Below, in pieces: positions 1 through 64,000 of a stretch of 64,000 nt of DNA. The stretch is from positions 43,573 to 107,572 of the forward strand of contig JAFURZ010000003.1 in the NCBI GenBank assembly GCA_017480785.1. The letters run 5' to 3'. The position numbers and the translations under genes were made by a program. Origin of the DNA: Bacteroidales bacterium (GTDB lineage: Bacteria > Bacteroidota > Bacteroidia > Bacteroidales > P3). The notes beneath the pieces are model-generated. The model saw nothing but the letters and a program-made list of their open reading frames with translations, was not told where the DNA came from and made no database searches. Within the stretch, counting starts at the first letter, position 1. Every line of letters begins with the position of its first letter.

Positions 1-586
1 TGAAAACAGTGCTGTTTATCTCCCATTTGCTGGGAATCGTGGATTTGCTGTTGAAGATGTCGGGGAAGCCGTCACCGAACAGTTGGGGGAGGAACGCCAG
101 CAGGGTCTCGTTGATTTCCAGAGTCAGGTGGCTCGGCTTGCCGGCGGCATTGTGGGTGAAGGCAATGTTCAACACCTCCAGGGGGCCGGAATAAACCGAC
201 ACCGCGGCCAGTTTGTCGCCGCTATAGGTGTAGCCCACCTCGACGGGCATGCCCTCGAGGGTGCCGGTCATAGACACGATGCGGTGGTTGTCATACTCGA
301 ACCAGCTCGACTCCACGAGGTTGCCGTTCTCGTCGGCGGTCAGGATGGTGGTCAGCACGTCGTTGGCCCACTCCCACTCTTCCGAGGTGGTGCCGTCGAT
401 GGCAATGCTGATGAGTCGCTGTGCGGGGTTGAAGACGCCCTCGCCGGTGGCTGTCTGGACGGGAGGATTGCTGCCGCCACCTTCGCCGCCACCACCCGGG
501 ACGTTCTCGGGATTGGGATTGTCCTTGTTGCAGGCCGACAGAGCCAGCATCATTACGGCACAGAGTGCCCACAATACTTTCTTCAT
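1..586 (-). CDS. Lipoprotein, 3' end beyond window
   Basis: The frame opens at ATG 584-586 and stays open to base 1, so the C-terminus is missing. The product begins MKKVLWALCAVMMLALSAC, a lipoprotein signal peptide with Cys19 as the lipidated residue. An Asn/Pro/Gly-rich linker follows, with a run of Gly around residues 30-38. The remainder alternates polar and hydrophobic residues, as in a beta-rich extracytoplasmic domain. I do not recognise the family. It begins 16 bp after the DUF5606 gene on the same strand, so the two are probably cotranscribed. Confidence 0.75.
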   Translation of the reverse strand, partial: MKKVLWALCAVMMLALSACNKDNPNPENVPGGGGEGGGSNPPVQTATGEGVFNPAQRLISIAIDGTTSEEWEWANDVLTTILTADENGNLVESSWFEYDNHRIVSMTGTLEGMPVEVGYTYSGDKLAAVSVYSGPLEVLNIAFTHNAAGKPSHLTLEINETLLAFLPQLFGDGFPDIFNSKSTIPSKWEINSTVF

Positions 587-602
587 GGCTTTATATGTTA
601 AA

Positions 603-1037
603 CTATTGGTTCTCTTCCTTTTCCTGATTCTCTTCCGACGTTTCTTCGTCAAGGGTAATCTTGCCGGCGGAGAGCAGCACGTTGTACCACGAGAAGAGCT
701 TCTTCACGTCGGAGGCGTGCACGCGTTCACGGTCGTAGTCGGGCAACACGTCGCCCAGCAGGTCGAACATCACCTTGCTCTCGGCCTTCTTGGGGTCGAA
801 GTCGGTGGGCTTGCCCTCAAGCTTCCGGAAGATGGCCTGCATCACCTCCTCCAGCGGACGCTCATCGGTCTCGGTGAAGAGGCGTATCTCGCCCAACGAG
901 CTGATTCTATCGTTCTTGAACACAGGGTACTTCTGACCCGTCACGAGGTTCGACACTACGGCGCCGCCCTTGGTCTGCGACACCAGTTCACTCAAATCCG
1001 GCTTGCCGGCAATGACTAAGATGTTTGATAAATCCAT
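603..1037 (-). CDS. DUF5606 family protein
   Basis: A 144-residue cytoplasmic protein starting MDLSNILVIAGKPDL. The sequence matches the Bacteroidota-specific DUF5606 family: the N-terminal 'ILxIxGKPGL' type opening, a 'VVxNLxTGxKxPVF' strand, and an acidic tail rich in Glu. Function is unknown. The open frame extends 24 codons upstream, but the ATG at 1035-1037 starts the conserved region and a near-consensus -7 box (TATCTTTA, one mismatch, minus strand 1059-1066) lies inside that extension. The short Glu/Asn-rich tail is typical of low-constraint C-termini. Confidence 0.8.
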   Translation of the reverse strand: MDLSNILVIAGKPDLSELVSQTKGGAVVSNLVTGQKYPVFKNDRISSLGEIRLFTETDERPLEEVMQAIFRKLEGKPTDFDPKKAESKVMFDLLGDVLPDYDRERVHASDVKKLFSWYNVLLSAGKITLDEETSEENQEKEENQ

Positions 1038-1151
1038 TCTTAAATGCGATTTTATTAGTAAAGATAATGTATAACGGGCGGAATGCTCGTTTATTGTACG
1101 CTCCTGCAAAAATAATCAAAAAGGGTGTCAATAGGTTGGTTTCCAGCCCTG

Positions 1152-2003
1152 TCATTCTGGACGTGCGGCACTATGGTAGCTCCGGAGGCCGTCGATGGGG
1201 TCGGCCAGGATGGTGCCGATGGAAAGCCTTTGGTCGGCAAAGTAGCGACGCAGCGTAGGCTCGATGGCTTTGGCAAAACCACCCACTATGTTGAGCCAGC
1301 CTTCCTCGTGGCCTGTTTGCTGTTGGAGGGTCTCCACAGGCCCATGGTGCCAGTCGTAGAGCGCCGTCAGTATCACATGGTTGCAATAGTCATCTTCCTG
1401 GTGTGCAGCGGCGAAGGGTGCCAGCGAGGCCAGAAAGCGATTGGGGTGGGGACGGTGATAGACGGTGTCGATGAATTGGTCGTCCGACATGGGGTAAGCC
1501 TCATAGAATAAAGCTCTTACTTCCTCTGGCATGCGTCGGGTGAGGTAGTCGTTGAGCAGGATGCGACCCACATGGTTGGCCGACCCGTTGTCGCCCATCA
1601 CGTAACCTGTGCTGACGGGTTGGCTGACAATGCGTTGACCGTCGTAGTAGCAGATGTTGCTGCCGGTGCCCAGTATTCCGACCAGGCTCTCGCGGCGGCC
1701 GCTCACCGCACGGCAGGCCCCCAGCATGTCGGTGGCAACCGACAGGTCTTCAGGGCGTAATGCAGCCATGAGCAGCTTTTCCACTCGCTCGCGCTGACTG
1801 TCATTGCCGCAGCCGGCGCCGTAAAAATAAAGTTGAAAGCTGAAAGTTGAAAGTTGAAAGTGAGTGCTCACCTGCCGGCAGGCGGCGAGGAACTGCTCGT
1901 CGGTGGTGAAATGGGGGTTGAGTCCTTCGGTAACCATCTTGTTACCAGTCTCTACCTCCATCCATGTGGTCTTGGTGCTCCCGCTGTCGGCGACAATAAT
2001 CAT
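1152..2003 (-). CDS. BadF/BadG/BcrA/BcrD-type ATPase (N-acetylglucosamine kinase-like)
   Basis: A 283-residue protein of the ASKHA sugar-kinase/ATPase superfamily. The phosphate-1 motif DSGSTKT is at residues 6-12, the phosphate-2 motif GTGSN lies near residues 145-149, and GGFAKAIEP near residue 242 fits the adenosine loop. In Bacteroidota such proteins are usually annotated as N-acetylglucosamine kinases acting in amino-sugar recycling; the substrate here is inferred. Residues about 47-58 (THFQLSTFSFQL) are encoded by a 7-nt tandem array and fall just before the conserved YFYGAGC segment, so this stretch is probably recent. It lies 16 bp from a 147-bp palindromic intergenic element. Confidence 0.82.
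   Translation of the reverse strand: MIIVADSGSTKTTWMEVETGNKMVTEGLNPHFTTDEQFLAACRQVSTHFQLSTFSFQLYFYGAGCGNDSQRERVEKLLMAALRPEDLSVATDMLGACRAVSGRRESLVGILGTGSNICYYDGQRIVSQPVSTGYVMGDNGSANHVGRILLNDYLTRRMPEEVRALFYEAYPMSDDQFIDTVYHRPHPNRFLASLAPFAAAHQEDDYCNHVILTALYDWHHGPVETLQQQTGHEEGWLNIVGGFAKAIEPTLRRYFADQRLSIGTILADPIDGLRSYHSAARPE
1831..1864. repeat. 7-nt tandem array F1, inside the BadF-type gene
   Basis: Units of GTTGAAA/GCTGAAA repeated about five times with exact 7-nt spacing. It is translated on the minus strand as a Phe/Gln/Leu/Ser/Thr-rich peptide. It is a variant of the GTGGAAA arrays in mazG, tsaC, the phosphopantetheinyl transferase gene and the glutaminyl-cyclase-like gene. Confidence 0.85.
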
Positions 2004-2018
2004 TATACTGCTTTTTTT

Positions 2019-2165
2019 AACGGCGAATTTAACGAATTAAACTAAGCTACGCAGGTCAATTTCAGGCTAATTACTCGAATTATACTTGCGCAATACAATT
2101 CGAGTAATTGGCAAATAATAGTTGTACTGCGAAGCAATTCGTTTAATTAGCATAATTCGCCGTTT
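2019..2165. repeat. Palindromic intergenic element D1
   Basis: A 147-bp element starting AACGGCGAATT and ending AATTCGCCGTT. It contains 9-nt repeats of the CGAATTAAC / CGAGTAATT type and an internal AAGCTACGCAGG box. It fills the gap between the BadF-type gene and pyrD, and its right end supplies the pyrD stop codon region. Two more copies lie at 3079-3217 and 46707-46857. No open frame or transposase is associated. Confidence 0.85.
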
Positions 2166-3063
2166 AAATAATTCCTATTATCTCGTTGATATCGCTGATA
2201 CCATGCTTGTTGCACCAGGCTTCCATACCGTCGACAATCTTCATGGTGACGGCGGGGTCGATGAAGTTGGCCGTGCCCACCTCGATGGCGGTGGCGCCGG
2301 CCATGAGGAACTCGATGGCGTCCTCGGCGGTGCAGATGCCACCCAGGCCGACGACGGGAATCTTCACGGCATGAGCCACTTGCCACACCATGCGCACAGC
2401 CACAGGCTTCACGGCGGGACCGCTCAGGCCGCCTGTGATGTTGGCCATGCAGGGGCGGCGGCGTTCGATGTCGATGGCCATGCCCAGCAGGGTGTTGATG
2501 AGCGAGACGCTGTCGGCGCCAGCACCTTCGACCGCCTTGGCTATCTCGACGATGCTGGTCACATTGGGTGAAAGCTTTACTATCAGTGTCTTATGGTACA
2601 CTTTGCGCACCGCTGCCACCACCTGGGCCGCCATCTGCGGGTCGGTGCCGAACGACATGCCGCCGCACTTGACGTTGGGGCAGCTGATGTTGAGCTCGAT
2701 GGCGGGGACGCGCTCCAAGGCGTCTATCTGCTCGGCCACGGAGCAGTACTCCTCAATGGAGGAACCGCTCACGTTGACGATGATATTTGTATCCAAGTGC
2801 TTGATTCTATGGTAGACGTCAGAGCAGAATTTCTCCACACCGCCATTCTGGAGGCCTACCGAGTTGAGCATGCCCGAGGGGGTCTCCACCATGCGTGGAT
2901 AGGGGTTTCCCTCGCGGTGGCTGCCCGTGGTGCCCTTCACCACGAAGCCGCCCAGACGGTTCAGGTCGATAAAGTCGGCGAACTCCTCGCCGTAGCCGAA
3001 GGTGCCGCTGGCGGTCAGCACCGGGTTCTTCAGCTTGAGATTATGTACTTTAACTGCTAACAT
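2164..3063 (-). CDS. pyrD: Dihydroorotate dehydrogenase, type 1B catalytic subunit
   Basis: A 299-residue FMN enzyme oxidising dihydroorotate to orotate in pyrimidine synthesis. The TIM-barrel landmarks are in order: [13 protein letters not shown] (FMN/substrate loop, residues 13-25), [33 protein letters not shown] with the catalytic Cys of class 1B near residue 130, VKLSPNV, and the phosphate-binding GLGGI and GTANF segments. Length is normal for PyrDB. The electron-transfer subunit gene pyrK lies immediately upstream, separated only by element D2, so the pair forms the heterotetrameric NAD-linked enzyme. Confidence 0.93.
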
Positions 3064-3078
3064 TGTCTTTTCTTTTTT

Positions 3079-3217
3079 AACGGCGAATTACTCGAAATAC
3101 TCGAAGCTACGCAGGTCAATCATTGGCGAATTACCCGAATGCTTGCGCAGGTACAATTCGAGTAATTCGCAAAAAACAGCCTGCGCAAGCTTTGAGTAAT
3201 TCGAGTAATTCGCCGTT
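3079..3217. repeat. Palindromic intergenic element D2
   Basis: A 139-bp copy of the AACGGCG...CGCCGTT element, sitting between pyrK and pyrD inside a probable transcript. Its left part holds AAGCTACGCAGG and its right part CCTGCGCAAGCTT, which can pair. Arms of CGAGTAATT 9-mers flank both. In RNA it would form a long hairpin between two cotranscribed genes. Confidence 0.85.
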
Positions 3218-3221
3218 TCAT

Positions 3222-4004
3222 TCATACATTCATCCATTTACCCATTTTTGCCGTGTCGAAGACGGGGCCGTCCTTGCAGACGCAGCGGTGCCCTTGGTCG
3301 GTGTCGGTGACGCAGCACAGACAGGCTCCGACGCCGCAGGCCATCAGGTTCTCCAGACTCACCTCGCAGCGTATGCCGCGTTCGGCCGCACTGCGGGCCA
3401 CCGCCTTCATCATGGGCGTGGGGCCGCAGGTGTAAATCATATCATACGGTGCGTTGAAGGCGGGATGGCTGATAACAAGACCTTTATGCCCGAGCGAGCC
3501 GTCGTCGGTGGCCAGGCAGAGGGTGCCGAAGGGGCTGAACTCGTCGCGCACGGGGATGAGGTCGGCGGTGCGTCCGCCAAGCAGTATGGTGCAGTCCACA
3601 CCCTTTGCTTTCAGCACCTTGGCGAGGTAGAACAGCGGCGCGATGCCGGCACCTCCCCCCACCAGCAGTGCACGGCTGGCTGCCGGCAGGTCGACCGAGA
3701 AGCCATGCCCCAGGGGGTAGACCACATTCACGCTGTCGCCCTCGGTCAGGAGGCTCAGCCTTCGTGTGCCTTTGCCCACCACCTGGACCAACAGCGAGAG
3801 CGTGCCGGCCTCGGGGTCGACATCGTGGACCGAAATGGGACGGCGCAGCATCACGTCGGGCTCGCCGTCGACCTTCACCTCGACAAATTGGCCGGGAGCC
3901 ACCGGAGGCATCGGGCTGAGGGGGCTGTGACGCAGCACGAGGGTGAAGTAGTGCTCGCTGTGCCGATGTGATGCTAAGAGCTTGAAATCGTGTATCTCTT
4001 TCAT
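3222..4004 (-). CDS. pyrK: Dihydroorotate dehydrogenase electron-transfer subunit
   Basis: A 260-residue iron-sulfur flavoprotein that passes electrons from PyrD to NAD+. An FAD-binding barrel comes first, with the MLRRPISVHDVD motif near residue 56. The NAD-binding part includes LLVGGGAGIAPLFYLA, and the C-terminal [2Fe-2S] region has CGVGACLCC followed by a CVC pair and KDGPVFD, as in PyrK. Start chosen at ATG 4002-4004 (MKEIHDF); the five-codon upstream extension runs towards the promoter. A good -7 box is 25 nt upstream. Confidence 0.92.
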   Translation of the reverse strand: MKEIHDFKLLASHRHSEHYFTLVLRHSPLSPMPPVAPGQFVEVKVDGEPDVMLRRPISVHDVDPEAGTLSLLVQVVGKGTRRLSLLTEGDSVNVVYPLGHGFSVDLPAASRALLVGGGAGIAPLFYLAKVLKAKGVDCTILLGGRTADLIPVRDEFSPFGTLCLATDDGSLGHKGLVISHPAFNAPYDMIYTCGPTPMMKAVARSAAERGIRCEVSLENLMACGVGACLCCVTDTDQGHRCVCKDGPVFDTAKMGKWMNV

Positions 4005-4028
4005 AAAATACGGTTGCAAAAACTACTG

Positions 4029-4036
4029 CAAAGATA
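4029..4036 (-). promoter_or_regulatory. -7 box of the pyrK-pyrD promoter
   Basis: TATCTTTG read on the minus strand, an exact match to the Bacteroidota TAnnTTTG box, about 25 nt before the pyrK start. It drives pyrK and then pyrD. Confidence 0.7.
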
Positions 4037-4134
4037 CATAAAAAACCGATACTACGGCGCATAATCGGTAACAAAACTTAAACATTGTTGGTACCCAATG
4101 TGCTAAGTAATACAACCCCCTACTTCCTCTGGGA

Positions 4135-4225
4135 TTTTTACGGTAGTATTACGCTAGTATTACGGTAGTATTACGCTTTTAAAGCGTAATACTACCGTAA
4201 TACTACCGTAATACTACCGTAAAAA
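4135..4225. repeat. 11-nt phased palindromic array B1
   Basis: Seven consecutive 11-nt units between TTTTTAC and GTAAAAA: GGTAGTATTAC, GCTAGTATTAC, GGTAGTATTAC, the centre GCTTTTAAAGC, then GTAATACTACC three times. The centre is itself exactly 11 nt, so the register never breaks. The whole is an almost perfect inverted repeat able to form a hairpin of about 45 bp. It lies between the divergent pyrK and giant surface-protein promoters. A G-rich stretch follows at 4239-4260. A related, degraded array is at 37358-37426. Confidence 0.92.
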
Positions 4226-4360
4226 TGGCGGAGGATGTGGGGGGCAGAGGGGGGGAGGGGTCGCGGCTGTGCTTGTCGTTTTTTTGACGCGTTTGCCCTG
4301 TGGCAGGGTTCTTTGTGAGTTCTGTTTTGGAAAAAATGTGTGTTTTTCCTCTGAAAAAAA

Positions 4361-4424
4361 AACACGAATGCCCACGAATTTACCATTAATTATTAATGGG
4401 CAATTCGTGGGCATTCGTGTTTTA
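4361..4424. repeat. 10-nt phased inverted repeat E1
   Basis: Two 30-nt arms (4361-4390 and 4392-4421) around a single-base centre, differing from a perfect inverted repeat at two positions. The units CACGAATGCC, CACGAATTTA, and on the far side ATTCGTGGGC, ATTCGTG recur every 10 nt. Related copies are at 44998-45060 and 50968-51036. Confidence 0.88.
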
Positions 4425-4465
4425 ATGTTTTTTTCATACGTCTGTGTTTAAAATAATTTTTATTG

Positions 4466-4473
4466 TAAATTTG
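4466..4473 (+). promoter_or_regulatory. -7 box for the 2,080-residue T9SS protein
   Basis: TAAATTTG matches TAnnTTTG and is followed by GCA, the usual context in this genome. It predicts a leader of about 200 nt before ATG 4679, which is A/T-rich and has no other recognised feature. Confidence 0.55.
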
Positions 4474-4678
4474 CAGCATCCAAGGGAGGGATGAATGTGG
4501 CGTGTGTTTTCGGTAAATAGCTGGTTGTGAGTTTTAAATGTGTTTTATAATTGTGTAGGTTTAAATATGATTACCTAAATTAATAAGGTTCTGTAGTTTC
4601 TGTTTTCACTGAAAAAAGAGGAATAAATAGACAAGAGAAATCATAAAAAAACTAAAATTATTAATCAAAAACAGTTTT

Positions 4679-7600
4679 ATGAAAAAGTATTTACAAATGA
4701 TTGCCCTGGTGGCTGCGATGGCTTTCCCATGGATGGCCGGTGCGCAGTGCACGGACGGCACGCCCTGCACGTTCACCATTGCGGGCGAAGACAGCTTCGG
4801 CGACGGATGGGAGGGAAGCCTGACCATCTATCGTAACAATGTGCAGTTGTCTACATTCACAGTCGATGAAGACGACAACACGCAGACCTTCACCGTGTGT
4901 CAGGGAGACTTGGTGCGCATCGACTGGTCGGGCAACGACCAGTACAACGAGAACACCTTCACCATCACCGGTGGCGACGGTACCGTGTACGTCAGTAATG
5001 CACACGGCTACACCTATGCACCGAGCGGCACGGTAGTGTCGTTCACGGCGTGCCCCACCTGCCTCTCGCCTTTCAACCTGCAGGCCGGCAGCATCATGAG
5101 CGACGGCGCCACCCTCAGCTGGTCGGACACCAGTAACAGCGGTGCCTCCTATACGCTCTACTACTGGAAGAGCGGTGCCGACACCACTGTGGTGAGCGGC
5201 ATCCTCGACACTGCTTACACCCTGACGGGCCTTGACGCTGCTTCTGGCTACAACTTCTATGTGGTGGCTGTGTGTTCCAGCAGCGACTCGTCGTCTCCCA
5301 CCGCCACCGCCACCTTCCGCACCGACTGTGAGGGCGGCTCGTGCAATATCACCGTCTACCGCACCGACTCCTACGACGACAGCTGGAACGGCTGCCTGAT
5401 CAACCTCTACCAGAACGGCTCCCTGGTGGCTGCCATCGACTGCCCCAGCGGACAGAGCGGTTCTACTGCAACCTATCAGGTATGCGACAATGAGCCCATA
5501 GCCCTTGTATTTACCCGCGGTAGCTACCCCGGCGAGATGGGAGGCTACATTCAAGACGGTGGCGGTACTACACTATTCAGCATCAACAGCATGGGCAACT
5601 ACTATACGGGCGACACATTGGCTTCCGTGGCTGACCCCTGCCCCTCGTGCCTGCCTCCGACGGCTCTGAGCATCGACACTGTCACGACCGACGAGATAGG
5701 TTTCTCGTGGAGCCCCCGCGGCAACGCCACGCAGTTTGCCGTCTACCTGAATGACTCGCTCGTCGACGGCAACGTCAGCGACACCAGCTACTCCTTCTCC
5801 TACCTCGGCGCCAACACCCTCTACACCCTCGGCGTGCAGGCCGTCTGCTCGAGCGACGACAGTTCGACCATCGCCACCATCGGTGTCCGCACCTCGTGCG
5901 GCCCCACCGCGCTGCCCTTCTTTGTCGACTTTGAGGATGCCGCCTACAACGGTGCCTGGTACCCCTGCTGGGACAGCACCATCGCCGCCGGCACCGACCC
6001 GTCGGTGAACAACGTGCGTAACCACACCTCGGGCGGCACCTATGGCATGTATCTGCAGGCCAAGAACAGCGAGCAGTACAACCTCGTGGTGGGTCCCGAG
6101 ATGGACCTCACCAGCGGTGACCCCATCAACGTCAGTTTCTGGGCCTACCTCAACGGCAGCAGCCGCTGGATTAAGGCCGGCGTCATCACCAACCCGCGCG
6201 ACACCTCGACCTTCATCCCCTTGGTGACCGTCGAGAACGCCAGCGGATGGAACGAATACGAATTCAACACTTCGACCCTCACCCTCACCGACAGCTACCG
6301 CATTGCCTGGCTGGCGTGCTACACCAGCAGCCCGTCGAGCTACGGCACCCAGATTGGCGAGATTGACGATATCAGCGTCAGCTTCTACAGCGGCTGCTCG
6401 CGTCCCGCCTCGGTGCAGGCTGCGGCCAACATCACGGCCCACACCGCCGACCTGACATGGGAGAGCGTCAGCGGTGCCTCGGGCTACACCGTCTACTACG
6501 GCACCGTGAACAACTCCACCGATGCCAGCGTGCAGAGCGTCACCACCACCGACACCACCGTCACCCTCACCGGCCTCAACAGCGACACGCGCTACTATGC
6601 CTGGGTGGCCACCAACTGCGGCAGCACCACCTCCGATGTGCGCCCCTTCAACTACTTCCAGACCCAGGTGTCCTGCCCCGCCGTCACTGGCTTGACGGTC
6701 GACACCACCTACTCTGACGGTGCCATCATCAGCTGGCACGCCGGCGGCACGGAGACTGCTTGGGCCGTGGTGGTCGATAGCAACGACGTGGACGTGGTGA
6801 CCGACAGCAGCTACACCGTCAGCGGCCTCGACGCCATGACCGGCCACACAGTGTATGTGCGCCCGATTTGCGACGCCGACGACACTGGTGCCGTGCGTAG
6901 CATCAACTTTGCCACTGCTTGCGACGCCTCTGTCTGCAACATGGTTGTGAATGCTACCGACAGCTACGGCGACGGCTGGAACGGCAACGCTATCGAATTC
7001 TATCAAGCCGGAATCTTGATGGGCTCCGCCACTATTTCCAGCGGCAACAGTGCCACTGTGTCCGTCGAGGTGTGTTCGTCGGCGGCCGTCGAGGTGCGCT
7101 TCAATAAAGGCAGCTATGCCGACGAGATGGGTGGTACCGTCACCGATGGCGGTGGCAGCACCGTGTTCACCATCAGTGATATGAGCAACCGCAGTAGCGG
7201 CGATGTGCTGGCCACTGTGAGTGTTCCCTGCCCCGCCTGTCTGCCTCCCACCAACGTCTACCTGAGCGATACCACCGCTACGGGAGTCACCATCCACTGG
7301 ACCGCCCAAGAGGGCCAGTCCGCATGGATTGTGCGCGTTGACAGCATCTACATCAACGTCACCGACACCTTCTACACCGTCACTACCCTGGCCGAGCGCA
7401 CGGCCCACACTGTCGGTGTGGCCACCGACTGCTCGGGCGACACGTCCAGCTTTGCCAGCCTGCCCTTCATTACGGGTTGCACCGGCGGCGAATGCGAGAT
7501 TACCGTTTCGACTACCAATGACTACCTCTCTTACGGCTCCTACTATAGCAGCTACAGCCCGCAGCTGAGTGTACGGCAGAACGGCGTCGAGTTGGCTTCG

Positions 7601-10600
7601 GTGCAGAGCACTACCGAAACCATCGGTGTGTGCAGCAACATGCCGCTGGCCGTTGTCCTTGTATCGGTAGGTTCTAACACACCCTCGGCCACCATTGTCA
7701 ACGGCGGCGAGGAGGAGGTGTTCAATGGTACCACCAGCAGCTATAGCGCGGGTGACACGCTGGTCCTGATGGCCAATGCCTGTCCGAGTTGTCTGAAGCC
7801 TGCGGTGCAGATTGCTGCGGTCGACTCGACCCAGTTGAGCTTTACCTGGACCGTGGAAGGCGGCACGACCTACCTGGTGTCGTTCGACAATGGCGCCTAT
7901 GCCCCTGTCACCACCGGCATGTACACTGCTTATGGCCTTAATCCCAATACGCTCCACACCTTCGCCGTGAAGGCAGTCTGTTCGGTGGGTGACACCTCGA
8001 GCCCGCGCGTTGTCAACGTCAAGACCTCCTGCGGCGAGATGGCGATTCCCTATGTGGAAGGCTTTGAAGGCGACGCCGTGGGCAATGAGCCCTCGTGTTG
8101 GACGGTGGTGAGCGCCGGCGTCAACGGTTATCCTGCCGTCGACGAAAACGCTCATACCGGCAGCAACAGCCTGACCTTCGAGAGCAACGGCAGCAACACT
8201 GCCATGATTGCCAGTGGCCGCATTCCGCTGCCCGGCGATTCCATCAAGGTGAGCTTCTGGGCCTATACGTCCAATGGCTACGGCACCTTCGAGGCCGGCA
8301 TGATGACCAATCCTTATGCCGACTCGACGTTCATCAGCATGGTCACCGTCAACGCCAGTGATTACACCCTATACGAGTTCAACACCAATACGCTGGACCA
8401 TGATTCGACCTACTACCTGGCTTTCCGCTATACTTACAGCAATGATTACTATAATGCCAACGTTGACGACATCAACATTACGCTCGACGAAGGCTGCATG
8501 ACGCCCAGCAATGTCACTGCCACTCCCGACAACGTCCATCCCAATGTCACCGTTGCATGGACCTGCGCCGGCGCGCTGAACAACTTTGTGGTGGAATACC
8601 GCATGGACGGCTCTGACACATGGAGTGCGCCGCAGTACACCACCTCCACCAGCAAGACGGTAAGCGGCCTGAGCTACTCGACCACATACGAGTTCCGTGT
8701 GGGTCAGGTGTGTGGCAACGACACGCTGTGGTCCACCACTGTCCTGGGCACCACGGTTTGCGGTGCGAGCGCATTGCCTTATGTGGAGAACTTCGTCAGC
8801 AGTACCGGCACCCTGCCTCCTTGCTGGGACTATACGACTCCGAGTTACTTCCACTGGAACCGTTATACCAATCAAGCCGAGTCCAGCGGCGACGGCGAGA
8901 TGATGGCTGGAAGCGGGTCGGCCGGCGAGGCTGCTATTCTGCCCACTTTCAATGTCCCCATAGTCAAGCTCCAGATTTCGTTCAACGCCAAGCTGGGCAA
9001 CATCAGTGAAGGCGACGCCATCATGATGGGTGCCTATGACGAAAGCACGGGTACTGTGGATTGGGTTGACACGCTGACTATTGACGGACAGTGTCGCGAA
9101 AGCTTCGTACGTTTCACCTACAACTACCTTGACTACACTGGTTATGGTACACGTATTGCGATTGGACACAGCCACAATAATCCCAGTGACTGGGGTATGG
9201 CCATCGACAGCGTTGTGGTCATCGAACTGTCCGTCTGCAATCCCCCGCAGGACATCACGGTAAACAACAATATGTATCCCAACACTGCCGACGATGTCTA
9301 CTTTACGTGGACCTACTCGCAGGCCGGCTATTCCGTTCCCACGCAGTGGCAGCTCTACATCGACACAATCACTTCGACCGACGTCATCGACAGCATCCCC
9401 GAGAGCCAGTTGATTACCGTCGATACCAACTACTATATGCCTCCTTTCAACACGCTGGCCGAGGGTGCCCACTATCGCCTCTTTGTGCGTAGCATGTGCG
9501 GAACCGGCATATACAGCAACTGGGTGGAACTGCAGAACGGTTTCGCTACCGACGAATACTGGATGAACAACACCGGCGTGGCCGATACCATCGTGGGATG
9601 TGACTTCATCATCTACGACAACGGTGGTCCGGTGGCTGGCTACCTTCACAACAGTAATTCTGCACTCGTAATCCAGGCTGGCGAGGCCGGTCGCGAGTTG
9701 CAGCTGCAGGGTGGCTTCTTCAGCCATGGTGCCGATGCCAACACCTTCACCGTGTACGACGGTGTGGGTACCAGCGGCACGGTCCTCTACAGCCGCACCA
9801 ACACCAATATGACCGAGACCATCGACAGTGTGTTGGCCACTTCCACTACGGGTGCGATGACCATCACCTTCACCTCCGGCTACTACGCAGCCCTCGGCTA
9901 CGAACTCTATATTCATTGTGTGGGAACTGCTTCGTGCGAGCGTCCGACCAACATCATGGTGGAGATGGTTGACAGTAACACGGCTTATGCCACTTGGAAT
10001 GCGACGGGTGCCAGCCTCTACCGCGTGTATCACCACGCCAGTGGCGACAGCGTGTGGAACATGAACCCCTCGTACACCAACAGCATCACACTCTCCAACC
10101 TGCCTGTCGACGTGATGTACGACCTCTATGTCGTTGCATACTGCAGCGCTACCGACACATCGGCTCCCAGTATTATCCGCCACTTCAGCACTCATTGGGA
10201 CGCCCCCTGCGAGGTTGTCACCAACCTGCAGGCAAGCGACGTCACGACGAACAGCGCAACCCTCAGCTGGACCAGCACCGGTACACAGTGGGAGTTGTCC
10301 GTCATCGGCAACGGCGCTCCTGTCGTCACCACCAGCAATCCTTATTCTCTTACGGGTCTGACAGCCAACACCGAGTACAAGGTGGTTGTGCGCAATGTGT
10401 GTGATTCCGCCAATAACCGCTACTCGGAATGGAGCGACACCCTCACCTTCACCACTCCGGATGCGATGTACACCATCACCGTTGTCTCGAACAATGAGAG
10501 CTGGGGCACTGTGACCGGTGGCGGCTCCTTCGCCAATGGCGCCACCACGGTCATCAAGGCCATTGCCAACAACGGCTACCGCTTCGTCAGCTGGCAGGAC

Positions 10601-10921
10601 AACGACACCAATGCCGAGCGTACCATCACCGTCACAGGTGACGCCACGTACACGGCCACGTTTGCATCGGTCAATGGTATCGACGACGTGACTGGCAGCA
10701 ATGTGACCCTCTATCCGAACCCCGCCAGCGCTGCGGTCACAATCCGTGGCATCGAAGGCGAGAGCACGGTTACCGTGGTTGACCTCAACGGTCGCGAAGT
10801 GTACAGAGCCAATGCAAACAACAGTCTTACGATAGACCTTGCCGGATTTGCCAAGGGCGCATACTTCGTCCGTATCACGGGCGAGCGCACTACGGTCATC
10901 CGCAAGCTCGTAGTGAAGTAA
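4679..10921 (+). CDS. Giant T9SS-secreted modular surface protein
   Basis: A 2,080-residue secreted protein. The signal peptide is residues 1-22, cleaving AGA|Q. Four copies of a 'DSYGDGWNG' module of about 105 residues start near residues 25, 217, 748 and 935. Fibronectin-III-like units (CxxPxNL... TLTGLxxxTxYxVxVRxxC) sit between them. Three jelly-roll 'choice-of-anchor J' type units (LPYVENF... CW) start near 408, 1118 and 1361, and a CUB-like unit lies near 1626-1753. An InlB-type B-repeat lies at about 1930-1996. The last 80 residues are a type A T9SS sorting domain (LYPNPAS, VVDLNGREV, GAYFVRI). The protein should be exported through the T9SS and anchored at the cell surface. Adhesion or glycan contact is inferred only. 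Confidence 0.92.
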   Translation: MKKYLQMIALVAAMAFPWMAGAQCTDGTPCTFTIAGEDSFGDGWEGSLTIYRNNVQLSTFTVDEDDNTQTFTVCQGDLVRIDWSGNDQYNENTFTITGGDGTVYVSNAHGYTYAPSGTVVSFTACPTCLSPFNLQAGSIMSDGATLSWSDTSNSGASYTLYYWKSGADTTVVSGILDTAYTLTGLDAASGYNFYVVAVCSSSDSSSPTATATFRTDCEGGSCNITVYRTDSYDDSWNGCLINLYQNGSLVAAIDCPSGQSGSTATYQVCDNEPIALVFTRGSYPGEMGGYIQDGGGTTLFSINSMGNYYTGDTLASVADPCPSCLPPTALSIDTVTTDEIGFSWSPRGNATQFAVYLNDSLVDGNVSDTSYSFSYLGANTLYTLGVQAVCSSDDSSTIATIGVRTSCGPTALPFFVDFEDAAYNGAWYPCWDSTIAAGTDPSVNNVRNHTSGGTYGMYLQAKNSEQYNLVVGPEMDLTSGDPINVSFWAYLNGSSRWIKAGVITNPRDTSTFIPLVTVENASGWNEYEFNTSTLTLTDSYRIAWLACYTSSPSSYGTQIGEIDDISVSFYSGCSRPASVQAAANITAHTADLTWESVSGASGYTVYYGTVNNSTDASVQSVTTTDTTVTLTGLNSDTRYYAWVATNCGSTTSDVRPFNYFQTQVSCPAVTGLTVDTTYSDGAIISWHAGGTETAWAVVVDSNDVDVVTDSSYTVSGLDAMTGHTVYVRPICDADDTGAVRSINFATACDASVCNMVVNATDSYGDGWNGNAIEFYQAGILMGSATISSGNSATVSVEVCSSAAVEVRFNKGSYADEMGGTVTDGGGSTVFTISDMSNRSSGDVLATVSVPCPACLPPTNVYLSDTTATGVTIHWTAQEGQSAWIVRVDSIYINVTDTFYTVTTLAERTAHTVGVATDCSGDTSSFASLPFITGCTGGECEITVSTTNDYLSYGSYYSSYSPQLSVRQNGVELASVQSTTETIGVCSNMPLAVVLVSVGSNTPSATIVNGGEEEVFNGTTSSYSAGDTLVLMANACPSCLKPAVQIAAVDSTQLSFTWTVEGGTTYLVSFDNGAYAPVTTGMYTAYGLNPNTLHTFAVKAVCSVGDTSSPRVVNVKTSCGEMAIPYVEGFEGDAVGNEPSCWTVVSAGVNGYPAVDENAHTGSNSLTFESNGSNTAMIASGRIPLPGDSIKVSFWAYTSNGYGTFEAGMMTNPYADSTFISMVTVNASDYTLYEFNTNTLDHDSTYYLAFRYTYSNDYYNANVDDINITLDEGCMTPSNVTATPDNVHPNVTVAWTCAGALNNFVVEYRMDGSDTWSAPQYTTSTSKTVSGLSYSTTYEFRVGQVCGNDTLWSTTVLGTTVCGASALPYVENFVSSTGTLPPCWDYTTPSYFHWNRYTNQAESSGDGEMMAGSGSAGEAAILPTFNVPIVKLQISFNAKLGNISEGDAIMMGAYDESTGTVDWVDTLTIDGQCRESFVRFTYNYLDYTGYGTRIAIGHSHNNPSDWGMAIDSVVVIELSVCNPPQDITVNNNMYPNTADDVYFTWTYSQAGYSVPTQWQLYIDTITSTDVIDSIPESQLITVDTNYYMPPFNTLAEGAHYRLFVRSMCGTGIYSNWVELQNGFATDEYWMNNTGVADTIVGCDFIIYDNGGPVAGYLHNSNSALVIQAGEAGRELQLQGGFFSHGADANTFTVYDGVGTSGTVLYSRTNTNMTETIDSVLATSTTGAMTITFTSGYYAALGYELYIHCVGTASCERPTNIMVEMVDSNTAYATWNATGASLYRVYHHASGDSVWNMNPSYTNSITLSNLPVDVMYDLYVVAYCSATDTSAPSIIRHFSTHWDAPCEVVTNLQASDVTTNSATLSWTSTGTQWELSVIGNGAPVVTTSNPYSLTGLTANTEYKVVVRNVCDSANNRYSEWSDTLTFTTPDAMYTITVVSNNESWGTVTGGGSFANGATTVIKAIANNGYRFVSWQDNDTNAERTITVTGDATYTATFASVNGIDDVTGSNVTLYPNPASAAVTIRGIEGESTVTVVDLNGREVYRANANNSLTIDLAGFAKGAYFVRITGERTTVIRKLVVK

Positions 10922-10943
10922 CATTACTTATATAGTTAACAAA

Positions 10944-10969
10944 GAAAGGCGCCCGAGAGGGCGCCTTTC
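10944..10969. terminator. Bidirectional terminator
   Basis: Perfect 11-bp stem GAAAGGCGCCC / GGGCGCCTTTC with a GAGA loop, between the convergent T9SS gene and pgi. The A and T runs flanking the stem suit both directions. Confidence 0.85.
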
Positions 10970-10991
10970 TCTATTATTATGGATGTTGGGT

Positions 10992-12299
10992 TTAGAACCC
11001 GGGCTTTCCGAGCAGGTGGAACATGTTTCGCTTGTAGGCTTCCACGCCCGGTTGATCGAAGGGGTTGATGCCAAGGGTGTATCCGCTTACACCGCAGGCA
11101 AACTCAAAGAAGTAGATGAGTTGGCCAAGGGTGTATTCGTTGATGCTGTCGACATTGATTTCCACCACGGGGACCCCTCCGTCGACATGGGCCTGGATGG
11201 TACCTTCGGCCGCGCAGGCGTTGATTTCGGTCAGACTCTTGCCGGTGAGGTAGTTGATGCCGTCGAGGTTGCGTTCGTCGGTCGGTACGGGCACGGTGCT
11301 GTTAGGCCGTTGCACGCGCAGCATGGTCTCCATCATCAGACGTTCACCATCCTGTACATATTGTCCCATCGAATGCAAGTCGGTGGTGATGCTCAGGCTG
11401 TGAGGCAGCAGCCCTTTGTGCTCTTTGCCTTCGCTCTCACCGTAGAGTTGTTTCCACCATTCTGCCAGATAGCGCAAGTTGGGCAGGCAGCTGACGAGCA
11501 TCTCCACTTTGATGCCGCGGCGATAAAGCGCGTTGCGCACGGCAGCGTACATCAGGGCGGGATTGTCTTCCAGGGAGTCTTTGCTTTGGCACAGGGCTCG
11601 CATGTCGCGGGCGCCCTGTAGCAGGCGGTCGATATCGTAGCCAGCCATGGCGATGGGCAGCAAACCCACCGGGGTCAGCACCGAGTAGCGTCCTCCCACG
11701 TTGTCTGGGATGACATACGCAGGATAGCCTTCTTGCTGAGCGATATCGTGCAAGGCTCCACGGCGGGCATCGGTGATGGCTATGATGCGTTGTGCAGCCT
11801 CGTCTTTACCGTATTTCTTCTCAAGGTGAGCCTTGACGATACGGAACGCCACAGCGGGCTCGGTAGTGGTGCCGCTTTTGGAAATTACGCAGACGCTATA
11901 GTCCTCATGGTCCAATAGGGCCAGCAACTGGCTGTAGTAGTCCTCGCCAAGCGTATGACCGGCATATACCACATAAGGATTCTCTCTGCGCACCATGGAG
12001 GCAAACTCTGATTGCAGAGCCTCGATAACCATGCGGGCCCCGAGGTAGGAGCCACCAATGCCGATAACCACCAGGAGGCGGCTTTTCCCCGTCAGGCGTG
12101 CCACGTCGTCCTTCAGCCGTGCCAGCATCTTCGGGTCAATTTCTTCCGGAAGATTAACCCAACCCAGGAAGTCGTTGCCGGCAGCGTCACCTTTCAACAG
12201 GTGCTCCTTGGCGGCTAACACTTCTGGTAACATCCTCTTCAGTTCCTCCTCCGAGAGGTGGTTGAGTGCGTGCTCAACATTCACTTTCAGTGTATTCAT
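10992..12299 (-). CDS. pgi: Glucose-6-phosphate isomerase
   Basis: A 435-residue enzyme interconverting glucose 6-phosphate and fructose 6-phosphate. It is the short bacterial Pgi form. Visible landmarks are the first SIS-type phosphate site VVIGIGGSYLGARM (residues 77-90), SKSGTTTEPAVAF, the NVGGRYSVLTPVGLLP signature, the catalytic region QLYGESEGK, and the C-terminal signature region ending in KR near the end. Start set at ATG 12297-12299 (MNTLKVNV), which begins the conserved domain; an in-frame ATG ten codons upstream is less likely. It is convergent with the T9SS gene and divergent from the OmpA gene. Confidence 0.94.
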   Translation of the reverse strand: MNTLKVNVEHALNHLSEEELKRMLPEVLAAKEHLLKGDAAGNDFLGWVNLPEEIDPKMLARLKDDVARLTGKSRLLVVIGIGGSYLGARMVIEALQSEFASMVRRENPYVVYAGHTLGEDYYSQLLALLDHEDYSVCVISKSGTTTEPAVAFRIVKAHLEKKYGKDEAAQRIIAITDARRGALHDIAQQEGYPAYVIPDNVGGRYSVLTPVGLLPIAMAGYDIDRLLQGARDMRALCQSKDSLEDNPALMYAAVRNALYRRGIKVEMLVSCLPNLRYLAEWWKQLYGESEGKEHKGLLPHSLSITTDLHSMGQYVQDGERLMMETMLRVQRPNSTVPVPTDERNLDGINYLTGKSLTEINACAAEGTIQAHVDGGVPVVEINVDSINEYTLGQLIYFFEFACGVSGYTLGINPFDQPGVEAYKRNMFHLLGKPGF

Positions 12300-12443
12300 T
12301 TTAATAGGTTTTGTTGATAATTTGTTCAAATATTATGCCGAAAAATGGGCGTTTCAAGAATTTTTTTATTCCGTAACTTCAACATTTTCGATGCTTTAAC
12401 GAAATAATAAAAAAAATATTTTCTGGAATTGAAAAAATATTTG

Positions 12444-12451
12444 TATTTTTG
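12444..12451 (+). promoter_or_regulatory. -7 box of the OmpA-family gene
   Basis: TATTTTTG followed by CACC, about 70 nt before ATG 12523. The surrounding 150 bp is strongly A/T-rich, as expected for a highly expressed outer-membrane protein. Confidence 0.65.
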
Positions 12452-12522
12452 CACCGAATTATGAGCATATAAAGCACTTAGACAACAAATAAGAATATTA
12501 ACAATTTAAAATCATTAATGAT

Positions 12523-13803
12523 ATGCTGAAAAAATTAATCAAGATGGGCGTTGTGATGTCGCTTTTAGTGACTTCTGTTAGCGCCTTTGCACAAAAGAAC
12601 GATTACCCTCGTTACAGCTTCGGTAGTAACTGGGCTCTTGGCGGTGCTGTCGATTTCGACTGGGAAGCCCAGCAGCATGGCGCCAGCCATCCTGATGGTA
12701 TGTGGAGAAGGTCGACCAACGTTGGTTTCGACATCTTCGGTATGAAGAAGTTCCACCATGCCTTCGATCTCCGTATCCGTGCTCACGTTCCCACCCTGTG
12801 GCGTGGTTTGCAGGATCAGCCCGTTGACGGACAGAGCTACTACATGGCCCGCTACACCACCCTTACCGGTGAGTTGATGTGGTCCATCAGCAACGCCATC
12901 CACGGCTACGACCCCGAGCGTCGCTGGAGCGCCCCCTATCTCTTCATTGGTGCCGGTGCTGCCATCGCCAACTGGTTCATCGACAAGGATCAGTTCGACG
13001 GCACCCACTATGCAGAGAAAAACATGGGTCATGTGATGCCCGTGCTGACCGCCGGTATCGGTGCCAGCTACCGCTTCACCGAGAAGAGCTCCATCTTCCT
13101 CGAGCTCGAACTCAACGGTAACGACATCCCCAACATCTTCAAGCAGAGCTGGAGCGACCTCAGCATGGTCCATGCTGACGCCCGCCTTGGCTACTTCTAC
13201 AACTTCGGTCTGACCGAGGCTGACCAGGCCATCGCTTCGCAGAAGAGCATGCTCACTCAGGACAACTTCGGCGCCCTCAACAGCCAGGTTGCCGCCCTTG
13301 AGCAGCAGGTTGCCAACAACCGCAACGAGGAGAAGAAACTCCAGAACCGCATTGCCGAGCTCGAGAAGCAGCTCGCCGACGCCCTTGCCAACCAGGACAA
13401 CAAGGTCAACAGCGCCGCTGCCGACAGCCTCCAGAATGTCATCAACCAAATCAAGGCCGACCAGCTCAACTACTATGCCATGCCCTTCTCGGTGCAGTAT
13501 GGTGTTGACGAGTGGCAGGTCAGCGACGAGGAGATGGACAAGGTCAAAGCCGTCGCTCGCGTGATGAAAGACAACTCCAATATCAAAATCATGGTGGTTG
13601 GTTTCGCCGACTATACCGGCAGCGATGCCTACAACATGAAGCTCTCTGAGCGTCGTGCCAACGAGGTGAAGCGCCTCCTCACCAAGAAATATGGTATTGA
13701 CGAGGACCGTATCGAGGTCGACTACAAGGGTAAGAGCGCTCCCTTCGGCGATGTGCAGTATGCCCTCAACCGTCGTGTCAGCTTCTACCGTGTGATTGAA
13801 TAG
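12523..13803 (+). CDS. OmpA-family outer membrane protein with N-terminal beta-barrel
   Basis: A 426-residue protein with a signal peptide cleaving AFA|Q. Residues about 25-235 show the alternating aromatic/polar pattern of an outer-membrane beta-barrel. Residues about 240-295 form a coiled coil (QVAALEQQVANNRNEEKKLQNR and on). Residues about 320-426 are an OmpA peptidoglycan-binding domain, with VVGFADYTGSDAYNMKLSERRA carrying the Asp and Arg that bind diaminopimelate. It should tether the outer membrane to the cell wall. Rich codon bias and a strong promoter and terminator suggest high expression. Confidence 0.92.
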   Translation: MLKKLIKMGVVMSLLVTSVSAFAQKNDYPRYSFGSNWALGGAVDFDWEAQQHGASHPDGMWRRSTNVGFDIFGMKKFHHAFDLRIRAHVPTLWRGLQDQPVDGQSYYMARYTTLTGELMWSISNAIHGYDPERRWSAPYLFIGAGAAIANWFIDKDQFDGTHYAEKNMGHVMPVLTAGIGASYRFTEKSSIFLELELNGNDIPNIFKQSWSDLSMVHADARLGYFYNFGLTEADQAIASQKSMLTQDNFGALNSQVAALEQQVANNRNEEKKLQNRIAELEKQLADALANQDNKVNSAAADSLQNVINQIKADQLNYYAMPFSVQYGVDEWQVSDEEMDKVKAVARVMKDNSNIKIMVVGFADYTGSDAYNMKLSERRANEVKRLLTKKYGIDEDRIEVDYKGKSAPFGDVQYALNRRVSFYRVIE

Positions 13804-13823
13804 TCACCGAATTAAGCAAACAT

Positions 13824-13853
13824 AAGAGGGCCTCTCGCGAGAGAGGCCCTCTT
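13824..13853. terminator. Bidirectional terminator
   Basis: Perfect 13-bp stem AAGAGGGCCTCTC / GAGAGGCCCTCTT with a GCGA loop between two convergent OmpA-family genes, followed by a T-rich run. Confidence 0.88.
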
Positions 13854-13872
13854 TATTTATATAGGTATGTGT

Positions 13873-15015
13873 CTATTCCGCCGTGACGCGATATTCCACC
13901 CGTCGGTTGTTGTGTCTGCCTTCGGGGGTGTCGTTTGTGTCGATGGGCATGCTTTTCCCGAAGCCTTTCCACCGCAAGCGCTGGCGGTCGATGCCATGCT
14001 CAATCAGGTAATCGGCCACGGCTTTGGCGCGCTCGTCCGAGAGGATACGGTTACGCTCCACGGTGCCTTGGTTATCGGTATGCCCGCGCAGTTCAATCTT
14101 CATGCTGGGATGTGCATTGAGCAGGTCAATCAGCGAGTGCAGGTCGTTGTAGGACTGGGGCAGCAGCACGCTCTCGTCGGTGTTGAAGAGCACATTCCGA
14201 AGGGTGATGATGTCGCCCTTCGCGGGTGCGGGAACGGTGTCGACGGGTTGTGGTTCGGCATCGCAATCCAGGCACACGACCGACACATCATCGATATAGT
14301 AATAGGCTCCGGAGAGGACGGTGTTCTCGGCCCTTGTCTCAACCACGCCCGAGCGGTTGAACGAGTTGAAGTTGCCGATAGTCAGATACTTCTCACCGCC
14401 CTCGGCAATGAATTCCCCGCTGATTTCATTCCATTGGTCCATGTAGATGAGGACATACCTGGAAGGCTGGGCCACCTGGGGGGTGTAGTAGGTGGCGACT
14501 ACCTGTTTCTGCCCGTTGCCGAGGTCGGTTGTCTCGTTGTGCATCAAGATGTTCCAGGTAGTGTCGGCAATGCGGTCGACCGTAAACAAGGCTCCCAGGG
14601 TGGCGATGGCATTGGGTGACTTGTCGGCCAAGCTCGCCCAGAAGCTCACGCGGTAGCGGCGACCCTTCTTGAGCGGTTCCTTGAGTTCGGTCTGCAGGTA
14701 TTCACGGTAGTTCTCCTTCGAGCAGTAGATGCCACAGTAGGCCACGCCGCTGTGAGGCTCCTGCACGCCCATCTTGTTGCGCGGCGTGAGACACTCGCGA
14801 CCGCCGCAGGCGTTGAAGTAGTCGCTGCTGCCCTTGGTGGGTTGCCACCAGGCATCTACGCCGCTCATAATTCCCAACGCGTCAATGCGTTGCGGGCAGG
14901 TGCTGTACTCCTCGAAGGAGCCGTTGAATACCAAATTCTCTGTGTTCTGCGCCAGGGCGGAACACCAGTGCAGCATGGCCAGCAGGCTGAATAACGGAAG
15001 CCAGTGTTTCTTCAT
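13873..15015 (-). CDS. OmpA-family protein with N-terminal carbohydrate-binding-like domain
   Basis: A 380-residue exported protein with signal peptide cleavage ALA|Q. Residues about 25-250 resemble a jelly-roll module (LVFNGSFEEYSTCP opening, VSFWASLADKSPNA, YYIDDVSVVCLDC). A short Pro-rich linker precedes the OmpA domain at about 275-380 (LRGHTDNQGTVERNRILSDERAKAV, RVEYRVTAE). It is likely attached to peptidoglycan in the periplasm or at the outer membrane. Its ATG overlaps the stop of the glycosyltransferase gene by 4 bp, so it is the last gene of a purN-glycosyltransferase-ompA string. Confidence 0.88.
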   Translation of the reverse strand: MKKHWLPLFSLLAMLHWCSALAQNTENLVFNGSFEEYSTCPQRIDALGIMSGVDAWWQPTKGSSDYFNACGGRECLTPRNKMGVQEPHSGVAYCGIYCSKENYREYLQTELKEPLKKGRRYRVSFWASLADKSPNAIATLGALFTVDRIADTTWNILMHNETTDLGNGQKQVVATYYTPQVAQPSRYVLIYMDQWNEISGEFIAEGGEKYLTIGNFNSFNRSGVVETRAENTVLSGAYYYIDDVSVVCLDCDAEPQPVDTVPAPAKGDIITLRNVLFNTDESVLLPQSYNDLHSLIDLLNAHPSMKIELRGHTDNQGTVERNRILSDERAKAVADYLIEHGIDRQRLRWKGFGKSMPIDTNDTPEGRHNNRRVEYRVTAE

Positions 15016-16139
15016 CTTTTATCAATTGTATTTAACATACACACCCACAGCCTGTCGGCTGTCTTGTCCCAGCTGAACAGCTCGCGTTGCCGCCGCCCTT
15101 TCGCAATCAAGTCGTCGCGCAGCTGCTTATCGGCCAACTGGCTGATAGCATGTGCTATATCGTCAGGACTGGAGGGGTCGATGTAGAGGGCTGCATCGCC
15201 ACCCACTTCGGGCATCGAGGTGGTATGCGAGGCGATGACGGCTGTCTCGGCATGCATGGCTTCCAGAATGGGGATGCCAAAGCCTTCAAAGAAAGAGGGG
15301 TAGACCAGGGCCTCGGAGGCCGAAAGCAGGGCTGCCAGCTCGTCCGGCTCCACGTGGCCGGGCATGACGACATCCGCTTGGTGGCGCATGCCGTCGTAGG
15401 CCGCTGCCAGTTCGTCCTGCCACCACACGCGGTTGCCCACCACAACCAGTTTCAAACCGCTTGTATCCATGTCTTTTACGCGGTCGAAGGCAAGCAACAG
15501 ATTGGCCAGGTTCTTACGCTTGAGGATGGTGCTGATGAAAATCAGGTAGGGGCGGCCGTCGGTGTAGCGTTGACGGATGCGGCTTTTCTCCTCTTCCGTG
15601 TGGGGGCGGTAGCACTCGTGGGCACCGTCGTAGACCACATCAACCTTCATGGAATCAACTCCGTAGGTAGTACAGATATCTTTCTTTGAGTATTCCGATA
15701 CGGTGGCGATGCGGGAGGCATGGCGCGCATAGCGGGGGAAGAAGCGGGTCATGTAGTGTTGGTGAGACGGACGCAGGTTGTCGTTGAAGTGCTCGAAGTT
15801 GATGTCGTGGATGACGGCCACCGAGGGCACGCGGCTGCGCAGTGGCAGGAAGCCATCGGGTGAGAGGAAGAGGTCAATCCTGTGCCGCCTAAGGAACATG
15901 GAAACAGACACTTCAAAGAAAAGCCACCAGAGGATGGGATGCCTGGCCGGAGGGGGCAGCACGACGGGAACGGCGTTGTCGGCAAAGATGAAATCGGGTG
16001 CCGGCTTTCGGTCGAAGAGCAGGTAGAAGGTGTGCTCGGGGTGGGCCGCGACGAGGCGTCGCGTGGTTTCGTAGGTGAACCATCCAATGCCGTCCATCTT
16101 GCCCTTCACGAGCAGGCGAGTGTTGATGGCAATGCGCAT
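15012..16139 (-). CDS. Glycosyltransferase family 4 protein
   Basis: A 375-residue GT-B fold glycosyltransferase. Near the N-terminus is the GT4 acceptor-side opening MRIAINTRLLVKGKMDGIGW. VIHDINF and VSEYSKKDI follow, then the donor-domain start YLIFISTILKRKN, and the EX7E-type motif SFFEGFGIPILEAM with two Glu residues contacting the nucleotide sugar. Sugar and acceptor are unknown; cell-envelope polysaccharide is likely. It begins 1 bp after purN and overlaps the following OmpA gene, so translation is probably coupled. Confidence 0.9.
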   Translation of the reverse strand: MRIAINTRLLVKGKMDGIGWFTYETTRRLVAAHPEHTFYLLFDRKPAPDFIFADNAVPVVLPPPARHPILWWLFFEVSVSMFLRRHRIDLFLSPDGFLPLRSRVPSVAVIHDINFEHFNDNLRPSHQHYMTRFFPRYARHASRIATVSEYSKKDICTTYGVDSMKVDVVYDGAHECYRPHTEEEKSRIRQRYTDGRPYLIFISTILKRKNLANLLLAFDRVKDMDTSGLKLVVVGNRVWWQDELAAAYDGMRHQADVVMPGHVEPDELAALLSASEALVYPSFFEGFGIPILEAMHAETAVIASHTTSMPEVGGDAALYIDPSSPDDIAHAISQLADKQLRDDLIAKGRRQRELFSWDKTADRLWVCMLNTIDKR

Positions 16140-16140
16140 G

Positions 16141-16725
16141 CTATGAGCGTTTTATGGTCTCGTCAATCACGCGGGGGAAGTGCTCTTTCTCCAGCAGGTG
16201 TATTTTGGCCGCCAGGGAGTCGGGCGTGTCGTCGGGCGTGACGGTGCAACGCGCTTGGAACAAGGTCGTTCCGCGGTCGTAGTGCCGGTCGACGATGTGG
16301 ATGGTGATGCCGCTCTCGCGCTCGCCGGCCGCCACGACGGCTTCGTGCACATGGTGCCCGTACATGCCCTTGCCGCCGTACTTGGGCAGCAGGGCGGGGT
16401 GTATGTTGATGATGCGGTCGGGGTAGGCGTCGAGCATGGCCTCGGGCACGAGCCACAGGAATCCGGCCAGGATGACCCAGTCGACCTGCTTCTGCCGCAG
16501 GTAGTCGAGCACGGCTCCGTTGTCGTAGAAGTCGGCCCGGCCGAAGTAGCGGGCCTCGATGCCGAGGTTTTCGGCGCGCCGTGCGATGTACGCGTCGCGC
16601 TTATTATATATGATACACGCGACCTCCACGTCGTGGCGGCCGGCGAAGTATTCGCTGATTTGCTGTGCGTTGGTGCCGTTGCCGGAGCCCAGGATGGCCA
16701 GGCGGACAGGGGTGTTCATAGGCAT
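16141..16725 (-). CDS. purN: Phosphoribosylglycinamide formyltransferase
   Basis: A 194-residue enzyme transferring a formyl group from 10-formyl-THF to GAR in purine synthesis. ILGSGNGTNAQ near residue 10 binds the phosphoribosyl group. ILAGFLWLVPEAML and NIHPALLPKYGGKGMYG include the catalytic Asn-His pair, and the partner Asp is in the HIVDRHYDRG segment. The frame is open for 45 codons upstream, but those codons cover the promoter (-7 box 16750-16757), so ATG 16723-16725 is chosen; ATG 16717-16719 is also possible. Confidence 0.92.
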   Translation of the reverse strand: MPMNTPVRLAILGSGNGTNAQQISEYFAGRHDVEVACIIYNKRDAYIARRAENLGIEARYFGRADFYDNGAVLDYLRQKQVDWVILAGFLWLVPEAMLDAYPDRIINIHPALLPKYGGKGMYGHHVHEAVVAAGERESGITIHIVDRHYDRGTTLFQARCTVTPDDTPDSLAAKIHLLEKEHFPRVIDETIKRS

Positions 16726-16749
16726 TGTGTTTAGAGGTGTTTCGGAGTG

Positions 16750-16757
16750 CAAAGGTA
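16750..16757 (-). promoter_or_regulatory. -7 box of the purN promoter
   Basis: TACCTTTG on the minus strand followed by GCAC, 24 nt upstream of the chosen purN start. It decides the start codon because longer versions would be untranscribed. Confidence 0.68.
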
Positions 16758-16852
16758 CGCAAAAAAAACGAAATAGCGGCAACGGAATGAAAAAATACGT
16801 CAAAAAGCCCCTTCGCAGCTGCCTCAGCCACAGGCCGTAGCAAGACTTCCTC

Positions 16853-16951
16853 CTACTCATCGCCTACTCTCACATTACTCTTCGCCTTGACAAAATTTAC
16901 TTGAGTAGGCAATAAGTAGGCGGGAAGTACGTTATGAATAGTGGTTAAGTA
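16853..16951. repeat. 11-nt phased array A1
   Basis: Ninety-nine bases that divide exactly into nine 11-nt units. The left units begin CTACT or TTACT (CTACTCATCGC, CTACTCTCACA, TTACTCTTCGC) and the right units end AGTA or AATA (TTACTTGAGTA, GGCAATAAGTA, GGCGGGAAGTA, CGTTATGAATA, GTGGTTAAGTA). The sequence drifts but the spacing does not. It ends 17 bp before the DUF6266 gene. Copies A2-A4 are at 27545, 31380 and 44339. Confidence 0.85.
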
Positions 16952-16968
16952 ATATAAAATATATCATT

Positions 16969-17748
16969 ATGGCAAAGCAATGGGGTAGTTATCTGGGAGG
17001 CTTCTCGGGGAAGCTGGGGCCCGCGGTGGGCTATATGTGGAACGGAATCTGGGTGATGCGCAGCCGTCCCGCGATGGTGCGCAACCCGCGTACCGAACGG
17101 CAGGTGGAGCAGCGCATGCTCTTCAAGCAGGAGGTGCAGCTGGCGGCCAAGATGCGCCGCGGGGTGAACCAGGGGCTCACCGCCCTGGCGCGGCTGGCGC
17201 ACATGACGGCGTACAACCTGTTTGTGAGCCTCAACCAGCGCTGTTTCGGCAGTGCGGACGGACAGTTGACGGTCGACTGGCAGGGCCTGACGCTCAGCGA
17301 GGGGCCGGTGGCGCCGGTGCTGTTCGGCGCGCCGGTGGTCGACGAGGACAACGTGCTGACGGTGGAGTTCGACCGCAACGGGGGTGCGCGGCGGGCGCGG
17401 GCCTTCGACCGGGTGTACCTCTACGTCTATTGTCCCGAGCGGGGCGAGGGGCTGCTGACGGCGCCGGTCGAGCGTGCAGACCGCCGCGTGAGGGTGGCCC
17501 TGCCCGACTGGTTTGCCGGCAAAGCGCTGGAAATCTACGGATTTGTGCAGAATGAGCAGGGCGAGGGGTCGCCGACGGCGTACATTCCTTTCGGTGAGCA
17601 GACCGAGGTGGAGACTGGGCCGGAGGCAGCGGTTGCTTCGGTGCAAACAGCTGGTGAACAGTATGTTCCGGTGAATGTAGGTGTCGATGCCGCCCCTGCC
17701 GGTGCGACGGAGGGTTCAAAACGGACGAAACCGAAGGATGCGGGGTGA
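16969..17748 (+). CDS. DUF6266 family protein
   Basis: A 259-residue protein opening MAKQWGSYLGGFSGKLGPAVGYMW, the typical start of the Bacteroidota DUF6266 family. NPRTERQVEQRMLF follows near residue 40. The middle holds two beta-rich repeats, and the C-terminal 40 residues are low-complexity, rich in Ala, Glu, Pro and Thr. There is no signal peptide and no known function. Members often occur in variable regions, and this copy is unusually GC- and Arg-rich compared with its neighbours. An 11-nt array directly precedes it and may contain or replace its promoter. Confidence 0.8.
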   Translation: MAKQWGSYLGGFSGKLGPAVGYMWNGIWVMRSRPAMVRNPRTERQVEQRMLFKQEVQLAAKMRRGVNQGLTALARLAHMTAYNLFVSLNQRCFGSADGQLTVDWQGLTLSEGPVAPVLFGAPVVDEDNVLTVEFDRNGGARRARAFDRVYLYVYCPERGEGLLTAPVERADRRVRVALPDWFAGKALEIYGFVQNEQGEGSPTAYIPFGEQTEVETGPEAAVASVQTAGEQYVPVNVGVDAAPAGATEGSKRTKPKDAG

Positions 17749-17876
17749 AAAAACAGCCTTTCGGGGGCGTGTTTCGTTAAAAAAGTTTAAAATTTATTAT
17801 CTTTTATATCAACTTCTTACCCTCCGGACCGAGGGCGGGAAGTGTTAAAATGTATTGCTGTATGAAAATTTTTTCG

Positions 17877-17884
17877 TTTCTTTG
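17877..17884 (+). promoter_or_regulatory. -7 box of the acpP promoter
   Basis: TTTCTTTG followed by CACC, one mismatch from TAnnTTTG, about 32 nt before acpP. Confidence 0.5.
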
Positions 17885-17916
17885 CACCCAGTTTTTAATT
17901 CTAAAAAAGGAAAAAA

Positions 17917-18153
17917 ATGTCAGAAATTGCTACTAAAGTTGTCAGTATCATCACCGACAAGCTTGGAGTTGAAGAGAGTCAGGTGGTCCCCGAGGCCAGC
18001 TTCACCAATGATCTTGGCGCCGATTCGCTTGATACCGTCGAGCTGATTATGGAGCTTGAGAAGGAGTTCGACCTCTCCATTCCCGACGAGGAAGCCGAGA
18101 AGATCGTCACCGTTGGCGACGCCATTGCTTTCATCGAGAACAACAAGAAGTAA
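17917..18153 (+). CDS. acpP: Acyl carrier protein
   Basis: A 78-residue acidic four-helix protein that carries acyl chains in fatty acid synthesis. The 4'-phosphopantetheine attachment site is Ser37 in [11 protein letters not shown]. Length and sequence are canonical. fabF follows after a hairpin terminator, the usual acpP-fabF order. The transferase that would load it may be the Sfp-type enzyme at 43419-43913. Confidence 0.96.
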
Positions 18154-18166
18154 GACTTCTTTGATA

Positions 18167-18207
18167 GAAACGTTGAGATGCCAGCCATAGCTGCGTTTCA
18201 ACGTTTC
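18167..18207 (+). terminator. Terminator/attenuator between acpP and fabF
   Basis: 10-bp perfect stem GAAACGTTGA / TCAACGTTTC with a 21-nt loop and a following run of T. It could let acpP be made in excess over fabF. Confidence 0.7.
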
Positions 18208-18240
18208 TTTTTTTCATGCAGTGCCACGTAACAACCCATC

Positions 18241-19485
18241 ATGGAGTTGAAGAGAGTTGTTGTTACGGGTCTTGGAGCGTTGACACCGATAGGCAACGAT
18301 GTGCCCGCATTGTGGGACTCGCTGACGAAGGGTGTGAGCGGCGGTGGCCCGATAACACGTTTTGATGCCACAAAATTCAGGAGCAGGATAGCTGCCGAAC
18401 TGAAGGGTTTCGACCCGCTGAACTATTTTGACCGCAAGGAGATGCGCCTCCTTGACGGCTACACCGTCTATGGCTTGGTGGCCGTGGACGAGGCCATGCG
18501 CGATGCCGGCCTGACCGACGAGAACATCGACAAGTCGCGCATGGGTGTCATCTGGGGTTCGGGCATGGGCGGTGTCACCAGCCTGCAGGATGAGATTATC
18601 GAGTATGCCACCCACGACCGCACGCCGCGCTTCAGCCCCTACTGGGTGCCGAAGGTCATCATAGACATCTGCGCCGGCCAGATAGCCATCCGCTACGGCC
18701 TGCGCGGTCCCAACTACTGCACGGCGGCGGCCTGCGCCTCGAGCGCGGCGGCCATCAGCGACGCCTTCAACCTTATACGGCTGGGCAAGGTGGACGCCAT
18801 GGTGGCCGGCGGCAGCGAGTGTGCCGTGATGGAGGCCGGCATCGGCGGCTTCGGCAACATGCGTGCCCTCTCGACCCGCAACGACGACCCGCAGACGGCG
18901 TCGCGCCCCTATGACAAGGACCGCGACGGCTTCGTGCTGGGCGAAGGGGCCGGCACGCTGGTGCTGGAGGAGCTGGAACACGCCCTGAAGCGTGGGGCCA
19001 AGATATATGCCGAGGTGACAGGTGCGGGCCTTTCGGCCGACGCCTACCACATCACTGCCTCGCATCCCGAGGGCTTGGGGGTCATCAGCGCCATGCGTCA
19101 GGCCATCGAGGAGTCGGGCATGCGGCTCGAGGATGTGGACCACATCAACACCCACGGCACCTCGACGCCCATAGGCGACATCTCGGAGCCCAAGGCCATC
19201 GTGGGCCTCTTCGGCGACCATGCCTACCGGATGGCCATCAACTCGACCAAGTCGATGACGGGCCACCTGCTGGGCGCCGCCGGCGCGGTGGAGAGCATCG
19301 CCACCATCCTGGCCATCAAGCACGGCATCATCCCGCCCACCATCAACCACTTCACCGACGACCCCGACATCCCAGCGCTCGACTTCACCTTCAACCACGC
19401 CAAGCACCGTGAGGTGAACTTCGCCCTGAGCAATGCCTTCGGGTTCGGTGGCCACAATGTGTGTCTGGCCTTTAGAAAGTACTAG
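18241..19485 (+). CDS. fabF: Beta-ketoacyl-ACP synthase II
   Basis: A 414-residue condensing enzyme elongating acyl-ACP with malonyl-ACP. The active-site Cys is in NYCTAAACASSAAAI (near residue 164). The two catalytic His are in NTHGTSTPIGD and KSMTGHLLGAAGAVE, with the C-terminal FGFGGHNVCL. Length is typical. It is followed after 3 bp by rnc, giving the common acpP-fabF-rnc cluster. Confidence 0.96.
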   Translation: MELKRVVVTGLGALTPIGNDVPALWDSLTKGVSGGGPITRFDATKFRSRIAAELKGFDPLNYFDRKEMRLLDGYTVYGLVAVDEAMRDAGLTDENIDKSRMGVIWGSGMGGVTSLQDEIIEYATHDRTPRFSPYWVPKVIIDICAGQIAIRYGLRGPNYCTAAACASSAAAISDAFNLIRLGKVDAMVAGGSECAVMEAGIGGFGNMRALSTRNDDPQTASRPYDKDRDGFVLGEGAGTLVLEELEHALKRGAKIYAEVTGAGLSADAYHITASHPEGLGVISAMRQAIEESGMRLEDVDHINTHGTSTPIGDISEPKAIVGLFGDHAYRMAINSTKSMTGHLLGAAGAVESIATILAIKHGIIPPTINHFTDDPDIPALDFTFNHAKHREVNFALSNAFGFGGHNVCLAFRKY

Positions 19486-19488
19486 TCC

Positions 19489-20217
19489 ATGCCGTTGTTC
19501 GTCCGCCGGAGGGAGAGTCCCGAGTTCTACCGCTTCTTCAGGAATGTGCTCGGCTTCACGCCGCGGCGCACGGAGTTGTATCATATAGCGCTGACGCACA
19601 GCTCGTCGTCGGCCGTCTCCCATGGCCACCGCATCAACAACGAGCGTCTGGAATACCTGGGCGACGCGGTGCTGGGTGCCATCGTGGCGGAATACCTGTA
19701 CCGCAAGTACCCGATGAAGGGCGAGGGCTTCCTCACCGAGATGCGCTCCAAGATAGTGAGCCGCAAGAGCCTGGGCGACCTGGCGCGCAAGATGGGGCTG
19801 CCCGAGCTGGTGGAGCACCAGCGGGGTCAGGAGGGGGCGTTCAAAAGCCTGGGCGGCGACGCCTTCGAGGCCCTCATCGGTGCCGTCTACCTGGAGAAGG
19901 GCTTCCGCTTCACCCGCCGTTTCATTATAGACAAACTCCTCTGCACCTACCTCGACATCGACCAGATTGCCCAGACCGACTGGAACTTCAAGGGCAAGCT
20001 TATCGACTGGGGGCAGAAGAACAGGAAGAAGGTCACTTTCGAGATTGTGCGTACGATGGTGCGCGACCGCGAGGGGCGGCGCGAGTACGAGTGCCGCGTC
20101 AACATCGACGGCAAACCCCAGCAGTCGGCCGTCGGCTACACCATTAAGAGCGCCGAGCAGCTGGCCGCCGAGAAGACCTACAAGGCCATTGCTGAACCGG
20201 CCAACGAAACAAAATAG
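19489..20217 (+). CDS. rnc: Ribonuclease III
   Basis: A 242-residue double-strand-specific endoribonuclease that processes rRNA precursors and structured RNAs. The signature NERLEYLGDAVLG is at residues 46-58. The second acidic cluster is GGDAFEALIGAVYLEKGF, with the catalytic Asp and Glu. A C-terminal dsRNA-binding domain covers about 165-235 (DWNFKGKLIDWGQKN... SAEQLAAEKTYKAI). Given the long hairpins between genes in this genome, this enzyme is a natural candidate to cut them (inference). Confidence 0.94.
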   Translation: MPLFVRRRESPEFYRFFRNVLGFTPRRTELYHIALTHSSSSAVSHGHRINNERLEYLGDAVLGAIVAEYLYRKYPMKGEGFLTEMRSKIVSRKSLGDLARKMGLPELVEHQRGQEGAFKSLGGDAFEALIGAVYLEKGFRFTRRFIIDKLLCTYLDIDQIAQTDWNFKGKLIDWGQKNRKKVTFEIVRTMVRDREGRREYECRVNIDGKPQQSAVGYTIKSAEQLAAEKTYKAIAEPANETK

Positions 20218-20240
20218 AACAAAAACAGACACCTGCTGTT

Positions 20241-22367
20241 ATGAAGCACAAAGCATTGTTTTTCGCACTTGTGGCAATGGTTGTGGCCCTGCCGCAGAAC
20301 ACCCATGCCTACGACTTTTCAGCCGTGGCCCCCAGTGGCCAGACCCTCTATTACAGCATCACCTCCACGGGGGCCGTCGTGGTGCCTCCTATGGAGTATG
20401 GTTGGAATGGTTATGCCAAACCGATGGGGGGCTTGGTGATACCCGACAGCGTGAGCCACAACGGAGTTACCTACGCGGTGGACTCCATCAGATACGAAGC
20501 GTTCTACTATTGCGACAGCCTCAGCTCCGTCAGCGTTCCGGCCACAGTAACAGGCATGGGAAGAGGGGCGTTCAGTCATTGCACGAGGCTGGCATCCGTC
20601 AGCCTTCCGGCTGGGTTGACAAGGCTTGACTCCTCTGTGTTTGGCGACTGTAGTGGACTCACTGCAATTGCTCTTCCAAACGGTCTTGTGTCGATAGGTG
20701 ACAGCGCGTTCCATTACTGCTCCGGCCTTCTCTCTATAACCATCCCCGTCGGAGTGACCAGCATTGGCGACGCTGCCTTCTTCGGATGCGACAACCTTTC
20801 GGAGGTACACTTCCTTTCAGTAAATCCGCCCTCGTTGGATTATGGGTCGTTTTCGATGTATGACACGACGAACATTTACGTGCCCTGCGGCAGGATGGGT
20901 GTCTATCAGACGGCATGGACAGGGCACTATTTTGGCCGCTTTGCCTTCTATGAGGACGTTGCCGGGGTGTCAATAGCTGTGGCGAGCAGCAACGACGTTT
21001 ATGGCACGGCGCAGGTCGTGATGCAGAACGGCAGCAGTGTGTTGTGCACAGACTCGAGTGCCATCATCCTGGCCATGCCGAACTACGGCTACCACTTCAC
21101 GCAGTGGAGCAATGGCAGCACGGCAAACCCTGACACGCTCTACCTGTCGGGCGACAGCACGGTTTCCGCATCGTTTGCCAAGAACAGCTACACCCTGACA
21201 GTGCAGAGCAACGACAGCACCATTGGCGAGGTGACTGGCAGCGGAGTGTACGAATATCTCGACGTTGCACACATCACTGCTACCTGCCGGCTGCCTCACT
21301 ACCACTTTGTGCGGTGGAGCGACGGCAACACGGCGGCGACGCGGCAGCTGGTGGTCACGGACGACACCTGGCTGACGGCCATTTTTGCCATCGACACGCA
21401 CAGCGTCACCCTGCTGGCCAATAACAGCGACTATGGCACCGTGACGGGTGTCGCCGCCGCAGCCTATGGCAGCGAGGTGGTCATTACGGCTACGGCCGCC
21501 GAGGGCTACCACTTTGGCGAGTGGAGCACCGGCAGCAGGAGAAACCCCGACACGCTGACGGTGGTCGGCGACACCACAGTGACGGCAACCTTCGCCATCG
21601 ATGTGGATCCCTCGCTCTGCGTAGTCACTGTGCAGAACGGGCGCAACATGCTGGTGTGGAACAAGGAAATCCCCACGGCGCACTATAACCTCTATCGCGA
21701 AAGCACGGTGGCGGGTGAATACGAACAGATTGCCACTGTGCCATACGACTCGCTGTCGCAATGGGTGGACTCTGCGTCGCGCCCCATGACACGTAGCTAT
21801 CGCTACCGCATCAGTGGCACCGACAGCTACGGCCACGAGTCGCGGTTGAGCGAGATACACAAGACGATGCACCTTACAATCAACCAGGGCCTTGGGAGCA
21901 CCTGGAACCTTGTGTGGACAGAGTACGAGGGCGCCGCCTACACCACCTATATCATCTATCGCGGCACCAGTGCTTCGGACATTCACCAGATTGATGTGAT
22001 GCCGTCGGGCTACACCTCCTACACCGACGAGGAGGCTCCCACGGGCGAGGTGTATTACCAGGTGGGTGTAATGATGGCTAATCCTTGCGCTGCTACCAAG
22101 GCTGCCACCATCAGCCTGAGCAACATCGCCACCAATGGGAGTGTAGGTATATCGCCGGTGACGGATGGTGGTGTGACGGTCTATGCCCAGAACGGCAACA
22201 TCGTTGTGGTCGAGGATGAAGGACGGAAGTCGAAGGTCAGCGTCTACGACATGGTGGGACGTTGTGTGGCGTCGGGCCGGCAGTCGGAGTACCAAGTGCC
22301 GACGGCGGGCGTGTACATGGTCAAAATCGGCGACTGCCCTGCGCGCAAGGTGGTTGTGGCGCGCTGA
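20241..22367 (+). CDS. BspA-like leucine-rich repeat protein with InlB repeats, T9SS tail
   Basis: A 708-residue exported protein. The signal peptide ends THA|Y, the only signal-peptidase-I substrate in the window without Gln at +1. Residues about 60-235 are LRR_5/BspA repeats (SVSVPATVTGMGRGAFSHC type). About 238-455 are three InlB-type B-repeats (YTLTVQSNDSTIGEVTGSG... FVRWSDG...). About 455-630 hold two fibronectin-III-like units, and the last 70 residues form a T9SS type A-like tail (VSVYDMVGRCV, GVYMVKI). BspA proteins mediate surface contact. It follows rnc by 23 bp but has no role in common with it. Confidence 0.88.
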   Translation: MKHKALFFALVAMVVALPQNTHAYDFSAVAPSGQTLYYSITSTGAVVVPPMEYGWNGYAKPMGGLVIPDSVSHNGVTYAVDSIRYEAFYYCDSLSSVSVPATVTGMGRGAFSHCTRLASVSLPAGLTRLDSSVFGDCSGLTAIALPNGLVSIGDSAFHYCSGLLSITIPVGVTSIGDAAFFGCDNLSEVHFLSVNPPSLDYGSFSMYDTTNIYVPCGRMGVYQTAWTGHYFGRFAFYEDVAGVSIAVASSNDVYGTAQVVMQNGSSVLCTDSSAIILAMPNYGYHFTQWSNGSTANPDTLYLSGDSTVSASFAKNSYTLTVQSNDSTIGEVTGSGVYEYLDVAHITATCRLPHYHFVRWSDGNTAATRQLVVTDDTWLTAIFAIDTHSVTLLANNSDYGTVTGVAAAAYGSEVVITATAAEGYHFGEWSTGSRRNPDTLTVVGDTTVTATFAIDVDPSLCVVTVQNGRNMLVWNKEIPTAHYNLYRESTVAGEYEQIATVPYDSLSQWVDSASRPMTRSYRYRISGTDSYGHESRLSEIHKTMHLTINQGLGSTWNLVWTEYEGAAYTTYIIYRGTSASDIHQIDVMPSGYTSYTDEEAPTGEVYYQVGVMMANPCAATKAATISLSNIATNGSVGISPVTDGGVTVYAQNGNIVVVEDEGRKSKVSVYDMVGRCVASGRQSEYQVPTAGVYMVKIGDCPARKVVVAR

Positions 22368-22403
22368 CAGAAAAATGTGAGGTCACAGGGCAATAATTGT
22401 GCA

Positions 22404-22422
22404 AGGTCTACGTTATAGACCT
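22404..22422. promoter_or_regulatory. Palindrome just upstream of the phosphohexomutase gene
   Basis: AGGTCTA - CGTTA - TAGACCT, a perfect 7-bp inverted repeat whose right end is 17 nt before ATG 22440 and overlaps the expected promoter. It could be an operator or a small hairpin. Confidence 0.4.
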
Positions 22423-22439
22423 AAATAATTATTTGCACT

Positions 22440-24191
22440 ATGGATATCAATGCTTTGAATATCGACGAGAGCGCCAAGCAGAATGCGTTGGCATGGCTCA
22501 ATGGAGAATATGACGAGGCCACCAAGCAGGCCATCCGCGACATGGCGGAGCAGAACCCCGCGGAACTTAACGAGAGCTTCTATCGCCACTTGGAGTTCGG
22601 CACCGGCGGCCTGCGCGGCATCATGGGCGTGGGCACCAACCGAATGAACAAGTACACGGTGGCCATGGCTACCCAGGGACTTGCCAACTACGTGCGTAAG
22701 GTCAATCCCGACGAGAAAGAACTGCGCGCCGCCGTCAGCCACGACAGCCGCAACCACAGCCGCGAGTTCGCTGAGATTACCGCGTCGGTGCTCGCCGCCA
22801 ATGGCTTCAAGGTGTACCTCTTCGACGGCATGCGTCCCACGCCGGAGCTGAGCTTCGCCGTGCGCCACTTCCAGTGCCACACCGGCGTGATGGTCACCGC
22901 CTCGCACAACCCCAAGGAGTACAACGGCTACAAGGCCTACTGGAGCGACGGCTGCCAGCTGACCGCCCCGCACGACGAGGCTGTCATCGACGAGGTGCTG
23001 AAGATAAAGGCTGTATCCGACGTCAAGATGACCGGCGGCGAGCAGAACATCGTCACCATCGGCGAGGATGTGGACAAGGTCTATCTGGCCCGCGTGGAGC
23101 GGAACGCCCTCAATCCAGAGGTCATCCGCAAGCACCACGACGTGAAGATAGTCTACACCCCGCTGCACGGTACCGGCATCACCCTCATCCCGCGCATGCT
23201 GAAGCAGCTGGGCTTCACCAACGTGAACGTGGTGGAGGCCCAGGCTGTGCCCGACGGCAACTTCCCCACCACCCCCTCGCCCAACCCCGAGGAGCGGGCT
23301 GCCATGAGCATGGCCGTGGACCTGGCCAAGCAGATTGACGCCGACATTGTTTTCGCCTCCGACCCCGACGCCGACCGCGTGGGCGTGGCCGTGAAGCGTC
23401 CCGATGGCGAATGGATGCTCCTCAACGGCAACCAGACCATGAGCGTGCTCTTCTACTACATCGTCAAGCAGTGGCAGGAGAAGCAACTGCTCACGGGCAA
23501 CGAGTTCATGGTGAAGACCATCGTCACCAGCGAGCTGCCGGCCGACATCGCCACCCGCGCCGGTATCAAGATATACGACGTGCTGACGGGCTTCAAGTTC
23601 ATCGGCAGCAAGATACGCGAACTGGAGGGCCTGGAGACCTTCATCGCCGGCGGCGAAGAGAGCTACGGCTACATGATTGGCGACTTCGTGCGCGACAAGG
23701 ACGCCGTGGCGGCCTGCTCGATGATTGCCGAGATAGCCGCCTGGGCACTGGAGCAGGGCAAGACCTTCTTCGACGTGCTGGTCGACATCTACCGCGAGTA
23801 CGGCTTCTACAAAGAAGGCCTGCTGAGCGTGGTGCGCAAGGGCAAGAGCGGCGCCGAGGAGATACAGCAGATGATGGCCGACTACCGCAGCAATCCGCCG
23901 CAGGAAATCGACGGCGAGCGCGTGGTCTGCATCAAGGACTACAAGACCCACGAGAGCAAGGATTTGGTGAGCGGCAGGGTGTCGCACCTTGACCTGCCCA
24001 CCAGCAACGTGCTGCAGTTCTTCACCGACCGTGGCAACAAAGTCACCGTACGCCCCAGCGGCACCGAGCCCAAGATAAAGTTCTACTTTGGCGTGAAAGG
24101 CGAACTCTGCTGCAAAGAGTGCTTTGACCAGACCAACGCCGCCCTGGACGCCAAGATCGAGAGCATCAAGCGGAGCCTGAAGCTGGTGTAA
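22440..24191 (+). CDS. Phospho-sugar mutase (phosphoglucomutase/phosphomannomutase family)
   Basis: A 583-residue alpha-D-phosphohexomutase. The phosphoserine loop is TASHNPKEYNGYK (Ser near residue 150). The Mg-binding loop is DPDADRVGVAV, the sugar-binding loop GGEESYGYMIGDF, and the phosphate-binding loop RPSGTEPKIKFY near the C-terminus. The length of about 580 residues fits the PGM2-like subgroup, which acts on glucose- or mannose-phosphate and, in some members, ribose-phosphate. The exact substrate cannot be told. The promoter region is compact, with only about 70 bp after the previous gene. Confidence 0.93.
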   Translation: MDINALNIDESAKQNALAWLNGEYDEATKQAIRDMAEQNPAELNESFYRHLEFGTGGLRGIMGVGTNRMNKYTVAMATQGLANYVRKVNPDEKELRAAVSHDSRNHSREFAEITASVLAANGFKVYLFDGMRPTPELSFAVRHFQCHTGVMVTASHNPKEYNGYKAYWSDGCQLTAPHDEAVIDEVLKIKAVSDVKMTGGEQNIVTIGEDVDKVYLARVERNALNPEVIRKHHDVKIVYTPLHGTGITLIPRMLKQLGFTNVNVVEAQAVPDGNFPTTPSPNPEERAAMSMAVDLAKQIDADIVFASDPDADRVGVAVKRPDGEWMLLNGNQTMSVLFYYIVKQWQEKQLLTGNEFMVKTIVTSELPADIATRAGIKIYDVLTGFKFIGSKIRELEGLETFIAGGEESYGYMIGDFVRDKDAVAACSMIAEIAAWALEQGKTFFDVLVDIYREYGFYKEGLLSVVRKGKSGAEEIQQMMADYRSNPPQEIDGERVVCIKDYKTHESKDLVSGRVSHLDLPTSNVLQFFTDRGNKVTVRPSGTEPKIKFYFGVKGELCCKECFDQTNAALDAKIESIKRSLKLV

Positions 24192-24214
24192 TACGATAGA
24201 ACCTGCTTACATTT

Positions 24215-24239
24215 GGAGCCCACGCATTGCGTGGGCTCC
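24215..24239 (+). terminator. Intrinsic terminator after the phosphohexomutase gene
   Basis: Perfect 11-bp stem GGAGCCCACGC / GCGTGGGCTCC, ATT loop, then TTCTTTTT. Confidence 0.9.
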
Positions 24240-24302
24240 TTCTTTTTCCTACTGAAAACCAGTTATATCTAACTTTTTCCTTGCCAAATAGAAAAAAGTT
24301 TG

Positions 24303-24310
24303 TACCTTTG
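24303..24310 (+). promoter_or_regulatory. -7 box before a structured leader or ncRNA
   Basis: TACCTTTG followed by CACC, an exact match. The next start codon is over 300 nt downstream, so the transcript begins with a long untranslated segment. Confidence 0.65.
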
Positions 24311-24315
24311 CACCT

Positions 24316-24600
24316 GTAAACCGCAAGAGAGCGGCTTGCCGAAAGAAAGCGCATTTTCGCCTTATTCCGACTGTGTGAATCTCGACAATTTACGCAATGA
24401 CTGCAATGTACAGGAATAAAGGAGTCACGAGATGCTTCCATGGGATTGTTACATCCACATGTGGAGCAATTCAGCATACCTTTATATTCACATTGCAGGG
24501 AAGTCGAGACCCTCACACAGGAAGATAGAGACATAGATGGATGGCTCCACTTTCTTCGTTGTGTAAATCGAATACTCCGCCGAGCCAGGGGACAGAAGTT
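24316..24600 (+). ncRNA. Candidate rod-shaped structured RNA (6S-like) or long leader
   Basis: This 285-nt stretch contains no plausible coding frame but several nested complementary segments. CTGTGTGA/ATCTCGAC at 24371-24386 pairs with 24503-24520. CTGCAATGT at 24401-24409 pairs perfectly with ACATTGCAG at 24490-24498, and the inner AATAAAGG pairs with CCTTTAT. An outer CGAAAGAAAG pairs with CTTTCTTCG near 24551-24559. The result is one long hairpin with an internal bubble, the overall shape of 6S RNA. A -7 box precedes it, but I see no clear terminator after it, so it may instead be the 5' leader of the lipoprotein gene at 24632. Family not identified. Confidence 0.45.
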
Positions 24601-24631
24601 GCGCACGACACGGACCTAGTGCTTATGCGAG

Positions 24632-25024
24632 ATGAAGAAATCTCTACTTTTTGTGGCTGTAGCCACTGCTACTCTTACACTGGCCTCCTGTGGCTCTATC
24701 CCTGGAATGACCACCACTTCGGAGGAACATTACACTGAAAGTCGCGAACTTGAGGTTGTCACCCCGTCACAGTTTACCCCAATCAAGGGCCATGTGCAGG
24801 TCAACTCTGTCCGCATCAAGAAAGAGCTGCGTTTCTCGGCCTCCGATGTAGCCCGTATGGGTGGCGATATCGACAAAATCAAGGCTCGCGCCTCGTTTAT
24901 GGTTCTGGACGAGTACAGCGCCGACGAGTTGATATCGCCGCTGTACGACATCAAGTCCAACAATGACGGCTCCTACACAGTCACGGTCATCGGCTATACA
25001 GGCAAGCTCGTGTTTGACAAATAA
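24632..25024 (+). CDS. Small lipoprotein
   Basis: A 130-residue lipoprotein with Cys20 in the lipobox LASC. The mature part starts GSIPGMTTTSEE and has a beta-rich C-terminal half (ASFMVLDEYSADELISPLYDI, GSYTVTVIGYTGKLVF). I do not recognise the family. It precedes a small exported protein gene by 3 bp, so the two probably form a unit. Confidence 0.75.
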   Translation: MKKSLLFVAVATATLTLASCGSIPGMTTTSEEHYTESRELEVVTPSQFTPIKGHVQVNSVRIKKELRFSASDVARMGGDIDKIKARASFMVLDEYSADELISPLYDIKSNNDGSYTVTVIGYTGKLVFDK

Positions 25025-25027
25025 TAC

Positions 25028-25639
25028 ATGGCAATGAAAAAAACATTGATTATACTTGTGCTTTGTACGCTCACTATTGGGGCAGTGGCTCAAACCAAGA
25101 AGGTGGTGAAGACACGAAATGTCACCACCCAATATATCGCCCAGCCTGCGATAATGTATATTGGTATTGGTGGTGGAGAATATATTTATAAGGGTAAACG
25201 TACTATCGACCGGAGGTCGGTCCATATTGAGGATGCTCCCTATGAATACCAAACAGGAATTGTAGGATTGCAGGGTGGTTACCTCTACTCCCTTTTCGGT
25301 GATATGAACAAGTCTTTGACACCGTATGTGGGAGGAGAGGGAATACTGGGTTTAGCGTCCGCCTACGGAGTATCGTTGGCCATACAGGCCAGTGCGGTTG
25401 CAGGAGTGATGATTGGAGGACCCTCGTTCCGTCTCGACATCCGGTTGCTGCCCCAGTTGACTTATTTTGGGGATGGAGAATATCGTTATATCGCGGACGG
25501 TAACTACTACGCCGATAACGAGAGGGCCAGTTCTCTGCGACCTAATCTTGCACTTCGGGCAGGTGTATGGTTTAACCACTTCAACTTCTATTTGCAGTAC
25601 AATAACACCGTTAGCGCAGGTATTGCCTGGCGGCTATAG
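25028..25639 (+). CDS. Small outer-membrane beta-barrel-like protein
   Basis: A 203-residue exported protein, signal peptide cleaving AVA|Q (start at ATG 25028 or, two codons later, 25034). The body has short amphipathic strands rich in Gly and Tyr (AIMYIGIGGGEYIYKG, GIVGLQGGYLYSLFGDM, FNFYLQYNNTVSAGIAWRL), ending in an aromatic/hydrophobic strand as barrel proteins do. Length suggests 8 strands. No family recognised. It is coupled to the preceding lipoprotein. Confidence 0.7.
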   Translation: MAMKKTLIILVLCTLTIGAVAQTKKVVKTRNVTTQYIAQPAIMYIGIGGGEYIYKGKRTIDRRSVHIEDAPYEYQTGIVGLQGGYLYSLFGDMNKSLTPYVGGEGILGLASAYGVSLAIQASAVAGVMIGGPSFRLDIRLLPQLTYFGDGEYRYIADGNYYADNERASSLRPNLALRAGVWFNHFNFYLQYNNTVSAGIAWRL

Positions 25640-25706
25640 TGGTTGTCACAGACATTTTCCACGGGGCGGTACAATAATTTGTGCCGCCCCGCGTTGTTAT
25701 GCCACT

Positions 25707-26321
25707 ATGAATCTACCGAGCAGGATACTGGAGCAGGCTGTCGAGCAGTTGGCGACGTTGCCGGGCGTGGGCAAGCGGTCGGCGCTGCGGTATGCGCTGT
25801 TCCTCATGGGGCAGGACGAGCTGAAGGTGCGCGAGCTGAGCGAGAGCCTGCTGCGGTTGAAGACCGACCTGCACCGCTGCCGCCACTGCCACAACGTGAG
25901 CGACACCGAGGTGTGTCCCATCTGCGCCAGCGAGAAGCGCCAGCGCGGCATCGTCTGCGTGGTGGAGAACGTGCAGGACGTGATGGCGCTGGAGAACACG
26001 CAGCAGTACCGGGGCCTCTACCATGTGCTGGGCGGCGTCATCTCGCCCATCGACGGCATCGGGGTGCACGACCTGGAGATAGCCTCACTCATCCGCCGCG
26101 TGGAGACCGGCGACCCCTACCCCGTGGAGGAGGTCATCCTGGCCCTGCCCACCACCATGGAGGGCGACACCACCAACTTCTACCTCAGCCGCCAGCTGCG
26201 CCCCCTCGGGGTGAAGATAACCACCCTGGCGCGCGGCGTGGCCGTGGGCGACAGCCTGGAGTATGCCGACGAAATCACCCTCGGCCGCAGCATCGCCCAC
26301 CGAATACCGTTTGAAGGATGA
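25707..26321 (+). CDS. recR: Recombination mediator RecR
   Basis: A 204-residue protein helping RecA load at gaps in the RecFOR pathway. It has a helix-hairpin-helix near residues 12-32 (LATLPGVGKRSALRYALFL). A four-Cys zinc site follows (CRHCHNVSDTEVCPIC). The Toprim domain has CVVENVQDVMALE and a Walker-B-like LALPTTMEGDTT. The frame is open 80 codons upstream, but ATG 25707 starts the conserved protein. Its stop overlaps the start of the GH3 gene (ATGA). Confidence 0.95.
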   Translation: MNLPSRILEQAVEQLATLPGVGKRSALRYALFLMGQDELKVRELSESLLRLKTDLHRCRHCHNVSDTEVCPICASEKRQRGIVCVVENVQDVMALENTQQYRGLYHVLGGVISPIDGIGVHDLEIASLIRRVETGDPYPVEEVILALPTTMEGDTTNFYLSRQLRPLGVKITTLARGVAVGDSLEYADEITLGRSIAHRIPFEG

Positions 26322-27442
26322 AACAGATAGCATTAATTCTGAGCATGATGGTCATGGTGGCATGCGGCAGCCGCACGGCCCCGGCCACCGAAGACACCGA
26401 CACTGTCGGCCCGGCCGAACCCGAAGCGCCGGAGTACACCCTCGAGGAGAACATCGGCGCGATGCTCCTCGTCGGCTTCCGCGGCACCGAGGTAGACAGC
26501 ACGCACCACCTCTGGCGCGACCTGCGCGACTACCACGTGGGCAGCGTCATCCTGTTCGACTACGACGTGCCCACCGGCACCCGCGGCCGCAACATACAGA
26601 GTGCCGAGCAGTTGCGCCACCTCTGCGGGCAGCTGCGCCAGTGGAACCCCGACCTGCTGATTGGCATCGACCAGGAAGGGGGCTACGTCAGTCGCCTGAG
26701 CACGCGCTACGGATTTCCCAAGATACCGTCGGCCAAGCGGTTGGCCGCCATGGGTGACGACAGCCTACGCCACTACGCCGCCCTCACGGGCGAGATGCTG
26801 GAGTCGGTGGGCATCAACTTGGACTTCGCGCCGGTGGCCGATGTCGACGTCAACCCCAAGTGCCCCGTCATCGGGGGCATCGAGCGCAGTTTCTCGGCCG
26901 ATGCCGGGCGTGTGCGCCAGTGCTGCCTACTGTGGAACCAGGAGCTGGTGCGCCATAACGTCGTCTGCTGCATGAAGCACTTTCCCGGCCACGGCAGCTC
27001 GCGGGGCGACACGCACAGGGGCTTGGTCGACGTCACCGACACCTGGCAGCCGTGCGAACTCGACCCCTACCGCAACCTCCCCTCCGAGGGGACCATGGTG
27101 ATGACGGCCCACGTCATCAACCGGCAGCTCGATTCCTCGGGCCTGCCCGCTTCCCTCTCGCCGAAGATTACCTCCTACCTGCGCGACACGCTTGGTTTCC
27201 AGGGAGTCATCGTCACCGACGACCTCGCCATGGGCGCCATCGTGCAGCAGTACAGCTTCGAGCAGGCGGTGCGCATGGCCGTGCTTGCCGGAGCCGACCT
27301 GCTGTGCCTGAGCAACAACGGCGGCACCTACGACCCCGACATGGTGCCCCGCGCCGTGCGGGTAATCCGCCGGATGGTGGAGGACGGCACCGTCAGCGCC
27401 GACCGCATCGCGCAGAGCGCCAAGCGGGTACGCAGCCTGTAG
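26318..27442 (+). CDS. Glycoside hydrolase family 3 lipoprotein (NagZ-like)
   Basis: A 374-residue lipoprotein, lipobox MVAC with Cys16. The barrel shows GIDQEGGYVSRL, FAPVADVDVNPKCPVIG, the NagZ loop KHFPGHGSSRGDTH with its Asp/His pair, and the nucleophile region VTDDLAMGAI. This pattern predicts a beta-N-acetylhexosaminidase cleaving GlcNAc from peptidoglycan fragments or glycans. The lipid anchor places it in the periplasm or at the cell surface, unlike cytoplasmic NagZ. Many Bacteroidota GH3 NagZ-like proteins carry a C-terminal beta-lactamase domain; this one does not. Confidence 0.9.
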   Translation: MKQIALILSMMVMVACGSRTAPATEDTDTVGPAEPEAPEYTLEENIGAMLLVGFRGTEVDSTHHLWRDLRDYHVGSVILFDYDVPTGTRGRNIQSAEQLRHLCGQLRQWNPDLLIGIDQEGGYVSRLSTRYGFPKIPSAKRLAAMGDDSLRHYAALTGEMLESVGINLDFAPVADVDVNPKCPVIGGIERSFSADAGRVRQCCLLWNQELVRHNVVCCMKHFPGHGSSRGDTHRGLVDVTDTWQPCELDPYRNLPSEGTMVMTAHVINRQLDSSGLPASLSPKITSYLRDTLGFQGVIVTDDLAMGAIVQQYSFEQAVRMAVLAGADLLCLSNNGGTYDPDMVPRAVRVIRRMVEDGTVSADRIAQSAKRVRSL

Positions 27443-27464
27443 CATCCACAGTCGCAACCCATCT

Positions 27465-27491
27465 GGGGCCCCCGCCGCCGGCGGGGGCCCC
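27465..27491 (+). terminator. Strong intrinsic terminator
   Basis: 12-bp perfect stem GGGGCCCCCGCC / GGCGGGGGCCCC followed by TCTTTTT. Confidence 0.9.
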
Positions 27492-27544
27492 TCTTTTTGC
27501 CCTCTCTTTCAGCGGTCTGGCAGGGACATCTCCCTGGTTTTCCA

Positions 27545-27743
27545 CTACCCTGCCACTACTCATCCACTACTCATCGCCTACTATTCTAGGAGTATAGTAG
27601 ATGATGGGTAGGAGATGAGTAGGAGATGGTGTTTCTCATCAGTTGATTTTCAGGCAATTGGAAATGGGCGATTTTGGGGTTTTTTCGCGTCTTTTCTCAA
27701 AAAAAACGATACGTTTGCAAGCGGTTGACTATCAGCGATTAAT
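27545..27743. repeat. Full-length 200-bp element with 11-nt array A2
   Basis: 27545-27629 is an 11-nt array: CTACCCTGCCA, CTACTCATCCA, CTACTCATCGC, CTACTATTCTA, GGAGTATAGTA, GATGATGGGTA, GGAGATGAGTA, GGAGATGG. A non-coding tail follows, containing GGGCGATTTTGGGGTTTT and, 170 nt from the start, TTGCAAGCGGTTGAC...TCAGCGA. The same tail occurs at the same distance in the copy at 31380. It contains a possible -7 box TACGTTTG at 27710-27717. Together with 27744-27926, where I see nothing further, it fills the gap before the next gene. Confidence 0.8.
27710..27717 (+). promoter_or_regulatory. Possible -7 box inside element A2
   Basis: TACGTTTG followed by CAAG. It matches TAnnTTTG, but the aligned position in the sister element at 31380 lacks the box, so it may be a chance match. 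If real, the leader of the downstream T9SS gene is about 200 nt. Confidence 0.35.
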
Positions 27744-27926
27744 ACCTCCTCTAGAGACATTTTCACCCTTTTTCAGGGAGATGCGCAATAAAACGGGCTT
27801 GAGGAACGTTAATAAAACATAAAAAACGATAGCGGATGAGCCAAACGGGGGTGCGTCAGCGTCTATAGGGATAAAACATACCGTCAGGAAAAGCATAATA
27901 AGATGTCTAATCAGATACGTAATACA

Positions 27927-29498
27927 ATGAAAAGATTAATCCTTCTGGCGATGCTCATCCTCGCCGCCCTCCCCGCTTACGCCCAGCACTTCGACTGGGT
28001 GAAATCCTACTCCGGACAGGAACCGACGGGCAAATTCTGGAACTACATCGTCAGTTCCGTCACCGATTCCCACGGCAACCTCTATGTCGCAGGACAGTTC
28101 GCCAGAGGTGCCTCGGTTGACGGCCAAGACCTGCTGCCATTTCCGCCCCACGGTGGAGAAATAAACAATCCCAACGCTTGCATAATGAAGATTTCTCCTG
28201 ATGGAAATGTTTTGTGGATGAAAATTCTTCATGGCAATTATGGGGCTTCATCTTCAATCCATAGCATTCAGCTTGTTGGCGATACTTCGCTATACGCCTA
28301 CGCCTCTGTCTGCATCCCCATGTTTGATGACGAATATCTTTATTATTACGATACGCTGATTACCCGGAACAATCTCCAGTATTTGTTGACAACCGATAGT
28401 ATGGCGGCAGACATGACGACCTCTGCCATTGCTGTATTCGATGTCGATGGACATTTGAGGGAGAACACAATCTTGTGTATGGCATACAAAGATAGTCGTG
28501 GAAACATTATCACACTCGACAAGCAGACAAACAATGCGTTTGATTCCGTTTATATTGCGGTACAACCTTTCAAAGCCGGTGCTTTTTGTGTGGACATTCA
28601 CGGGAACATTTTCATCGGCCACCGTTCAACCGATGCCATGTGGCTCTTCTGCGACACTTGCGATAACCAGTCGCAATACTATGATTTAAGCAACGGACGT
28701 ATAAGTGAAGTCGTCATAATGGTAAACGGACGGCAGGCGTTTAGCGACACTCCGTCAAGCCATCCAACCACAAGCAACTACAGAATAATGAAATTCGCCC
28801 CCCATTTTGAAGGTATGTCCGAATGCAGATATGTTTTCTCGGGAGAAACATCTGCGTGGGAATATGCTGCAAACTGGCAACTCTGTTCCGATTCCGACAA
28901 CAATATTTATTTGCTTTGCAACGCAAGTGTCAGGGACAACCCGTCGATAGTGTCTTTAAATGGCAGCAATGGCATGGCCGCCCGAATATCCCATACGGAA
29001 GACGGAATGGTTATCAAGTTTGACAACAACCTGACACCTATTGGAATAACACAATTGAATATGAATGATGACAACTATAGTTATCCCATGAGCAGTTCCA
29101 TATTCAACCATGTACTTTTTGACAGCGATTCCAACTCTATGATTATTATGGGTTCCATCTATCGCCCCGAAGACGAGTACGCCTTGGGTACGGACATCAA
29201 CGGCGCCGCCGTGGAAACCGGAGCAGCCAACGCCTATTTCATAAGAGTAGACAGAGCGACGAACACGCCCCAGTCGTGCGGCACGGCGCAATCCCCTTAC
29301 TACACAACACTCGTCACCTCGAAAGACAACATGAACGCTTGTGCGAAAAACGGACGTATAATAACCTATGTAGGGTTCAGGGGGGGGGATACAAGCCGGG
29401 GACAACACAATAAACATCGGCAGCAACAAACTCGGAGCCGGCATCTACCAATGGGATTATTCTGGCAACTGCATTGGCTTCATCGATTTGAATTATGA
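27927..29498 (+). CDS. T9SS-type secreted protein, N-terminal part (frameshifted)
   Basis: Begins MKRLILLAMLILAALPAYA|Q with a clean signal peptide; an upstream ATG at 27903 gives a poorer start. The first 485 or so residues read well, with repeats like beta-propeller blades of delivery/SBBP type (SVTDSHGNLYVAGQF, CIMKISPDGNVLWMKIL, FCVDIHGNIFIGHR, SDSDNNIYLLCN). At a run of nine G (29380-29388) the frame shifts and the final 37 residues are out-of-frame. The true continuation is the frame at 29488-29988. An eight-G run would restore one protein of about 685 residues. Confidence 0.8.
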   Translation: MKRLILLAMLILAALPAYAQHFDWVKSYSGQEPTGKFWNYIVSSVTDSHGNLYVAGQFARGASVDGQDLLPFPPHGGEINNPNACIMKISPDGNVLWMKILHGNYGASSSIHSIQLVGDTSLYAYASVCIPMFDDEYLYYYDTLITRNNLQYLLTTDSMAADMTTSAIAVFDVDGHLRENTILCMAYKDSRGNIITLDKQTNNAFDSVYIAVQPFKAGAFCVDIHGNIFIGHRSTDAMWLFCDTCDNQSQYYDLSNGRISEVVIMVNGRQAFSDTPSSHPTTSNYRIMKFAPHFEGMSECRYVFSGETSAWEYAANWQLCSDSDNNIYLLCNASVRDNPSIVSLNGSNGMAARISHTEDGMVIKFDNNLTPIGITQLNMNDDNYSYPMSSSIFNHVLFDSDSNSMIIMGSIYRPEDEYALGTDINGAAVETGAANAYFIRVDRATNTPQSCGTAQSPYYTTLVTSKDNMNACAKNGRIITYVGFRGGDTSRGQHNKHRQQQTRSRHLPMGLFWQLHWLHRFEL

Positions 29499-29988
29499 GG
29501 CGGACAACCTTATGATGTCATCGAGCCTTGCACTAATTGACAGCATATTGTATATTTCTGGCGGTATGACCCAACCCATTCAGTTTGCCGACACCGTCAT
29601 ATACCCATCTGGCAACAGCAACGCTTTTATCGCAAAGTATGTCGACACTTCCTTCATGACCCCATACGTCCATACAGAAGACTCTGGCGAGGTTCATATT
29701 ACGCTGGTGGACGACGGTGCGGCACTGGTGGCATACCCCAACCCCTTCCGACAGCGGGTCACCATCCGTCTGGATGGTACGCAGGCATCCTGCCTGCGGG
29801 AAACTGCCATCCTCACCGACATCACCGGTCGCCGCGAGGAGGTCCGCCTCACCCCCACAGGCGACGGGCAGTACTCGCTTGATTTATCCTCTCGCCCCCA
29901 AGCTACCTACCTCCTCACCCTCACCACCGCCGACGGCCGCCAACACACCGTCCGCCTGCTGAAACAATCGGACATCTTTGGAAATTAA
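29488..29988 (+). CDS. C-terminal part of the frameshifted T9SS protein
   Basis: Starts at an internal ATG but the frame is open back to the G run at 29380-29388, encoding IQAGDNTINIGSNKLGAG and on. This part ends with a T9SS type A sorting domain (LVAYPNPFRQRVTIRL, AILTDITGRREEV, ATYLLTLTTADGRQHTVRLLKQ). On its own it has no signal peptide and would not be exported, so it is a fragment of the gene that starts at 27927. Confidence 0.8.
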   Translation: MNYEADNLMMSSSLALIDSILYISGGMTQPIQFADTVIYPSGNSNAFIAKYVDTSFMTPYVHTEDSGEVHITLVDDGAALVAYPNPFRQRVTIRLDGTQASCLRETAILTDITGRREEVRLTPTGDGQYSLDLSSRPQATYLLTLTTADGRQHTVRLLKQSDIFGN

Positions 29989-30011
29989 TCACCAATTAAA
30001 ACGACAGCGAT

Positions 30012-30425
30012 ATGAAACATCACTGCATCAAAATCGTCACTGCCCTGCTGGGAGCGGCACTGCTTTTCTCCGCCTGCGAGAAGGTGACTTTGGAAGACAG
30101 CCGTTTGCTTCTCGGCTCGTGGGGTTATGAGGAAGTGGTCAGCATGCCGGTAATCATGTCCTTCTATGAAAACGGCGCTGCAGAGTATTACGTTGGTCCG
30201 GGTTGCTTCGGCGAGGCAAGCACTGCCTACTACAACTGGACGTTGACCGACAAGGGGCACCAGGTGCATTTCACAGCTGACGGCCAATCCACACCCACCA
30301 TCAAATGGGAGCTGCGCAAGGTGACCCCTGACACACTGTTTGTCAAAGAGCGGCTCCGCACAGATGGCAACTTCACTGACGCCATCGACCGCACCTACCT
30401 TCGTATTCGACATACCCATCTATAG
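30012..30425 (+). CDS. Small lipoprotein, lipocalin-like
   Basis: A 137-residue lipoprotein with lipobox FSAC (Cys22). The mature domain starts after CEKVTLED and has LLGSWGYEEVV, YNWTLTDKGHQVHF, WELRKVTPDTLFVKER, a pattern of antiparallel strands like small lipocalin-fold Bacteroidota lipoproteins. No precise family recognised. It lies 23 bp after the frameshifted T9SS gene. Confidence 0.72.
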   Translation: MKHHCIKIVTALLGAALLFSACEKVTLEDSRLLLGSWGYEEVVSMPVIMSFYENGAAEYYVGPGCFGEASTAYYNWTLTDKGHQVHFTADGQSTPTIKWELRKVTPDTLFVKERLRTDGNFTDAIDRTYLRIRHTHL

Positions 30426-30455
30426 GGCGCGGGGGACAGACCACTGTTTTTTTTG

Positions 30456-30463
30456 TACCTTTG
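30456..30463 (+). promoter_or_regulatory. -7 box of the beta-barrel gene
   Basis: TACCTTTG preceded by a T-rich run and followed by CACAA; predicts a leader of about 110 nt before ATG 30582. Confidence 0.65.
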
Positions 30464-30581
30464 CACAATATATCGGAGGAAGCAACGTTATTATCAGCAG
30501 AAACAATACAACCCCAGCCGCCTATCGAAGAAAACAATACTTGTTGCAAATTGTATTACCAACATTAAAAAAAGAATTGTA

Positions 30582-31301
30582 ATGAAAGTATTGTTTCAGA
30601 AGAACGAGGCTCGCATGAGCCTGAGAATTATTGCGTTGCTGGCATGCATGCTGGCCATGGGCACGGCAAGTGCACAGGAGCCCCAGGCCAGGACCCCGAG
30701 ATGGGACGTATGGGCCGACCTGCACTTTGGCGCCAGCTTCCTCGACGGCAGCAAGGGGTTCACCGATTACATGCTGGCCAACCAGCCTGCGCTCGATTAC
30801 CGCAGCACATACCTTGGTGCCGTGCAGGGCGGTATCGCTGCCGGGGTGGAGTATGGCAGGTTCACCTTGGGGCTGTATGCCGAAATAGCAGAAGGCAGCG
30901 GTGTTGCGGTGAGGAATCAGCTCGTCAAGAAAGACGACGTTCTCTTCCACCTCGACCTCGGCTACCGCTTCCCCCTGGGCCGGGTCCTCACCCTCGAACC
31001 CACGGCGGGCTTCGGTGTGGGGTCGAGCGACATTCTCCTCACCACCTCGCGGGGCGGCGCCGACTATGTCAACGCGTTCACCGCGGGGAACTTCGTCGTG
31101 CCGCTGACGCTCAACCTTACGGCTGCCGGCAAGGACGGGGATGTCGGCATCTACGTGCAGTACATCGTCAGCGCCGGCCAGATAGGTGCGGCCCACATCA
31201 CCGGCCTCGAGACCGAGGTGGACGGCCTCAACTTCCAGCCTGCCACCCTCACCTTCGGAGCCAAGTACCGTTTTACAGTTAGAAAGTCCTTCAGGGAATA
31301 A
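30582..31301 (+). CDS. Outer-membrane beta-barrel protein
   Basis: A 239-residue exported protein. The signal peptide is preceded by a polar N-terminal extension (MKVLFQKNEARMSLR) and cleaves ASA|Q; a start at the second Met (30615) would give a more usual signal peptide. The body shows amphipathic strands (WDVWADLHFGASFLDG, IAAGVEYGRFTLGLYAEI, LFHLDLGYRFPLG, VGIYVQYIVSAGQIG) and ends FGAKYRFTVRKSFRE, like porin-type barrels. Function unknown. Confidence 0.78.
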   Translation: MKVLFQKNEARMSLRIIALLACMLAMGTASAQEPQARTPRWDVWADLHFGASFLDGSKGFTDYMLANQPALDYRSTYLGAVQGGIAAGVEYGRFTLGLYAEIAEGSGVAVRNQLVKKDDVLFHLDLGYRFPLGRVLTLEPTAGFGVGSSDILLTTSRGGADYVNAFTAGNFVVPLTLNLTAAGKDGDVGIYVQYIVSAGQIGAAHITGLETEVDGLNFQPATLTFGAKYRFTVRKSFRE

Positions 31302-31325
31302 TCGGCCCTCCCTAGGGTGCCGATT
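31300..31325 (+). terminator. Terminator after the beta-barrel gene
   Basis: AATCGGC / GCCGATT stem extended by CCT/AGG, followed by CTCTTTTTT; overlaps the gene's stop codon region. Confidence 0.75.
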
Positions 31326-31335
31326 CTCTTTTTTG

Positions 31336-31357
31336 GCTCATCTCCAAGGGGATGAGC
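31336..31357 (+). terminator. Second, tandem terminator
   Basis: GCTCATCTCC / GGGGATGAGC stem with AA loop, then TTGTTTTTT, 10 nt after the first terminator. Confidence 0.72.
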
Positions 31358-31379
31358 TTGTTTTTTGCCATATCATAGA

Positions 31380-31579
31380 CTACCATCAGCCTACTCTTCG
31401 CCTACTCGGGTAGGTGATGGGTAAGGGAAGGGTAGGAGATGAGTAGGAGTTGAGTAAGAGATGGTGCCTACAGGATGCTGATTTACACCGAGTTGCAGAA
31501 GGGGCAATTTTGGGGTTTTCTGGAGGAAATGACGGATTTGTGCGAAGGGGTTGCAAGGGCTTGACGTTCAGCGAGGTGA
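31380..31579. repeat. Full-length 200-bp element with 11-nt array A3, upstream of recA
   Basis: 31380-31464 reads CTACCATCAGC, CTACTCTTCGC, CTACTCGGGTA, GGTGATGGGTA, AGGGAAGGGTA, GGAGATGAGTA, GGAGTTGAGTA, AGAGATGG in exact 11-nt register. The tail has GGGGCAATTTTGGGGTTTT and TTGCAAGGGCTTGAC...TCAGCGA at 171 nt from the start, matching A2 across about 200 bp. It ends about 30 nt before the recA -7 box. Nothing else is seen between the terminators and recA. Confidence 0.82.
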
Positions 31580-31610
31580 ACTTTTTTTACCATGGTATGA
31601 AATTATTTTG

Positions 31611-31618
31611 TATCTTTG
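31611..31618 (+). promoter_or_regulatory. -7 box of the recA operon
   Basis: TATCTTTG followed by CACC, exact match, about 55 nt before the recA ATG. No SOS-box-like palindrome is visible around it. Confidence 0.72.
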
Positions 31619-31672
31619 CACCTATCGAATAAGAGCAAACAACAATAATAACACATTAAACATTTGAACATT

Positions 31673-32700
<1,028 letters not shown>

Positions 32701-32704
<4 letters not shown>

Positions 32705-33270
32705 AGAAAAGACTGGTCTTTATAGGGCTGATGCTCCTCAGCGGCGCGCTCTGGGCCCAGAGCAACCGCAACGTGCTTGGCGCGCCGGTCTACTACGACA
32801 CGCTGGGCAACGTCATCGGCCAGTCGGCCCCGGCCGACAGTTTCTACCACCGGCCCAAGCACCACTTCCTCAACCGGCTGGAGGACGACTTCTCGGCCTT
32901 CTTCCTGGAGGGACAAATGATGCTGGGAGGCCGCGACATGGCCATCGGCGGCCAGTTTGCCTACGTGCCTCGGCGGTGGGGTGCCTATGTGGGAGGAAAC
33001 CTGGGCTTCCAGGGCGGGTACCTCAAGGCAGGCCCCGTCTGGCGTATGTCTGACTGCGGCAACGATATCGACTGGCAGCTTTATGCCGGCGTCAACATCT
33101 GCCGCCATCCCGGTGCCGAGATAGGCCTCCGCATGGGTGCCCCGCGCCTGTGGGGAGACTTCTGCTGGACCTCCTACTCGATGACCGTGGGCTACGCCAA
33201 CCGCTCGGCCTACCTCACCCTAGGCTTCAGTCTTTCCTTGACGGCAATCCTGGCATTGGCAATCTGGTAG
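32701..33270 (+). CDS. Small envelope protein, probably beta-barrel
   Basis: A 189-residue exported protein, signal peptide LWA|Q. A short N-terminal polar segment ([17 protein letters not shown], then [16 protein letters not shown]) precedes strands typical of a small outer-membrane barrel ([58 protein letters not shown]). No family name recognised. Translationally coupled to recA by a 4-bp overlap, although no functional link is evident; rel follows 4 bp later. Confidence 0.78.
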
Positions 33271-33274
33271 CGGC

Positions 33275-35455
33275 ATGGCAGGGTATGTAATCGACGAGAC
33301 ACGCGAGGCGTGCGAGATGCAGGCCAAGTACCTGGAGCTCATCAACGCCTGCCGTGAGCTGAAGCCGCTCACTTCGGATGAGGAGCAGGGCATCCTGCGT
33401 GCCTACACCATGGCCCGCGAGGCCCATGCCGGCACGCGGCGCAGGAGTGGCGAACCCTATATCTTCCACCCCCTGGCGGTGGCCCTCATCGCCGTCAAAG
33501 AGGTGGGCCTCGGCCCCACGGCGGTCATCGCGGCCCTCCTGCACGACGTGGTGGAGGACACCGACATCACCATCGACGAGCTGCGTATGGTCTTCGGCGA
33601 CCGTGTGGCCGAGATAGTCGACGGCGTCACCAAGATTGACGACGTGATGCTCCTCCAGCAGAGTGAGAGTAAGCAGGCCGAGAACTACCGCAAGATACTG
33701 CTCTCGATGTGCCACGACGCCTACGTCATCTTCCTCAAGCTCTGCGACCGCCTGCACAACATGCGCACGCTCGACTCGATGAAGGACACCAAGAAGCTCA
33801 TCATTGCCAGCGAGACCTCCTACCTCTACATTCCCCTGGCCCACCGGCTGGGCCTGTACAGCATCAAGACCGAACTCGAGGAGCTCGTCATGCGCTACAC
33901 CAACCCCGACAAGTATGCCGAGATAGAGGCCAAGATAGCCGCCACCGCCGGCACGGGGGAGAAGCTGGAGGAGTGCCTGGTGGCGCCGGTGCGCAAGATG
34001 CTCGACGACGCAGGCTACCAGTACACCCTCAAAACCCGCGTCAAGTCGGTCTACAGCTGCTGGAAGAAGATAGAGAACAAGCACGTGGCCTTCGAGGAAA
34101 TCTACGACCTCTATGCCATGCGCATTGTCCTGAAAGGCATCCCCCGCGAACACGAGAAGGAGGAGTGCTTCAAGGTCTATGCCATGATATCGGGCACGTT
34201 CGACCCCAACCCCAAGCGCTTCCGCGACTGGATTACCCACCCGAAGAACAACGGCTACGAGTCGCTGCAGACAACGGTGATGACCCCCATCGGTCAGTGG
34301 GTCGAGGTGCAGATACGCACCGAACGCATGGATACTATCGCTGAGAAGGGTATGGCCGCCCACTTCCTCTACAAGGAGGCCCATCCCGAGGAGCAGATAG
34401 ACAACAATCCCGTCGAAGAGTGGCTTGCCCAAATCCGCACCTCGCTGGAGCAGAGCGACAAGAGCGCGCTCGACCTGGTCGAGGAGTTCAAGGAGGCCCT
34501 CTACACCAAGGAGATATACCTTTTCACCCCCCAGGGCAAGTCTATCATTCTGCCGTCGCGCAGCACCGTGCTGGACTTCGCCTATGCCATCCACACCGAC
34601 CTGGGCGACCACTGCATAGGCGCCAAAGTCAACGCCCGCGTGGTGAGCCGCAACGAGAGGCTCCACACCGGCGACCAGGTGCAGGTGCTCACCACCGAGA
34701 ACACCACCCCCACCGAGGAGTGGCTCGGCGAGTGTCAGACACCCCACGCCCGCGAGGCCATCAAGCTGGCCCTCCGCTCGCAGCGCAAAGAGTTCTTCGA
34801 CGAAGGCAAGCACCGCCTGGCCGAATACCTGAAGAAGCTGCGCATCCGCAACAACCCGCAGAACCTCGGACAGCTGAAGCGTTTCCTCAGCCAGCCGTCC
34901 GACATCGACCTCTACTATGACCTTGCCGTAGGCAATATCAGCGAACACCAGGTGGCCGAGTGCTTCGGCAAGGCGCGTCCCGAGCCCAGATTTTTCTTCC
35001 ACGAGACGCAGACCACCCCCTTCCTTCTGGACCGCGAGTACGAGAACTACCCCACCGAGATGGCTCCCTGCTGCAAACCGGTGCAGGGCGACCAGGTGGT
35101 GGGCATCGTGCAGGGCGACCGCATCATGGTGCACCGCACGGGCTGTAAGGTGGCCATGGACGAGATGGCCAACCACGAGAACCACGTGGTACGGGCCAAA
35201 TGGCGTCCGGGAGAGCAGCTGTCGCTCCTCACCGGTATCGGCCTCACCGCCATCGACCGCAAAGGGTTGCTGCAGGAGATAACCCGTCACATCTCCGACG
35301 AGCTCGACCTCAACATGCGCGCCATCACCCTCGAGGCTTCCGAGGGCGTGGCCCGCGGCATGATAATGCTCTACGTCAATGACGTGGAAAACCTCAATGG
35401 ACTGATTACAAAACTGGAATTGATTGATGGAGTCGAAGAAGTGCACCGCATATAA
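33275..35455 (+). CDS. rel: Bifunctional (p)ppGpp synthetase/hydrolase
   Basis: A 726-residue RSH protein controlling the stringent response. Its HD hydrolase domain has YIFHPLAVALI, LLHDVVED and LCDRLHNMRTL intact. The synthetase domain follows (KTRVKSVYSCWKK, DLYAMRIVL, HPKNNGYESLQTTV, EVQIRTERMDTIAEKGMAAH), then TGS (YLFTPQGKSIILP, FAYAIHTDLGDHCIGAKVN), a Zn-finger/helical region, and a C-terminal ACT domain. Both activities look possible. Length is usual for Bacteroidota Rel. Its 3' end overlaps mazG by 29 bp. Confidence 0.95.
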   Translation: MAGYVIDETREACEMQAKYLELINACRELKPLTSDEEQGILRAYTMAREAHAGTRRRSGEPYIFHPLAVALIAVKEVGLGPTAVIAALLHDVVEDTDITIDELRMVFGDRVAEIVDGVTKIDDVMLLQQSESKQAENYRKILLSMCHDAYVIFLKLCDRLHNMRTLDSMKDTKKLIIASETSYLYIPLAHRLGLYSIKTELEELVMRYTNPDKYAEIEAKIAATAGTGEKLEECLVAPVRKMLDDAGYQYTLKTRVKSVYSCWKKIENKHVAFEEIYDLYAMRIVLKGIPREHEKEECFKVYAMISGTFDPNPKRFRDWITHPKNNGYESLQTTVMTPIGQWVEVQIRTERMDTIAEKGMAAHFLYKEAHPEEQIDNNPVEEWLAQIRTSLEQSDKSALDLVEEFKEALYTKEIYLFTPQGKSIILPSRSTVLDFAYAIHTDLGDHCIGAKVNARVVSRNERLHTGDQVQVLTTENTTPTEEWLGECQTPHAREAIKLALRSQRKEFFDEGKHRLAEYLKKLRIRNNPQNLGQLKRFLSQPSDIDLYYDLAVGNISEHQVAECFGKARPEPRFFFHETQTTPFLLDREYENYPTEMAPCCKPVQGDQVVGIVQGDRIMVHRTGCKVAMDEMANHENHVVRAKWRPGEQLSLLTGIGLTAIDRKGLLQEITRHISDELDLNMRAITLEASEGVARGMIMLYVNDVENLNGLITKLELIDGVEEVHRI

Positions 35456-36098
35456 CCCCGAGACCGACAGCCAGCCCCGGCAGGACACGGAGGCTTTCGC
35501 CCGCCTGAGCGCCATCCTCGACACCCTGCGCACCGAATGCCCGTGGGACCGCCGGCAGACCATGAAGAGCCTGCGCTACCTCACCATCGAGGAAGTGCAC
35601 GAGCTCAGCGAGGCCATCGTGGCCGGCAAGGCCGACGAAATCAAGAAGGAGCTGGGCGACTTGGCCATGCACGTACTCTTCTACTGCAAGCTGGCCGAAG
35701 AGGCAGGACTCTTCTCCACCGCCGATGTCTACAACACCATCTGCGAGAAGCTCATTGCGCGCCACCCCTTCATCTACCACAAGGACCAGTATCACGGCGA
35801 GAGCTGGGAGCAGCTGAAGATGCGCGAGCGCGACCACCGCAATGTGCTCGACGGGGTACCCGACTCGCTCCCCTCGCTTGTCAAAGCTGTGCGCATGCAG
35901 GAGAAGGTGGCCGGAATGAGCGGAGAGTGGAAGGCGGAGAGTGGAGAGTGGAAAGAGGAGATGAACGAGGAGGAGTTCGGCGACTACCTCTTCGGACTCG
36001 TCGACTGGGCACGCCGCCACGGCATCAATGCCGACGACGCCCTCTGCGGAGCCAACCTCCGTTTCAAGAAGCAACACGAAAACAACAAACCCGCATAA
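35427..36098 (+). CDS. mazG: Nucleoside triphosphate pyrophosphohydrolase MazG, second domain altered
   Basis: A 223-residue MazG. The N-terminal domain is intact, with CPWDRRQTMKSLRYLTIEEVHEL and the metal-binding KKELGDLAMHVLFY. The inter-domain part keeps the usual HPFIYHKDQYHGESWEQLK. In the second domain MQEKVAGM is followed at residues 165-178 by SGEWKAESGEWKEE, encoded by a 7-nt array, and then by the conserved FGDYLFGLVDWARRHGINADDAL. The GFDW...EExxE helix expected between them is missing, so the C-terminal active site, which is the catalytic one in E. coli MazG, is probably damaged. ATG 35427 chosen; a TTG precedes it. Confidence 0.9.
   Translation: MESKKCTAYNPETDSQPRQDTEAFARLSAILDTLRTECPWDRRQTMKSLRYLTIEEVHELSEAIVAGKADEIKKELGDLAMHVLFYCKLAEEAGLFSTADVYNTICEKLIARHPFIYHKDQYHGESWEQLKMRERDHRNVLDGVPDSLPSLVKAVRMQEKVAGMSGEWKAESGEWKEEMNEEEFGDYLFGLVDWARRHGINADDALCGANLRFKKQHENNKPA
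35920..35959. repeat. 7-nt tandem array F2, inside mazG
   Basis: Units CGGAGAG/TGGAAGG/CGGAGAG/TGGAGAG/TGGAAAG at 7-nt spacing, in frame with mazG and encoding a Glu/Trp/Ser/Gly/Lys peptide. Confidence 0.88.
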
Positions 36099-36114
36099 GA
36101 TATAAATACACAGA

Positions 36115-37326
36115 ATGGAATTCAAACTCAATACCATAGAAGAGGCAATCGAAGACTTCCGCCAAGGGAAGTTCGTTATTGTAGTCGACGACGAGGACCG
36201 CGAGAATGAAGGCGACTTCATCATGGCTGCCGAGAAGATAACCCCCGAGCATGTCAACTTCATGCTCAAGAACGGCCGCGGCGTGCTCTGCGCCCCCATC
36301 ACCGAGCAACGCTGCCACGAGCTCAACCTCGACATGCAGGTCCACGACAACACCTCGCTCCTCGGCACCCCCTTCACCGTTACGGTCGACAACCTCGAGG
36401 ACGGCTGCACCACGGGCGTCAGCATGCACGACCGTGCCAGCACCATCCGTGCCTTGGCCGACCCCGCCACGCGCCCCGACCAGCTGGGTCGCCCAGGCCA
36501 CATCAACCCCCTCCGCGCCCGCAACGGCGGTGTGCTTGTGAGGGCCGGCCACACTGAGGCCGCCGTCGACCTGGCACGCCTCGCCGGCCTCTATCCCGCC
36601 GGTGCGCTCATCGAAATCATCAATGACGACGGCACCATGGCCCGCATGCCGCAACTCCAGGAGGTGGCCCACCGCTTCGGCCTCAAGATAGTCACCATCA
36701 AGGACCTCATCGCCTACCGCGTGGCCCACGAGACCCTCATCCGCAAGGAGCAGGAGGTGTTCCTCCCCACCCGTTGGGGCAACTTCCAACTCATCGCCTA
36801 CACCCAGCTCGACAACGGCAACACCCACATGGTGCTGAAGAAAGGCGAGTGGGAGGAAGGCGAACCCGTGCTGGTGCGCGTGCACTCCAGTTGCGCCACC
36901 GGCGACATCTTCGGCTCCTGCAAGTGCGACTGCGGCGACCAGCTGCACCACGCCATGGAGATGATTGAGCGCGAAGGCAAGGGACTCATCGCCTACATGA
37001 GCCAGGAAGGCCGCGGCATAGGCCTGGTCAACAAACTCAAGGCCTACCACCTGCAAGAGATGGGGCTCGACACCGTCGACGCCAACCTCCAACTCGGCTT
37101 CAAGGCCGACGAACGCGACTACGGCATCGGTGCCCAGATACTCCGCGACCAGAAGGTCACCAAGATGCGCCTCATCACCAACAACCCGGTCAAGCGCACC
37201 GGCCTTGAGGGCTACGGCCTGGAAGTCACCGAGATAGTGCCCATCGTCATCGAGCCTAACAAGTACAACGAGCGCTACCTCAAGACCAAGCAGGACCGCA
37301 TGGGGCACGACCTCCACCTTGGATAA
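36115..37326 (+). CDS. ribBA: 3,4-dihydroxy-2-butanone-4-phosphate synthase / GTP cyclohydrolase II
   Basis: A 403-residue bifunctional riboflavin-pathway enzyme. The RibB half has [16 protein letters not shown] (metal and substrate binding), [15 protein letters not shown] and [22 protein letters not shown]. The RibA half from about residue 210 has [21 protein letters not shown] with the three zinc Cys, then [17 protein letters not shown] and [16 protein letters not shown]. Both active sites look complete. It follows mazG by 16 bp, so recA-envelope protein-rel-mazG-ribBA may be one transcript. Confidence 0.96.
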
Positions 37327-37357
37327 CCCCCTGGTCGACCCCCTGTCGCCTCTGCCA

Positions 37358-37426
37358 TTTTTACGGTAGTATTACGGTAGTTCAACTACAGTTCGACTTG
37401 AAAAAGCGTAATACTACCGTAAAACG
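37358..37426. repeat. 11-nt phased array B2
   Basis: TTTTTAC then GGTAGTATTAC, GGTAGTTCAAC, TACAGTTCGAC, TTGAAAAAGCG, TAATACTACCG, TAAAACGG. Left units share AGTnnnAC and the right side mirrors them. It is a degraded relative of B1 at 4135, located after ribBA where it could end transcription. Confidence 0.8.
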
Positions 37427-37500
37427 GTAAAAGAACAGTTAAAGAAAACCCTGAGGGTGAGGGGAGAAAAAGTTTTGTTGCAGATTAGGATTTTTTTGTC

Positions 37501-37508
37501 TATCTTTG
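37501..37508 (+). promoter_or_regulatory. -7 box of xerC, predicting a leaderless transcript
   Basis: TATCTTTG followed by CACTTTG and then ATG 37516, leaving 7 nt between the box and the start codon. TTGTTGC lies about 20 nt further upstream as a possible -33 element. Confidence 0.68.
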
Positions 37509-37515
37509 CACTTTG

Positions 37516-38412
37516 ATGAAACTGGACGAGTCCATAGCACGTTTTCGCGACTACATCGCCACCGAGCGGCGCATGGCTCCCGGGACGGTGCACAACTATT
37601 GTGCCGACCTGGAAGACTTGGCGGCCTATGTGGCCTCCTTGGGGGTGGAGGAGCTGGAGCAGCTGGAGGCCCGCGACCTGAGGGCCTGGGAGATGGAACA
37701 CCTGGGGCGCGGCGAGGCGGCGGGGACGGTGAAACGGCGACTCGCCTCGGTGGGTAGTTGGCTCCGCTTCCTGAGGCACCACGGGCTCTTCGACCGCGAC
37801 CTGATGGCCAAGGTCTCGGCGCCGCGCCTGCCCAAGCGCCTGCCCGTCTTCTTCCGCGAGAGCGAGACGGAGCACCTGTACGACGATGGCCTCTTCGGCG
37901 ACGACTTCATGGGGCAGCGCGACCGGCTGCTGCTGAGGATGCTCTATGAGACAGGGATGCGCCGGTCGGAGCTTACAGGCCTGAAAGAGAGTTCGGTGGA
38001 CCTGGGAGCCCTGACGGTGAAGGTGCTGGGTAAGCGGAACAAGGAGCGGATAATACCGATAGAAAATGAGTTGGCACACAATATTTCGGAATATATCGCG
38101 TTAAAACATCAGAACGGGTACGAAGGAGAGTGGCTCTTCGTGAACAGGCGGGGAGAGCAGATGACCGGCGACGGAGTGTATTATGTGGTGAGGAAGTACA
38201 TGAGCCGGCTGAGTACGGCCGACCGTGTGTCGCCGCATGTGTTCCGCCACAGTTTCGCCACCCATATCCTCGACGAGGGGGGCAACATCCGGGCCATTCA
38301 GGAGTTGCTGGGGCACGAAAGCCTGTCGACGACCGAGCAGTACACCCACGTCACCCGGGAGCACCTGAAAGAGGTGTACCAACACGCCCACCCGCGGGGC
38401 CGCAAGAAGTAG
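37516..38412 (+). CDS. xerC: Tyrosine recombinase XerC/XerD
   Basis: A 298-residue site-specific recombinase that resolves chromosome dimers at dif. It has an N-terminal SAM-like DNA-binding domain (FRDYIATERRMAPGTVHNYCADLEDLAAYV). The catalytic domain has the first Arg in MLYETGMRRSELTGL, HVFRHSFATHILDEGGNIRAIQELLGH (His-x2-Arg and His), and the nucleophile Tyr in TEQYTHVT. ATG 37516 is chosen over the TTG at 37513 because the promoter box ends at 37508. hpf follows, a frequent pair in Bacteroidota. Confidence 0.92.
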   Translation: MKLDESIARFRDYIATERRMAPGTVHNYCADLEDLAAYVASLGVEELEQLEARDLRAWEMEHLGRGEAAGTVKRRLASVGSWLRFLRHHGLFDRDLMAKVSAPRLPKRLPVFFRESETEHLYDDGLFGDDFMGQRDRLLLRMLYETGMRRSELTGLKESSVDLGALTVKVLGKRNKERIIPIENELAHNISEYIALKHQNGYEGEWLFVNRRGEQMTGDGVYYVVRKYMSRLSTADRVSPHVFRHSFATHILDEGGNIRAIQELLGHESLSTTEQYTHVTREHLKEVYQHAHPRGRKK

Positions 38413-38456
38413 GAAAGAACCAAATTATCAAAACAACTAATAAAAAGGAGGATAAC

Positions 38457-38744
38457 ATGAACACAATCATCAACACCGCCAAATTCAAGGCTGACGAGAA
38501 ACTGGAGAAGTACATCCAAGAGAAAGTGGCCAAACTGGACCGCATGACTGACCGCGCTACCAAGTGTGAGGTTTTCCTCAAGATAGACAAGCCCGAGGCG
38601 GACAACAACAAGATTGCCGAGTTGCAGCTGGCCCTCCCTGGCCAGACGCTGTTCATCGGCAAGCAAGCCAACACTTTCGAGCAGGCCGTCGGCGAGGCCG
38701 TCGACGCCATGAAGGTGCAGATAGAGAAGTATAAGAACGCCTAG
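38457..38744 (+). CDS. hpf: Ribosome hibernation-promoting factor, short form
   Basis: A 95-residue HPF/RaiA-type protein that stabilises inactive ribosomes (VEVFLKIDKP-like core: KCEVFLKIDKPEADNNKIAELQL, then FEQAVGEAVDAMKVQIEKYK). It lacks the C-terminal dimerisation domain of long HPF. It has an unusually good Shine-Dalgarno sequence, AAAGGAGG, 7 nt before ATG 38457, rare in a phylum that mostly does without. Its stop codon shares CTAG with the ssb stop on the other strand. Confidence 0.92.
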   Translation: MNTIINTAKFKADEKLEKYIQEKVAKLDRMTDRATKCEVFLKIDKPEADNNKIAELQLALPGQTLFIGKQANTFEQAVGEAVDAMKVQIEKYKNA

Positions 38745-39160
38745 AAGGGCAGGTCTCCCAGAGGTTCGGTCTCAGGGGTGAGGATGTCCATCAGGGGGTT
38801 GGGACGCGACTCGTCCTGCTGACGCTTTGAGAGCAGGAGCAGGTTGTCGGCCACGACCTCGGTGACATGGCGCTTGTTGCCTTCCTTGTCTTCCCAGGAA
38901 CGGCTCTGCAGGCGCCCTTCAACGTATATTTGCGCTCCTTTGGAGAGGATGCGCTCGGCGACGTCGGCCAGACCGCGCCAGCAGACGACATTGTGCCATT
39001 CGGTGATTTCCACGCGCTCGTTGTCGCGGCGACGAGCTTCAGTAGTGGCGAGAGGGAAGGAAGCTTTCTTGACGGGCGTGGCACCGTCAGAAGGGAATGT
39101 GACCACATCGGGATTTTTGCCTACATTGCCTACGAGAATAACTTTGTTGACTCCAATCAT
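38741..39160 (-). CDS. ssb: Single-stranded DNA-binding protein
   Basis: A 139-residue SSB: OB-fold start NKVILVGNVGKNPDV, ITEWHNVVCWRGLADVAERILSKGAQIYVEGRL, and the acidic partner-binding tail ending LGDLPF. mutY lies upstream on the same strand about 80 bp away. Convergent with hpf with overlapping stop codons. Confidence 0.95.
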   Translation of the reverse strand: MIGVNKVILVGNVGKNPDVVTFPSDGATPVKKASFPLATTEARRRDNERVEITEWHNVVCWRGLADVAERILSKGAQIYVEGRLQSRSWEDKEGNKRHVTEVVADNLLLLSKRQQDESRPNPLMDILTPETEPLGDLPF

Positions 39161-39242
39161 AGTTCGTTAATAAGTATTATGTGTTTCTAAAAATCGGAAT
39201 GCGAAAATACAATAAAAAAACGAATTGGGGAAATAAAGATAT

Positions 39243-40301
39243 TCACAACTCCTGCAAGTACCTGTCTATCAATCTTGGCAGGGGCATATTTTTTATTTCC
39301 CGGACGGCTACAGCGCAGGTGTCGACCGGCGAAACGGATGGTTGTGCCGCTACTTCTGCGCTCAGGAACCGGGCATGGATGGTGCGGTGAGTCAGCTGGT
39401 GGCGGCAGGGGGGCGTGACGGTGAAGTCGAGGCCGGTGAGCTGGAAGTGCTCCTGCATGAAGCGTGCGGCCTCCCGCAGCAGTTGCTGCTCGTCCAGTTC
39501 GGTGTCGGTTTCCAGCAGGGGGAACTGCCAGAGCCCGCGCCAGATGTCGTTGCCCGTGCGCCGTTGCATCATCGTGTGGGGGCCGTCGGGAGCCTCCCAG
39601 CGCAGGACGAAGTAGTAGAACCAACGGTCGACGGGCTTGCTTTTGGGGGCCTTGACCGGCAGCATGCCGACACGGCCGGTGCTCAGGGCCACGCACTCGT
39701 CGGCGAAGGGACACATGGCGCAGTCGGGCACGGGGCGGCATTGCAACGACCCGAAATCCATCAGGGCGGCGTTGAAACGGTTGGGTCGCCGGCGGTCGAT
39801 GAGTGTGAGCAGCAACCGTTCGAACTCGGTATAGGCGGCGTCGGTGGCGATGGGAGTGCTGATGCCGTGCAGGCGGCTGATGAAGCGGTACACGTTCCCG
39901 TCGATGACGGGGTAGGGCAGGCGGAAGGCGAACGAGGCGATGGCCGCTGCGGTGTAGCGCCCCACCCCCTTCAGTTTCCGTATGCCCTCATAGGTGTCGG
40001 GGAAAGCCCCGCCGCACTCGTTCATTATATATTGTGCGGCAGCGTGCAGGTTGCGTGCCCGCGAATAGTAGCCCAACCCCTGCCACAGCCGCAGCACCTG
40101 CTCCTCGCTGGCGGCGGCCAGGTCGGCCACCGTCGGGAAGGCCTCGACGAAGCGTAGCCAGTAGTCGCGCCCCTGCTCGATGCGGGTCTGCTGCAGGATA
40201 ATCTCCGACAGCCAGATGCGATACGGGTCGTCGATGCCGCGCCACGGAAGTGTACGTCCGCAGTCGTTATACCAAGCCTCCAATTTGTCCGAAAAAGCCA
40301 T
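39243..40301 (-). CDS. mutY: A/G-specific adenine glycosylase
   Basis: A 352-residue base-excision enzyme removing A opposite 8-oxoG. The catalytic Glu is in SEIILQQTRIEQ. The helix-hairpin-helix is LKGVGRYTAAAIASFAF, and the catalytic Asp is in VIDGNVYRF. The [4Fe-4S] site is CRPVPDCAMCPFADEC. The C-terminal NUDIX-like lesion-recognition domain covers about 225-340. The first cluster spacing is C-x5-C rather than the usual C-x6-C, confirmed from the codons. Start at ATG 40299-40301. Confidence 0.94.
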   Translation of the reverse strand: MAFSDKLEAWYNDCGRTLPWRGIDDPYRIWLSEIILQQTRIEQGRDYWLRFVEAFPTVADLAAASEEQVLRLWQGLGYYSRARNLHAAAQYIMNECGGAFPDTYEGIRKLKGVGRYTAAAIASFAFRLPYPVIDGNVYRFISRLHGISTPIATDAAYTEFERLLLTLIDRRRPNRFNAALMDFGSLQCRPVPDCAMCPFADECVALSTGRVGMLPVKAPKSKPVDRWFYYFVLRWEAPDGPHTMMQRRTGNDIWRGLWQFPLLETDTELDEQQLLREAARFMQEHFQLTGLDFTVTPPCRHQLTHRTIHARFLSAEVAAQPSVSPVDTCAVAVREIKNMPLPRLIDRYLQEL

Positions 40302-40483
40302 CTTCTCTGTTAATATATACCTCTTTTTTGCACTTTAACTCCCTGAAAAATGAGTGTTAAATCGTCAGTTCTACTTTTTGTTATATTGTTAAGAATGAGT
40401 GTGTTCTGTTTAACTAAATGTTAAAAAAGTTTAAAAAGCCACTTATCAACGCAGAAACATTTTGCCATATCCGAAAAAGGTAG

Positions 40484-40491
40484 TACTTTTG
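40484..40491 (+). promoter_or_regulatory. rpmB-rpsU promoter
   Basis: TACTTTTG followed by CACC. TTTGCC at 40461-40466 lies 17 nt upstream and fits the Bacteroidota -33 element. Confidence 0.72.
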
Positions 40492-40557
40492 CACCCGTTT
40501 TCGCCGAAAAAAGGCGATGCACAAGTAACGTAAAACAATAAAAAAAAGTATAGCACA

Positions 40558-40797
40558 ATGTCGAAGAAATGTGAAATTACCGGAAAGAAAGTGATTGTGG
40601 GCAACAACGTGTCGCACTCGCGCATTCACACCAAGCGTACCTTCAGCCCCAACCTGCAGACCAAGAAGTTCTACATTCCCGAGGAGGATATGTGGATTAC
40701 CCTGAAGGTGTCGGCCAAAGGCATGCGCATCATCAACAAGAAAGGCATCATCGCCGCCCTCAACGACGCTGCCGCCCAGGGTCACCTGATGTTCTAA
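40558..40797 (+). CDS. rpmB: 50S ribosomal protein L28
   Basis: A 79-residue L28: MSKKCEITGKKVIVGNNVSHS then HTKRTFSPNLQTKKFYIPEE and LKVSAKGMRIINKKG. It lacks the zinc CxxC motifs of the C+ form. Full length for Bacteroidota. In a short ribosomal unit with rpsU-like S21 downstream. In Bacteroidota rpmB usually neighbours rpmG, which is absent here. Confidence 0.95.
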   Translation: MSKKCEITGKKVIVGNNVSHSRIHTKRTFSPNLQTKKFYIPEEDMWITLKVSAKGMRIINKKGIIAALNDAAAQGHLMF

Positions 40798-40861
40798 ACC
40801 AGAAGACACACAGTCTTAAATAAATCAATTATTCACCCTTAACAAGAAAGAGGTATTAGCA

Positions 40862-41059
40862 ATGATCGTAGTTCCCATTAAAGAAGGTGAAAACCTCGAG
40901 AGAGCACTCAAGAAGCTGAAACGCAAGTTTGACAAGACCGGTGTGGTGAAAGAGATGCGCCGTCGTCAGCAGTTCACCAAACCCAGCGTCATCAACCGCG
41001 AGAAGCATCTGAAGGCCATCTACGTCCAGCACCTGCGCCAGCAAGAGCTCGACAAGTAA
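40862..41059 (+). CDS. rpsU: 30S ribosomal protein S21
   Basis: A 65-residue basic S21: IVVPIKEGENLERALKKLKRKFDKTGVVKEMRRRQQF. It binds the 16S 3' end and aids initiation, and in Bacteroidota helps to occlude the anti-Shine-Dalgarno. Full length. GAAAGAGG lies upstream of the ATG. Confidence 0.94.
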   Translation: MIVVPIKEGENLERALKKLKRKFDKTGVVKEMRRRQQFTKPSVINREKHLKAIYVQHLRQQELDK

Positions 41060-41111
41060 GAGAAGCCCGAGTCGAGAGCTCCCTCACCGGAGCAACGCCA
41101 TTGGAAAAAAG

Positions 41112-41141
41112 AATCCCCCGCATCATCCGATGCGGGGGATT
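41112..41141. terminator. Bidirectional terminator
   Basis: 13-bp perfect stem AATCCCCCGCATC / GATGCGGGGGATT with ATCC loop, between rpsU and the convergent POT transporter gene. Confidence 0.9.
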
Positions 41142-41164
41142 TTCAGTTGTGTGCCATGGCAGCA

Positions 41165-42742
41165 TTACTGCTGCTGGGCGGTAATCTTCTCAAGCCACTT
41201 GAGCATGCCGAACATCACGGTCATGGCGACGAGGCAGATGATGGCGAAGACGGCCCAGGTCATCCACAGGTTGGGGAGCTTGTTGAAGAGGAACGGTCCC
41301 ACCATGATGAGCAGATTGCCCACGGCGGTGGCGGTGAGCCACAGGCCCTGGCAGATGCCCTGGATATGCTTCGGCGCAATCTTCGACACGAAGCTCAGGC
41401 CCATGGGGCTGATGAAGAGTTCGGCCACGGTGAGGAAGAAGTAGGTCACGATGAGCACCCATGCGTCGGCTTTCATGCCTGCGATGGTGGCGGCGTCCTG
41501 CTTCATGAAGGCCTCGCCCGAAGGATAGCCCATGTGGATACTGAAGATGGTGAGGAAGATGTAGGCACAGGCGGCGAAAAGCATGCCGATGACAATCTTG
41601 CGCGGAGCGGAGAACTTGCGGCCCCAGCTCGTGCCGAAGAGCCACATGATGACCGGCGTCAGCAGGATGACCAGTGCGGGGTTGAGGAACTGCCACACCT
41701 CGGGGGCCACGCTCTCGGAGTTCACGAAGTTGCGTGCAAAGAGCGAAAGCGACTGGCCGTTCTGGTGGAACGACATCCAGAAGAAGACGCAGATGCCCAG
41801 TACGGCATAGAGACCGGCCATACGCTGGCGGATGTCTTTGGCCATGGCTTGGCGTTCTTCGGGGGTGTACTCGACCACCTCGGCTTTGGTCTTCTTGGCG
41901 GGTGTCGGGAACATCTTCTTGAAGGCAAGGAATATCAGCAGGGAGATAATCATGGCTGCCACCGAGGCGAGGAACGAGTAGTGGACGCCGGTGTTGAACA
42001 CCTGGAGGTAGCTCTCGCAGGCGGCCTGCATGTTGGCGGGGTCGAAGTTGGTGTTATTCTGGCTCATCCAGGTGGTGAGGTTGGCCATCTGGGTGGCATC
42101 CATACCCGTAGCATCGTTGATGTACTGGTGGCAGAGGGCGGGCAGGTCGCTGTTGTAGGTCATGCCGTTGCGGCCCAGCCACCACTGGCGCAGCGAGGGA
42201 GCCACGAAGGGGGCCAGCACGCCGCCGATGTTGATGAAGACATAGAAAATCTGGAACCCCGGGTCACGCTTGCTCTGGGCGAGGGCGAGGGCCTCGGGGC
42301 CCTTCTTCGCGGCCTCGGCCTCCATGTTGTCATACATCTGGCCCACAATGGCCTGCAGGTTGCCCTTGAACAGACCGTTGCCGCAGGCGATGACCAGCAG
42401 GGCGGCGCAGGTGATGACCAGCACGGTCGACATCGACATGCCGGTGGCACTGTAGCCGGCCGGAATCGACAGCACCACGTAGCCGATGGCCATCGTAATC
42501 AATCCGGCAATGATGGTGCCCTTGTAGTTCTGCAGCTTGTCGGCGATGATACCGCCGGGCAGCGCCATGACGTAGATGCCGAAGTAGAACACGGCGTAGA
42601 TGATGGCTGCCACATTGTCGCTGATTCCAAACTTTGAACAGAGGAACAGCAGCAGTACTGCGTTCATAATATAGTAGCCGAAACGCTCACCCATATTACT
42701 CAACGCAGCCGCAATAAGTCCTTTGGGATGTCCTTTGAACAT
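41165..42742 (-). CDS. POT-family proton-coupled peptide transporter
   Basis: A 525-residue inner-membrane MFS protein of the PTR2/POT family importing di- and tripeptides. The family signature region is SNMGERFGYYIMNAVLLLFL at residues 15-34, followed by FYFGIYVMALPGGIIADK and YKGTIIAGLITMAIGYVVL. About 12-14 hydrophobic segments are visible, with an extended polar loop near residues 190-250 containing many Asn and Thr and another at 295-320. Its promoter faces away from the tsaC promoter. Confidence 0.92.
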   Translation of the reverse strand: MFKGHPKGLIAAALSNMGERFGYYIMNAVLLLFLCSKFGISDNVAAIIYAVFYFGIYVMALPGGIIADKLQNYKGTIIAGLITMAIGYVVLSIPAGYSATGMSMSTVLVITCAALLVIACGNGLFKGNLQAIVGQMYDNMEAEAAKKGPEALALAQSKRDPGFQIFYVFINIGGVLAPFVAPSLRQWWLGRNGMTYNSDLPALCHQYINDATGMDATQMANLTTWMSQNNTNFDPANMQAACESYLQVFNTGVHYSFLASVAAMIISLLIFLAFKKMFPTPAKKTKAEVVEYTPEERQAMAKDIRQRMAGLYAVLGICVFFWMSFHQNGQSLSLFARNFVNSESVAPEVWQFLNPALVILLTPVIMWLFGTSWGRKFSAPRKIVIGMLFAACAYIFLTIFSIHMGYPSGEAFMKQDAATIAGMKADAWVLIVTYFFLTVAELFISPMGLSFVSKIAPKHIQGICQGLWLTATAVGNLLIMVGPFLFNKLPNLWMTWAVFAIICLVAMTVMFGMLKWLEKITAQQQ

Positions 42743-42812
42743 AATGTGTAATGTTTTGGTTGATAATTTATTTAACTGTTTTTAATACTTCACTACAAGA
42801 GCAAACGATGTG

Positions 42813-42820
42813 CAAAGATA
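42813..42820 (-). promoter_or_regulatory. -7 box of the POT transporter gene
   Basis: TATCTTTG on the minus strand, about 70 nt before the start. Only 43 bp separates it from the divergent tsaC box. Confidence 0.68.
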
Positions 42821-42863
42821 CGAAAAAAAGTTGATACTTCGGCAGAAAATGTGTATTTTTTTG

Positions 42864-42871
42864 TATCTTTG
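42864..42871 (+). promoter_or_regulatory. -7 box of tsaC, nearly leaderless
   Basis: TATCTTTG preceded by a T run, ending 9 nt before ATG 42881 and 15 nt before ATG 42887. Confidence 0.68.
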
Positions 42872-42880
42872 CAGCCCGAA

Positions 42881-43432
42881 ATGAGCATGGAAGACATCAT
42901 ACAACAAGCCGTCACCGCCTTGGCGCAAGGCGGCGTCATCCTCTACCCGACGGACACCATCTGGGGCCTCGGCTGCGACGCCCGCAACGCCGCCGCGGTG
43001 GATAAACTCTACGCCATCAAGGAGCGCGACCACTCGAAAAGCATGCTGGTGCTGGTGGAAAGTGGAAAGTGGAAAGTGGAAAGTGGAGAGCGGCCGACGA
43101 CCTATATCCTGCCACGGTCGGTGTGGCACGATGCGATGCACCTCGAGGTAGCCCCCAACCTGCCGGCCGACGACGGCTCGCTGGGCGTCCGCCAGCCGCG
43201 GCATGCCTTCTGCCAGGAGCTCATACGCCGCCTCGGCGCCCCGCTGGTCAGCACCAGCGCCAACCTCAGCGGCCATCCGTCGCCGCAGTCTTATAATGAA
43301 ATAGAAGAGGAATTGCGCCGCCGCGTCGACTACTGCGTGCCGCCCCTGCCGGAATTCCTTTCGGGCGAGACCCGCGGCAGCCGCATCGTCAAGGTCAACC
43401 CCGACGGCAGCGAGACCGTCATACGGCCGTAG
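42881..43432 (+). CDS. tsaC: L-threonylcarbamoyladenylate synthase (YrdC/Sua5 domain)
   Basis: A 183-residue enzyme making threonylcarbamoyl-AMP for tRNA t6A. Landmarks are GGVILYPTDTIWGLGCDARN, the Lys/Arg site KERDHSKSMLVL, DGSLGVRQPRH and PLVSTSANLSGHPSP. Residues 58-71 (VESGKWKVESGERP) are encoded by a 7-nt array placed directly after SMLVLV. Homologues I know have a longer helical segment there, so part of the fold has been replaced. The ATP, threonine and bicarbonate sites named above look intact. Start at ATG 42881; the promoter excludes the upstream extension. Confidence 0.92.
   Translation: MSMEDIIQQAVTALAQGGVILYPTDTIWGLGCDARNAAAVDKLYAIKERDHSKSMLVLVESGKWKVESGERPTTYILPRSVWHDAMHLEVAPNLPADDGSLGVRQPRHAFCQELIRRLGAPLVSTSANLSGHPSPQSYNEIEEELRRRVDYCVPPLPEFLSGETRGSRIVKVNPDGSETVIRP
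43054..43093. repeat. 7-nt tandem array F3, inside tsaC
   Basis: Four perfect GGAAAGT units followed by GGAGAGC, in frame with tsaC. Because 7 and 3 share no factor, any frame gives the same cyclic heptapeptide (VESGKWK). Confidence 0.92.
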
Positions 43433-43913
43433 CCAGCGCCGCCACCGTGTCGGGCAGGCCGCAGGCGAGGTTCTGCACCGCTACATCGCCGCCGTCCAGC
43501 GCGTGGACCAGGCTTCCAAACCCTTTAATCCCTGTGCCGCGGCATTTCAGAGCCGCTTCTTTGCGCGTCCACAGCTGCAGGAACGCCATGGTGGGGTCGT
43601 CGCTGCGGTCGATGGTCGCCAGCTCGTCGGCCGTACACACCCGCTCCATCATCCCCCGGCCTACCCGCCGCCGGCCCTCCACATCGATGCCCACCGGCCC
43701 GTCAGCGCTGACGGCCGCCGCCACGGCCGTGCGGCTGTGGCTCAGGCTCACGTGCAGCTCCGGGTGGCCGGGCAGGTAGGGGGCGCCATGCCCGTCATGC
43801 TCCACCTCGACGGTGAAGCCCAGCAGCCGCTCCAGCAGCTGCCGGGCCGCCGCGCTCTGCTCGGCATGGGTTCTCCACTCTCCGCTCTCCACTCCCCACT
43901 CGGCATGTATCAT
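43419..43913 (-). CDS. 4'-phosphopantetheinyl transferase, Sfp type, short N-terminus
   Basis: A 164-residue enzyme that transfers the CoA pantetheine arm to carrier proteins such as AcpP. The core motifs are VGIDVEGR (Mg and CoA site) and WTRKEAALKCRGTG (WxxKEA). LHVSLSHSRTAVAAAV is the usual first strand. The N-terminal half typical of this family is cut to about 50 residues and includes WGVESGEWRTH, encoded by a 7-nt array. The ATG (43911-43913) overlaps the DUF3467 stop by 4 bp, which supports this start. It is convergent with tsaC with a 14-bp overlap. Confidence 0.85.
   Translation of the reverse strand: MIHAEWGVESGEWRTHAEQSAAARQLLERLLGFTVEVEHDGHGAPYLPGHPELHVSLSHSRTAVAAAVSADGPVGIDVEGRRRVGRGMMERVCTADELATIDRSDDPTMAFLQLWTRKEAALKCRGTGIKGFGSLVHALDGGDVAVQNLACGLPDTVAALATAV
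43871..43900. repeat. 7-nt tandem array F4, start of the phosphopantetheinyl transferase
   Basis: CTCCACT, CTCCGCT, CTCCACT, CCCCACT at 7-nt spacing; read on the minus strand as GTGGAGA-type units near the gene start. Confidence 0.85.
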
Positions 43914-44227
43914 GCCTTGCCGAGGATGTCGTAGGGGACGGTGTCGCCGGCGGGCATCATCTTGGGCTCCTCGATGGTGCCGAACTGCTGCTCGTACTTG
44001 CGAATGTTGTCGGTCAGCGCCGCCAGGGTGCGCTTGGCGTGGATGGGGTTCATAATGATGCGCTGGCGCACCTGGGCTCCGTCGCTTCCGGGAAGCATCT
44101 GGGCGAAGTCCATCACCACCTCGGCGGGCGTGTGGCTGATTATCACCAGGTTGGAGTAGGTTCCCTGCGCCACGTCGGGCGTGATGTTCAACTTCAGGTT
44201 CTGCTGTTGTTCTTTGTTGTTTGCCAT
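43910..44227 (-). CDS. DUF3467 family protein
   Basis: A 105-residue cytoplasmic protein: MANNKEQQQNLKLNITPDVAQGTYSNLVIISHTPAEVVMDF, then GAQVRQRIIMNPIHAKRTLAALTDNIRKYE. This matches DUF3467, a small conserved Bacteroidota family of unknown role. Start at ATG 44225-44227; the open frame extends 36 codons further but the conserved protein begins here. Stop and start overlap with the phosphopantetheinyl transferase gene. Confidence 0.88.
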   Translation of the reverse strand: MANNKEQQQNLKLNITPDVAQGTYSNLVIISHTPAEVVMDFAQMLPGSDGAQVRQRIIMNPIHAKRTLAALTDNIRKYEQQFGTIEEPKMMPAGDTVPYDILGKA

Positions 44228-44338
44228 AAGGGTTGGATTTTGTTTTCGGATAGTATAACGCCATTCGTCTGCAAATATTGTGCCAACCGTCAATCCGGTT
44301 TCGCTGCCACCAACACTGTTAAAAAACCTTAACAAGAC

Positions 44339-44423
44339 CTATTCTTCGCCTACCTAACTCCTACTGAACTAGGCTTTTAGTAGGCGTTGAGTAGGGGAAG
44401 AGTAGGAGATGAGTAGGAGATGG
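44339..44423. repeat. 11-nt phased array A4
   Basis: CTATTCTTCGC, CTACCTAACTC, CTACTGAACTA, GGCTTTTAGTA, GGCGTTGAGTA, GGGGAAGAGTA, GGAGATGAGTA, GGAGATGG, in exact 11-nt register. A short remnant of the A2/A3 tail follows (GGGGCATTTTTG near 44446), after which homology is lost. From 44460 to 44710 the sequence is G-rich with no gene or repeat that I can see. Confidence 0.85.
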
Positions 44424-44713
44424 TGCGTAAGATGTTGGTTTTCAAGGGGCATTTTTGTGATTATGTTAAATAGGATTTTCTCTTCGCGGTGGTCGGGTGG
44501 GGTGGAGGAGTGGATGGGAGGAGGGCGGGTGAACAGGACAGCAGCCGGAGGGCAATCCGGCTTGCAGGGTGGGGTCGCTAGGGGCGGTTGCGGAGCTGGA
44601 ACGGGGTCGAGGCGGCGGTCGGGGCGTGTTTGCAAACAGCTGTGGACGTGTTGTTTACTTTGTTTTGTGGCGTCGTGGTTGCATTTTATTTTAGTGATAT
44701 GAAAAAAAAAATG

Positions 44714-44721
44714 TATTTTTG
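44714..44721 (+). promoter_or_regulatory. -7 box of the small membrane protein / efp unit
   Basis: TATTTTTG followed by CACTTTC, 23 nt before ATG 44745. Confidence 0.65.
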
Positions 44722-44744
44722 CACTTTCAAATCCGATATCAACC

Positions 44745-45014
44745 ATGAGTCACAAGACAGCGATAAAGGTATTCGAGATAGCCTCCTACGTCCTCATCCT
44801 GGGGGCGACGGCCATCTACTTCTGGCTGCGCCAGCAGGGGCTGGCCCTGACGATGCTCATCCTCGCCCTGGCCATCTTCTGCCGCTGGATGATGGACCGC
44901 CAGCGCTACAAGGCCACCGAGGAGGAGAACGACCAGCTGCGCGACGACCTGCGGCGCCTCACCCAGCTCTATGCCGAAGAGAAAAAGAAGAATTCAAACA
45001 CGAATTCCCATTAA
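44745..45014 (+). CDS. Small membrane protein with coiled-coil tail
   Basis: An 89-residue protein with two hydrophobic segments (about 10-28 and 31-49) and a charged, probably coiled-coil tail (ATEEENDQLRDDLRRLTQLYAEEKKK). The last residues NSNTNSH and the stop codon come from the 10-nt repeat element E2, so the original C-terminus may have been replaced. Function unknown; efp follows 67 bp downstream. Confidence 0.78.
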   Translation: MSHKTAIKVFEIASYVLILGATAIYFWLRQQGLALTMLILALAIFCRWMMDRQRYKATEEENDQLRDDLRRLTQLYAEEKKKNSNTNSH

Positions 45015-45060
45015 TTGACCATGAATTATTAATGGTTTATTCACGATAATTAATGTTAAA
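44998..45060. repeat. 10-nt phased repeat E2
   Basis: CACGAATTCC, CATTAATTGA, CCATGAATTA, TTAATGGTTT, ATTCACGATA, ATTAATG at 10-nt steps. It covers the end of the small membrane protein gene and the region before efp. Confidence 0.78.
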
Positions 45061-45081
45061 ATCAGTATAAATTAAAGTTTT

Positions 45082-45645
45082 ATGGCAACAACCACCGACA
45101 TTAAGAACGGCCTTTGCATCAATTTCAACAACGACATCTACACCATCGTTGAGTTCCTCCACGTGAAGCCCGGCAAGGGCGCCGCCTTCGTGCGCACCAA
45201 GATGCGCAATGTGAAGACCGGCCGCATGCTGGAGAACACCTTCCCCAGCGGTGCCAAGATTGACATCGTGCGCGTGGAGCGCCGCCCCTACACCTACCTC
45301 TACAAGGAGGGCGACATGCACGTCTTCATGCACACCGAGACCTACGAGCAAATCTACATCCCCGAGGCTATCATCAACGCCCCGCAGTTCCTGAAGGACG
45401 GCCAGTATGTGGAAATCACCGTCGAGGCCGACACCGAGACGCCGCTCATCTGCGAGCTGCCGCCGTTCATTGAGACCGTCGTCACCTACACCGAGCCCGG
45501 CTTCGCCGGCAACACGGCCACCAACGCCATGAAGGACGCCACCGTGGAGCCCGGCGTGCAGGTCCGCGTGCCCCTCTTCATCAAGGAAGGCGAGCGCATC
45601 AAGGTCGACACCCGTACCGGCGAGTATGCCGAGCGCTTGAAATAA
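45082..45645 (+). CDS. efp: Elongation factor P
   Basis: A 187-residue three-domain factor relieving ribosome stalling at proline stretches. The tip loop [14 protein letters not shown] has Lys32 at the position that is modified in many bacteria; no modification gene is seen nearby. [21 protein letters not shown] and [23 protein letters not shown] mark domains II-III. Full length. A 7-nt array begins just after the stop. Confidence 0.95.
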
Positions 45646-45646
45646 T

Positions 45647-45733
45647 AGTGGAAAGATGAAAGTGGAAAGTGGAAAGATGAAATTGGAAAGTGGAAGGTCG
45701 AGACTCTCAACTTTCCACTTTCCGCTTTCCGTT
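45647..45733. repeat. 7-nt array F5 in both orientations
   Basis: Left part GTGGAAA / GATGAAA / GTGGAAA units, right part CTTTCCA / CTTTCCG units; together an inverted repeat. It covers the space after efp and the first 26 codons of the glutaminyl-cyclase-like gene. The two halves can pair and would enclose the start codon of that gene in a hairpin. Confidence 0.88.
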
Positions 45734-46702
45734 TTGCTCTTGCTGCTCCTGCTGGCAGGCTGCAAGCATAAGGAGCCGGTGCGGCAGCCGCTGCCGTCGA
45801 CCGACTACACCCAGGTGGCCGTGCCGGCCTTCTCGGCCGACTCGGCCTACGCCTTCGTCGAGGCCCAGCTGGCCTTCGGCCCCCGCATTCCCGGCAGCAA
45901 GGCGTGGAGCCAGTGTGCCGACTACCTGACGGCCCGGATGCGCCGCTGGTGCGACACGGTGATGGTGCAGGACTTCCACACCACCCTGTGGGACGGCAGC
46001 ACGGTGCCCGGCCGCAACATCATCGCCTCGCTCAATCCCCGAGCCCCCAAGCGCATACTCCTGGCCGCCCACTGGGACAGCCGCCGCTGGGCCGACCACG
46101 ACGCCGACCCCGACCTGCAGCGTAGCCCTGTGCCGGGTGCCAATGACGGTGCCAGCGGCGTGGCCGCACTCATGGAGATGGCGCGCACGATGAGCGCCAT
46201 GCCGCCCTCGGTCGGCGTGGACTTCATCTTCTTCGACGTCGAGGACCAGGGCGTGGCCGACTGGAGCGAAGCCTACGACGAGCACTCCTGGTGCAAGGGG
46301 TCGCAGTATTGGGCCGACAACCGCCACGTGCCTTTCTACACGGCGGTCTACGGCGTGCTGTTCGACATGATAGGCACCCCTGAGCCGCGCTTCACCAAGG
46401 AGTACATCAGCCGCCAGTATGCCCCCGGTCTCGTCGACAAGCTGTGGCAGTGCGCCACGGCCCTCGGCTACGGCCACATCTTCGTCAGCCAGAACACAGA
46501 CCCCATCCTCGACGACCACCTCTACGTCAACCAGCGGGCCGGCATCCCCATGGTCGACATCGTGCAGAACAGCCCCCACACCAGCTTCTTCTCCCACTGG
46601 CACACCACCACCGACGACCTGCAATCGGTCAACGCCGACGCCCTCCGCATCGTGGCCACCGTGGTGATGAAGACCCTCTATGCCGACTACCCGAATGAAT
46701 AA
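45656..46702 (+). CDS. M28-family glutaminyl-peptide cyclotransferase-like lipoprotein
   Basis: A 348-residue lipoprotein. Zinc-enzyme landmarks are LLAAHWDSRRWADHD (His, Asp), PGANDGASGVAALMEMA, FIFFDVEDQG (Glu and Asp) and SFFSHWHTTTDD (His). The overall layout (FGPRIPGSKAW, WCKGSQYW) is that of bacterial type II glutaminyl cyclases such as that of Porphyromonas. It would convert N-terminal Gln of exported proteins to pyroglutamate. The lipobox is LAGC, but residues 1-26 of the signal sequence (MKVESGKMKLESG... LSTFHFPLSV) are encoded by a two-way 7-nt array. Start at ATG 45656 or 45677. Confidence 0.88.
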   Translation: MKVESGKMKLESGRSRLSTFHFPLSVLLLLLLLAGCKHKEPVRQPLPSTDYTQVAVPAFSADSAYAFVEAQLAFGPRIPGSKAWSQCADYLTARMRRWCDTVMVQDFHTTLWDGSTVPGRNIIASLNPRAPKRILLAAHWDSRRWADHDADPDLQRSPVPGANDGASGVAALMEMARTMSAMPPSVGVDFIFFDVEDQGVADWSEAYDEHSWCKGSQYWADNRHVPFYTAVYGVLFDMIGTPEPRFTKEYISRQYAPGLVDKLWQCATALGYGHIFVSQNTDPILDDHLYVNQRAGIPMVDIVQNSPHTSFFSHWHTTTDDLQSVNADALRIVATVVMKTLYADYPNE

Positions 46703-46706
46703 TAGA

Positions 46707-46857
46707 AACGGCGAATTACTCGAATTACGCTAAGCTACGCAGGACAATTGCAGGCCAATTACTCGAATTGCCGCAATATCACGACCCGATAATTCGAGTA
46801 ATTCGCCTAAAAGAACCAACCTGCGCAAGCTTAGCATAATTCGAGTAATTCGCCGTT
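46707..46857. repeat. Palindromic intergenic element D3
   Basis: A 151-bp copy with the same AACGGCG...CGCCGTT ends, AAGCTACGCAGG near the left and CCTGCGCAAGCTT near the right, and repeated CGAGTAATT 9-mers. It fills the whole space between two + strand lipoprotein genes. Confidence 0.86.
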
Positions 46858-46870
46858 AAACAAGAACACC

Positions 46871-47287
46871 ATGAAAAGCCGTACAAGATTCCTCCTGCTC
46901 CCATTGCTGCTCTTCGCCGTCGCCTGCGGCGGTGACCGGTGCCGCACGCCTTTCGGCGAGGGGGGCGAGCTGGACCTGCTGCAGCCCGACTTCATCAGTC
47001 TCTACAACAACCCGGGCGAGACCCTCGTCATCAACCGCGGCTACCGCGGCATACTGGTGCACTGCACCAACATGGGGGAATATGTGGCCTTCGACTGCGT
47101 GTGCCCCTACTGCCGCGACGTGGGCATGGCCCCCGACGACCCGCGGCGGGCGGCAATCCTTGAATGCCCCCAGTGCGGCTCACGCTACGACGTCTTCTTC
47201 GGCAACCCGCTCGACGGCGCCCTGTCGGCCTGCCCCCTCTTCCAGTACAACACCCACTACGACGGACGCTACCTGAGCATCTACTAG
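46871..47287 (+). CDS. Rieske-like lipoprotein with Cys-only ligand motifs
   Basis: A 138-residue lipoprotein (lipobox AVAC, Cys19). The order VAFDCVCPYCRD, then LECPQCGSRYDVFFGNPLDGALSACPLFQY, copies the Rieske [2Fe-2S] layout, including the G-x-P-x-x-G-A...PL-x-x-Y tail. However, the two His ligands are not there: CxH is replaced by CVC and CxxH by CPxC. It may bind zinc or an unusual cluster, or have lost metal binding. It faces the CcsBA gene and shares a CTAG with its stop. Confidence 0.75.
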   Translation: MKSRTRFLLLPLLLFAVACGGDRCRTPFGEGGELDLLQPDFISLYNNPGETLVINRGYRGILVHCTNMGEYVAFDCVCPYCRDVGMAPDDPRRAAILECPQCGSRYDVFFGNPLDGALSACPLFQYNTHYDGRYLSIY

Positions 47288-49341
47288 TTGTAGGCGTGCA
47301 TGCCGCCCAGTAGCAGGTTGACGCCGAAGTAGGTGACAATCACACTCAGGAACGCCAGTACACAATAGAGGTGGAATGCCCATGGACGTCGCAGTACCCC
47401 GCGATGCAGGGGAAGCGCATAGACTATCAGTGTGATGAGCGCCCACACCTCTTTGGGGTCCCACGACCAATAGTTGCCCCACGAGATGTTGGCCCATACG
47501 GCGCCGATGATGATGCCGGCGGCCAGCAGTGTCACCGCGGGGTAGAGCAGCAGCGTGTTCAGCCGGCGATAGCCTTCGGCGTCGGCAAACAGTCCGGCCA
47601 CCCCTCCCATCGCCACAAAGAAGAAGAGCGCATAGGCACACATGATGACGGCCACGTGGAGCGTCAGCAGGGGCGAGTTGAGCACAGGCATCAGGTTGGT
47701 CACCGGCGGGTTGCTGCCGCTCATCATGGCCACCAGCTGGCAGAAGCCGATGGTGAGCATGCCTGCCGGCAGGGCCATCGTGTGGCGGCGGCATAGCGCC
47801 AACGCCAGCAATCCTATCACGATAGACATGAGGTTCATCGAGTCGAAGCCGCCCGCCATGGGCGCATGGCCGCCGGCAATCCAGCGCAGGATGAATATGG
47901 CGACAAACAGCGCCGTCAACACCGACACACAGGCTACCGCCAAGCTCTTCAACCAACCCGCTATCCGTTTCTGGCGGCGCTGTTGGACGAGGCTGTAGGC
48001 GAAAAAGAGCAGGCCGAGGGTGATGCACGTCATGGCCAGCCAACGGCCCGTCGTCAGGGTGTTGTAGAGGCGTTCCGCCCTTGTGCGCACCGCATTCTCT
48101 TCAAAGCGGCCCGTCTGATACTGGCGCGTCTTGTCGAAAAGGCGGTCCAGCTCGTCATAGTCCTTGTTGAGTACCAGCTCCTGGCAGTAGCTCTGCCAGC
48201 GGCGGATGAAGATGTATTCGTCGTCGGCCACCGACAGCGGCAGCTCGTCGTTCTGTCCGTACCACTGGCCCTCCACGGGGAACAGCTTCAGGCCTTTGCC
48301 CGATTTGACCATTCGCACCAGGCTGTACTTCTCGTTGGCGGCGCGCAGGTTCTTCCCGCTGTGCGGGGTGATGGAAGCGGTGTCGAGGAAGCGCAGGTCG
48401 TTGATGGCGGCGTGGCGCGCCACGCCCAGCTCGTCGGCTCCCTTGATTTTGATGCAGGGCTCGTCCTGCCATTCGTCGAAATAGAAGAGATAGCCGCCAA
48501 GCACCTGCTCCGGCGTCAGCCCGTGGTAGGTGGCGTTGCCGGTGAGCTTGGTGGTGAAGTCCTTGGCGAAGGTCTGTAGCGGGCACACGCGCCCTTTGTA
48601 GAGCACATACATGCGACCCATCTTGTCGGCGGTGTGGCGTGGCAGGGTCTGCGGGGTGGCCGAGGCGGTGGCGGGCAGCAGGAGCAGCGCCGCCAGGGCG
48701 GCTCCCTTCAGCAGGGTGCGGAAGCGACCCTGCGGGCTGACCATCAGGCCCAGGAGACCCAGGAGCAGCAGGGCGTAGCCGCAGTAGGTGACGCCGATGC
48801 CCCAGGGGTCGCGGGCCACGCTGAGGGTCGAGTTGCCCTCCTCGTCATAGTCCTCCTGGTAGAAACGGTAGCCGCGGTGGCGCAGGATGTGGTTCATCGA
48901 GATGTCGTAGGGCTGGTCCTCGACGGTGACGTGGCTGACGAAGTCCATCGGCGACCGGGTGCCGGCGTAGGGCACCACCTCGAAGCGTTCCAGGGTGAGA
49001 CTGAAGGGCAGGGGATAGGAGGTGCCGTCCTCGGCCGCGAAGGTCTGGGCCGGCACGCCGGGCTGCAGGGTGACGCTGCCGTGGCGGCCCGTCCAGGTGG
49101 TCAGGCCTCCGCCCAGCAGGATGACGGCCACCGAGGCGTGGACCAGCAGCAGGCTGGGACGGCGCCACATCTTGCCCTCCACGATGGCCACCAGGGCCGC
49201 TATGGCCACCAAGGCCATCAGCACGATGAACCACCACCGGCTGTAGATGTGCACGTCGGGGTGCAGCCTCTCGACGATGGTGCCGGCGGCGAGCACGCCC
49301 GCCACCAGCACCGTCAGTATCACGCGTATTCTCTTCATCAT
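47284..49341 (-). CDS. ccsA: Cytochrome c biogenesis protein CcsBA (ResB-CcsA fusion)
   Basis: A 685-residue membrane protein that moves haem across the inner membrane and attaches it to CxxCH motifs (System II). The N-terminal half is ResB/CcsB-like with three or so membrane segments and a large periplasmic domain. The C-terminal half is CcsA-like, with the tryptophan-rich haem site WANISWGNYWSWDPKEVW and flanking His residues (LTLHVAVIMCAYALF, GGMHAYN). It lies three genes after the porin and next to the di-haem lipoprotein it could mature. An 8-nt AGGAGA repeat directly precedes the two candidate ATGs (49336-49341). Confidence 0.9.
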   Translation of the reverse strand: MMKRIRVILTVLVAGVLAAGTIVERLHPDVHIYSRWWFIVLMALVAIAALVAIVEGKMWRRPSLLLVHASVAVILLGGGLTTWTGRHGSVTLQPGVPAQTFAAEDGTSYPLPFSLTLERFEVVPYAGTRSPMDFVSHVTVEDQPYDISMNHILRHRGYRFYQEDYDEEGNSTLSVARDPWGIGVTYCGYALLLLGLLGLMVSPQGRFRTLLKGAALAALLLLPATASATPQTLPRHTADKMGRMYVLYKGRVCPLQTFAKDFTTKLTGNATYHGLTPEQVLGGYLFYFDEWQDEPCIKIKGADELGVARHAAINDLRFLDTASITPHSGKNLRAANEKYSLVRMVKSGKGLKLFPVEGQWYGQNDELPLSVADDEYIFIRRWQSYCQELVLNKDYDELDRLFDKTRQYQTGRFEENAVRTRAERLYNTLTTGRWLAMTCITLGLLFFAYSLVQQRRQKRIAGWLKSLAVACVSVLTALFVAIFILRWIAGGHAPMAGGFDSMNLMSIVIGLLALALCRRHTMALPAGMLTIGFCQLVAMMSGSNPPVTNLMPVLNSPLLTLHVAVIMCAYALFFFVAMGGVAGLFADAEGYRRLNTLLLYPAVTLLAAGIIIGAVWANISWGNYWSWDPKEVWALITLIVYALPLHRGVLRRPWAFHLYCVLAFLSVIVTYFGVNLLLGGMHAYN

Positions 49342-49401
49342 TTGTCTTGTCTCCTTAACATTTGTCTTGTCTCCTTATCTCCTGCCTCCTTATCTCCTAA
49401 A
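49341..49401. repeat. 8-nt purine repeat at the ccsBA start
   Basis: On the minus strand AGGAGATA, AGGAGGC, AGGAGATA, AGGAGACA, AGACAAATG, TTAAGGAGACA, AGACAAATG. A 20-nt block is duplicated, so the gene has two or three Shine-Dalgarno-like sites and a decoy ATG upstream. Confidence 0.75.
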
Positions 49402-49403
49402 TA

Positions 49404-50966
49404 TTAGATGGCATTGATAAACTTCACCACAGCGTCGCGGTCTTCCTTGCTGAGCTGGCGGAATTTCTCCACCGTCCAGCGGGCGTCGCTCTGTGCGGAG
49501 CCATGCCACATGATGGCCTCGATGACGTTGCGGGCGCGGCAGTCGTGCAGCCGGTCGGCATGGCCGGAGCAGATGGGTGCCAGACCACGACCCCACAGGG
49601 GGGTGGTGCGGCACCAGCCGGTGCGGATGTCGTTCACCATGAAGAGGCGGTGCTGCACCATGTCGGTGTAGGGCCATATCTTCTGGTGGGGATAGCGGGG
49701 CAGGCGTGCGTCGGCATCGACGAAAAAGCCGTTGGGGTCGGTGAAGCGGTCGTCGCCGGTCTCCCAGCTGGGACGGTGGCAGGTGGCGCAGCCCATGTCG
49801 CGGAAGAGCTGGCGGCCGCGCTGCACGGTCGGGTCGCTCAGGTTACGGGCGGCGGGGACGGCCAGGCCGCGGTGCCACACCATGAAGTTCACATAGTCCT
49901 GGTCGCTCATCTCGACGGGCAGGGTGTCGCACATCAGGTAGTTGTAGATGTCGGTCTCAGGGTTGCCGGTCTTGTTCCATTCGGGGAAGTAGCGGTAGAA
50001 GTCGGCCTGCACCTCGGGGTCCTGCGACGCCGCGGTGGCGTAGATGCTCTTGTTGAGGCTCAGGTAGTGGTTGCGGCGGTCGCTGCGGGTCACGTTGGGG
50101 ATGTTCCAGATGGCGTTGGCACCGGCGGCATCCTGCAGGGGACCGCGGCTCAGGGCATAGGTGAAGCGCTTCGGATGACCCGTGTTGCCGTAGGTCGAAG
50201 CCCAGTCGCCACCGCCCCAGATGGCGGGATTGAGGGTGGCGCCGGCATCCTGCTCACGCTGATACTGCGCCTTGAGCGAGTCGTCGGGGATGGCATCGAG
50301 CAGGCCCGTGCCATAGATGCCGATGGTGCTCTCCAGGCGGAATCCCAGCTGGCCATAGTCTACCGACAGCGGGGCATAGAAGGCGTCCTCGGGGATGGTC
50401 ACCTCGGGATAGATGAGGCTGTAGGTCTCGCCGTCGGGGAAGCGGTTGCCCCACTCGTCGGTGTAGGGCAGCCAGGCGATGTTAATCTTCTCCTCGTCGA
50501 TGGAGGGCTTGAAGGGCGCCACAGCCTTGGTCTGCGGCATGCCGGCCACCGAGGTTTCATAGGCGTCGGTCTGTGTGTTGTACACCACCAGCAGGTAGCC
50601 GTTGCCCCAGTCGTCGGCGCGGTAGCGCTCCATGCGGCGGCCGTGGCCGTAGCCGGGGTGGCAGCTCTCGCAGCTCGACCGCACATACAGCGGCCCCAGG
50701 CCGTTGAACGGCGGGTTGTTCTGGGTGATGGTGTGCTCGAAGAAGAACTCACCGTACTTGAATTCGTTGACCATGCCGGCCTGCTCCACGGCCGGGGTGG
50801 GGTCCTCGTAGGCCGAGGCGCTCTGGTTGAAGGTGGTGCCCAGCAGACCGCCGGCATAGGTCTCTTCCTCCACACCCGCGGCGGGTGTCGGGTCGGGCGT
50901 CGGGTCGTGGTGGCAGGCACAGAAGCATATCGTTGCTGCCGCCAGTAATATTGTTGCTTTCTTCAT
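49404..50966 (-). CDS. Di-haem oxidoreductase-like lipoprotein (DUF1111/DHOR family)
   Basis: A 520-residue lipoprotein (CFCAC region, anchored Cys near residue 17). Two haem-binding motifs, CESCH near residue 103 and CATCH near 402, fit the DHOR family related to cytochrome c peroxidases. Other landmarks are FNGLGPLYVRSSCESCHPGYGHG, LWGRGLAPICSGHADRLHDCRARNVIEAIMWHG and a C-terminal FRQLSKEDRDAVVKFINAI. Such proteins are often encoded beside imelysins in iron-regulated loci and may change iron redox state at the surface. Start ATG 50964-50966. Confidence 0.9.
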   Translation of the reverse strand: MKKATILLAAATICFCACHHDPTPDPTPAAGVEEETYAGGLLGTTFNQSASAYEDPTPAVEQAGMVNEFKYGEFFFEHTITQNNPPFNGLGPLYVRSSCESCHPGYGHGRRMERYRADDWGNGYLLVVYNTQTDAYETSVAGMPQTKAVAPFKPSIDEEKINIAWLPYTDEWGNRFPDGETYSLIYPEVTIPEDAFYAPLSVDYGQLGFRLESTIGIYGTGLLDAIPDDSLKAQYQREQDAGATLNPAIWGGGDWASTYGNTGHPKRFTYALSRGPLQDAAGANAIWNIPNVTRSDRRNHYLSLNKSIYATAASQDPEVQADFYRYFPEWNKTGNPETDIYNYLMCDTLPVEMSDQDYVNFMVWHRGLAVPAARNLSDPTVQRGRQLFRDMGCATCHRPSWETGDDRFTDPNGFFVDADARLPRYPHQKIWPYTDMVQHRLFMVNDIRTGWCRTTPLWGRGLAPICSGHADRLHDCRARNVIEAIMWHGSAQSDARWTVEKFRQLSKEDRDAVVKFINAI

Positions 50967-50967
50967 A

Positions 50968-51036
50968 TTAACGTGTATTTCCATGAATTATTCGTGAATT
51001 GATTAATGGTCAATTCGTGATAATCCGTGTTAAAAT
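50968..51036. repeat. 10-nt phased repeat E3
   Basis: CATGAATTAT, TCGTGAATTG, ATTAATGGTC, AATTCGTGAT, AATCCGTGTT at 10-nt steps, with TTAACGTG mirrored by CCGTGTTAA. It fills the gap between the imelysin and di-haem genes. Confidence 0.78.
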
Positions 51037-51038
51037 AA

Positions 51039-52190
51039 TTAGTTGTTGCTGATGGCGTCGATGACCTCGCTGAGCACTCCCTCGAGGGCGGCGCAGGCGG
51101 CCACGGCCTCGCCGTTCTTCGGGTCGGAGTAGTGCTCCACGAAGGGGGCCGGCATGGCGTCAATCTTGGTCAGGGCCGTCTCGATGGCGTCGACCACGCG
51201 GGCGTCGAGCGAGGCGTCGATGGTCTTCACATAGTTGTGGAGCGACTTCTCGTTGTCGCGCTGACCCTCGACACCGCCCAGATACACGTTCTGGATGCTG
51301 ACGATGTTGTTGTGGAAGTCGATGATGGACTTCTGGCTGTAGGGGCTCTCGATGTAGGTCACGTCCTCGCCGGCATAGGCCGAATTGATTTTGGAGCTGC
51401 CCACCTCGTCGGCGATGTCGGCGCAGCCCTGCACGATGGCGATGAGGGCCGCCGTGCGGCTCACGTAGGTGCTGCCGGCCTGACCGGCGCGCTTCATGTT
51501 CTGGCCGTAGCTCAGGTCGCCGCCGGCCACAGTGTACTGCATCTCCAGGTCGTCCAGCTTGGCGATGTGGCTCGCCGGAGCGGCGTCGCCCAGCCAGCCC
51601 ACCTCAAGCTGGTAGCAGCGGTTGCGCAGGTCGCCCGCCACGGCCACCACATAGGTCCACTGGTCGGCCGTAATCTGGTCGGCCGTCTTGGGCTGCCCGT
51701 TGGCGAAGAGGATGTACTCCAGGCCGTGGAAACCCAGCAGGGCATTGCTGAGCAGCTCGCCCGCCTTGGCATCGCCATCCTCGCCGGCCAGCAGGGCCAG
51801 CATGTTGTTGTTGCCCATCAGGGTGTTGAAGGCGGTCTCGTCGAGGGGCCAGCTGTCGATGTGGGGGTCCACGCCGTAGTCGCCGGCGGCGCCGAAGAGG
51901 AAGGCTTCGCTCTTCTCCCACTGCTCGCGGGCCTGGAGGAACATGTTGCAGGCATCCTGCAGCCCGGCGTTGGTGGGCGTCTCTTTCAGGGTGGCCAGCA
52001 TCGAGGCCAGCAGCTCGGTCTTCTCGGCCAGGGCCGTGTAGGTCGGGGCCACGGTGTGGTCCACAAACTGGGTGGCCACCTCGCCGGCGGTCTCGTCGTT
52101 GATTTCAAACGGGTCGTCCTTGCACGAGGCAAGGCACATCGTCATGGCCGAAAGGACCATGACAGCAAGAGTTTTGGTAATGTGCTTCAT
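51039..52190 (-). CDS. Imelysin-family lipoprotein
   Basis: A 383-residue helical lipoprotein. The mature N-terminus CKDDPFE matches the K-(D/E)2 lipoprotein export signal described in Bacteroidota, so surface exposure is likely. The imelysin motif GxHxxE is present as GFHGLEYILF, with SEAFLFGAAGDYGVDPHIDSWPLDE upstream and a duplicated four-helix layout (WTYVVAVAGDLRNRCYQL). Imelysins bind iron or haem-related ligands and are usually iron-regulated; peptidase activity is doubtful for the family. Confidence 0.9.
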   Translation of the reverse strand: MKHITKTLAVMVLSAMTMCLASCKDDPFEINDETAGEVATQFVDHTVAPTYTALAEKTELLASMLATLKETPTNAGLQDACNMFLQAREQWEKSEAFLFGAAGDYGVDPHIDSWPLDETAFNTLMGNNNMLALLAGEDGDAKAGELLSNALLGFHGLEYILFANGQPKTADQITADQWTYVVAVAGDLRNRCYQLEVGWLGDAAPASHIAKLDDLEMQYTVAGGDLSYGQNMKRAGQAGSTYVSRTAALIAIVQGCADIADEVGSSKINSAYAGEDVTYIESPYSQKSIIDFHNNIVSIQNVYLGGVEGQRDNEKSLHNYVKTIDASLDARVVDAIETALTKIDAMPAPFVEHYSDPKNGEAVAACAALEGVLSEVIDAISNN

Positions 52191-52240
52191 AATAGTTGGT
52201 GTATTTTTTAATTATTGTTTTATTCTTTGTTTCAAGGTCT

Positions 52241-53530
52241 TTATTTGAAGAACCCCGTCCACGTGACGCCCATGGCGCAGTAGGGCTCGTTGTTGTACTG
52301 CTCGGCCAGCAGGCGCACGCCCGCCTCGGCCTTGAGGGTCACTTCGGGCAGGGGGCAGTAGTTGATGCCGGCCGACACCACCTGCCGCTCGCACCAGCCC
52401 ACGTCGTTCTGGTGCTCCGAGGGCACAAAGCTGTCGTAGTGGTCGTAGCGGCCGAAGAGGTAGAGCCGCTTGGCGGTGTTGCCCCACAGGGCCAGCAGGT
52501 CGACTCCCGCCTCCAGCGAGGCGTCCCAGGCCGCCTGGGCCACCGTCGTGTGCGGATAGGGGTTGCCGCTCATGGTGGTCTGGTTCTTGTTGTGGGTCGA
52601 GATGGCGCTGGCATCGCCCAGGTAGCCGTAGTCGGCATTGCCACGCACCACCACGTAGCGGTTGCGGTACTGGAAGTCGACCGCGCCAATCATCACCGTC
52701 CCCTTGACGTCGGCATAGCGCGTCGAGCGCTCGTCGGTGACGATGTCGTTGTTGAACGAGTTGCCGATGTATCCGCTCAGCCCTATCCTTAGCCCCGGCA
52801 CCCCGTTCCAGTCCACGCGCACCGCCGTGGCGGGCTGGTTGGCCGGACGGAACTCGTAGGGCGAGGCCGAGCCGTTGTGCACCCACCCCTGGTCGTTGAA
52901 CAGGAAGGCGTTGAGCCCCGGCAGCAGCTGCACCTCGTAGCGCCAGCTCCCCAGGCGGCCCCAGAGGCTGAGGCCCGTTTCGTGCCACGTGCACGGCAGG
53001 ATGGTGTTCTCGCCCTCGGGACGGTAGACGCCGAAAAACATATTGGGCGTGTGATTGTAGTTGGTCATGCCCACCGGCACCACGATATGGCCGGCGCGCA
53101 CGTTCAGGCGCCTGCCGAAGCTCTTCTGCACCCAGAACTGCTCCAGCGCCACCTCGCCGCCGCGCTCCACCTCCTGCTCGAACTCGCCCGTCTCCTCGGT
53201 CTCCTTCTCCACGGCGGCTTCCACGCCCCCGTGCTCGAACTCAATCTCGGTTCCCACCGTCCAGCCGTGGCCGAAGTCGTAGCCCAGCATGACGACAGCG
53301 TGCGGCAGGTCCAGCCGCCCGAAGCCCTTCGAGTCGGCATAGCGGTCGGCGTGCGAGTAGCGGAACACGTTGTCCGAATAGAAATGATAGCTGTAGACCG
53401 CCTCGCCGTAGCCGCCCACGGTGAGCCGGCTGTGCCTGCTGGCGGTGTCCTCCTGGGCCGAAACCGGCTGTGCCGCCGTCAGCGCCAAGAGAGTGCATGT
53501 GATTGATAGAATAGTCTTTAGATAGTTCAT
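52241..53530 (-). CDS. Porin-like outer-membrane beta-barrel protein
   Basis: A 429-residue exported protein, signal peptide VSA|Q. It opens with LTVGGYGEAVYSYHFYSDNVF. It contains RLDLPHAVVMLGYDFGHGWTVGTEIEFEHGG, an acidic Glu-rich stretch (VEKETEETGEFEQEVE), EQFWVQKSFGRRLNVRAGHIVVPVGMTNYNHTP, and ends AMGVTWTGFFK with C-terminal Phe near the end. This resembles phosphate-selective-porin-like 16-strand barrels. It is the first gene of the iron-type string and the likely transporter or haem/iron entry path. Start ATG 53528-53530; the upstream extension covers the promoter. Confidence 0.86.
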   Translation of the reverse strand: MNYLKTILSITCTLLALTAAQPVSAQEDTASRHSRLTVGGYGEAVYSYHFYSDNVFRYSHADRYADSKGFGRLDLPHAVVMLGYDFGHGWTVGTEIEFEHGGVEAAVEKETEETGEFEQEVERGGEVALEQFWVQKSFGRRLNVRAGHIVVPVGMTNYNHTPNMFFGVYRPEGENTILPCTWHETGLSLWGRLGSWRYEVQLLPGLNAFLFNDQGWVHNGSASPYEFRPANQPATAVRVDWNGVPGLRIGLSGYIGNSFNNDIVTDERSTRYADVKGTVMIGAVDFQYRNRYVVVRGNADYGYLGDASAISTHNKNQTTMSGNPYPHTTVAQAAWDASLEAGVDLLALWGNTAKRLYLFGRYDHYDSFVPSEHQNDVGWCERQVVSAGINYCPLPEVTLKAEAGVRLLAEQYNNEPYCAMGVTWTGFFK

Positions 53531-53551
53531 AATACCGTAAGTTTGCGTTTG

Positions 53552-53559
53552 CAAAGATA
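53552..53559 (-). promoter_or_regulatory. -7 box of the porin-imelysin-DHOR-CcsBA string
   Basis: TATCTTTG on the minus strand with TTGCCG about 19 nt upstream; leader of about 15 nt. No clear Fur box could be recognised by eye. Confidence 0.68.
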
Positions 53560-53615
53560 CGGCATTATGCCCTGTGGCGGCAATAGCCAAAAATGGTGAT
53601 TTTTGGAATGTCATC

Positions 53616-53696
53616 GAAAGCCCTGAAAGGGCGGCAATCGATAGCCGTGGGCTCACGCCCACGGCTAACATATATCGCCCACTCCGTGGGCTATTC
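53616..53696. repeat. Compound hairpin repeat
   Basis: GCCCTGAAAGGGC, then AGCCGTGGGC / GCCCACGGCT (53643-53652 and 53657-53666, TCAC loop), then CGCCCACTCCGTGGGC. Several overlapping stem-loops between two minus-strand genes; probably a dispersed repeat seen widely in Bacteroidota, and usable as a terminator. Confidence 0.65.
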
Positions 53697-53699
53697 AGC

Positions 53700-54206
53700 C
53701 TACTTCTTCCAGACGCTGTAGGCGAGGAACACCGTCAGGGCGGCGATGCCGAGGAAGAAGAGCCTGGGTGCGAGGAAGCTCACGAGCAGGGTGGCCCCCA
53801 GGATGGCTAGTGCGCGGACGGCCAGCCGCTTGTCGGGCGGCAGGGCCTGCAGGCGGCGCTTCAGCTGGTCGCCCCGCTGCCGGGCGCCGTCGACGCGGCG
53901 CCCGCGGTCATCGACGGTCTCGGCACGGGTCGTCGCCATCTCCTTCACCCTCACCTTGAGGGTCTTCGAGCCGTGCTTGCCGTCCTTCCAGGCCGTCATG
54001 GTCAGCGCCGTGCGCCCCTTCGAGCGGTGCAGGCGGAAGCGCTTCGTGCCCGTCAGCTCCAAGGGCAGCACCGTGGCCTTGTAGCCGTTGTCAATCTTCA
54101 ACTCCACCCGGTCGGCACCAGTGCAGTCCCACTTGATTTCCACCACCTCGCCTTCCACCACCGAGGTGCGGTCCACGTCGAAAGTCATTCTTTTTTCCAT
54201 ACCCAT
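53700..54206 (-). CDS. Hypothetical protein with Ig-like N-terminus and two membrane segments
   Basis: A 168-residue protein (start 54206, or 54200/54188 at following Met codons). Residues about 5-85 resemble an Ig-like beta-sandwich (DVDRTSVVEGEVVEIKWDCTGADRVELKID, TALTMTAWKDGKHGSKTLKVRV). Then comes an Arg-rich segment (DDRGRRVDGARQRGDQLKRRLQ), and two C-terminal hydrophobic helices (LAVRALAILGATLLVSFLA, LFFLGIAALTVFLAYSVW). There is no signal peptide, so the N-terminus is probably cytoplasmic. Family not recognised. Confidence 0.75.
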   Translation of the reverse strand: MGMEKRMTFDVDRTSVVEGEVVEIKWDCTGADRVELKIDNGYKATVLPLELTGTKRFRLHRSKGRTALTMTAWKDGKHGSKTLKVRVKEMATTRAETVDDRGRRVDGARQRGDQLKRRLQALPPDKRLAVRALAILGATLLVSFLAPRLFFLGIAALTVFLAYSVWKK

Positions 54207-54234
54207 GTCCCAGCAAAAAGCGTGCCAGCCCCCA

Positions 54235-54311
54235 CCAACGACTTGTCAACGACTTACCATCGACTTACCATCGACTTACCACCGACTACCACGGTGGTAG
54301 TCGATAGGTGG
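54235..54311. repeat. 11-nt phased array C
   Basis: Exactly seven 11-nt units: CCAACGACTTG, TCAACGACTTA, CCATCGACTTA twice, CCACCGACTAC, CACGGTGGTAG, TCGATAGGTGG. CGACT on the left is mirrored by AGTCG on the right, with centre CCACGGTGG. Same layout and period as arrays A and B but different letters. Confidence 0.88.
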
Positions 54312-54437
54312 CGCGATGGCGTGGTCTTCAGCGGGTTGTGACAGTGGTCGCTCCTCTGCCCGGATGGCGGGGACGGAGCGAAATGTTAAAAATGACGAAA
54401 GGATGCAAAAAAATTTTGTTGTTTCAAAAAGAATTCC

Positions 54438-54445
54438 TATATTTG
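54438..54445 (+). promoter_or_regulatory. -7 box for the second giant surface protein
   Basis: TATATTTG followed by CGATT, with TTGTTTC about 20 nt upstream. Predicts a leader of about 190 nt that contains a T7-A-G7 stretch (54506-54520). Confidence 0.6.
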
Positions 54446-54640
54446 CGATTATGTTTTGTAAAGGGAAAGAATTGTCAGTATTTTGATAGACAGACGGATG
54501 GATAGTTTTTTTAGGGGGGGTAATTTATGGAAACGACGGAAACAGGACTTGGGAAGCAGGACGGGGGTGACACGGAGGGGTGGAAACAATTAACAGAGAA
54601 AACGTTTAATCAACCTTTTTATCAATCAAAATCTTAACTT

Positions 54641-57600
54641 ATGAAACGATTTTACAAGTTTCTGATGCCGCTGGTCGCGATAGTGGCCATGGCATTGCCT
54701 TCCGGGCTCCGAGCGCAAGCGACGACGCTGACGGTGGCTGAGGGCACAGTTACCAATGGGTATGTGCCCGTTTATGGCTACTACTGCGACGCCTTCCTGC
54801 GTGCCGACTTCGTCTACCCGTCGACGATGTTGGCAAACATGGCGTCCAGCGCCGTCTCGCAGATGACGTTCTACTCCAATGGCAGTTCCATCAGCTGGGG
54901 CTCGGCCAGTTTCAACGTCTATCTGACCGAGGTCTCCAGCGCCACGCTGACCGATTTCTATTCCGGCAGCAACATGACACTGGTCTATTCCGGCTCGCTG
55001 TCGGTGGGTTCCGACGGCACCATGACGGTCCCCTTCACCACGCCGTACATATATAACGGCGGCAACCTCCTCGTGAGGGTCGACAACGTGGTTGAAGGCT
55101 CCTACACGTCTGTCTCTTGGCTGGGTATCAGCTCCAGCGGGAGCAGCTACCAGGGCCATGACTACGACGACGTCGACGACATTTACAGTACGGCGCGTGA
55201 TTTCCTTCCCAAAGTGACCTTCAGCTACGTGGCAAGCAGCTGTCCTCCCCCGATGGCTCTCACTGCCGAAGTCGACGGTTCCGATGTCGACTTTACATGG
55301 AGCAGCAACGCCTCCTCCTTCGAGGTGGCTTGGGGCCCCGCGGGCTTCAATCCCGACACTGCCACGGTCAACGTGGCTTCTACGACCGACACTTCCTATT
55401 CTCTCACCGGCCTCGCCGACGCCCACTACGACGTCTGCGTGCGCGCTTTCTGCACCGACGGCGACACCAGCATGTGGATTCGTTCGACCTTCTTCATCGG
55501 TGCTATTGACTACCTTATGTCCACCACCGGCAATGCCACTCTCTCCACCTGCGCAGCCACTATCTACGACAACGGCGGCGCCAATGGCACTTATGGCAAC
55601 AACTGCAACTCCACCCTCGTGGTGACTCCCTCCACTCCGGGTTCCTACCTGATGGTCAGCGGCACGTCCTACACCGAGAGCACCTGGGACTACCTGCGCC
55701 TCTACAGCGGCAACGGCACCTCGGGCGATTTGCTTTTCGACGACTATGGCGTCACTGCCACCCAGACCTTCGGCCCCTTCTATGTCGACACGCTCACCGT
55801 CACCTTCCAAAGCGACGGTTCGGTGGCCTACGACGGTTTCGCCATCAGTGTGGTCTGCGTCAGCGAGCCTTCCTGCTCGCGTCCCGACAGCCTGGTGCTG
55901 GTCAGCAACACCAGCGACCAGGTGACCCTCGCCTGGGTCGACGACGTGAACTCCAACTGGACTGTTGCCTATGGTCCCCAGGGCTTCACCCTTGGCGACA
56001 CCAACACCCAGTATGCCAACTTCACCACCACCACCGGCACCATTACCGGCCTCACCCCCAACACCTTCTACGACTTCTTCCTGATGGCCGTCTGCCCGAA
56101 CGACAGTTCGAGGGCCCGTTCCATCACGGTGCGCACCTCGTGCGTCGCTATCGACTCCCTGCCCTATGTTCAGGACTTTGAGGAGTGCCTCACGGGTTCG
56201 TCCAATGTGTTCGACCCCTGCTGGCGCATCTACAACACCTACAACACGGCCTACCACTACCCCTATGTCACCACAGGCAGTGGTAACAAGTATTTGTACT
56301 TCTATATGTACACCAATACCAACTGGGGATACGCCCTGATGCCCAGCCTGGGCGAGGAGCTCGATGACGTGGATATGGAGCTGACCTTCGACTCCTGGCG
56401 CGACAACAACGCGACCTACTCGGCCCGTCTGATTGTGGGCTTGTTCAACGGCGACAGCTACGACGGCACCAGCCCCTTCGACACGCTGGCCGTTATCGAC
56501 CCCACCGCCACCTCCTACGCTACCCGCACGACGTGCTATGTGTCCATCTCGGGCCGCACGGTGGCTGGTAAGCGCATCGGCTTCCTCAACCGTTTCGAGG
56601 GCACCGGTACCTATTATTACAGCTATATCGACAATGTGAGCCTGCACGAGGCCCCCACCTGCATGGTGCCCGGCAACCTGGCAGCCAACCACATCACCAG
56701 CGACTCGATTGTCCTCACCTGGAACGATGCCGCCAACAGTGGCGCTTCCTACGAGGTCAAGTATCGCGTCCATGGCGCAGCCGACTCGGTGGAGTGGACC
56801 ATTGTCGAGGTCTCCGATACAGTGTATGAGATTTCCGACCTGCTGGCCAACACCACCTATGATGTCGCTGTGCGTGCCATCTGTGGCAGCGGCGACACCA
56901 GCATGGCCATCAGCGGGAGCTACCGCACCGATTGCGGCGCCATCAGCAGCCTGCCCTATGTGATGGACTTCCAGCAGGCCACCACCGGCAGCAGCAACCT
57001 CTTCGACCCCTGCTGGCACATCGGCAACACCTATAGCCCCAGCACTAACTACCCCTATGCCAACACCGGCAACGGCACCACCTACTTGTATATGTATATG
57101 TATGGCGCCAACGGTGCCAACGCCTTCTACGGCTACACCATCATGCCCGAGCTCTCGGACGACCTGGCCCAGACCGACATGGAGCTGAGCTTCGACATCT
57201 GGACCACCAGTGCCAACTATGGCGCCGGTGTCATCGTGGCCCTCTTCGACAGCACGGCCTACGACGCCACCCGCACGTTCGACACCCTGGCCGTCGTGGT
57301 ACCCTCCGCCAACAGCTATGCCGCCCGTGAGACCGCCTACATCAACCTTTCGGGCGTCGACTTCACCGGCAAGCACCTGGGCCTCTACTACCACAACCTG
57401 CGCCCCAACATCACCGGCTACTACTACTACACCCATATCGACAACATCAACCTGCACGTGGCTCCCGACTGCCCGTCGCCTGCCGGCCTGACGGTCGACT
57501 CGCTCAAGGCCACCAGGGCCTATGTCAGCTGGAATGCCGAGAGCAACGCCTCGTCCTACAGCGTCTACCTGAACGGCAACTATGTTGTGGAGACTACCGA

Positions 57601-60600
57601 CAACCAGTATGAGTTCACCGGCCTGATGGGCAGCACCAACTACACCTTCTCGGTGGTGTCGGTCTGCTCGAGCAGCGACAGCAGTCATGCCACGCCGTTT
57701 GCCTTCCGCACACCGGAAGCCGACCCCGTCAACACGTTCCCCTACTTCTGCGGTTTCGAGAACGACGACGACATGGGCAACTGGCTCCTCGTCAACGGCA
57801 CCCAGACCAACTACTGGATGCGCGGCACCAACGCCAGCAGCGGCGGTGCCCAGTCGCTCTACATCACCAACGACGGCTCTACCAATGCCTATAATAACGG
57901 CAGTACCTCCACCGTCCATGCCTGCCTCTACCTCGACCTGCCTGCCGGCGAGTACGCCTACAGCTACGACTGGCGCGCCAACGGTGAGAGCAGTTACGAC
58001 TATATCCGTGCCGCCGTCGTGCCCGAGAGCACCACAATCACGGCCGGAAGCTTCAGCGGCTTCAACAACGGTACCGGCGTGCCTACTGGCGGTATTGCCA
58101 TCGACAACATCAGCAACGCCAGCACCTATCGCCTGAACCTCCAGACCACCTGGCAGAACCGCTCCGGTGCCTTCACCATCACCACCCCCGGCATCTACAA
58201 GATGGTCTTCATGTGGTACAACGACGGTAGTGCAGGCAGCCAGCCTCCTGCCGCCATCGACAACATCCAGGTGGTGCGCAACACCTGCCCCGCTCCCACC
58301 AACTTCCATGCCTCCTATGTCGGTCAGGACACCATCACCGTGACCTGGACCGCCGGCGGCGAGGAGACGGAGTGGGTCATCAGCGACGGCATCAACGAGA
58401 CTTCCGTCACCAGCACCTCCTACACCTTCACCGGCCTCTATCCCAACACGGGCTACACCTTCACAGTGCGCGGCGTCTGCGATGTCGACGACTCCAGCAT
58501 GATGACCACCCTCATGGTGCGCACCGCCTGCTCCGACATGACGCTGCCCTTCAGCGACGACTTCGAGGGCTACACCACCAGCACCTCATCCTACACCGGA
58601 GAACTGCTCTCCTGCTGGCACTATGTGATGACCGGCACCGGCAGCTACCAGACCGGCAACTACCGTCCCCAGGTCTACTACTACTCCACACCCAACATGT
58701 ACAGCCACAGCGGCAACTATTCGCTGAGCCTCAACGGCGTGGCCTACACCAGCCTGCCCCGTTTGAGCGAGGACTACGACATGAACGATGTGAGCGTCGG
58801 CTTCTGGGCCCGCCACTCCAGCAACTACTACGGCCTTATACTTGGTGTGATGTCCGACCCTGACAGCATCAACACCTTCGACACCATCGCCGAGGTGCCC
58901 TTCACCTCGACCAGCGTGCCGCAGTACTTCGAGTTCAACCTGAGCAACTACACCGGCACCGGCCGCTACATTGCCTTCCGCAACTACTACACCACCAGTG
59001 CCATTACCTACTACAGCTACAACTGGATTGACGACATCGAGGTGTGGCGCAACAGCAGCTGCCCCACGCCCAGCTACATCGCCGTGAGCGGTGTGTCCAA
59101 TGATGTGGCCACCATCAACTGGGGCGACACTACCGACAACGCTTACGAGGGGTTCATGGTTTATTACGGCACGATGAACAATATCCTTGCCGCTACCGAC
59201 AGTGTCACTGTCTCCTCCGGGACCAGCTACACCCTCACCGGCCTCACCGGCAACACCACCTACTATGTGTGGTTGAAGGGTGTCTGCAGCACCGAGGACA
59301 GCCGCATCGTCTCCACCTCCTTCACCACCACGCCCGACTGTATGCCCGTCGAGAACCTCACCTTGGTGAGCACCGACCAACATGCCTTCGGACTTGACTG
59401 GGAGGCTCCCACCACAGGCAATGCCGCCACGGCCTACGTCGTTTCCTGGAAGGCCGACAGCGCCTCTGCGTGGAACCGCGACACCGTGACCGAGCGTTAC
59501 TACTACATCTCAGGCCTCGCCGAGAGCACCACCTACCAGTATAATGTCACCACCATCTGCGACACGGTCGTCAGCGCCGTCAACAGCGGCACCGTGCAGA
59601 CTATCGGCTGCGGTGACATGGTGACCGAAGGCGGTGCCGAGTTCCGCTACCTGCCCACCTATCCCTACTACAAATACAGCTACACCCAGCAGATTTACCT
59701 CAACGAGGAACTCAACGACGTCGACACCATCTCGATGGTCTCGTTCTACAACACCGGCAGCGTCACCAACCGCTCGGTGGTGCTCTACATGGGCAACACC
59801 ACCAAGAGCTCCTTCACGGGCACGAGCGACTATGTGGACACCAGCGCCCTGACCCAGGTGGCTACCGGCACCCTCAACGGCAGCGGCTGGATGAGCATCA
59901 CCCTCACCACGCCCTTCGTGCGTACCGCCGGCAGCAACCTCGTGGTTGCCATGGCCGACAACACCGGCAGCTTTGTTCAGTCCCAGCCCTGGGCGGTCAC
60001 TGCCACCACGGCTCCCCGCGGCCTCTACTACTACCACGACGACGCAGCTATCAGCCCCGCCAACCCCTCGGCGAGCAACATGGCCGCCGTCAGTTATGTG
60101 CCCCAGATGCTGGTGACGGGTCCCACCTGCGTGATTCCCACCTGCGGCACGCCCATCATCATGCTGAGCGACGCCCAGACCAACCAGATTTCCATTGTTT
60201 GGAACGCTGAAACCGGCAGCAGCTACGAGGTCTCCTACCGCCTGCACGGCACCTCTGCCTGGACGGTGTCCGATGCCAACAACACCACCGGCACCTACAC
60301 CTTCACCGGCCTGAATGCCTCGGCCGACTATGACGTGCGCGTCAGCCTCAACTGCTCCGGCACCACCCTCGTGGGTACCCGCACGGTCTCCACGGCCTGC
60401 GGTCCTGTGGCACTGCCTCTGACCGAGGACTTCCAGACCAGCGAGCCCGGCTCCTACTACAGCCGCACCTGCTGGACCACCGGCACCTCCGGCCTTGGCA
60501 CCAACTATCCCTATCCTTATGTCACCCGCCTGCAAGGCGCCGAGGACAACAACCTCTGCCTTGTCTACAACGGTGGCTACATGGTCCTGCCTCAGGTCGA

Positions 60601-63600
60601 CGCTCCGCTCGACGAGTTGCAGATTAGCTTCGACTTCACCCAGGGTGGCACCGGCGTCCACTTCCTGATGGGTCTGTTGGCCAATCCCGACGACCCCATC
60701 AACACGATGCATGTCCTCGACACCATCGTGCGTTCGGACTACGACACCACCACGGCCACCATCGCCTACACCTACCAGTTCGCTGGTATCGACACTGCCT
60801 ACAACCACTACCGCATCGCTTTCTGGGATGCTTTCAACGAGAACTATAACTTCCTGGACAACATGATAGTGGAATATGTGCCGCAGTGCGCTCCTGCCAC
60901 GGCTCTTGCCGCAACGACCACCACGACCACTGCCACCATCGGCTGGACGGCCTCGGGCAACAATGCCAGCGGCTACCGTGTGGAGTACGGTCCGCGCAAC
61001 TTCACGCCCGGCACCGGCACCTTCGTTGCCGCCACCGGCACGTCGGTCACCATCAACGGTCTGGCCTCCGGTACCAACTATGATGCCTATGTCTACACCC
61101 TTTGCGGCACCGACACCTCGCGTGCCTCGCAGGTGGTGCGCTTCGCCACGGTGTGCGATGTCGTCGCCACGCTGCCCTACAGTGTCGACTTCGAGAACAT
61201 CATGGACGCTGGCTCCAGCGCCACCGATGTGCTGCCCAACTGCTGGGCTTCCGAGGTGGTCACCAGCGGCACGATGCCGCATGTGGCCTACAACAGCTCG
61301 GCTGTCTATGCTCCCTCGCTCAGCCACAACTTCTATTTCCAGGAGATTGGCGTGGCTTCCCTGCCCGAGATGAGCATGCCTCTCGACAGCACCATGGTTT
61401 CCTTCTATGCCTACAACACCAATCCCAGCAACTACGGTCTCATCCTGGGTACCGTCGACAGCGCGACGGCAGGCTTCGCCGCCAGCTTCGTCCCCTACGA
61501 CACCGTGTTCTTCGATGAGGGCAACGCCATCAACTATGTGGGCTTCATGAACGGCTACACCGGCACAGCCAGCCGCCTCGCCTTGCGGAACTACAATGTC
61601 GATGCCAACAACAACTATGCGTACATCTATGTCGACAACCTGGTGGTGAACGCCATCCCGTCGTGCATACCTCCTGTGCGTGTGCGTCCCACCCTGCTGA
61701 CCAACGTGCAGGCCGACCTGGCATGGATTATGAGCAACGGCGCCAGCTACAGCATCGAGTACGGCCCCCACGGCTTTACTCCCGGCACCGGCACCACCCT
61801 CACTTCCACCACCCAGAGCGTCAGCATCACCGGTCTCACTCCGCAGACACAGTACGATGTGCGCATCGTCAGCATCTGCAGCCCCACCGACCATAGCGAC
61901 ACCACGGTGTACACCTTCACCACCCTGCGTGTTGCCCCGGTGACCAACTTCCCCTACGAGTGTGACTTCAGCGACTCCGTGATGGCCAATGGCTGGGAGT
62001 TCCTCAACGGCGTCAACAACGCATGGTATGTCGGAGGCAACTTCGGCAACACCGGCGCGAGCCTCTACATTTCCAGCGACAACGGCACCAGCAATAACTA
62101 TAACCAAAACGGAGTCTCCGACGTCTACGCCACGCGTACCCTGGCCCTTGCCGACGGCAACTACACCATTGCCTTCGACTGGAAAGCCAACGGCGAAAAC
62201 AACTACGACTATCTGCGTGCCTTCCTGGTACCTGTCAGCTACAACATCCAGGCTGGTTCCACCATCTACTACGGCAGCAGCAGCACTCCTGCCGGCTGGA
62301 TAGCCCTCGACGGTCCCAGCGGCCAGCTCAACCAGCAGACCTCCTGGCAGACTGCCTCCAACGACATCAATGTCACGGCAGGCAACTATAATCTTGTCTT
62401 CTACTGGCGCAACGACGGCAGCGTGGGCAACAACCCGGCCGCCTCGGTCGACAACGTCATCGTGTCGCGCAATGTCTGCCCGATAGAAGACCTCGCAGTC
62501 GCCAACGTGACCGGCAGCAGTGCCGTCGTCTCTTGGAGCGGCAGCTCCGACAGCTACCAGGTCGAGTACGGCGTCAACGGCTTCAGCCATGGCACCGGCT
62601 TCATGGTGAACACCACCGCGACCACCCTCAACCTGTCGAACCTCAACTCGCTGACCAGCTATGCGGTCTATGTGCGCGGCATCTGCAACAACAATGCCGA
62701 CACGAGCCGCTGGTACGCCGTCCAGTTCACCAGCGATATCTGCAACAACCCCACTGTGGCCACCAACTACGATAGTGCCGCCACCGCCACTACCACCCAG
62801 TACGGCCCCATTGGCTACAGCTGCTACAACTACAGCTACATGCAGATTATCGTCGACTCGGCCCAGATGGCCTCCTTCGGCAACGACATCACGGCCTTCA
62901 GCTTCAAGCCCACCAACGACCCCAGCCAGTACGGCAGCTACTTCACCAACATGAATGTCTACATGGCCAATGTCAGTGAGAGCACCTTCAGCGGGTCGTC
63001 CTTCATCACACCCGACGCCAACCACACCTTCGAGCATGTGATTACCGACGGTAACTTCAACTACACCGACACCACGTGGCAGCTCATTGGCCTCGACGTG
63101 CCCTTCACCTGGGACGGCCACAGCAATGTGCTCTTCGTTGTCAGCCGCGGCCACGGCAGCTATAGATGCTCCGCCGAGTTCTCGGCCCACACCGGCACTG
63201 GCAACAAGATGGCCTACGCCTACAACGACTACGATGGTGCCTACAACATCGCCTCGCCCGGTACGGCCAACCTGACCTCCACAGTCGGCGACCTCCGCTT
63301 CTACAGCTGCGGCAACAACTCCGGCTGCATCGACCCGGTCATCATCGCCACGAGCGCTACTGAGACCACTATCACGGTCGACTGGGGCTTTACCGGTGCT
63401 TCCAGCTTCGAGGTGGCCATCATGGAGAACGCTTGGGACGAGAACAATGCCACTCCCGTGGTTGTCAACGACTCTTCCTACACCTTCACCGGCCTCACTG
63501 GTGATGTGACCTACTACATCGGCGTGCGCTCTGTCTGCAGCGCCACCAACGTCAGCCCCTGGTCCACGACGACCGTCACCACGCTGCGCCACCCGTGCGC

Positions 63601-64000
63601 CGTGCCGACCGCTGTGACCGTCAGCAACCAGAGCTACGACGGCGCCACCGTCAGTTGGACTCCCGGCGAAGCCGAGAACGACTGGGAAGTGCACGTCTTC
63701 AGCGCCTCGCCCTACTACGACGCCACCTACAACGTGACCGGCACTCCCAGCGTGGATGTCACCGGCCTTAACGCCGGCGTGACCTACAGCGTCGCCGTGC
63801 GTGCCGTGTGTGCCTCCGACTGGAAGAGCCCGTGGAGCGACACCGTGGACCTGACCACCGTCACCTGCCAGCCTGTGACCGGCGTCAACCACTCGAATCT
63901 CGCTGCCCACAGCGTCACCATCACCTGGACCGCGACTGGTGCTGAAAGCTACGAGATTGAGTACGGCGGTGTGGGCTTCATCGCTGGCGACGGCACCACC
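54641..64000 (+). CDS. Second giant modular surface protein, 3' end beyond window
   Basis: Open from ATG 54641 to the last base: 3,120 codons with no stop. Signal peptide residues 1-25, cleaving LRA|Q. An N-terminal barrel-like module of about 180 residues (TEGTVTNGYVPVYGYYCDA type) recurs near 59,600 and 62,750. A CUB-like module lies at about 55,520-55,870. At least seven jelly-roll units (LPYVQDFEECL, LPYVMDFQQ, FPYFCGFEND, LPFSDDFEGY, LPLTEDFQ, LPYSVDFEN, FPYECDFSD) alternate with fibronectin-III-like units marked by YTLTGLTGNTTYYVWLKGVC-type endings. It shares modules with the protein at 4679. A T9SS tail is expected beyond the window but not seen. Role in adhesion or glycan binding is inferred. 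Confidence 0.9.
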   Translation, partial: MKRFYKFLMPLVAIVAMALPSGLRAQATTLTVAEGTVTNGYVPVYGYYCDAFLRADFVYPSTMLANMASSAVSQMTFYSNGSSISWGSASFNVYLTEVSSATLTDFYSGSNMTLVYSGSLSVGSDGTMTVPFTTPYIYNGGNLLVRVDNVVEGSYTSVSWLGISSSGSSYQGHDYDDVDDIYSTARDFLPKVTFSYVASSCPPPMALTAEVDGSDVDFTWSSNASSFEVAWGPAGFNPDTATVNVASTTDTSYSLTGLADAHYDVCVRAFCTDGDTSMWIRSTFFIGAIDYLMSTTGNATLSTCAATIYDNGGANGTYGNNCNSTLVVTPSTPGSYLMVSGTSYTESTWDYLRLYSGNGTSGDLLFDDYGVTATQTFGPFYVDTLTVTFQSDGSVAYDGFAISVVCVSEPSCSRPDSLVLVSNTSDQVTLAWVDDVNSNWTVAYGPQGFTLGDTNTQYANFTTTTGTITGLTPNTFYDFFLMAVCPNDSSRARSITVRTSCVAIDSLPYVQDFEECLTGSSNVFDPCWRIYNTYNTAYHYPYVTTGSGNKYLYFYMYTNTNWGYALMPSLGEELDDVDMELTFDSWRDNNATYSARLIVGLFNGDSYDGTSPFDTLAVIDPTATSYATRTTCYVSISGRTVAGKRIGFLNRFEGTGTYYYSYIDNVSLHEAPTCMVPGNLAANHITSDSIVLTWNDAANSGASYEVKYRVHGAADSVEWTIVEVSDTVYEISDLLANTTYDVAVRAICGSGDTSMAISGSYRTDCGAISSLPYVMDFQQATTGSSNLFDPCWHIGNTYSPSTNYPYANTGNGTTYLYMYMYGANGANAFYGYTIMPELSDDLAQTDMELSFDIWTTSANYGAGVIVALFDSTAYDATRTFDTLAVVVPSANSYAARETAYINLSGVDFTGKHLGLYYHNLRPNITGYYYYTHIDNINLHVAPDCPSPAGLTVDSLKATRAYVSWNAESNASSYSVYLNGNYVVETTDNQYEFTGLMGSTNYTFSVVSVCSSSDSSHATPFAFRTPEADPVNTFPYFCGFENDDDMGNWLLVNGTQTNYWMRGTNASSGGAQSLYITNDGSTNAYNNGSTSTVHACLYLDLPAGEYAYSYDWRANGESSYDYIRAAVVPESTTITAGSFSGFNNGTGVPTGGIAIDNISNASTYRLNLQTTWQNRSGAFTITTPGIYKMVFMWYNDGSAGSQPPAAIDNIQVVRNTCPAPTNFHASYVGQDTITVTWTAGGEETEWVISDGINETSVTSTSYTFTGLYPNTGYTFTVRGVCDVDDSSMMTTLMVRTACSDMTLPFSDDFEGYTTSTSSYTGELLSCWHYVMTGTGSYQTGNYRPQVYYYSTPNMYSHSGNYSLSLNGVAYTSLPRLSEDYDMNDVSVGFWARHSSNYYGLILGVMSDPDSINTFDTIAEVPFTSTSVPQYFEFNLSNYTGTGRYIAFRNYYTTSAITYYSYNWIDDIEVWRNSSCPTPSYIAVSGVSNDVATINWGDTTDNAYEGFMVYYGTMNNILAATDSVTVSSGTSYTLTGLTGNTTYYVWLKGVCSTEDSRIVSTSFTTTPDCMPVENLTLVSTDQHAFGLDWEAPTTGNAATAYVVSWKADSASAWNRDTVTERYYYISGLAESTTYQYNVTTICDTVVSAVNSGTVQTIGCGDMVTEGGAEFRYLPTYPYYKYSYTQQIYLNEELNDVDTISMVSFYNTGSVTNRSVVLYMGNTTKSSFTGTSDYVDTSALTQVATGTLNGSGWMSITLTTPFVRTAGSNLVVAMADNTGSFVQSQPWAVTATTAPRGLYYYHDDAAISPANPSASNMAAVSYVPQMLVTGPTCVIPTCGTPIIMLSDAQTNQISIVWNAETGSSYEVSYRLHGTSAWTVSDANNTTGTYTFTGLNASADYDVRVSLNCSGTTLVGTRTVSTACGPVALPLTEDFQTSEPGSYYSRTCWTTGTSGLGTNYPYPYVTRLQGAEDNNLCLVYNGGYMVLPQVDAPLDELQISFDFTQGGTGVHFLMGLLANPDDPINTMHVLDTIVRSDYDTTTATIAYTYQFAGIDTAYNHYRIAFWDAFNENYNFLDNMIVEYVPQCAPATALAATTTTTTATIGWTASGNNASGYRVEYGPRNFTPGTGTFVAATGTSVTINGLASGTNYDAYVYTLCGTDTSRASQVVRFATVCDVVATLPYSVDFENIMDAGSSATDVLPNCWASEVVTSGTMPHVAYNSSAVYAPSLSHNFYFQEIGVASLPEMSMPLDSTMVSFYAYNTNPSNYGLILGTVDSATAGFAASFVPYDTVFFDEGNAINYVGFMNGYTGTASRLALRNYNVDANNNYAYIYVDNLVVNAIPSCIPPVRVRPTLLTNVQADLAWIMSNGASYSIEYGPHGFTPGTGTTLTSTTQSVSITGLTPQTQYDVRIVSICSPTDHSDTTVYTFTTLRVAPVTNFPYECDFSDSVMANGWEFLNGVNNAWYVGGNFGNTGASLYISSDNGTSNNYNQNGVSDVYATRTLALADGNYTIAFDWKANGENNYDYLRAFLVPVSYNIQAGSTIYYGSSSTPAGWIALDGPSGQLNQQTSWQTASNDINVTAGNYNLVFYWRNDGSVGNNPAASVDNVIVSRNVCPIEDLAVANVTGSSAVVSWSGSSDSYQVEYGVNGFSHGTGFMVNTTATTLNLSNLNSLTSYAVYVRGICNNNADTSRWYAVQFTSDICNNPTVATNYDSAATATTTQYGPIGYSCYNYSYMQIIVDSAQMASFGNDITAFSFKPTNDPSQYGSYFTNMNVYMANVSESTFSGSSFITPDANHTFEHVITDGNFNYTDTTWQLIGLDVPFTWDGHSNVLFVVSRGHGSYRCSAEFSAHTGTGNKMAYAYNDYDGAYNIASPGTANLTSTVGDLRFYSCGNNSGCIDPVIIATSATETTITVDWGFTGASSFEVAIMENAWDENNATPVVVNDSSYTFTGLTGDVTYYIGVRSVCSATNVSPWSTTTVTTLRHPCAVPTAVTVSNQSYDGATVSWTPGEAENDWEVHVFSASPYYDATYNVTGTPSVDVTGLNAGVTYSVAVRAVCASDWKSPWSDTVDLTTVTCQPVTGVNHSNLAAHSVTITWTATGAESYEIEYGGVGFIAGDGTT

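Follow-up and report, generated by a model that had tools for sequence, protein, structure and literature searches.

Phased arrays of 11-nt units and their association with DUF6266 genes in Bacteroidales

The A1 array and its surroundings

The window, by which we mean the whole 64,000-nt stretch of DNA that was analyzed, belongs to a genome of 2.25 Mb in 19 contigs (G000). Array A1 lies in it between a purN-type formyltransferase gene on the minus strand and a DUF6266 gene, which begins 18 nt downstream of the array, across a gap of 17 nt (Table 1). The match of this gene to PF19781 scores 71.5 bits, compared with a curated cut-off of 23.4. It is followed by two genes that we take from their sequences to be acpP and then fabF. 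Among named records, FabF comes closest to that of Bacteroidales bacterium UBA3834 (89%). At the gathering threshold, the only family found with Rfam was Acido-Lenti-1, which matches both strands at 53619-53692, away from A1.

Table 1. Positions of the arrays and associated features in the window
Feature	Positions	Strand	Description
H element	4126..4234		Near-perfect palindrome (109 nt) built of 11-nt units TAATACTACCG; left end degenerate
Array A1	16853..16951	+	Nine 11-nt units, polarity switch in unit 5
A1 left arm	16853..16896	+	Direct units CTACTCATCGC, CTACTCTCACA, and TTACTCTTCGC plus degenerate CTTGACAAAAT
A1 center unit	16897..16907	+	TTACTTGAGTA; perfect palindrome TACTCGAGTA in several relatives
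A1 right arm	16908..16951	+	Four units, ending in AGTA, AGTA, AATA, and AGTA
Promoter-like motif	16910..16933	+	CAATA-N15-CGTT, inside the A1 right arm; putative promoter
DUF6266 gene	16969..17748	+	PF19781, 259 aa, Pfam E 9.2e-20
A2	27545..27629	-	Solo A-family copy that lacks one left unit; outer limit approximate
A3	31390..31464	-	Solo A-family copy upstream of recA; outer limit approximate
A4	44340..44423	-	Solo A-family copy; outer limit approximate
Diverged H-type element	37357..37424		Recognized by eye
D-family array	54227..54310		Unit GACTTACCATC, also found upstream of the G000 DUF6266 gene at L221

The first-pass annotation had described A1 as nine 11-nt units with a reversal of polarity in the middle of the array. 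The coordinates and arithmetic are correct, the 99 nt being 9 x 11, and the polarity does switch inside unit 5 (TTACTTGAGTA), which has both the TACT of the left side and the AGTA of the right. TACT is found at offset 2 in units 1, 2, 3, and 5 and is missing from unit 4 (CTTGACAAAAT), and AGTA ends units 5, 6, 7, and 9, with AATA at the end of unit 8. Counted from the CAATA of the promoter-like motif, the C/TTAC steps of the left arm are at -57, -46, and -35.

The in-phase TACT and AGTA score of A1 is 8, the highest in the window. Shuffled sequence, a comparison proposed in the first-pass annotation, did not approach this value: the maximum was 3 in 200 dinucleotide shuffles of the window and 4, reached once, when the intergenic region (249 nt) was shuffled 5000 times, and unit lengths of 9, 10, 12, and 13 gave 2-4 in the real window, although the words were drawn from A1 itself and the test favors A1 to that extent. 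Plain 11-nt self-identity misses A1 (17 of 33 positions, with lag 10 equal), and A1 is not listed by Tandem Repeats Finder at score 30. Both results follow from the spacing having been kept while the sequence changed. A1 stands out through its phased cores and its relatives. Its strand-fold is weak (z -2.09, with 6 of 200 shuffles as good, using DNA parameters). The idea of a strong stem was rejected, none having been found on folding, and the register of the array thus does not require a hairpin.

The left arm and center of A1 are upstream of the promoter-like motif. The form CAATAA-N13-ACGTT occurs at 18 places in G000, compared with two for a reversed control, and a similar excess is seen in the majority of the 79 genomes scanned in the genus. 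We rejected the idea that it is specific to DUF6266, as it is common too in genomes of the genus that have no DUF6266 gene; it is possibly a genus-wide promoter type that has not yet been assigned. An ATG followed by an open frame of at least 60 codons occurs within 90 nt downstream in 26 of 30 loci, a count made without a control. The array was also rejected as a fixed part of the purN-acpP site, because locus L060 has neither a DUF6266 gene nor an array at that site. Among 30 purN-acpP loci, only those on the plus strand being shown, other array words are present in some species and none in others.

Conservation of A1 and association with DUF6266 genes

The sister species G062 keeps A1 before the orthologous DUF6266 gene, with 15 substitutions in 99 positions and no indels. 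Over six genes of the neighborhood, DUF6266 among them, 190 of 698 4-fold sites have changed, a higher proportion than in A1 (P 0.003). The lower substitution rate in A1 is only modest, given that the adjoining 110 nt upstream differ from G062 at 26 sites.

The number of DUF6266 copies is 10 in G000 and 39 in another genome. A third genome, G048, has 27 DUF6266 genes (loci L277-L285 and L259), of which 16 or more carry a common leader in differing contexts. In nine that were compared, the leader and domain are conserved and the tails are fast-changing; the leaders diverge by 7.4% and the 4-fold sites by 21.7%, and the similarity of the leaders could owe something to gene conversion. The idea that the DUF6266 genes of this genome belong to an amplified unit with a sharp right end was rejected, as the tails fade gradually.

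For a wider comparison we defined a lag-11 array as at least 22 of 33 matching positions within 300 nt, a threshold set after arrays had been seen, with thresholds of 20 to 24 agreeing in direction. Such arrays occur upstream of 41 of 98 DUF6266 genes and 31 of 501 other genes, the latter lying in the window or in one of 28 stretches, each about 20 kb long; the background rate is probably raised, because several of these stretches are on contigs with an array match. Downstream, the counts are 2 of 71 DUF6266 genes and 23 of 512 others. The 98 distinct upstream regions are part of all DUF6266 matches, and 32 of them, including 16 with arrays, came from hand-picked stretches. With the hand-picked loci left out, arrays remain in 25 of 66 (5/20, 13/28, and 7/18 by source, the best other lag giving 0, 4, and 1). 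When the proteins were grouped at 50% identity, arrays were present in most members of 16 of 40 groups, compared with 4 of 40 for the next lag. The next commonest steps in the 98 regions after 11 nt were 10 nt (seven regions) and 7 nt (six). The other 57 regions, including that of A1, are below the threshold of 22.

Leaders of paralogs in G000 and in other species have CCATCTC, 11-nt steps, a TACTCGAGTA-like center, GGCAATAA, and ACGTTATG. CAATA-N15-CGTT is found in 33 of the 98 upstream regions. Among the 19 of these that are classed here as A-type, 18 have the step at -57, which in 15 is joined by one at -46. Outside the genus, DUF6266 was found in 9 of 47 genomes, and 12 of 22 loci, two of them repeats of one upstream region, reach 22 matching positions within 400 nt; these are spread over five families. 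The array words before DUF6266 genes outside the genus include TACTGGAGTTG and TTTAAGCGTTA, both inverted, and ACACGTATGAA and CCGTATCAAGT.

For the DUF6266 protein itself, Pfam gives DUF6266 only and no transposase family, no HUH motif was seen on reading the sequence, and no relatives with a solved structure were found by sequence. A phage origin of the gene was considered and rejected, there being no PHROG match and no viral contig with the peptide patterns of the query. Our literature search, which had most subscription journals outside its reach, found no paper on DUF6266.

Solo copies and other array families

Members of the A family also occur away from DUF6266 genes. With one mismatch allowed, CCATCTCYTACTCAWC is found at 11 places in G000, divided by position into three DUF6266 leaders and eight solo copies; A1 is outside this count, being too diverged at that end. 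By hand assignment, G068 has eight leaders and nine solo places, and G048 has 43 exact places, made up of 16 leaders and 27 solo copies. We fetched 20 solo places (12 from G048, five from G000, and three from G068). Over 78 columns their mean divergence is 28.7%, with 315 departures from the majority base, and none of the 20 has an inner gap in any of three gapped alignments that also contained A2, A3, and A4. The sole gapped row is A2, to which one of these alignments gives an 11-nt gap. Inspection by eye shows A2 to be short of one left unit, with its center shifted by one unit; A3 and A4 fit the layout. The gapless solo copies at this divergence, together with the absence of exactly one unit from A2, indicate that spacing is kept while sequence drifts, as the first-pass annotation had proposed for A1. 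It had named register-breaking indels as the contrary observation; these were sought in the G062 ortholog, the solo copies, and the H palindromes described below, and none was found.

Most solo copies have a CTGAWWNYCAG-like motif, seen by eye, about 13 nt before the array, and their gene contexts are mixed. Hardly any shuffle folds as well as A2 or A4 (z -3.97 and -3.06, DNA parameters). A-family matches are present in 29 of 79 genomes of the genus and range from 0 to 110 per genome. In a set of 41 genomes, none of the 12 that have no DUF6266 gene has more than one A-family match, and all seven with at least three matches have DUF6266, kinship not having been removed from either count. The segment 27441-31545 of the window (about 4.1 kb), with A2 and A3 near its ends, is missing in G062, where 39 nt separate the flanks. 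Its genes match a T9SS sorting tail and an OMP barrel only weakly, under the cut-off.

The H family has the same step and a different form. Its members are true palindromes with conserved, mirrored ends (CCTCYRCCA/TGGYRGAGG), and the ends alone find 26 places in G000, not counting among those listed the window copy in Table 1, whose left end is degenerate. Lengths for 25 listed of these 26 places are 109 nt (22 places), 98 nt (two), and 87 nt (one), differing by whole 11-nt units. Complementarity holds for 638 of 648 pair cells in 12 full-length copies, whose unit variants mirror each other in 74 of 84 variable cells (60 on average and at most 70 in shuffles). H is a strong hairpin (z -15.75). 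Both orientations to genes occur in 16 copies, and H has no DUF6266 partner among the DUF6266 upstream regions examined. H is absent from G062 and G068 at the L020 locus and from G062 at the L014 locus; neither an exact empty site nor a target-site duplication was obtained, the flanks at these two loci being too diverged to define a junction. G062 has two H relatives with similar ends and other unit words. A long inverted repeat, ACACGAATGCCCACGAATT...AATTCGTGGGCATTCGTGT, occurs at 4355-4425, with similar sequence in L169 and L220.

A TACT/AGTA scan of the kind suggested in the first-pass annotation gave a divided result. In G000 it found 50+56 matches, compared with 0+0 for the reversed pattern, most of the matches listed belonging to the H family. 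The TACT pattern was matched in 60 of 118 relatives; in several relatives the reversed-word control was higher, above all in G068 (85+52, compared with 8+8 for TACT). TACT is therefore not the generally kept core that had been supposed. The view that every 11-nt array has a fixed TACT core was rejected, many families having other words and no TACT. By eye, several genomes have a word that is common to a DUF6266 upstream region and to arrays elsewhere in the same genome: A and D in G000, TACTGGAGTTG in G075, TGTTCTTCGAT in G028, CAGGCATCAAC in G068, and GGATATGCTTA in G010. Over 61,625 noncoding bases from the window and 20 stretches, lag 11 gave 18 clusters, lag 22 gave 11, and every other lag from 4 to 30 gave at most seven.

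Short tandem repeats of 7, 8, 9, and 11 nt are numerous in these genomes. Heptamer direct repeats (GTGGAAA, AAAGTTG, and others) occur in the window at 1826-1865, 35927-35963, 43048-43096, 43870-43906, and 45645-45741. They are found also in many of the sampled stretches of the genus, some overlapping reading frames, and recall the TAACTGA heptamers (PMC4679880).

Interpretation and comparison with known systems

We give about an even chance to A1 being a cis-acting DNA control region of the downstream DUF6266 gene, with one candidate protein site per helical turn of 11 bp. The sites would be mirrored about the TACTCGAGTA-type center and in phase with CAATA-N15-CGTT, the putative promoter. A protein binding cooperatively along one face of the DNA would need the spacing more than the exact words, and we propose that this could be why the sequence drifts while the 11-nt register stays. 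The solo copies may be additional sites for that protein, or they may derive from leaders. The control-region interpretation is favored by the position of the array 17 nt from the gene, the enrichment at DUF6266 genes upstream only, the register to CAATA, and the lower divergence. It is weakened by the 57 of 98 upstream regions under the threshold and by the frequency of CAATAA-N13-ACGTT where there is no DUF6266 gene. It is weakened as well by the solo copies, which outnumber leaders in G000 (8:3) and G048 (27:16) and have mixed contexts, and by the folding of A2 and A4 and the strong hairpin of H, which shares the 11-nt step.

The main alternative is that the arrays are mobile DNA of the REP/REPIN or MITE kind, small palindromic elements copied around the genome, with DUF6266 and its matching leader as partner or carrier, as RAYT is for REPs. 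We think this possible, if somewhat unlikely. The dispersed families with defined ends are what such an element would give, above all H, with its mirrored ends at 26 places in G000, its mirrored unit variants in 12 copies, and its variable presence at L020 and L014. The range of A-family matches (0 to 110 per genome) and the unit words common to solo arrays and DUF6266 upstream regions within one genome point the same way. However, DUF6266 shows neither a transposase family in Pfam nor an HUH motif on reading, the H loci have yielded no target-site duplication or exact empty site, their flanks having diverged, and H has no DUF6266 partner among those examined. A1, moreover, has kept its place in both species compared and has changed less than the 4-fold sites. 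The control-region and mobile-element readings may each hold for different array families.

A-form RNA has a step of 11, and this figure would suit an RNA element, transcribed from the array, that folds or binds a protein once per turn. The complementary arms of H and the good folding of A2 and A4 (DNA parameters) are consistent with such an element, which we nevertheless consider very unlikely for A1: the promoter-like motif comes only after the left arm and center, the folding of A1 is poor (z -2.09), and the next commonest step, 10 nt (7/98), would fit the pitch of DNA. Neutral debris of minisatellite slippage, lying before genes by chance, is a most improbable source of the arrays, even with so many short tandem repeats of 7, 8, 9, and 11 nt in these genomes. 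Enrichment upstream and not downstream of DUF6266, the absence of inner gaps from 20 solo copies that diverge by 28.7% on average, and a lower level of change than at 4-fold sites (in A1 compared with G062 and in the G048 leaders) all argue against it. For A1 itself, a slippage minisatellite was rejected, as neighboring units are not near-identical (best 11-lag identity, 17/33).

The iterons of parC are 11 bp in length, with a promoter between the two sets. Among the closest known systems is parC of plasmid R1, bound by ParR (PMC4949242). Unlike that system, A1 has no ParR or ParM gene among its named neighbors (purN-type, DUF6266, acpP, fabF), and the arrays here are many, are on contigs with chromosomal genes, and have inverted arms. 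The proteins that bind operators of the OmpR/PhoB type are winged-helix response regulators. These operators, with a 7-bp motif and a 4-bp spacer extendable to trimers and tetramers, share the 11-bp step and strict spacing; they are direct repeats only, whereas the polarity of A1 flips in unit 5 (PMC4832192). TAACTGA heptamers, which occur also in a few Bacteroidetes, are likewise short, many, and intergenic direct repeats whose length changes are mostly of whole units, but they consist of one fixed 7-nt word that is nearly always direct (PMC4679880).

REP/REPIN-RAYT systems resemble the H and A families: their members are inverted extragenic pairs, dispersed and able to form hairpins, and their families are tied to specific genes (PMC3116915). 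The repeat here differs in being an 11-nt tandem unit of free sequence, and the linked gene, DUF6266, differs from RAYT in showing no sign of an HUH/Y1 transposase. H resembles MITEs in its terminal inverted repeats, a likeness not established for A1. The BrickBuilt and 464/PgRS elements of Porphyromonas gingivalis are similar in being MITE-like, having tandem repeats inside and small inverted repeats at their ends; the portion of the report at hand gives direct units of 23 or 41 nt and describes no 11-nt step, polarity switch, or gene partner (PMC4596501).

A literature search on 11-bp or 11-nt repeats in Bacteroidetes or in intergenic regions, outside which most subscription journals lay, brought up no paper that describes these arrays, judging from titles and the openings of abstracts. 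DUF6266 genes and 11-nt arrays might constitute a new gene-and-site system in the Bacteroidales, a suggestion that we regard as decidedly unlikely. Each lineage would have its own word and cognate solo arrays, and only the step, the mirrored layout, and the pairing of gene and word would be inherited.

Because only spacing is kept, elements of this kind are missed by tools built on sequence identity. The arrays tie DUF6266, a large gene family, to a definable DNA signal. If the pairing of gene and word is true, the family would provide naturally matched proteins and sites with which DNA recognition could be read out or, alternatively, a REP-like system with no known transposase.
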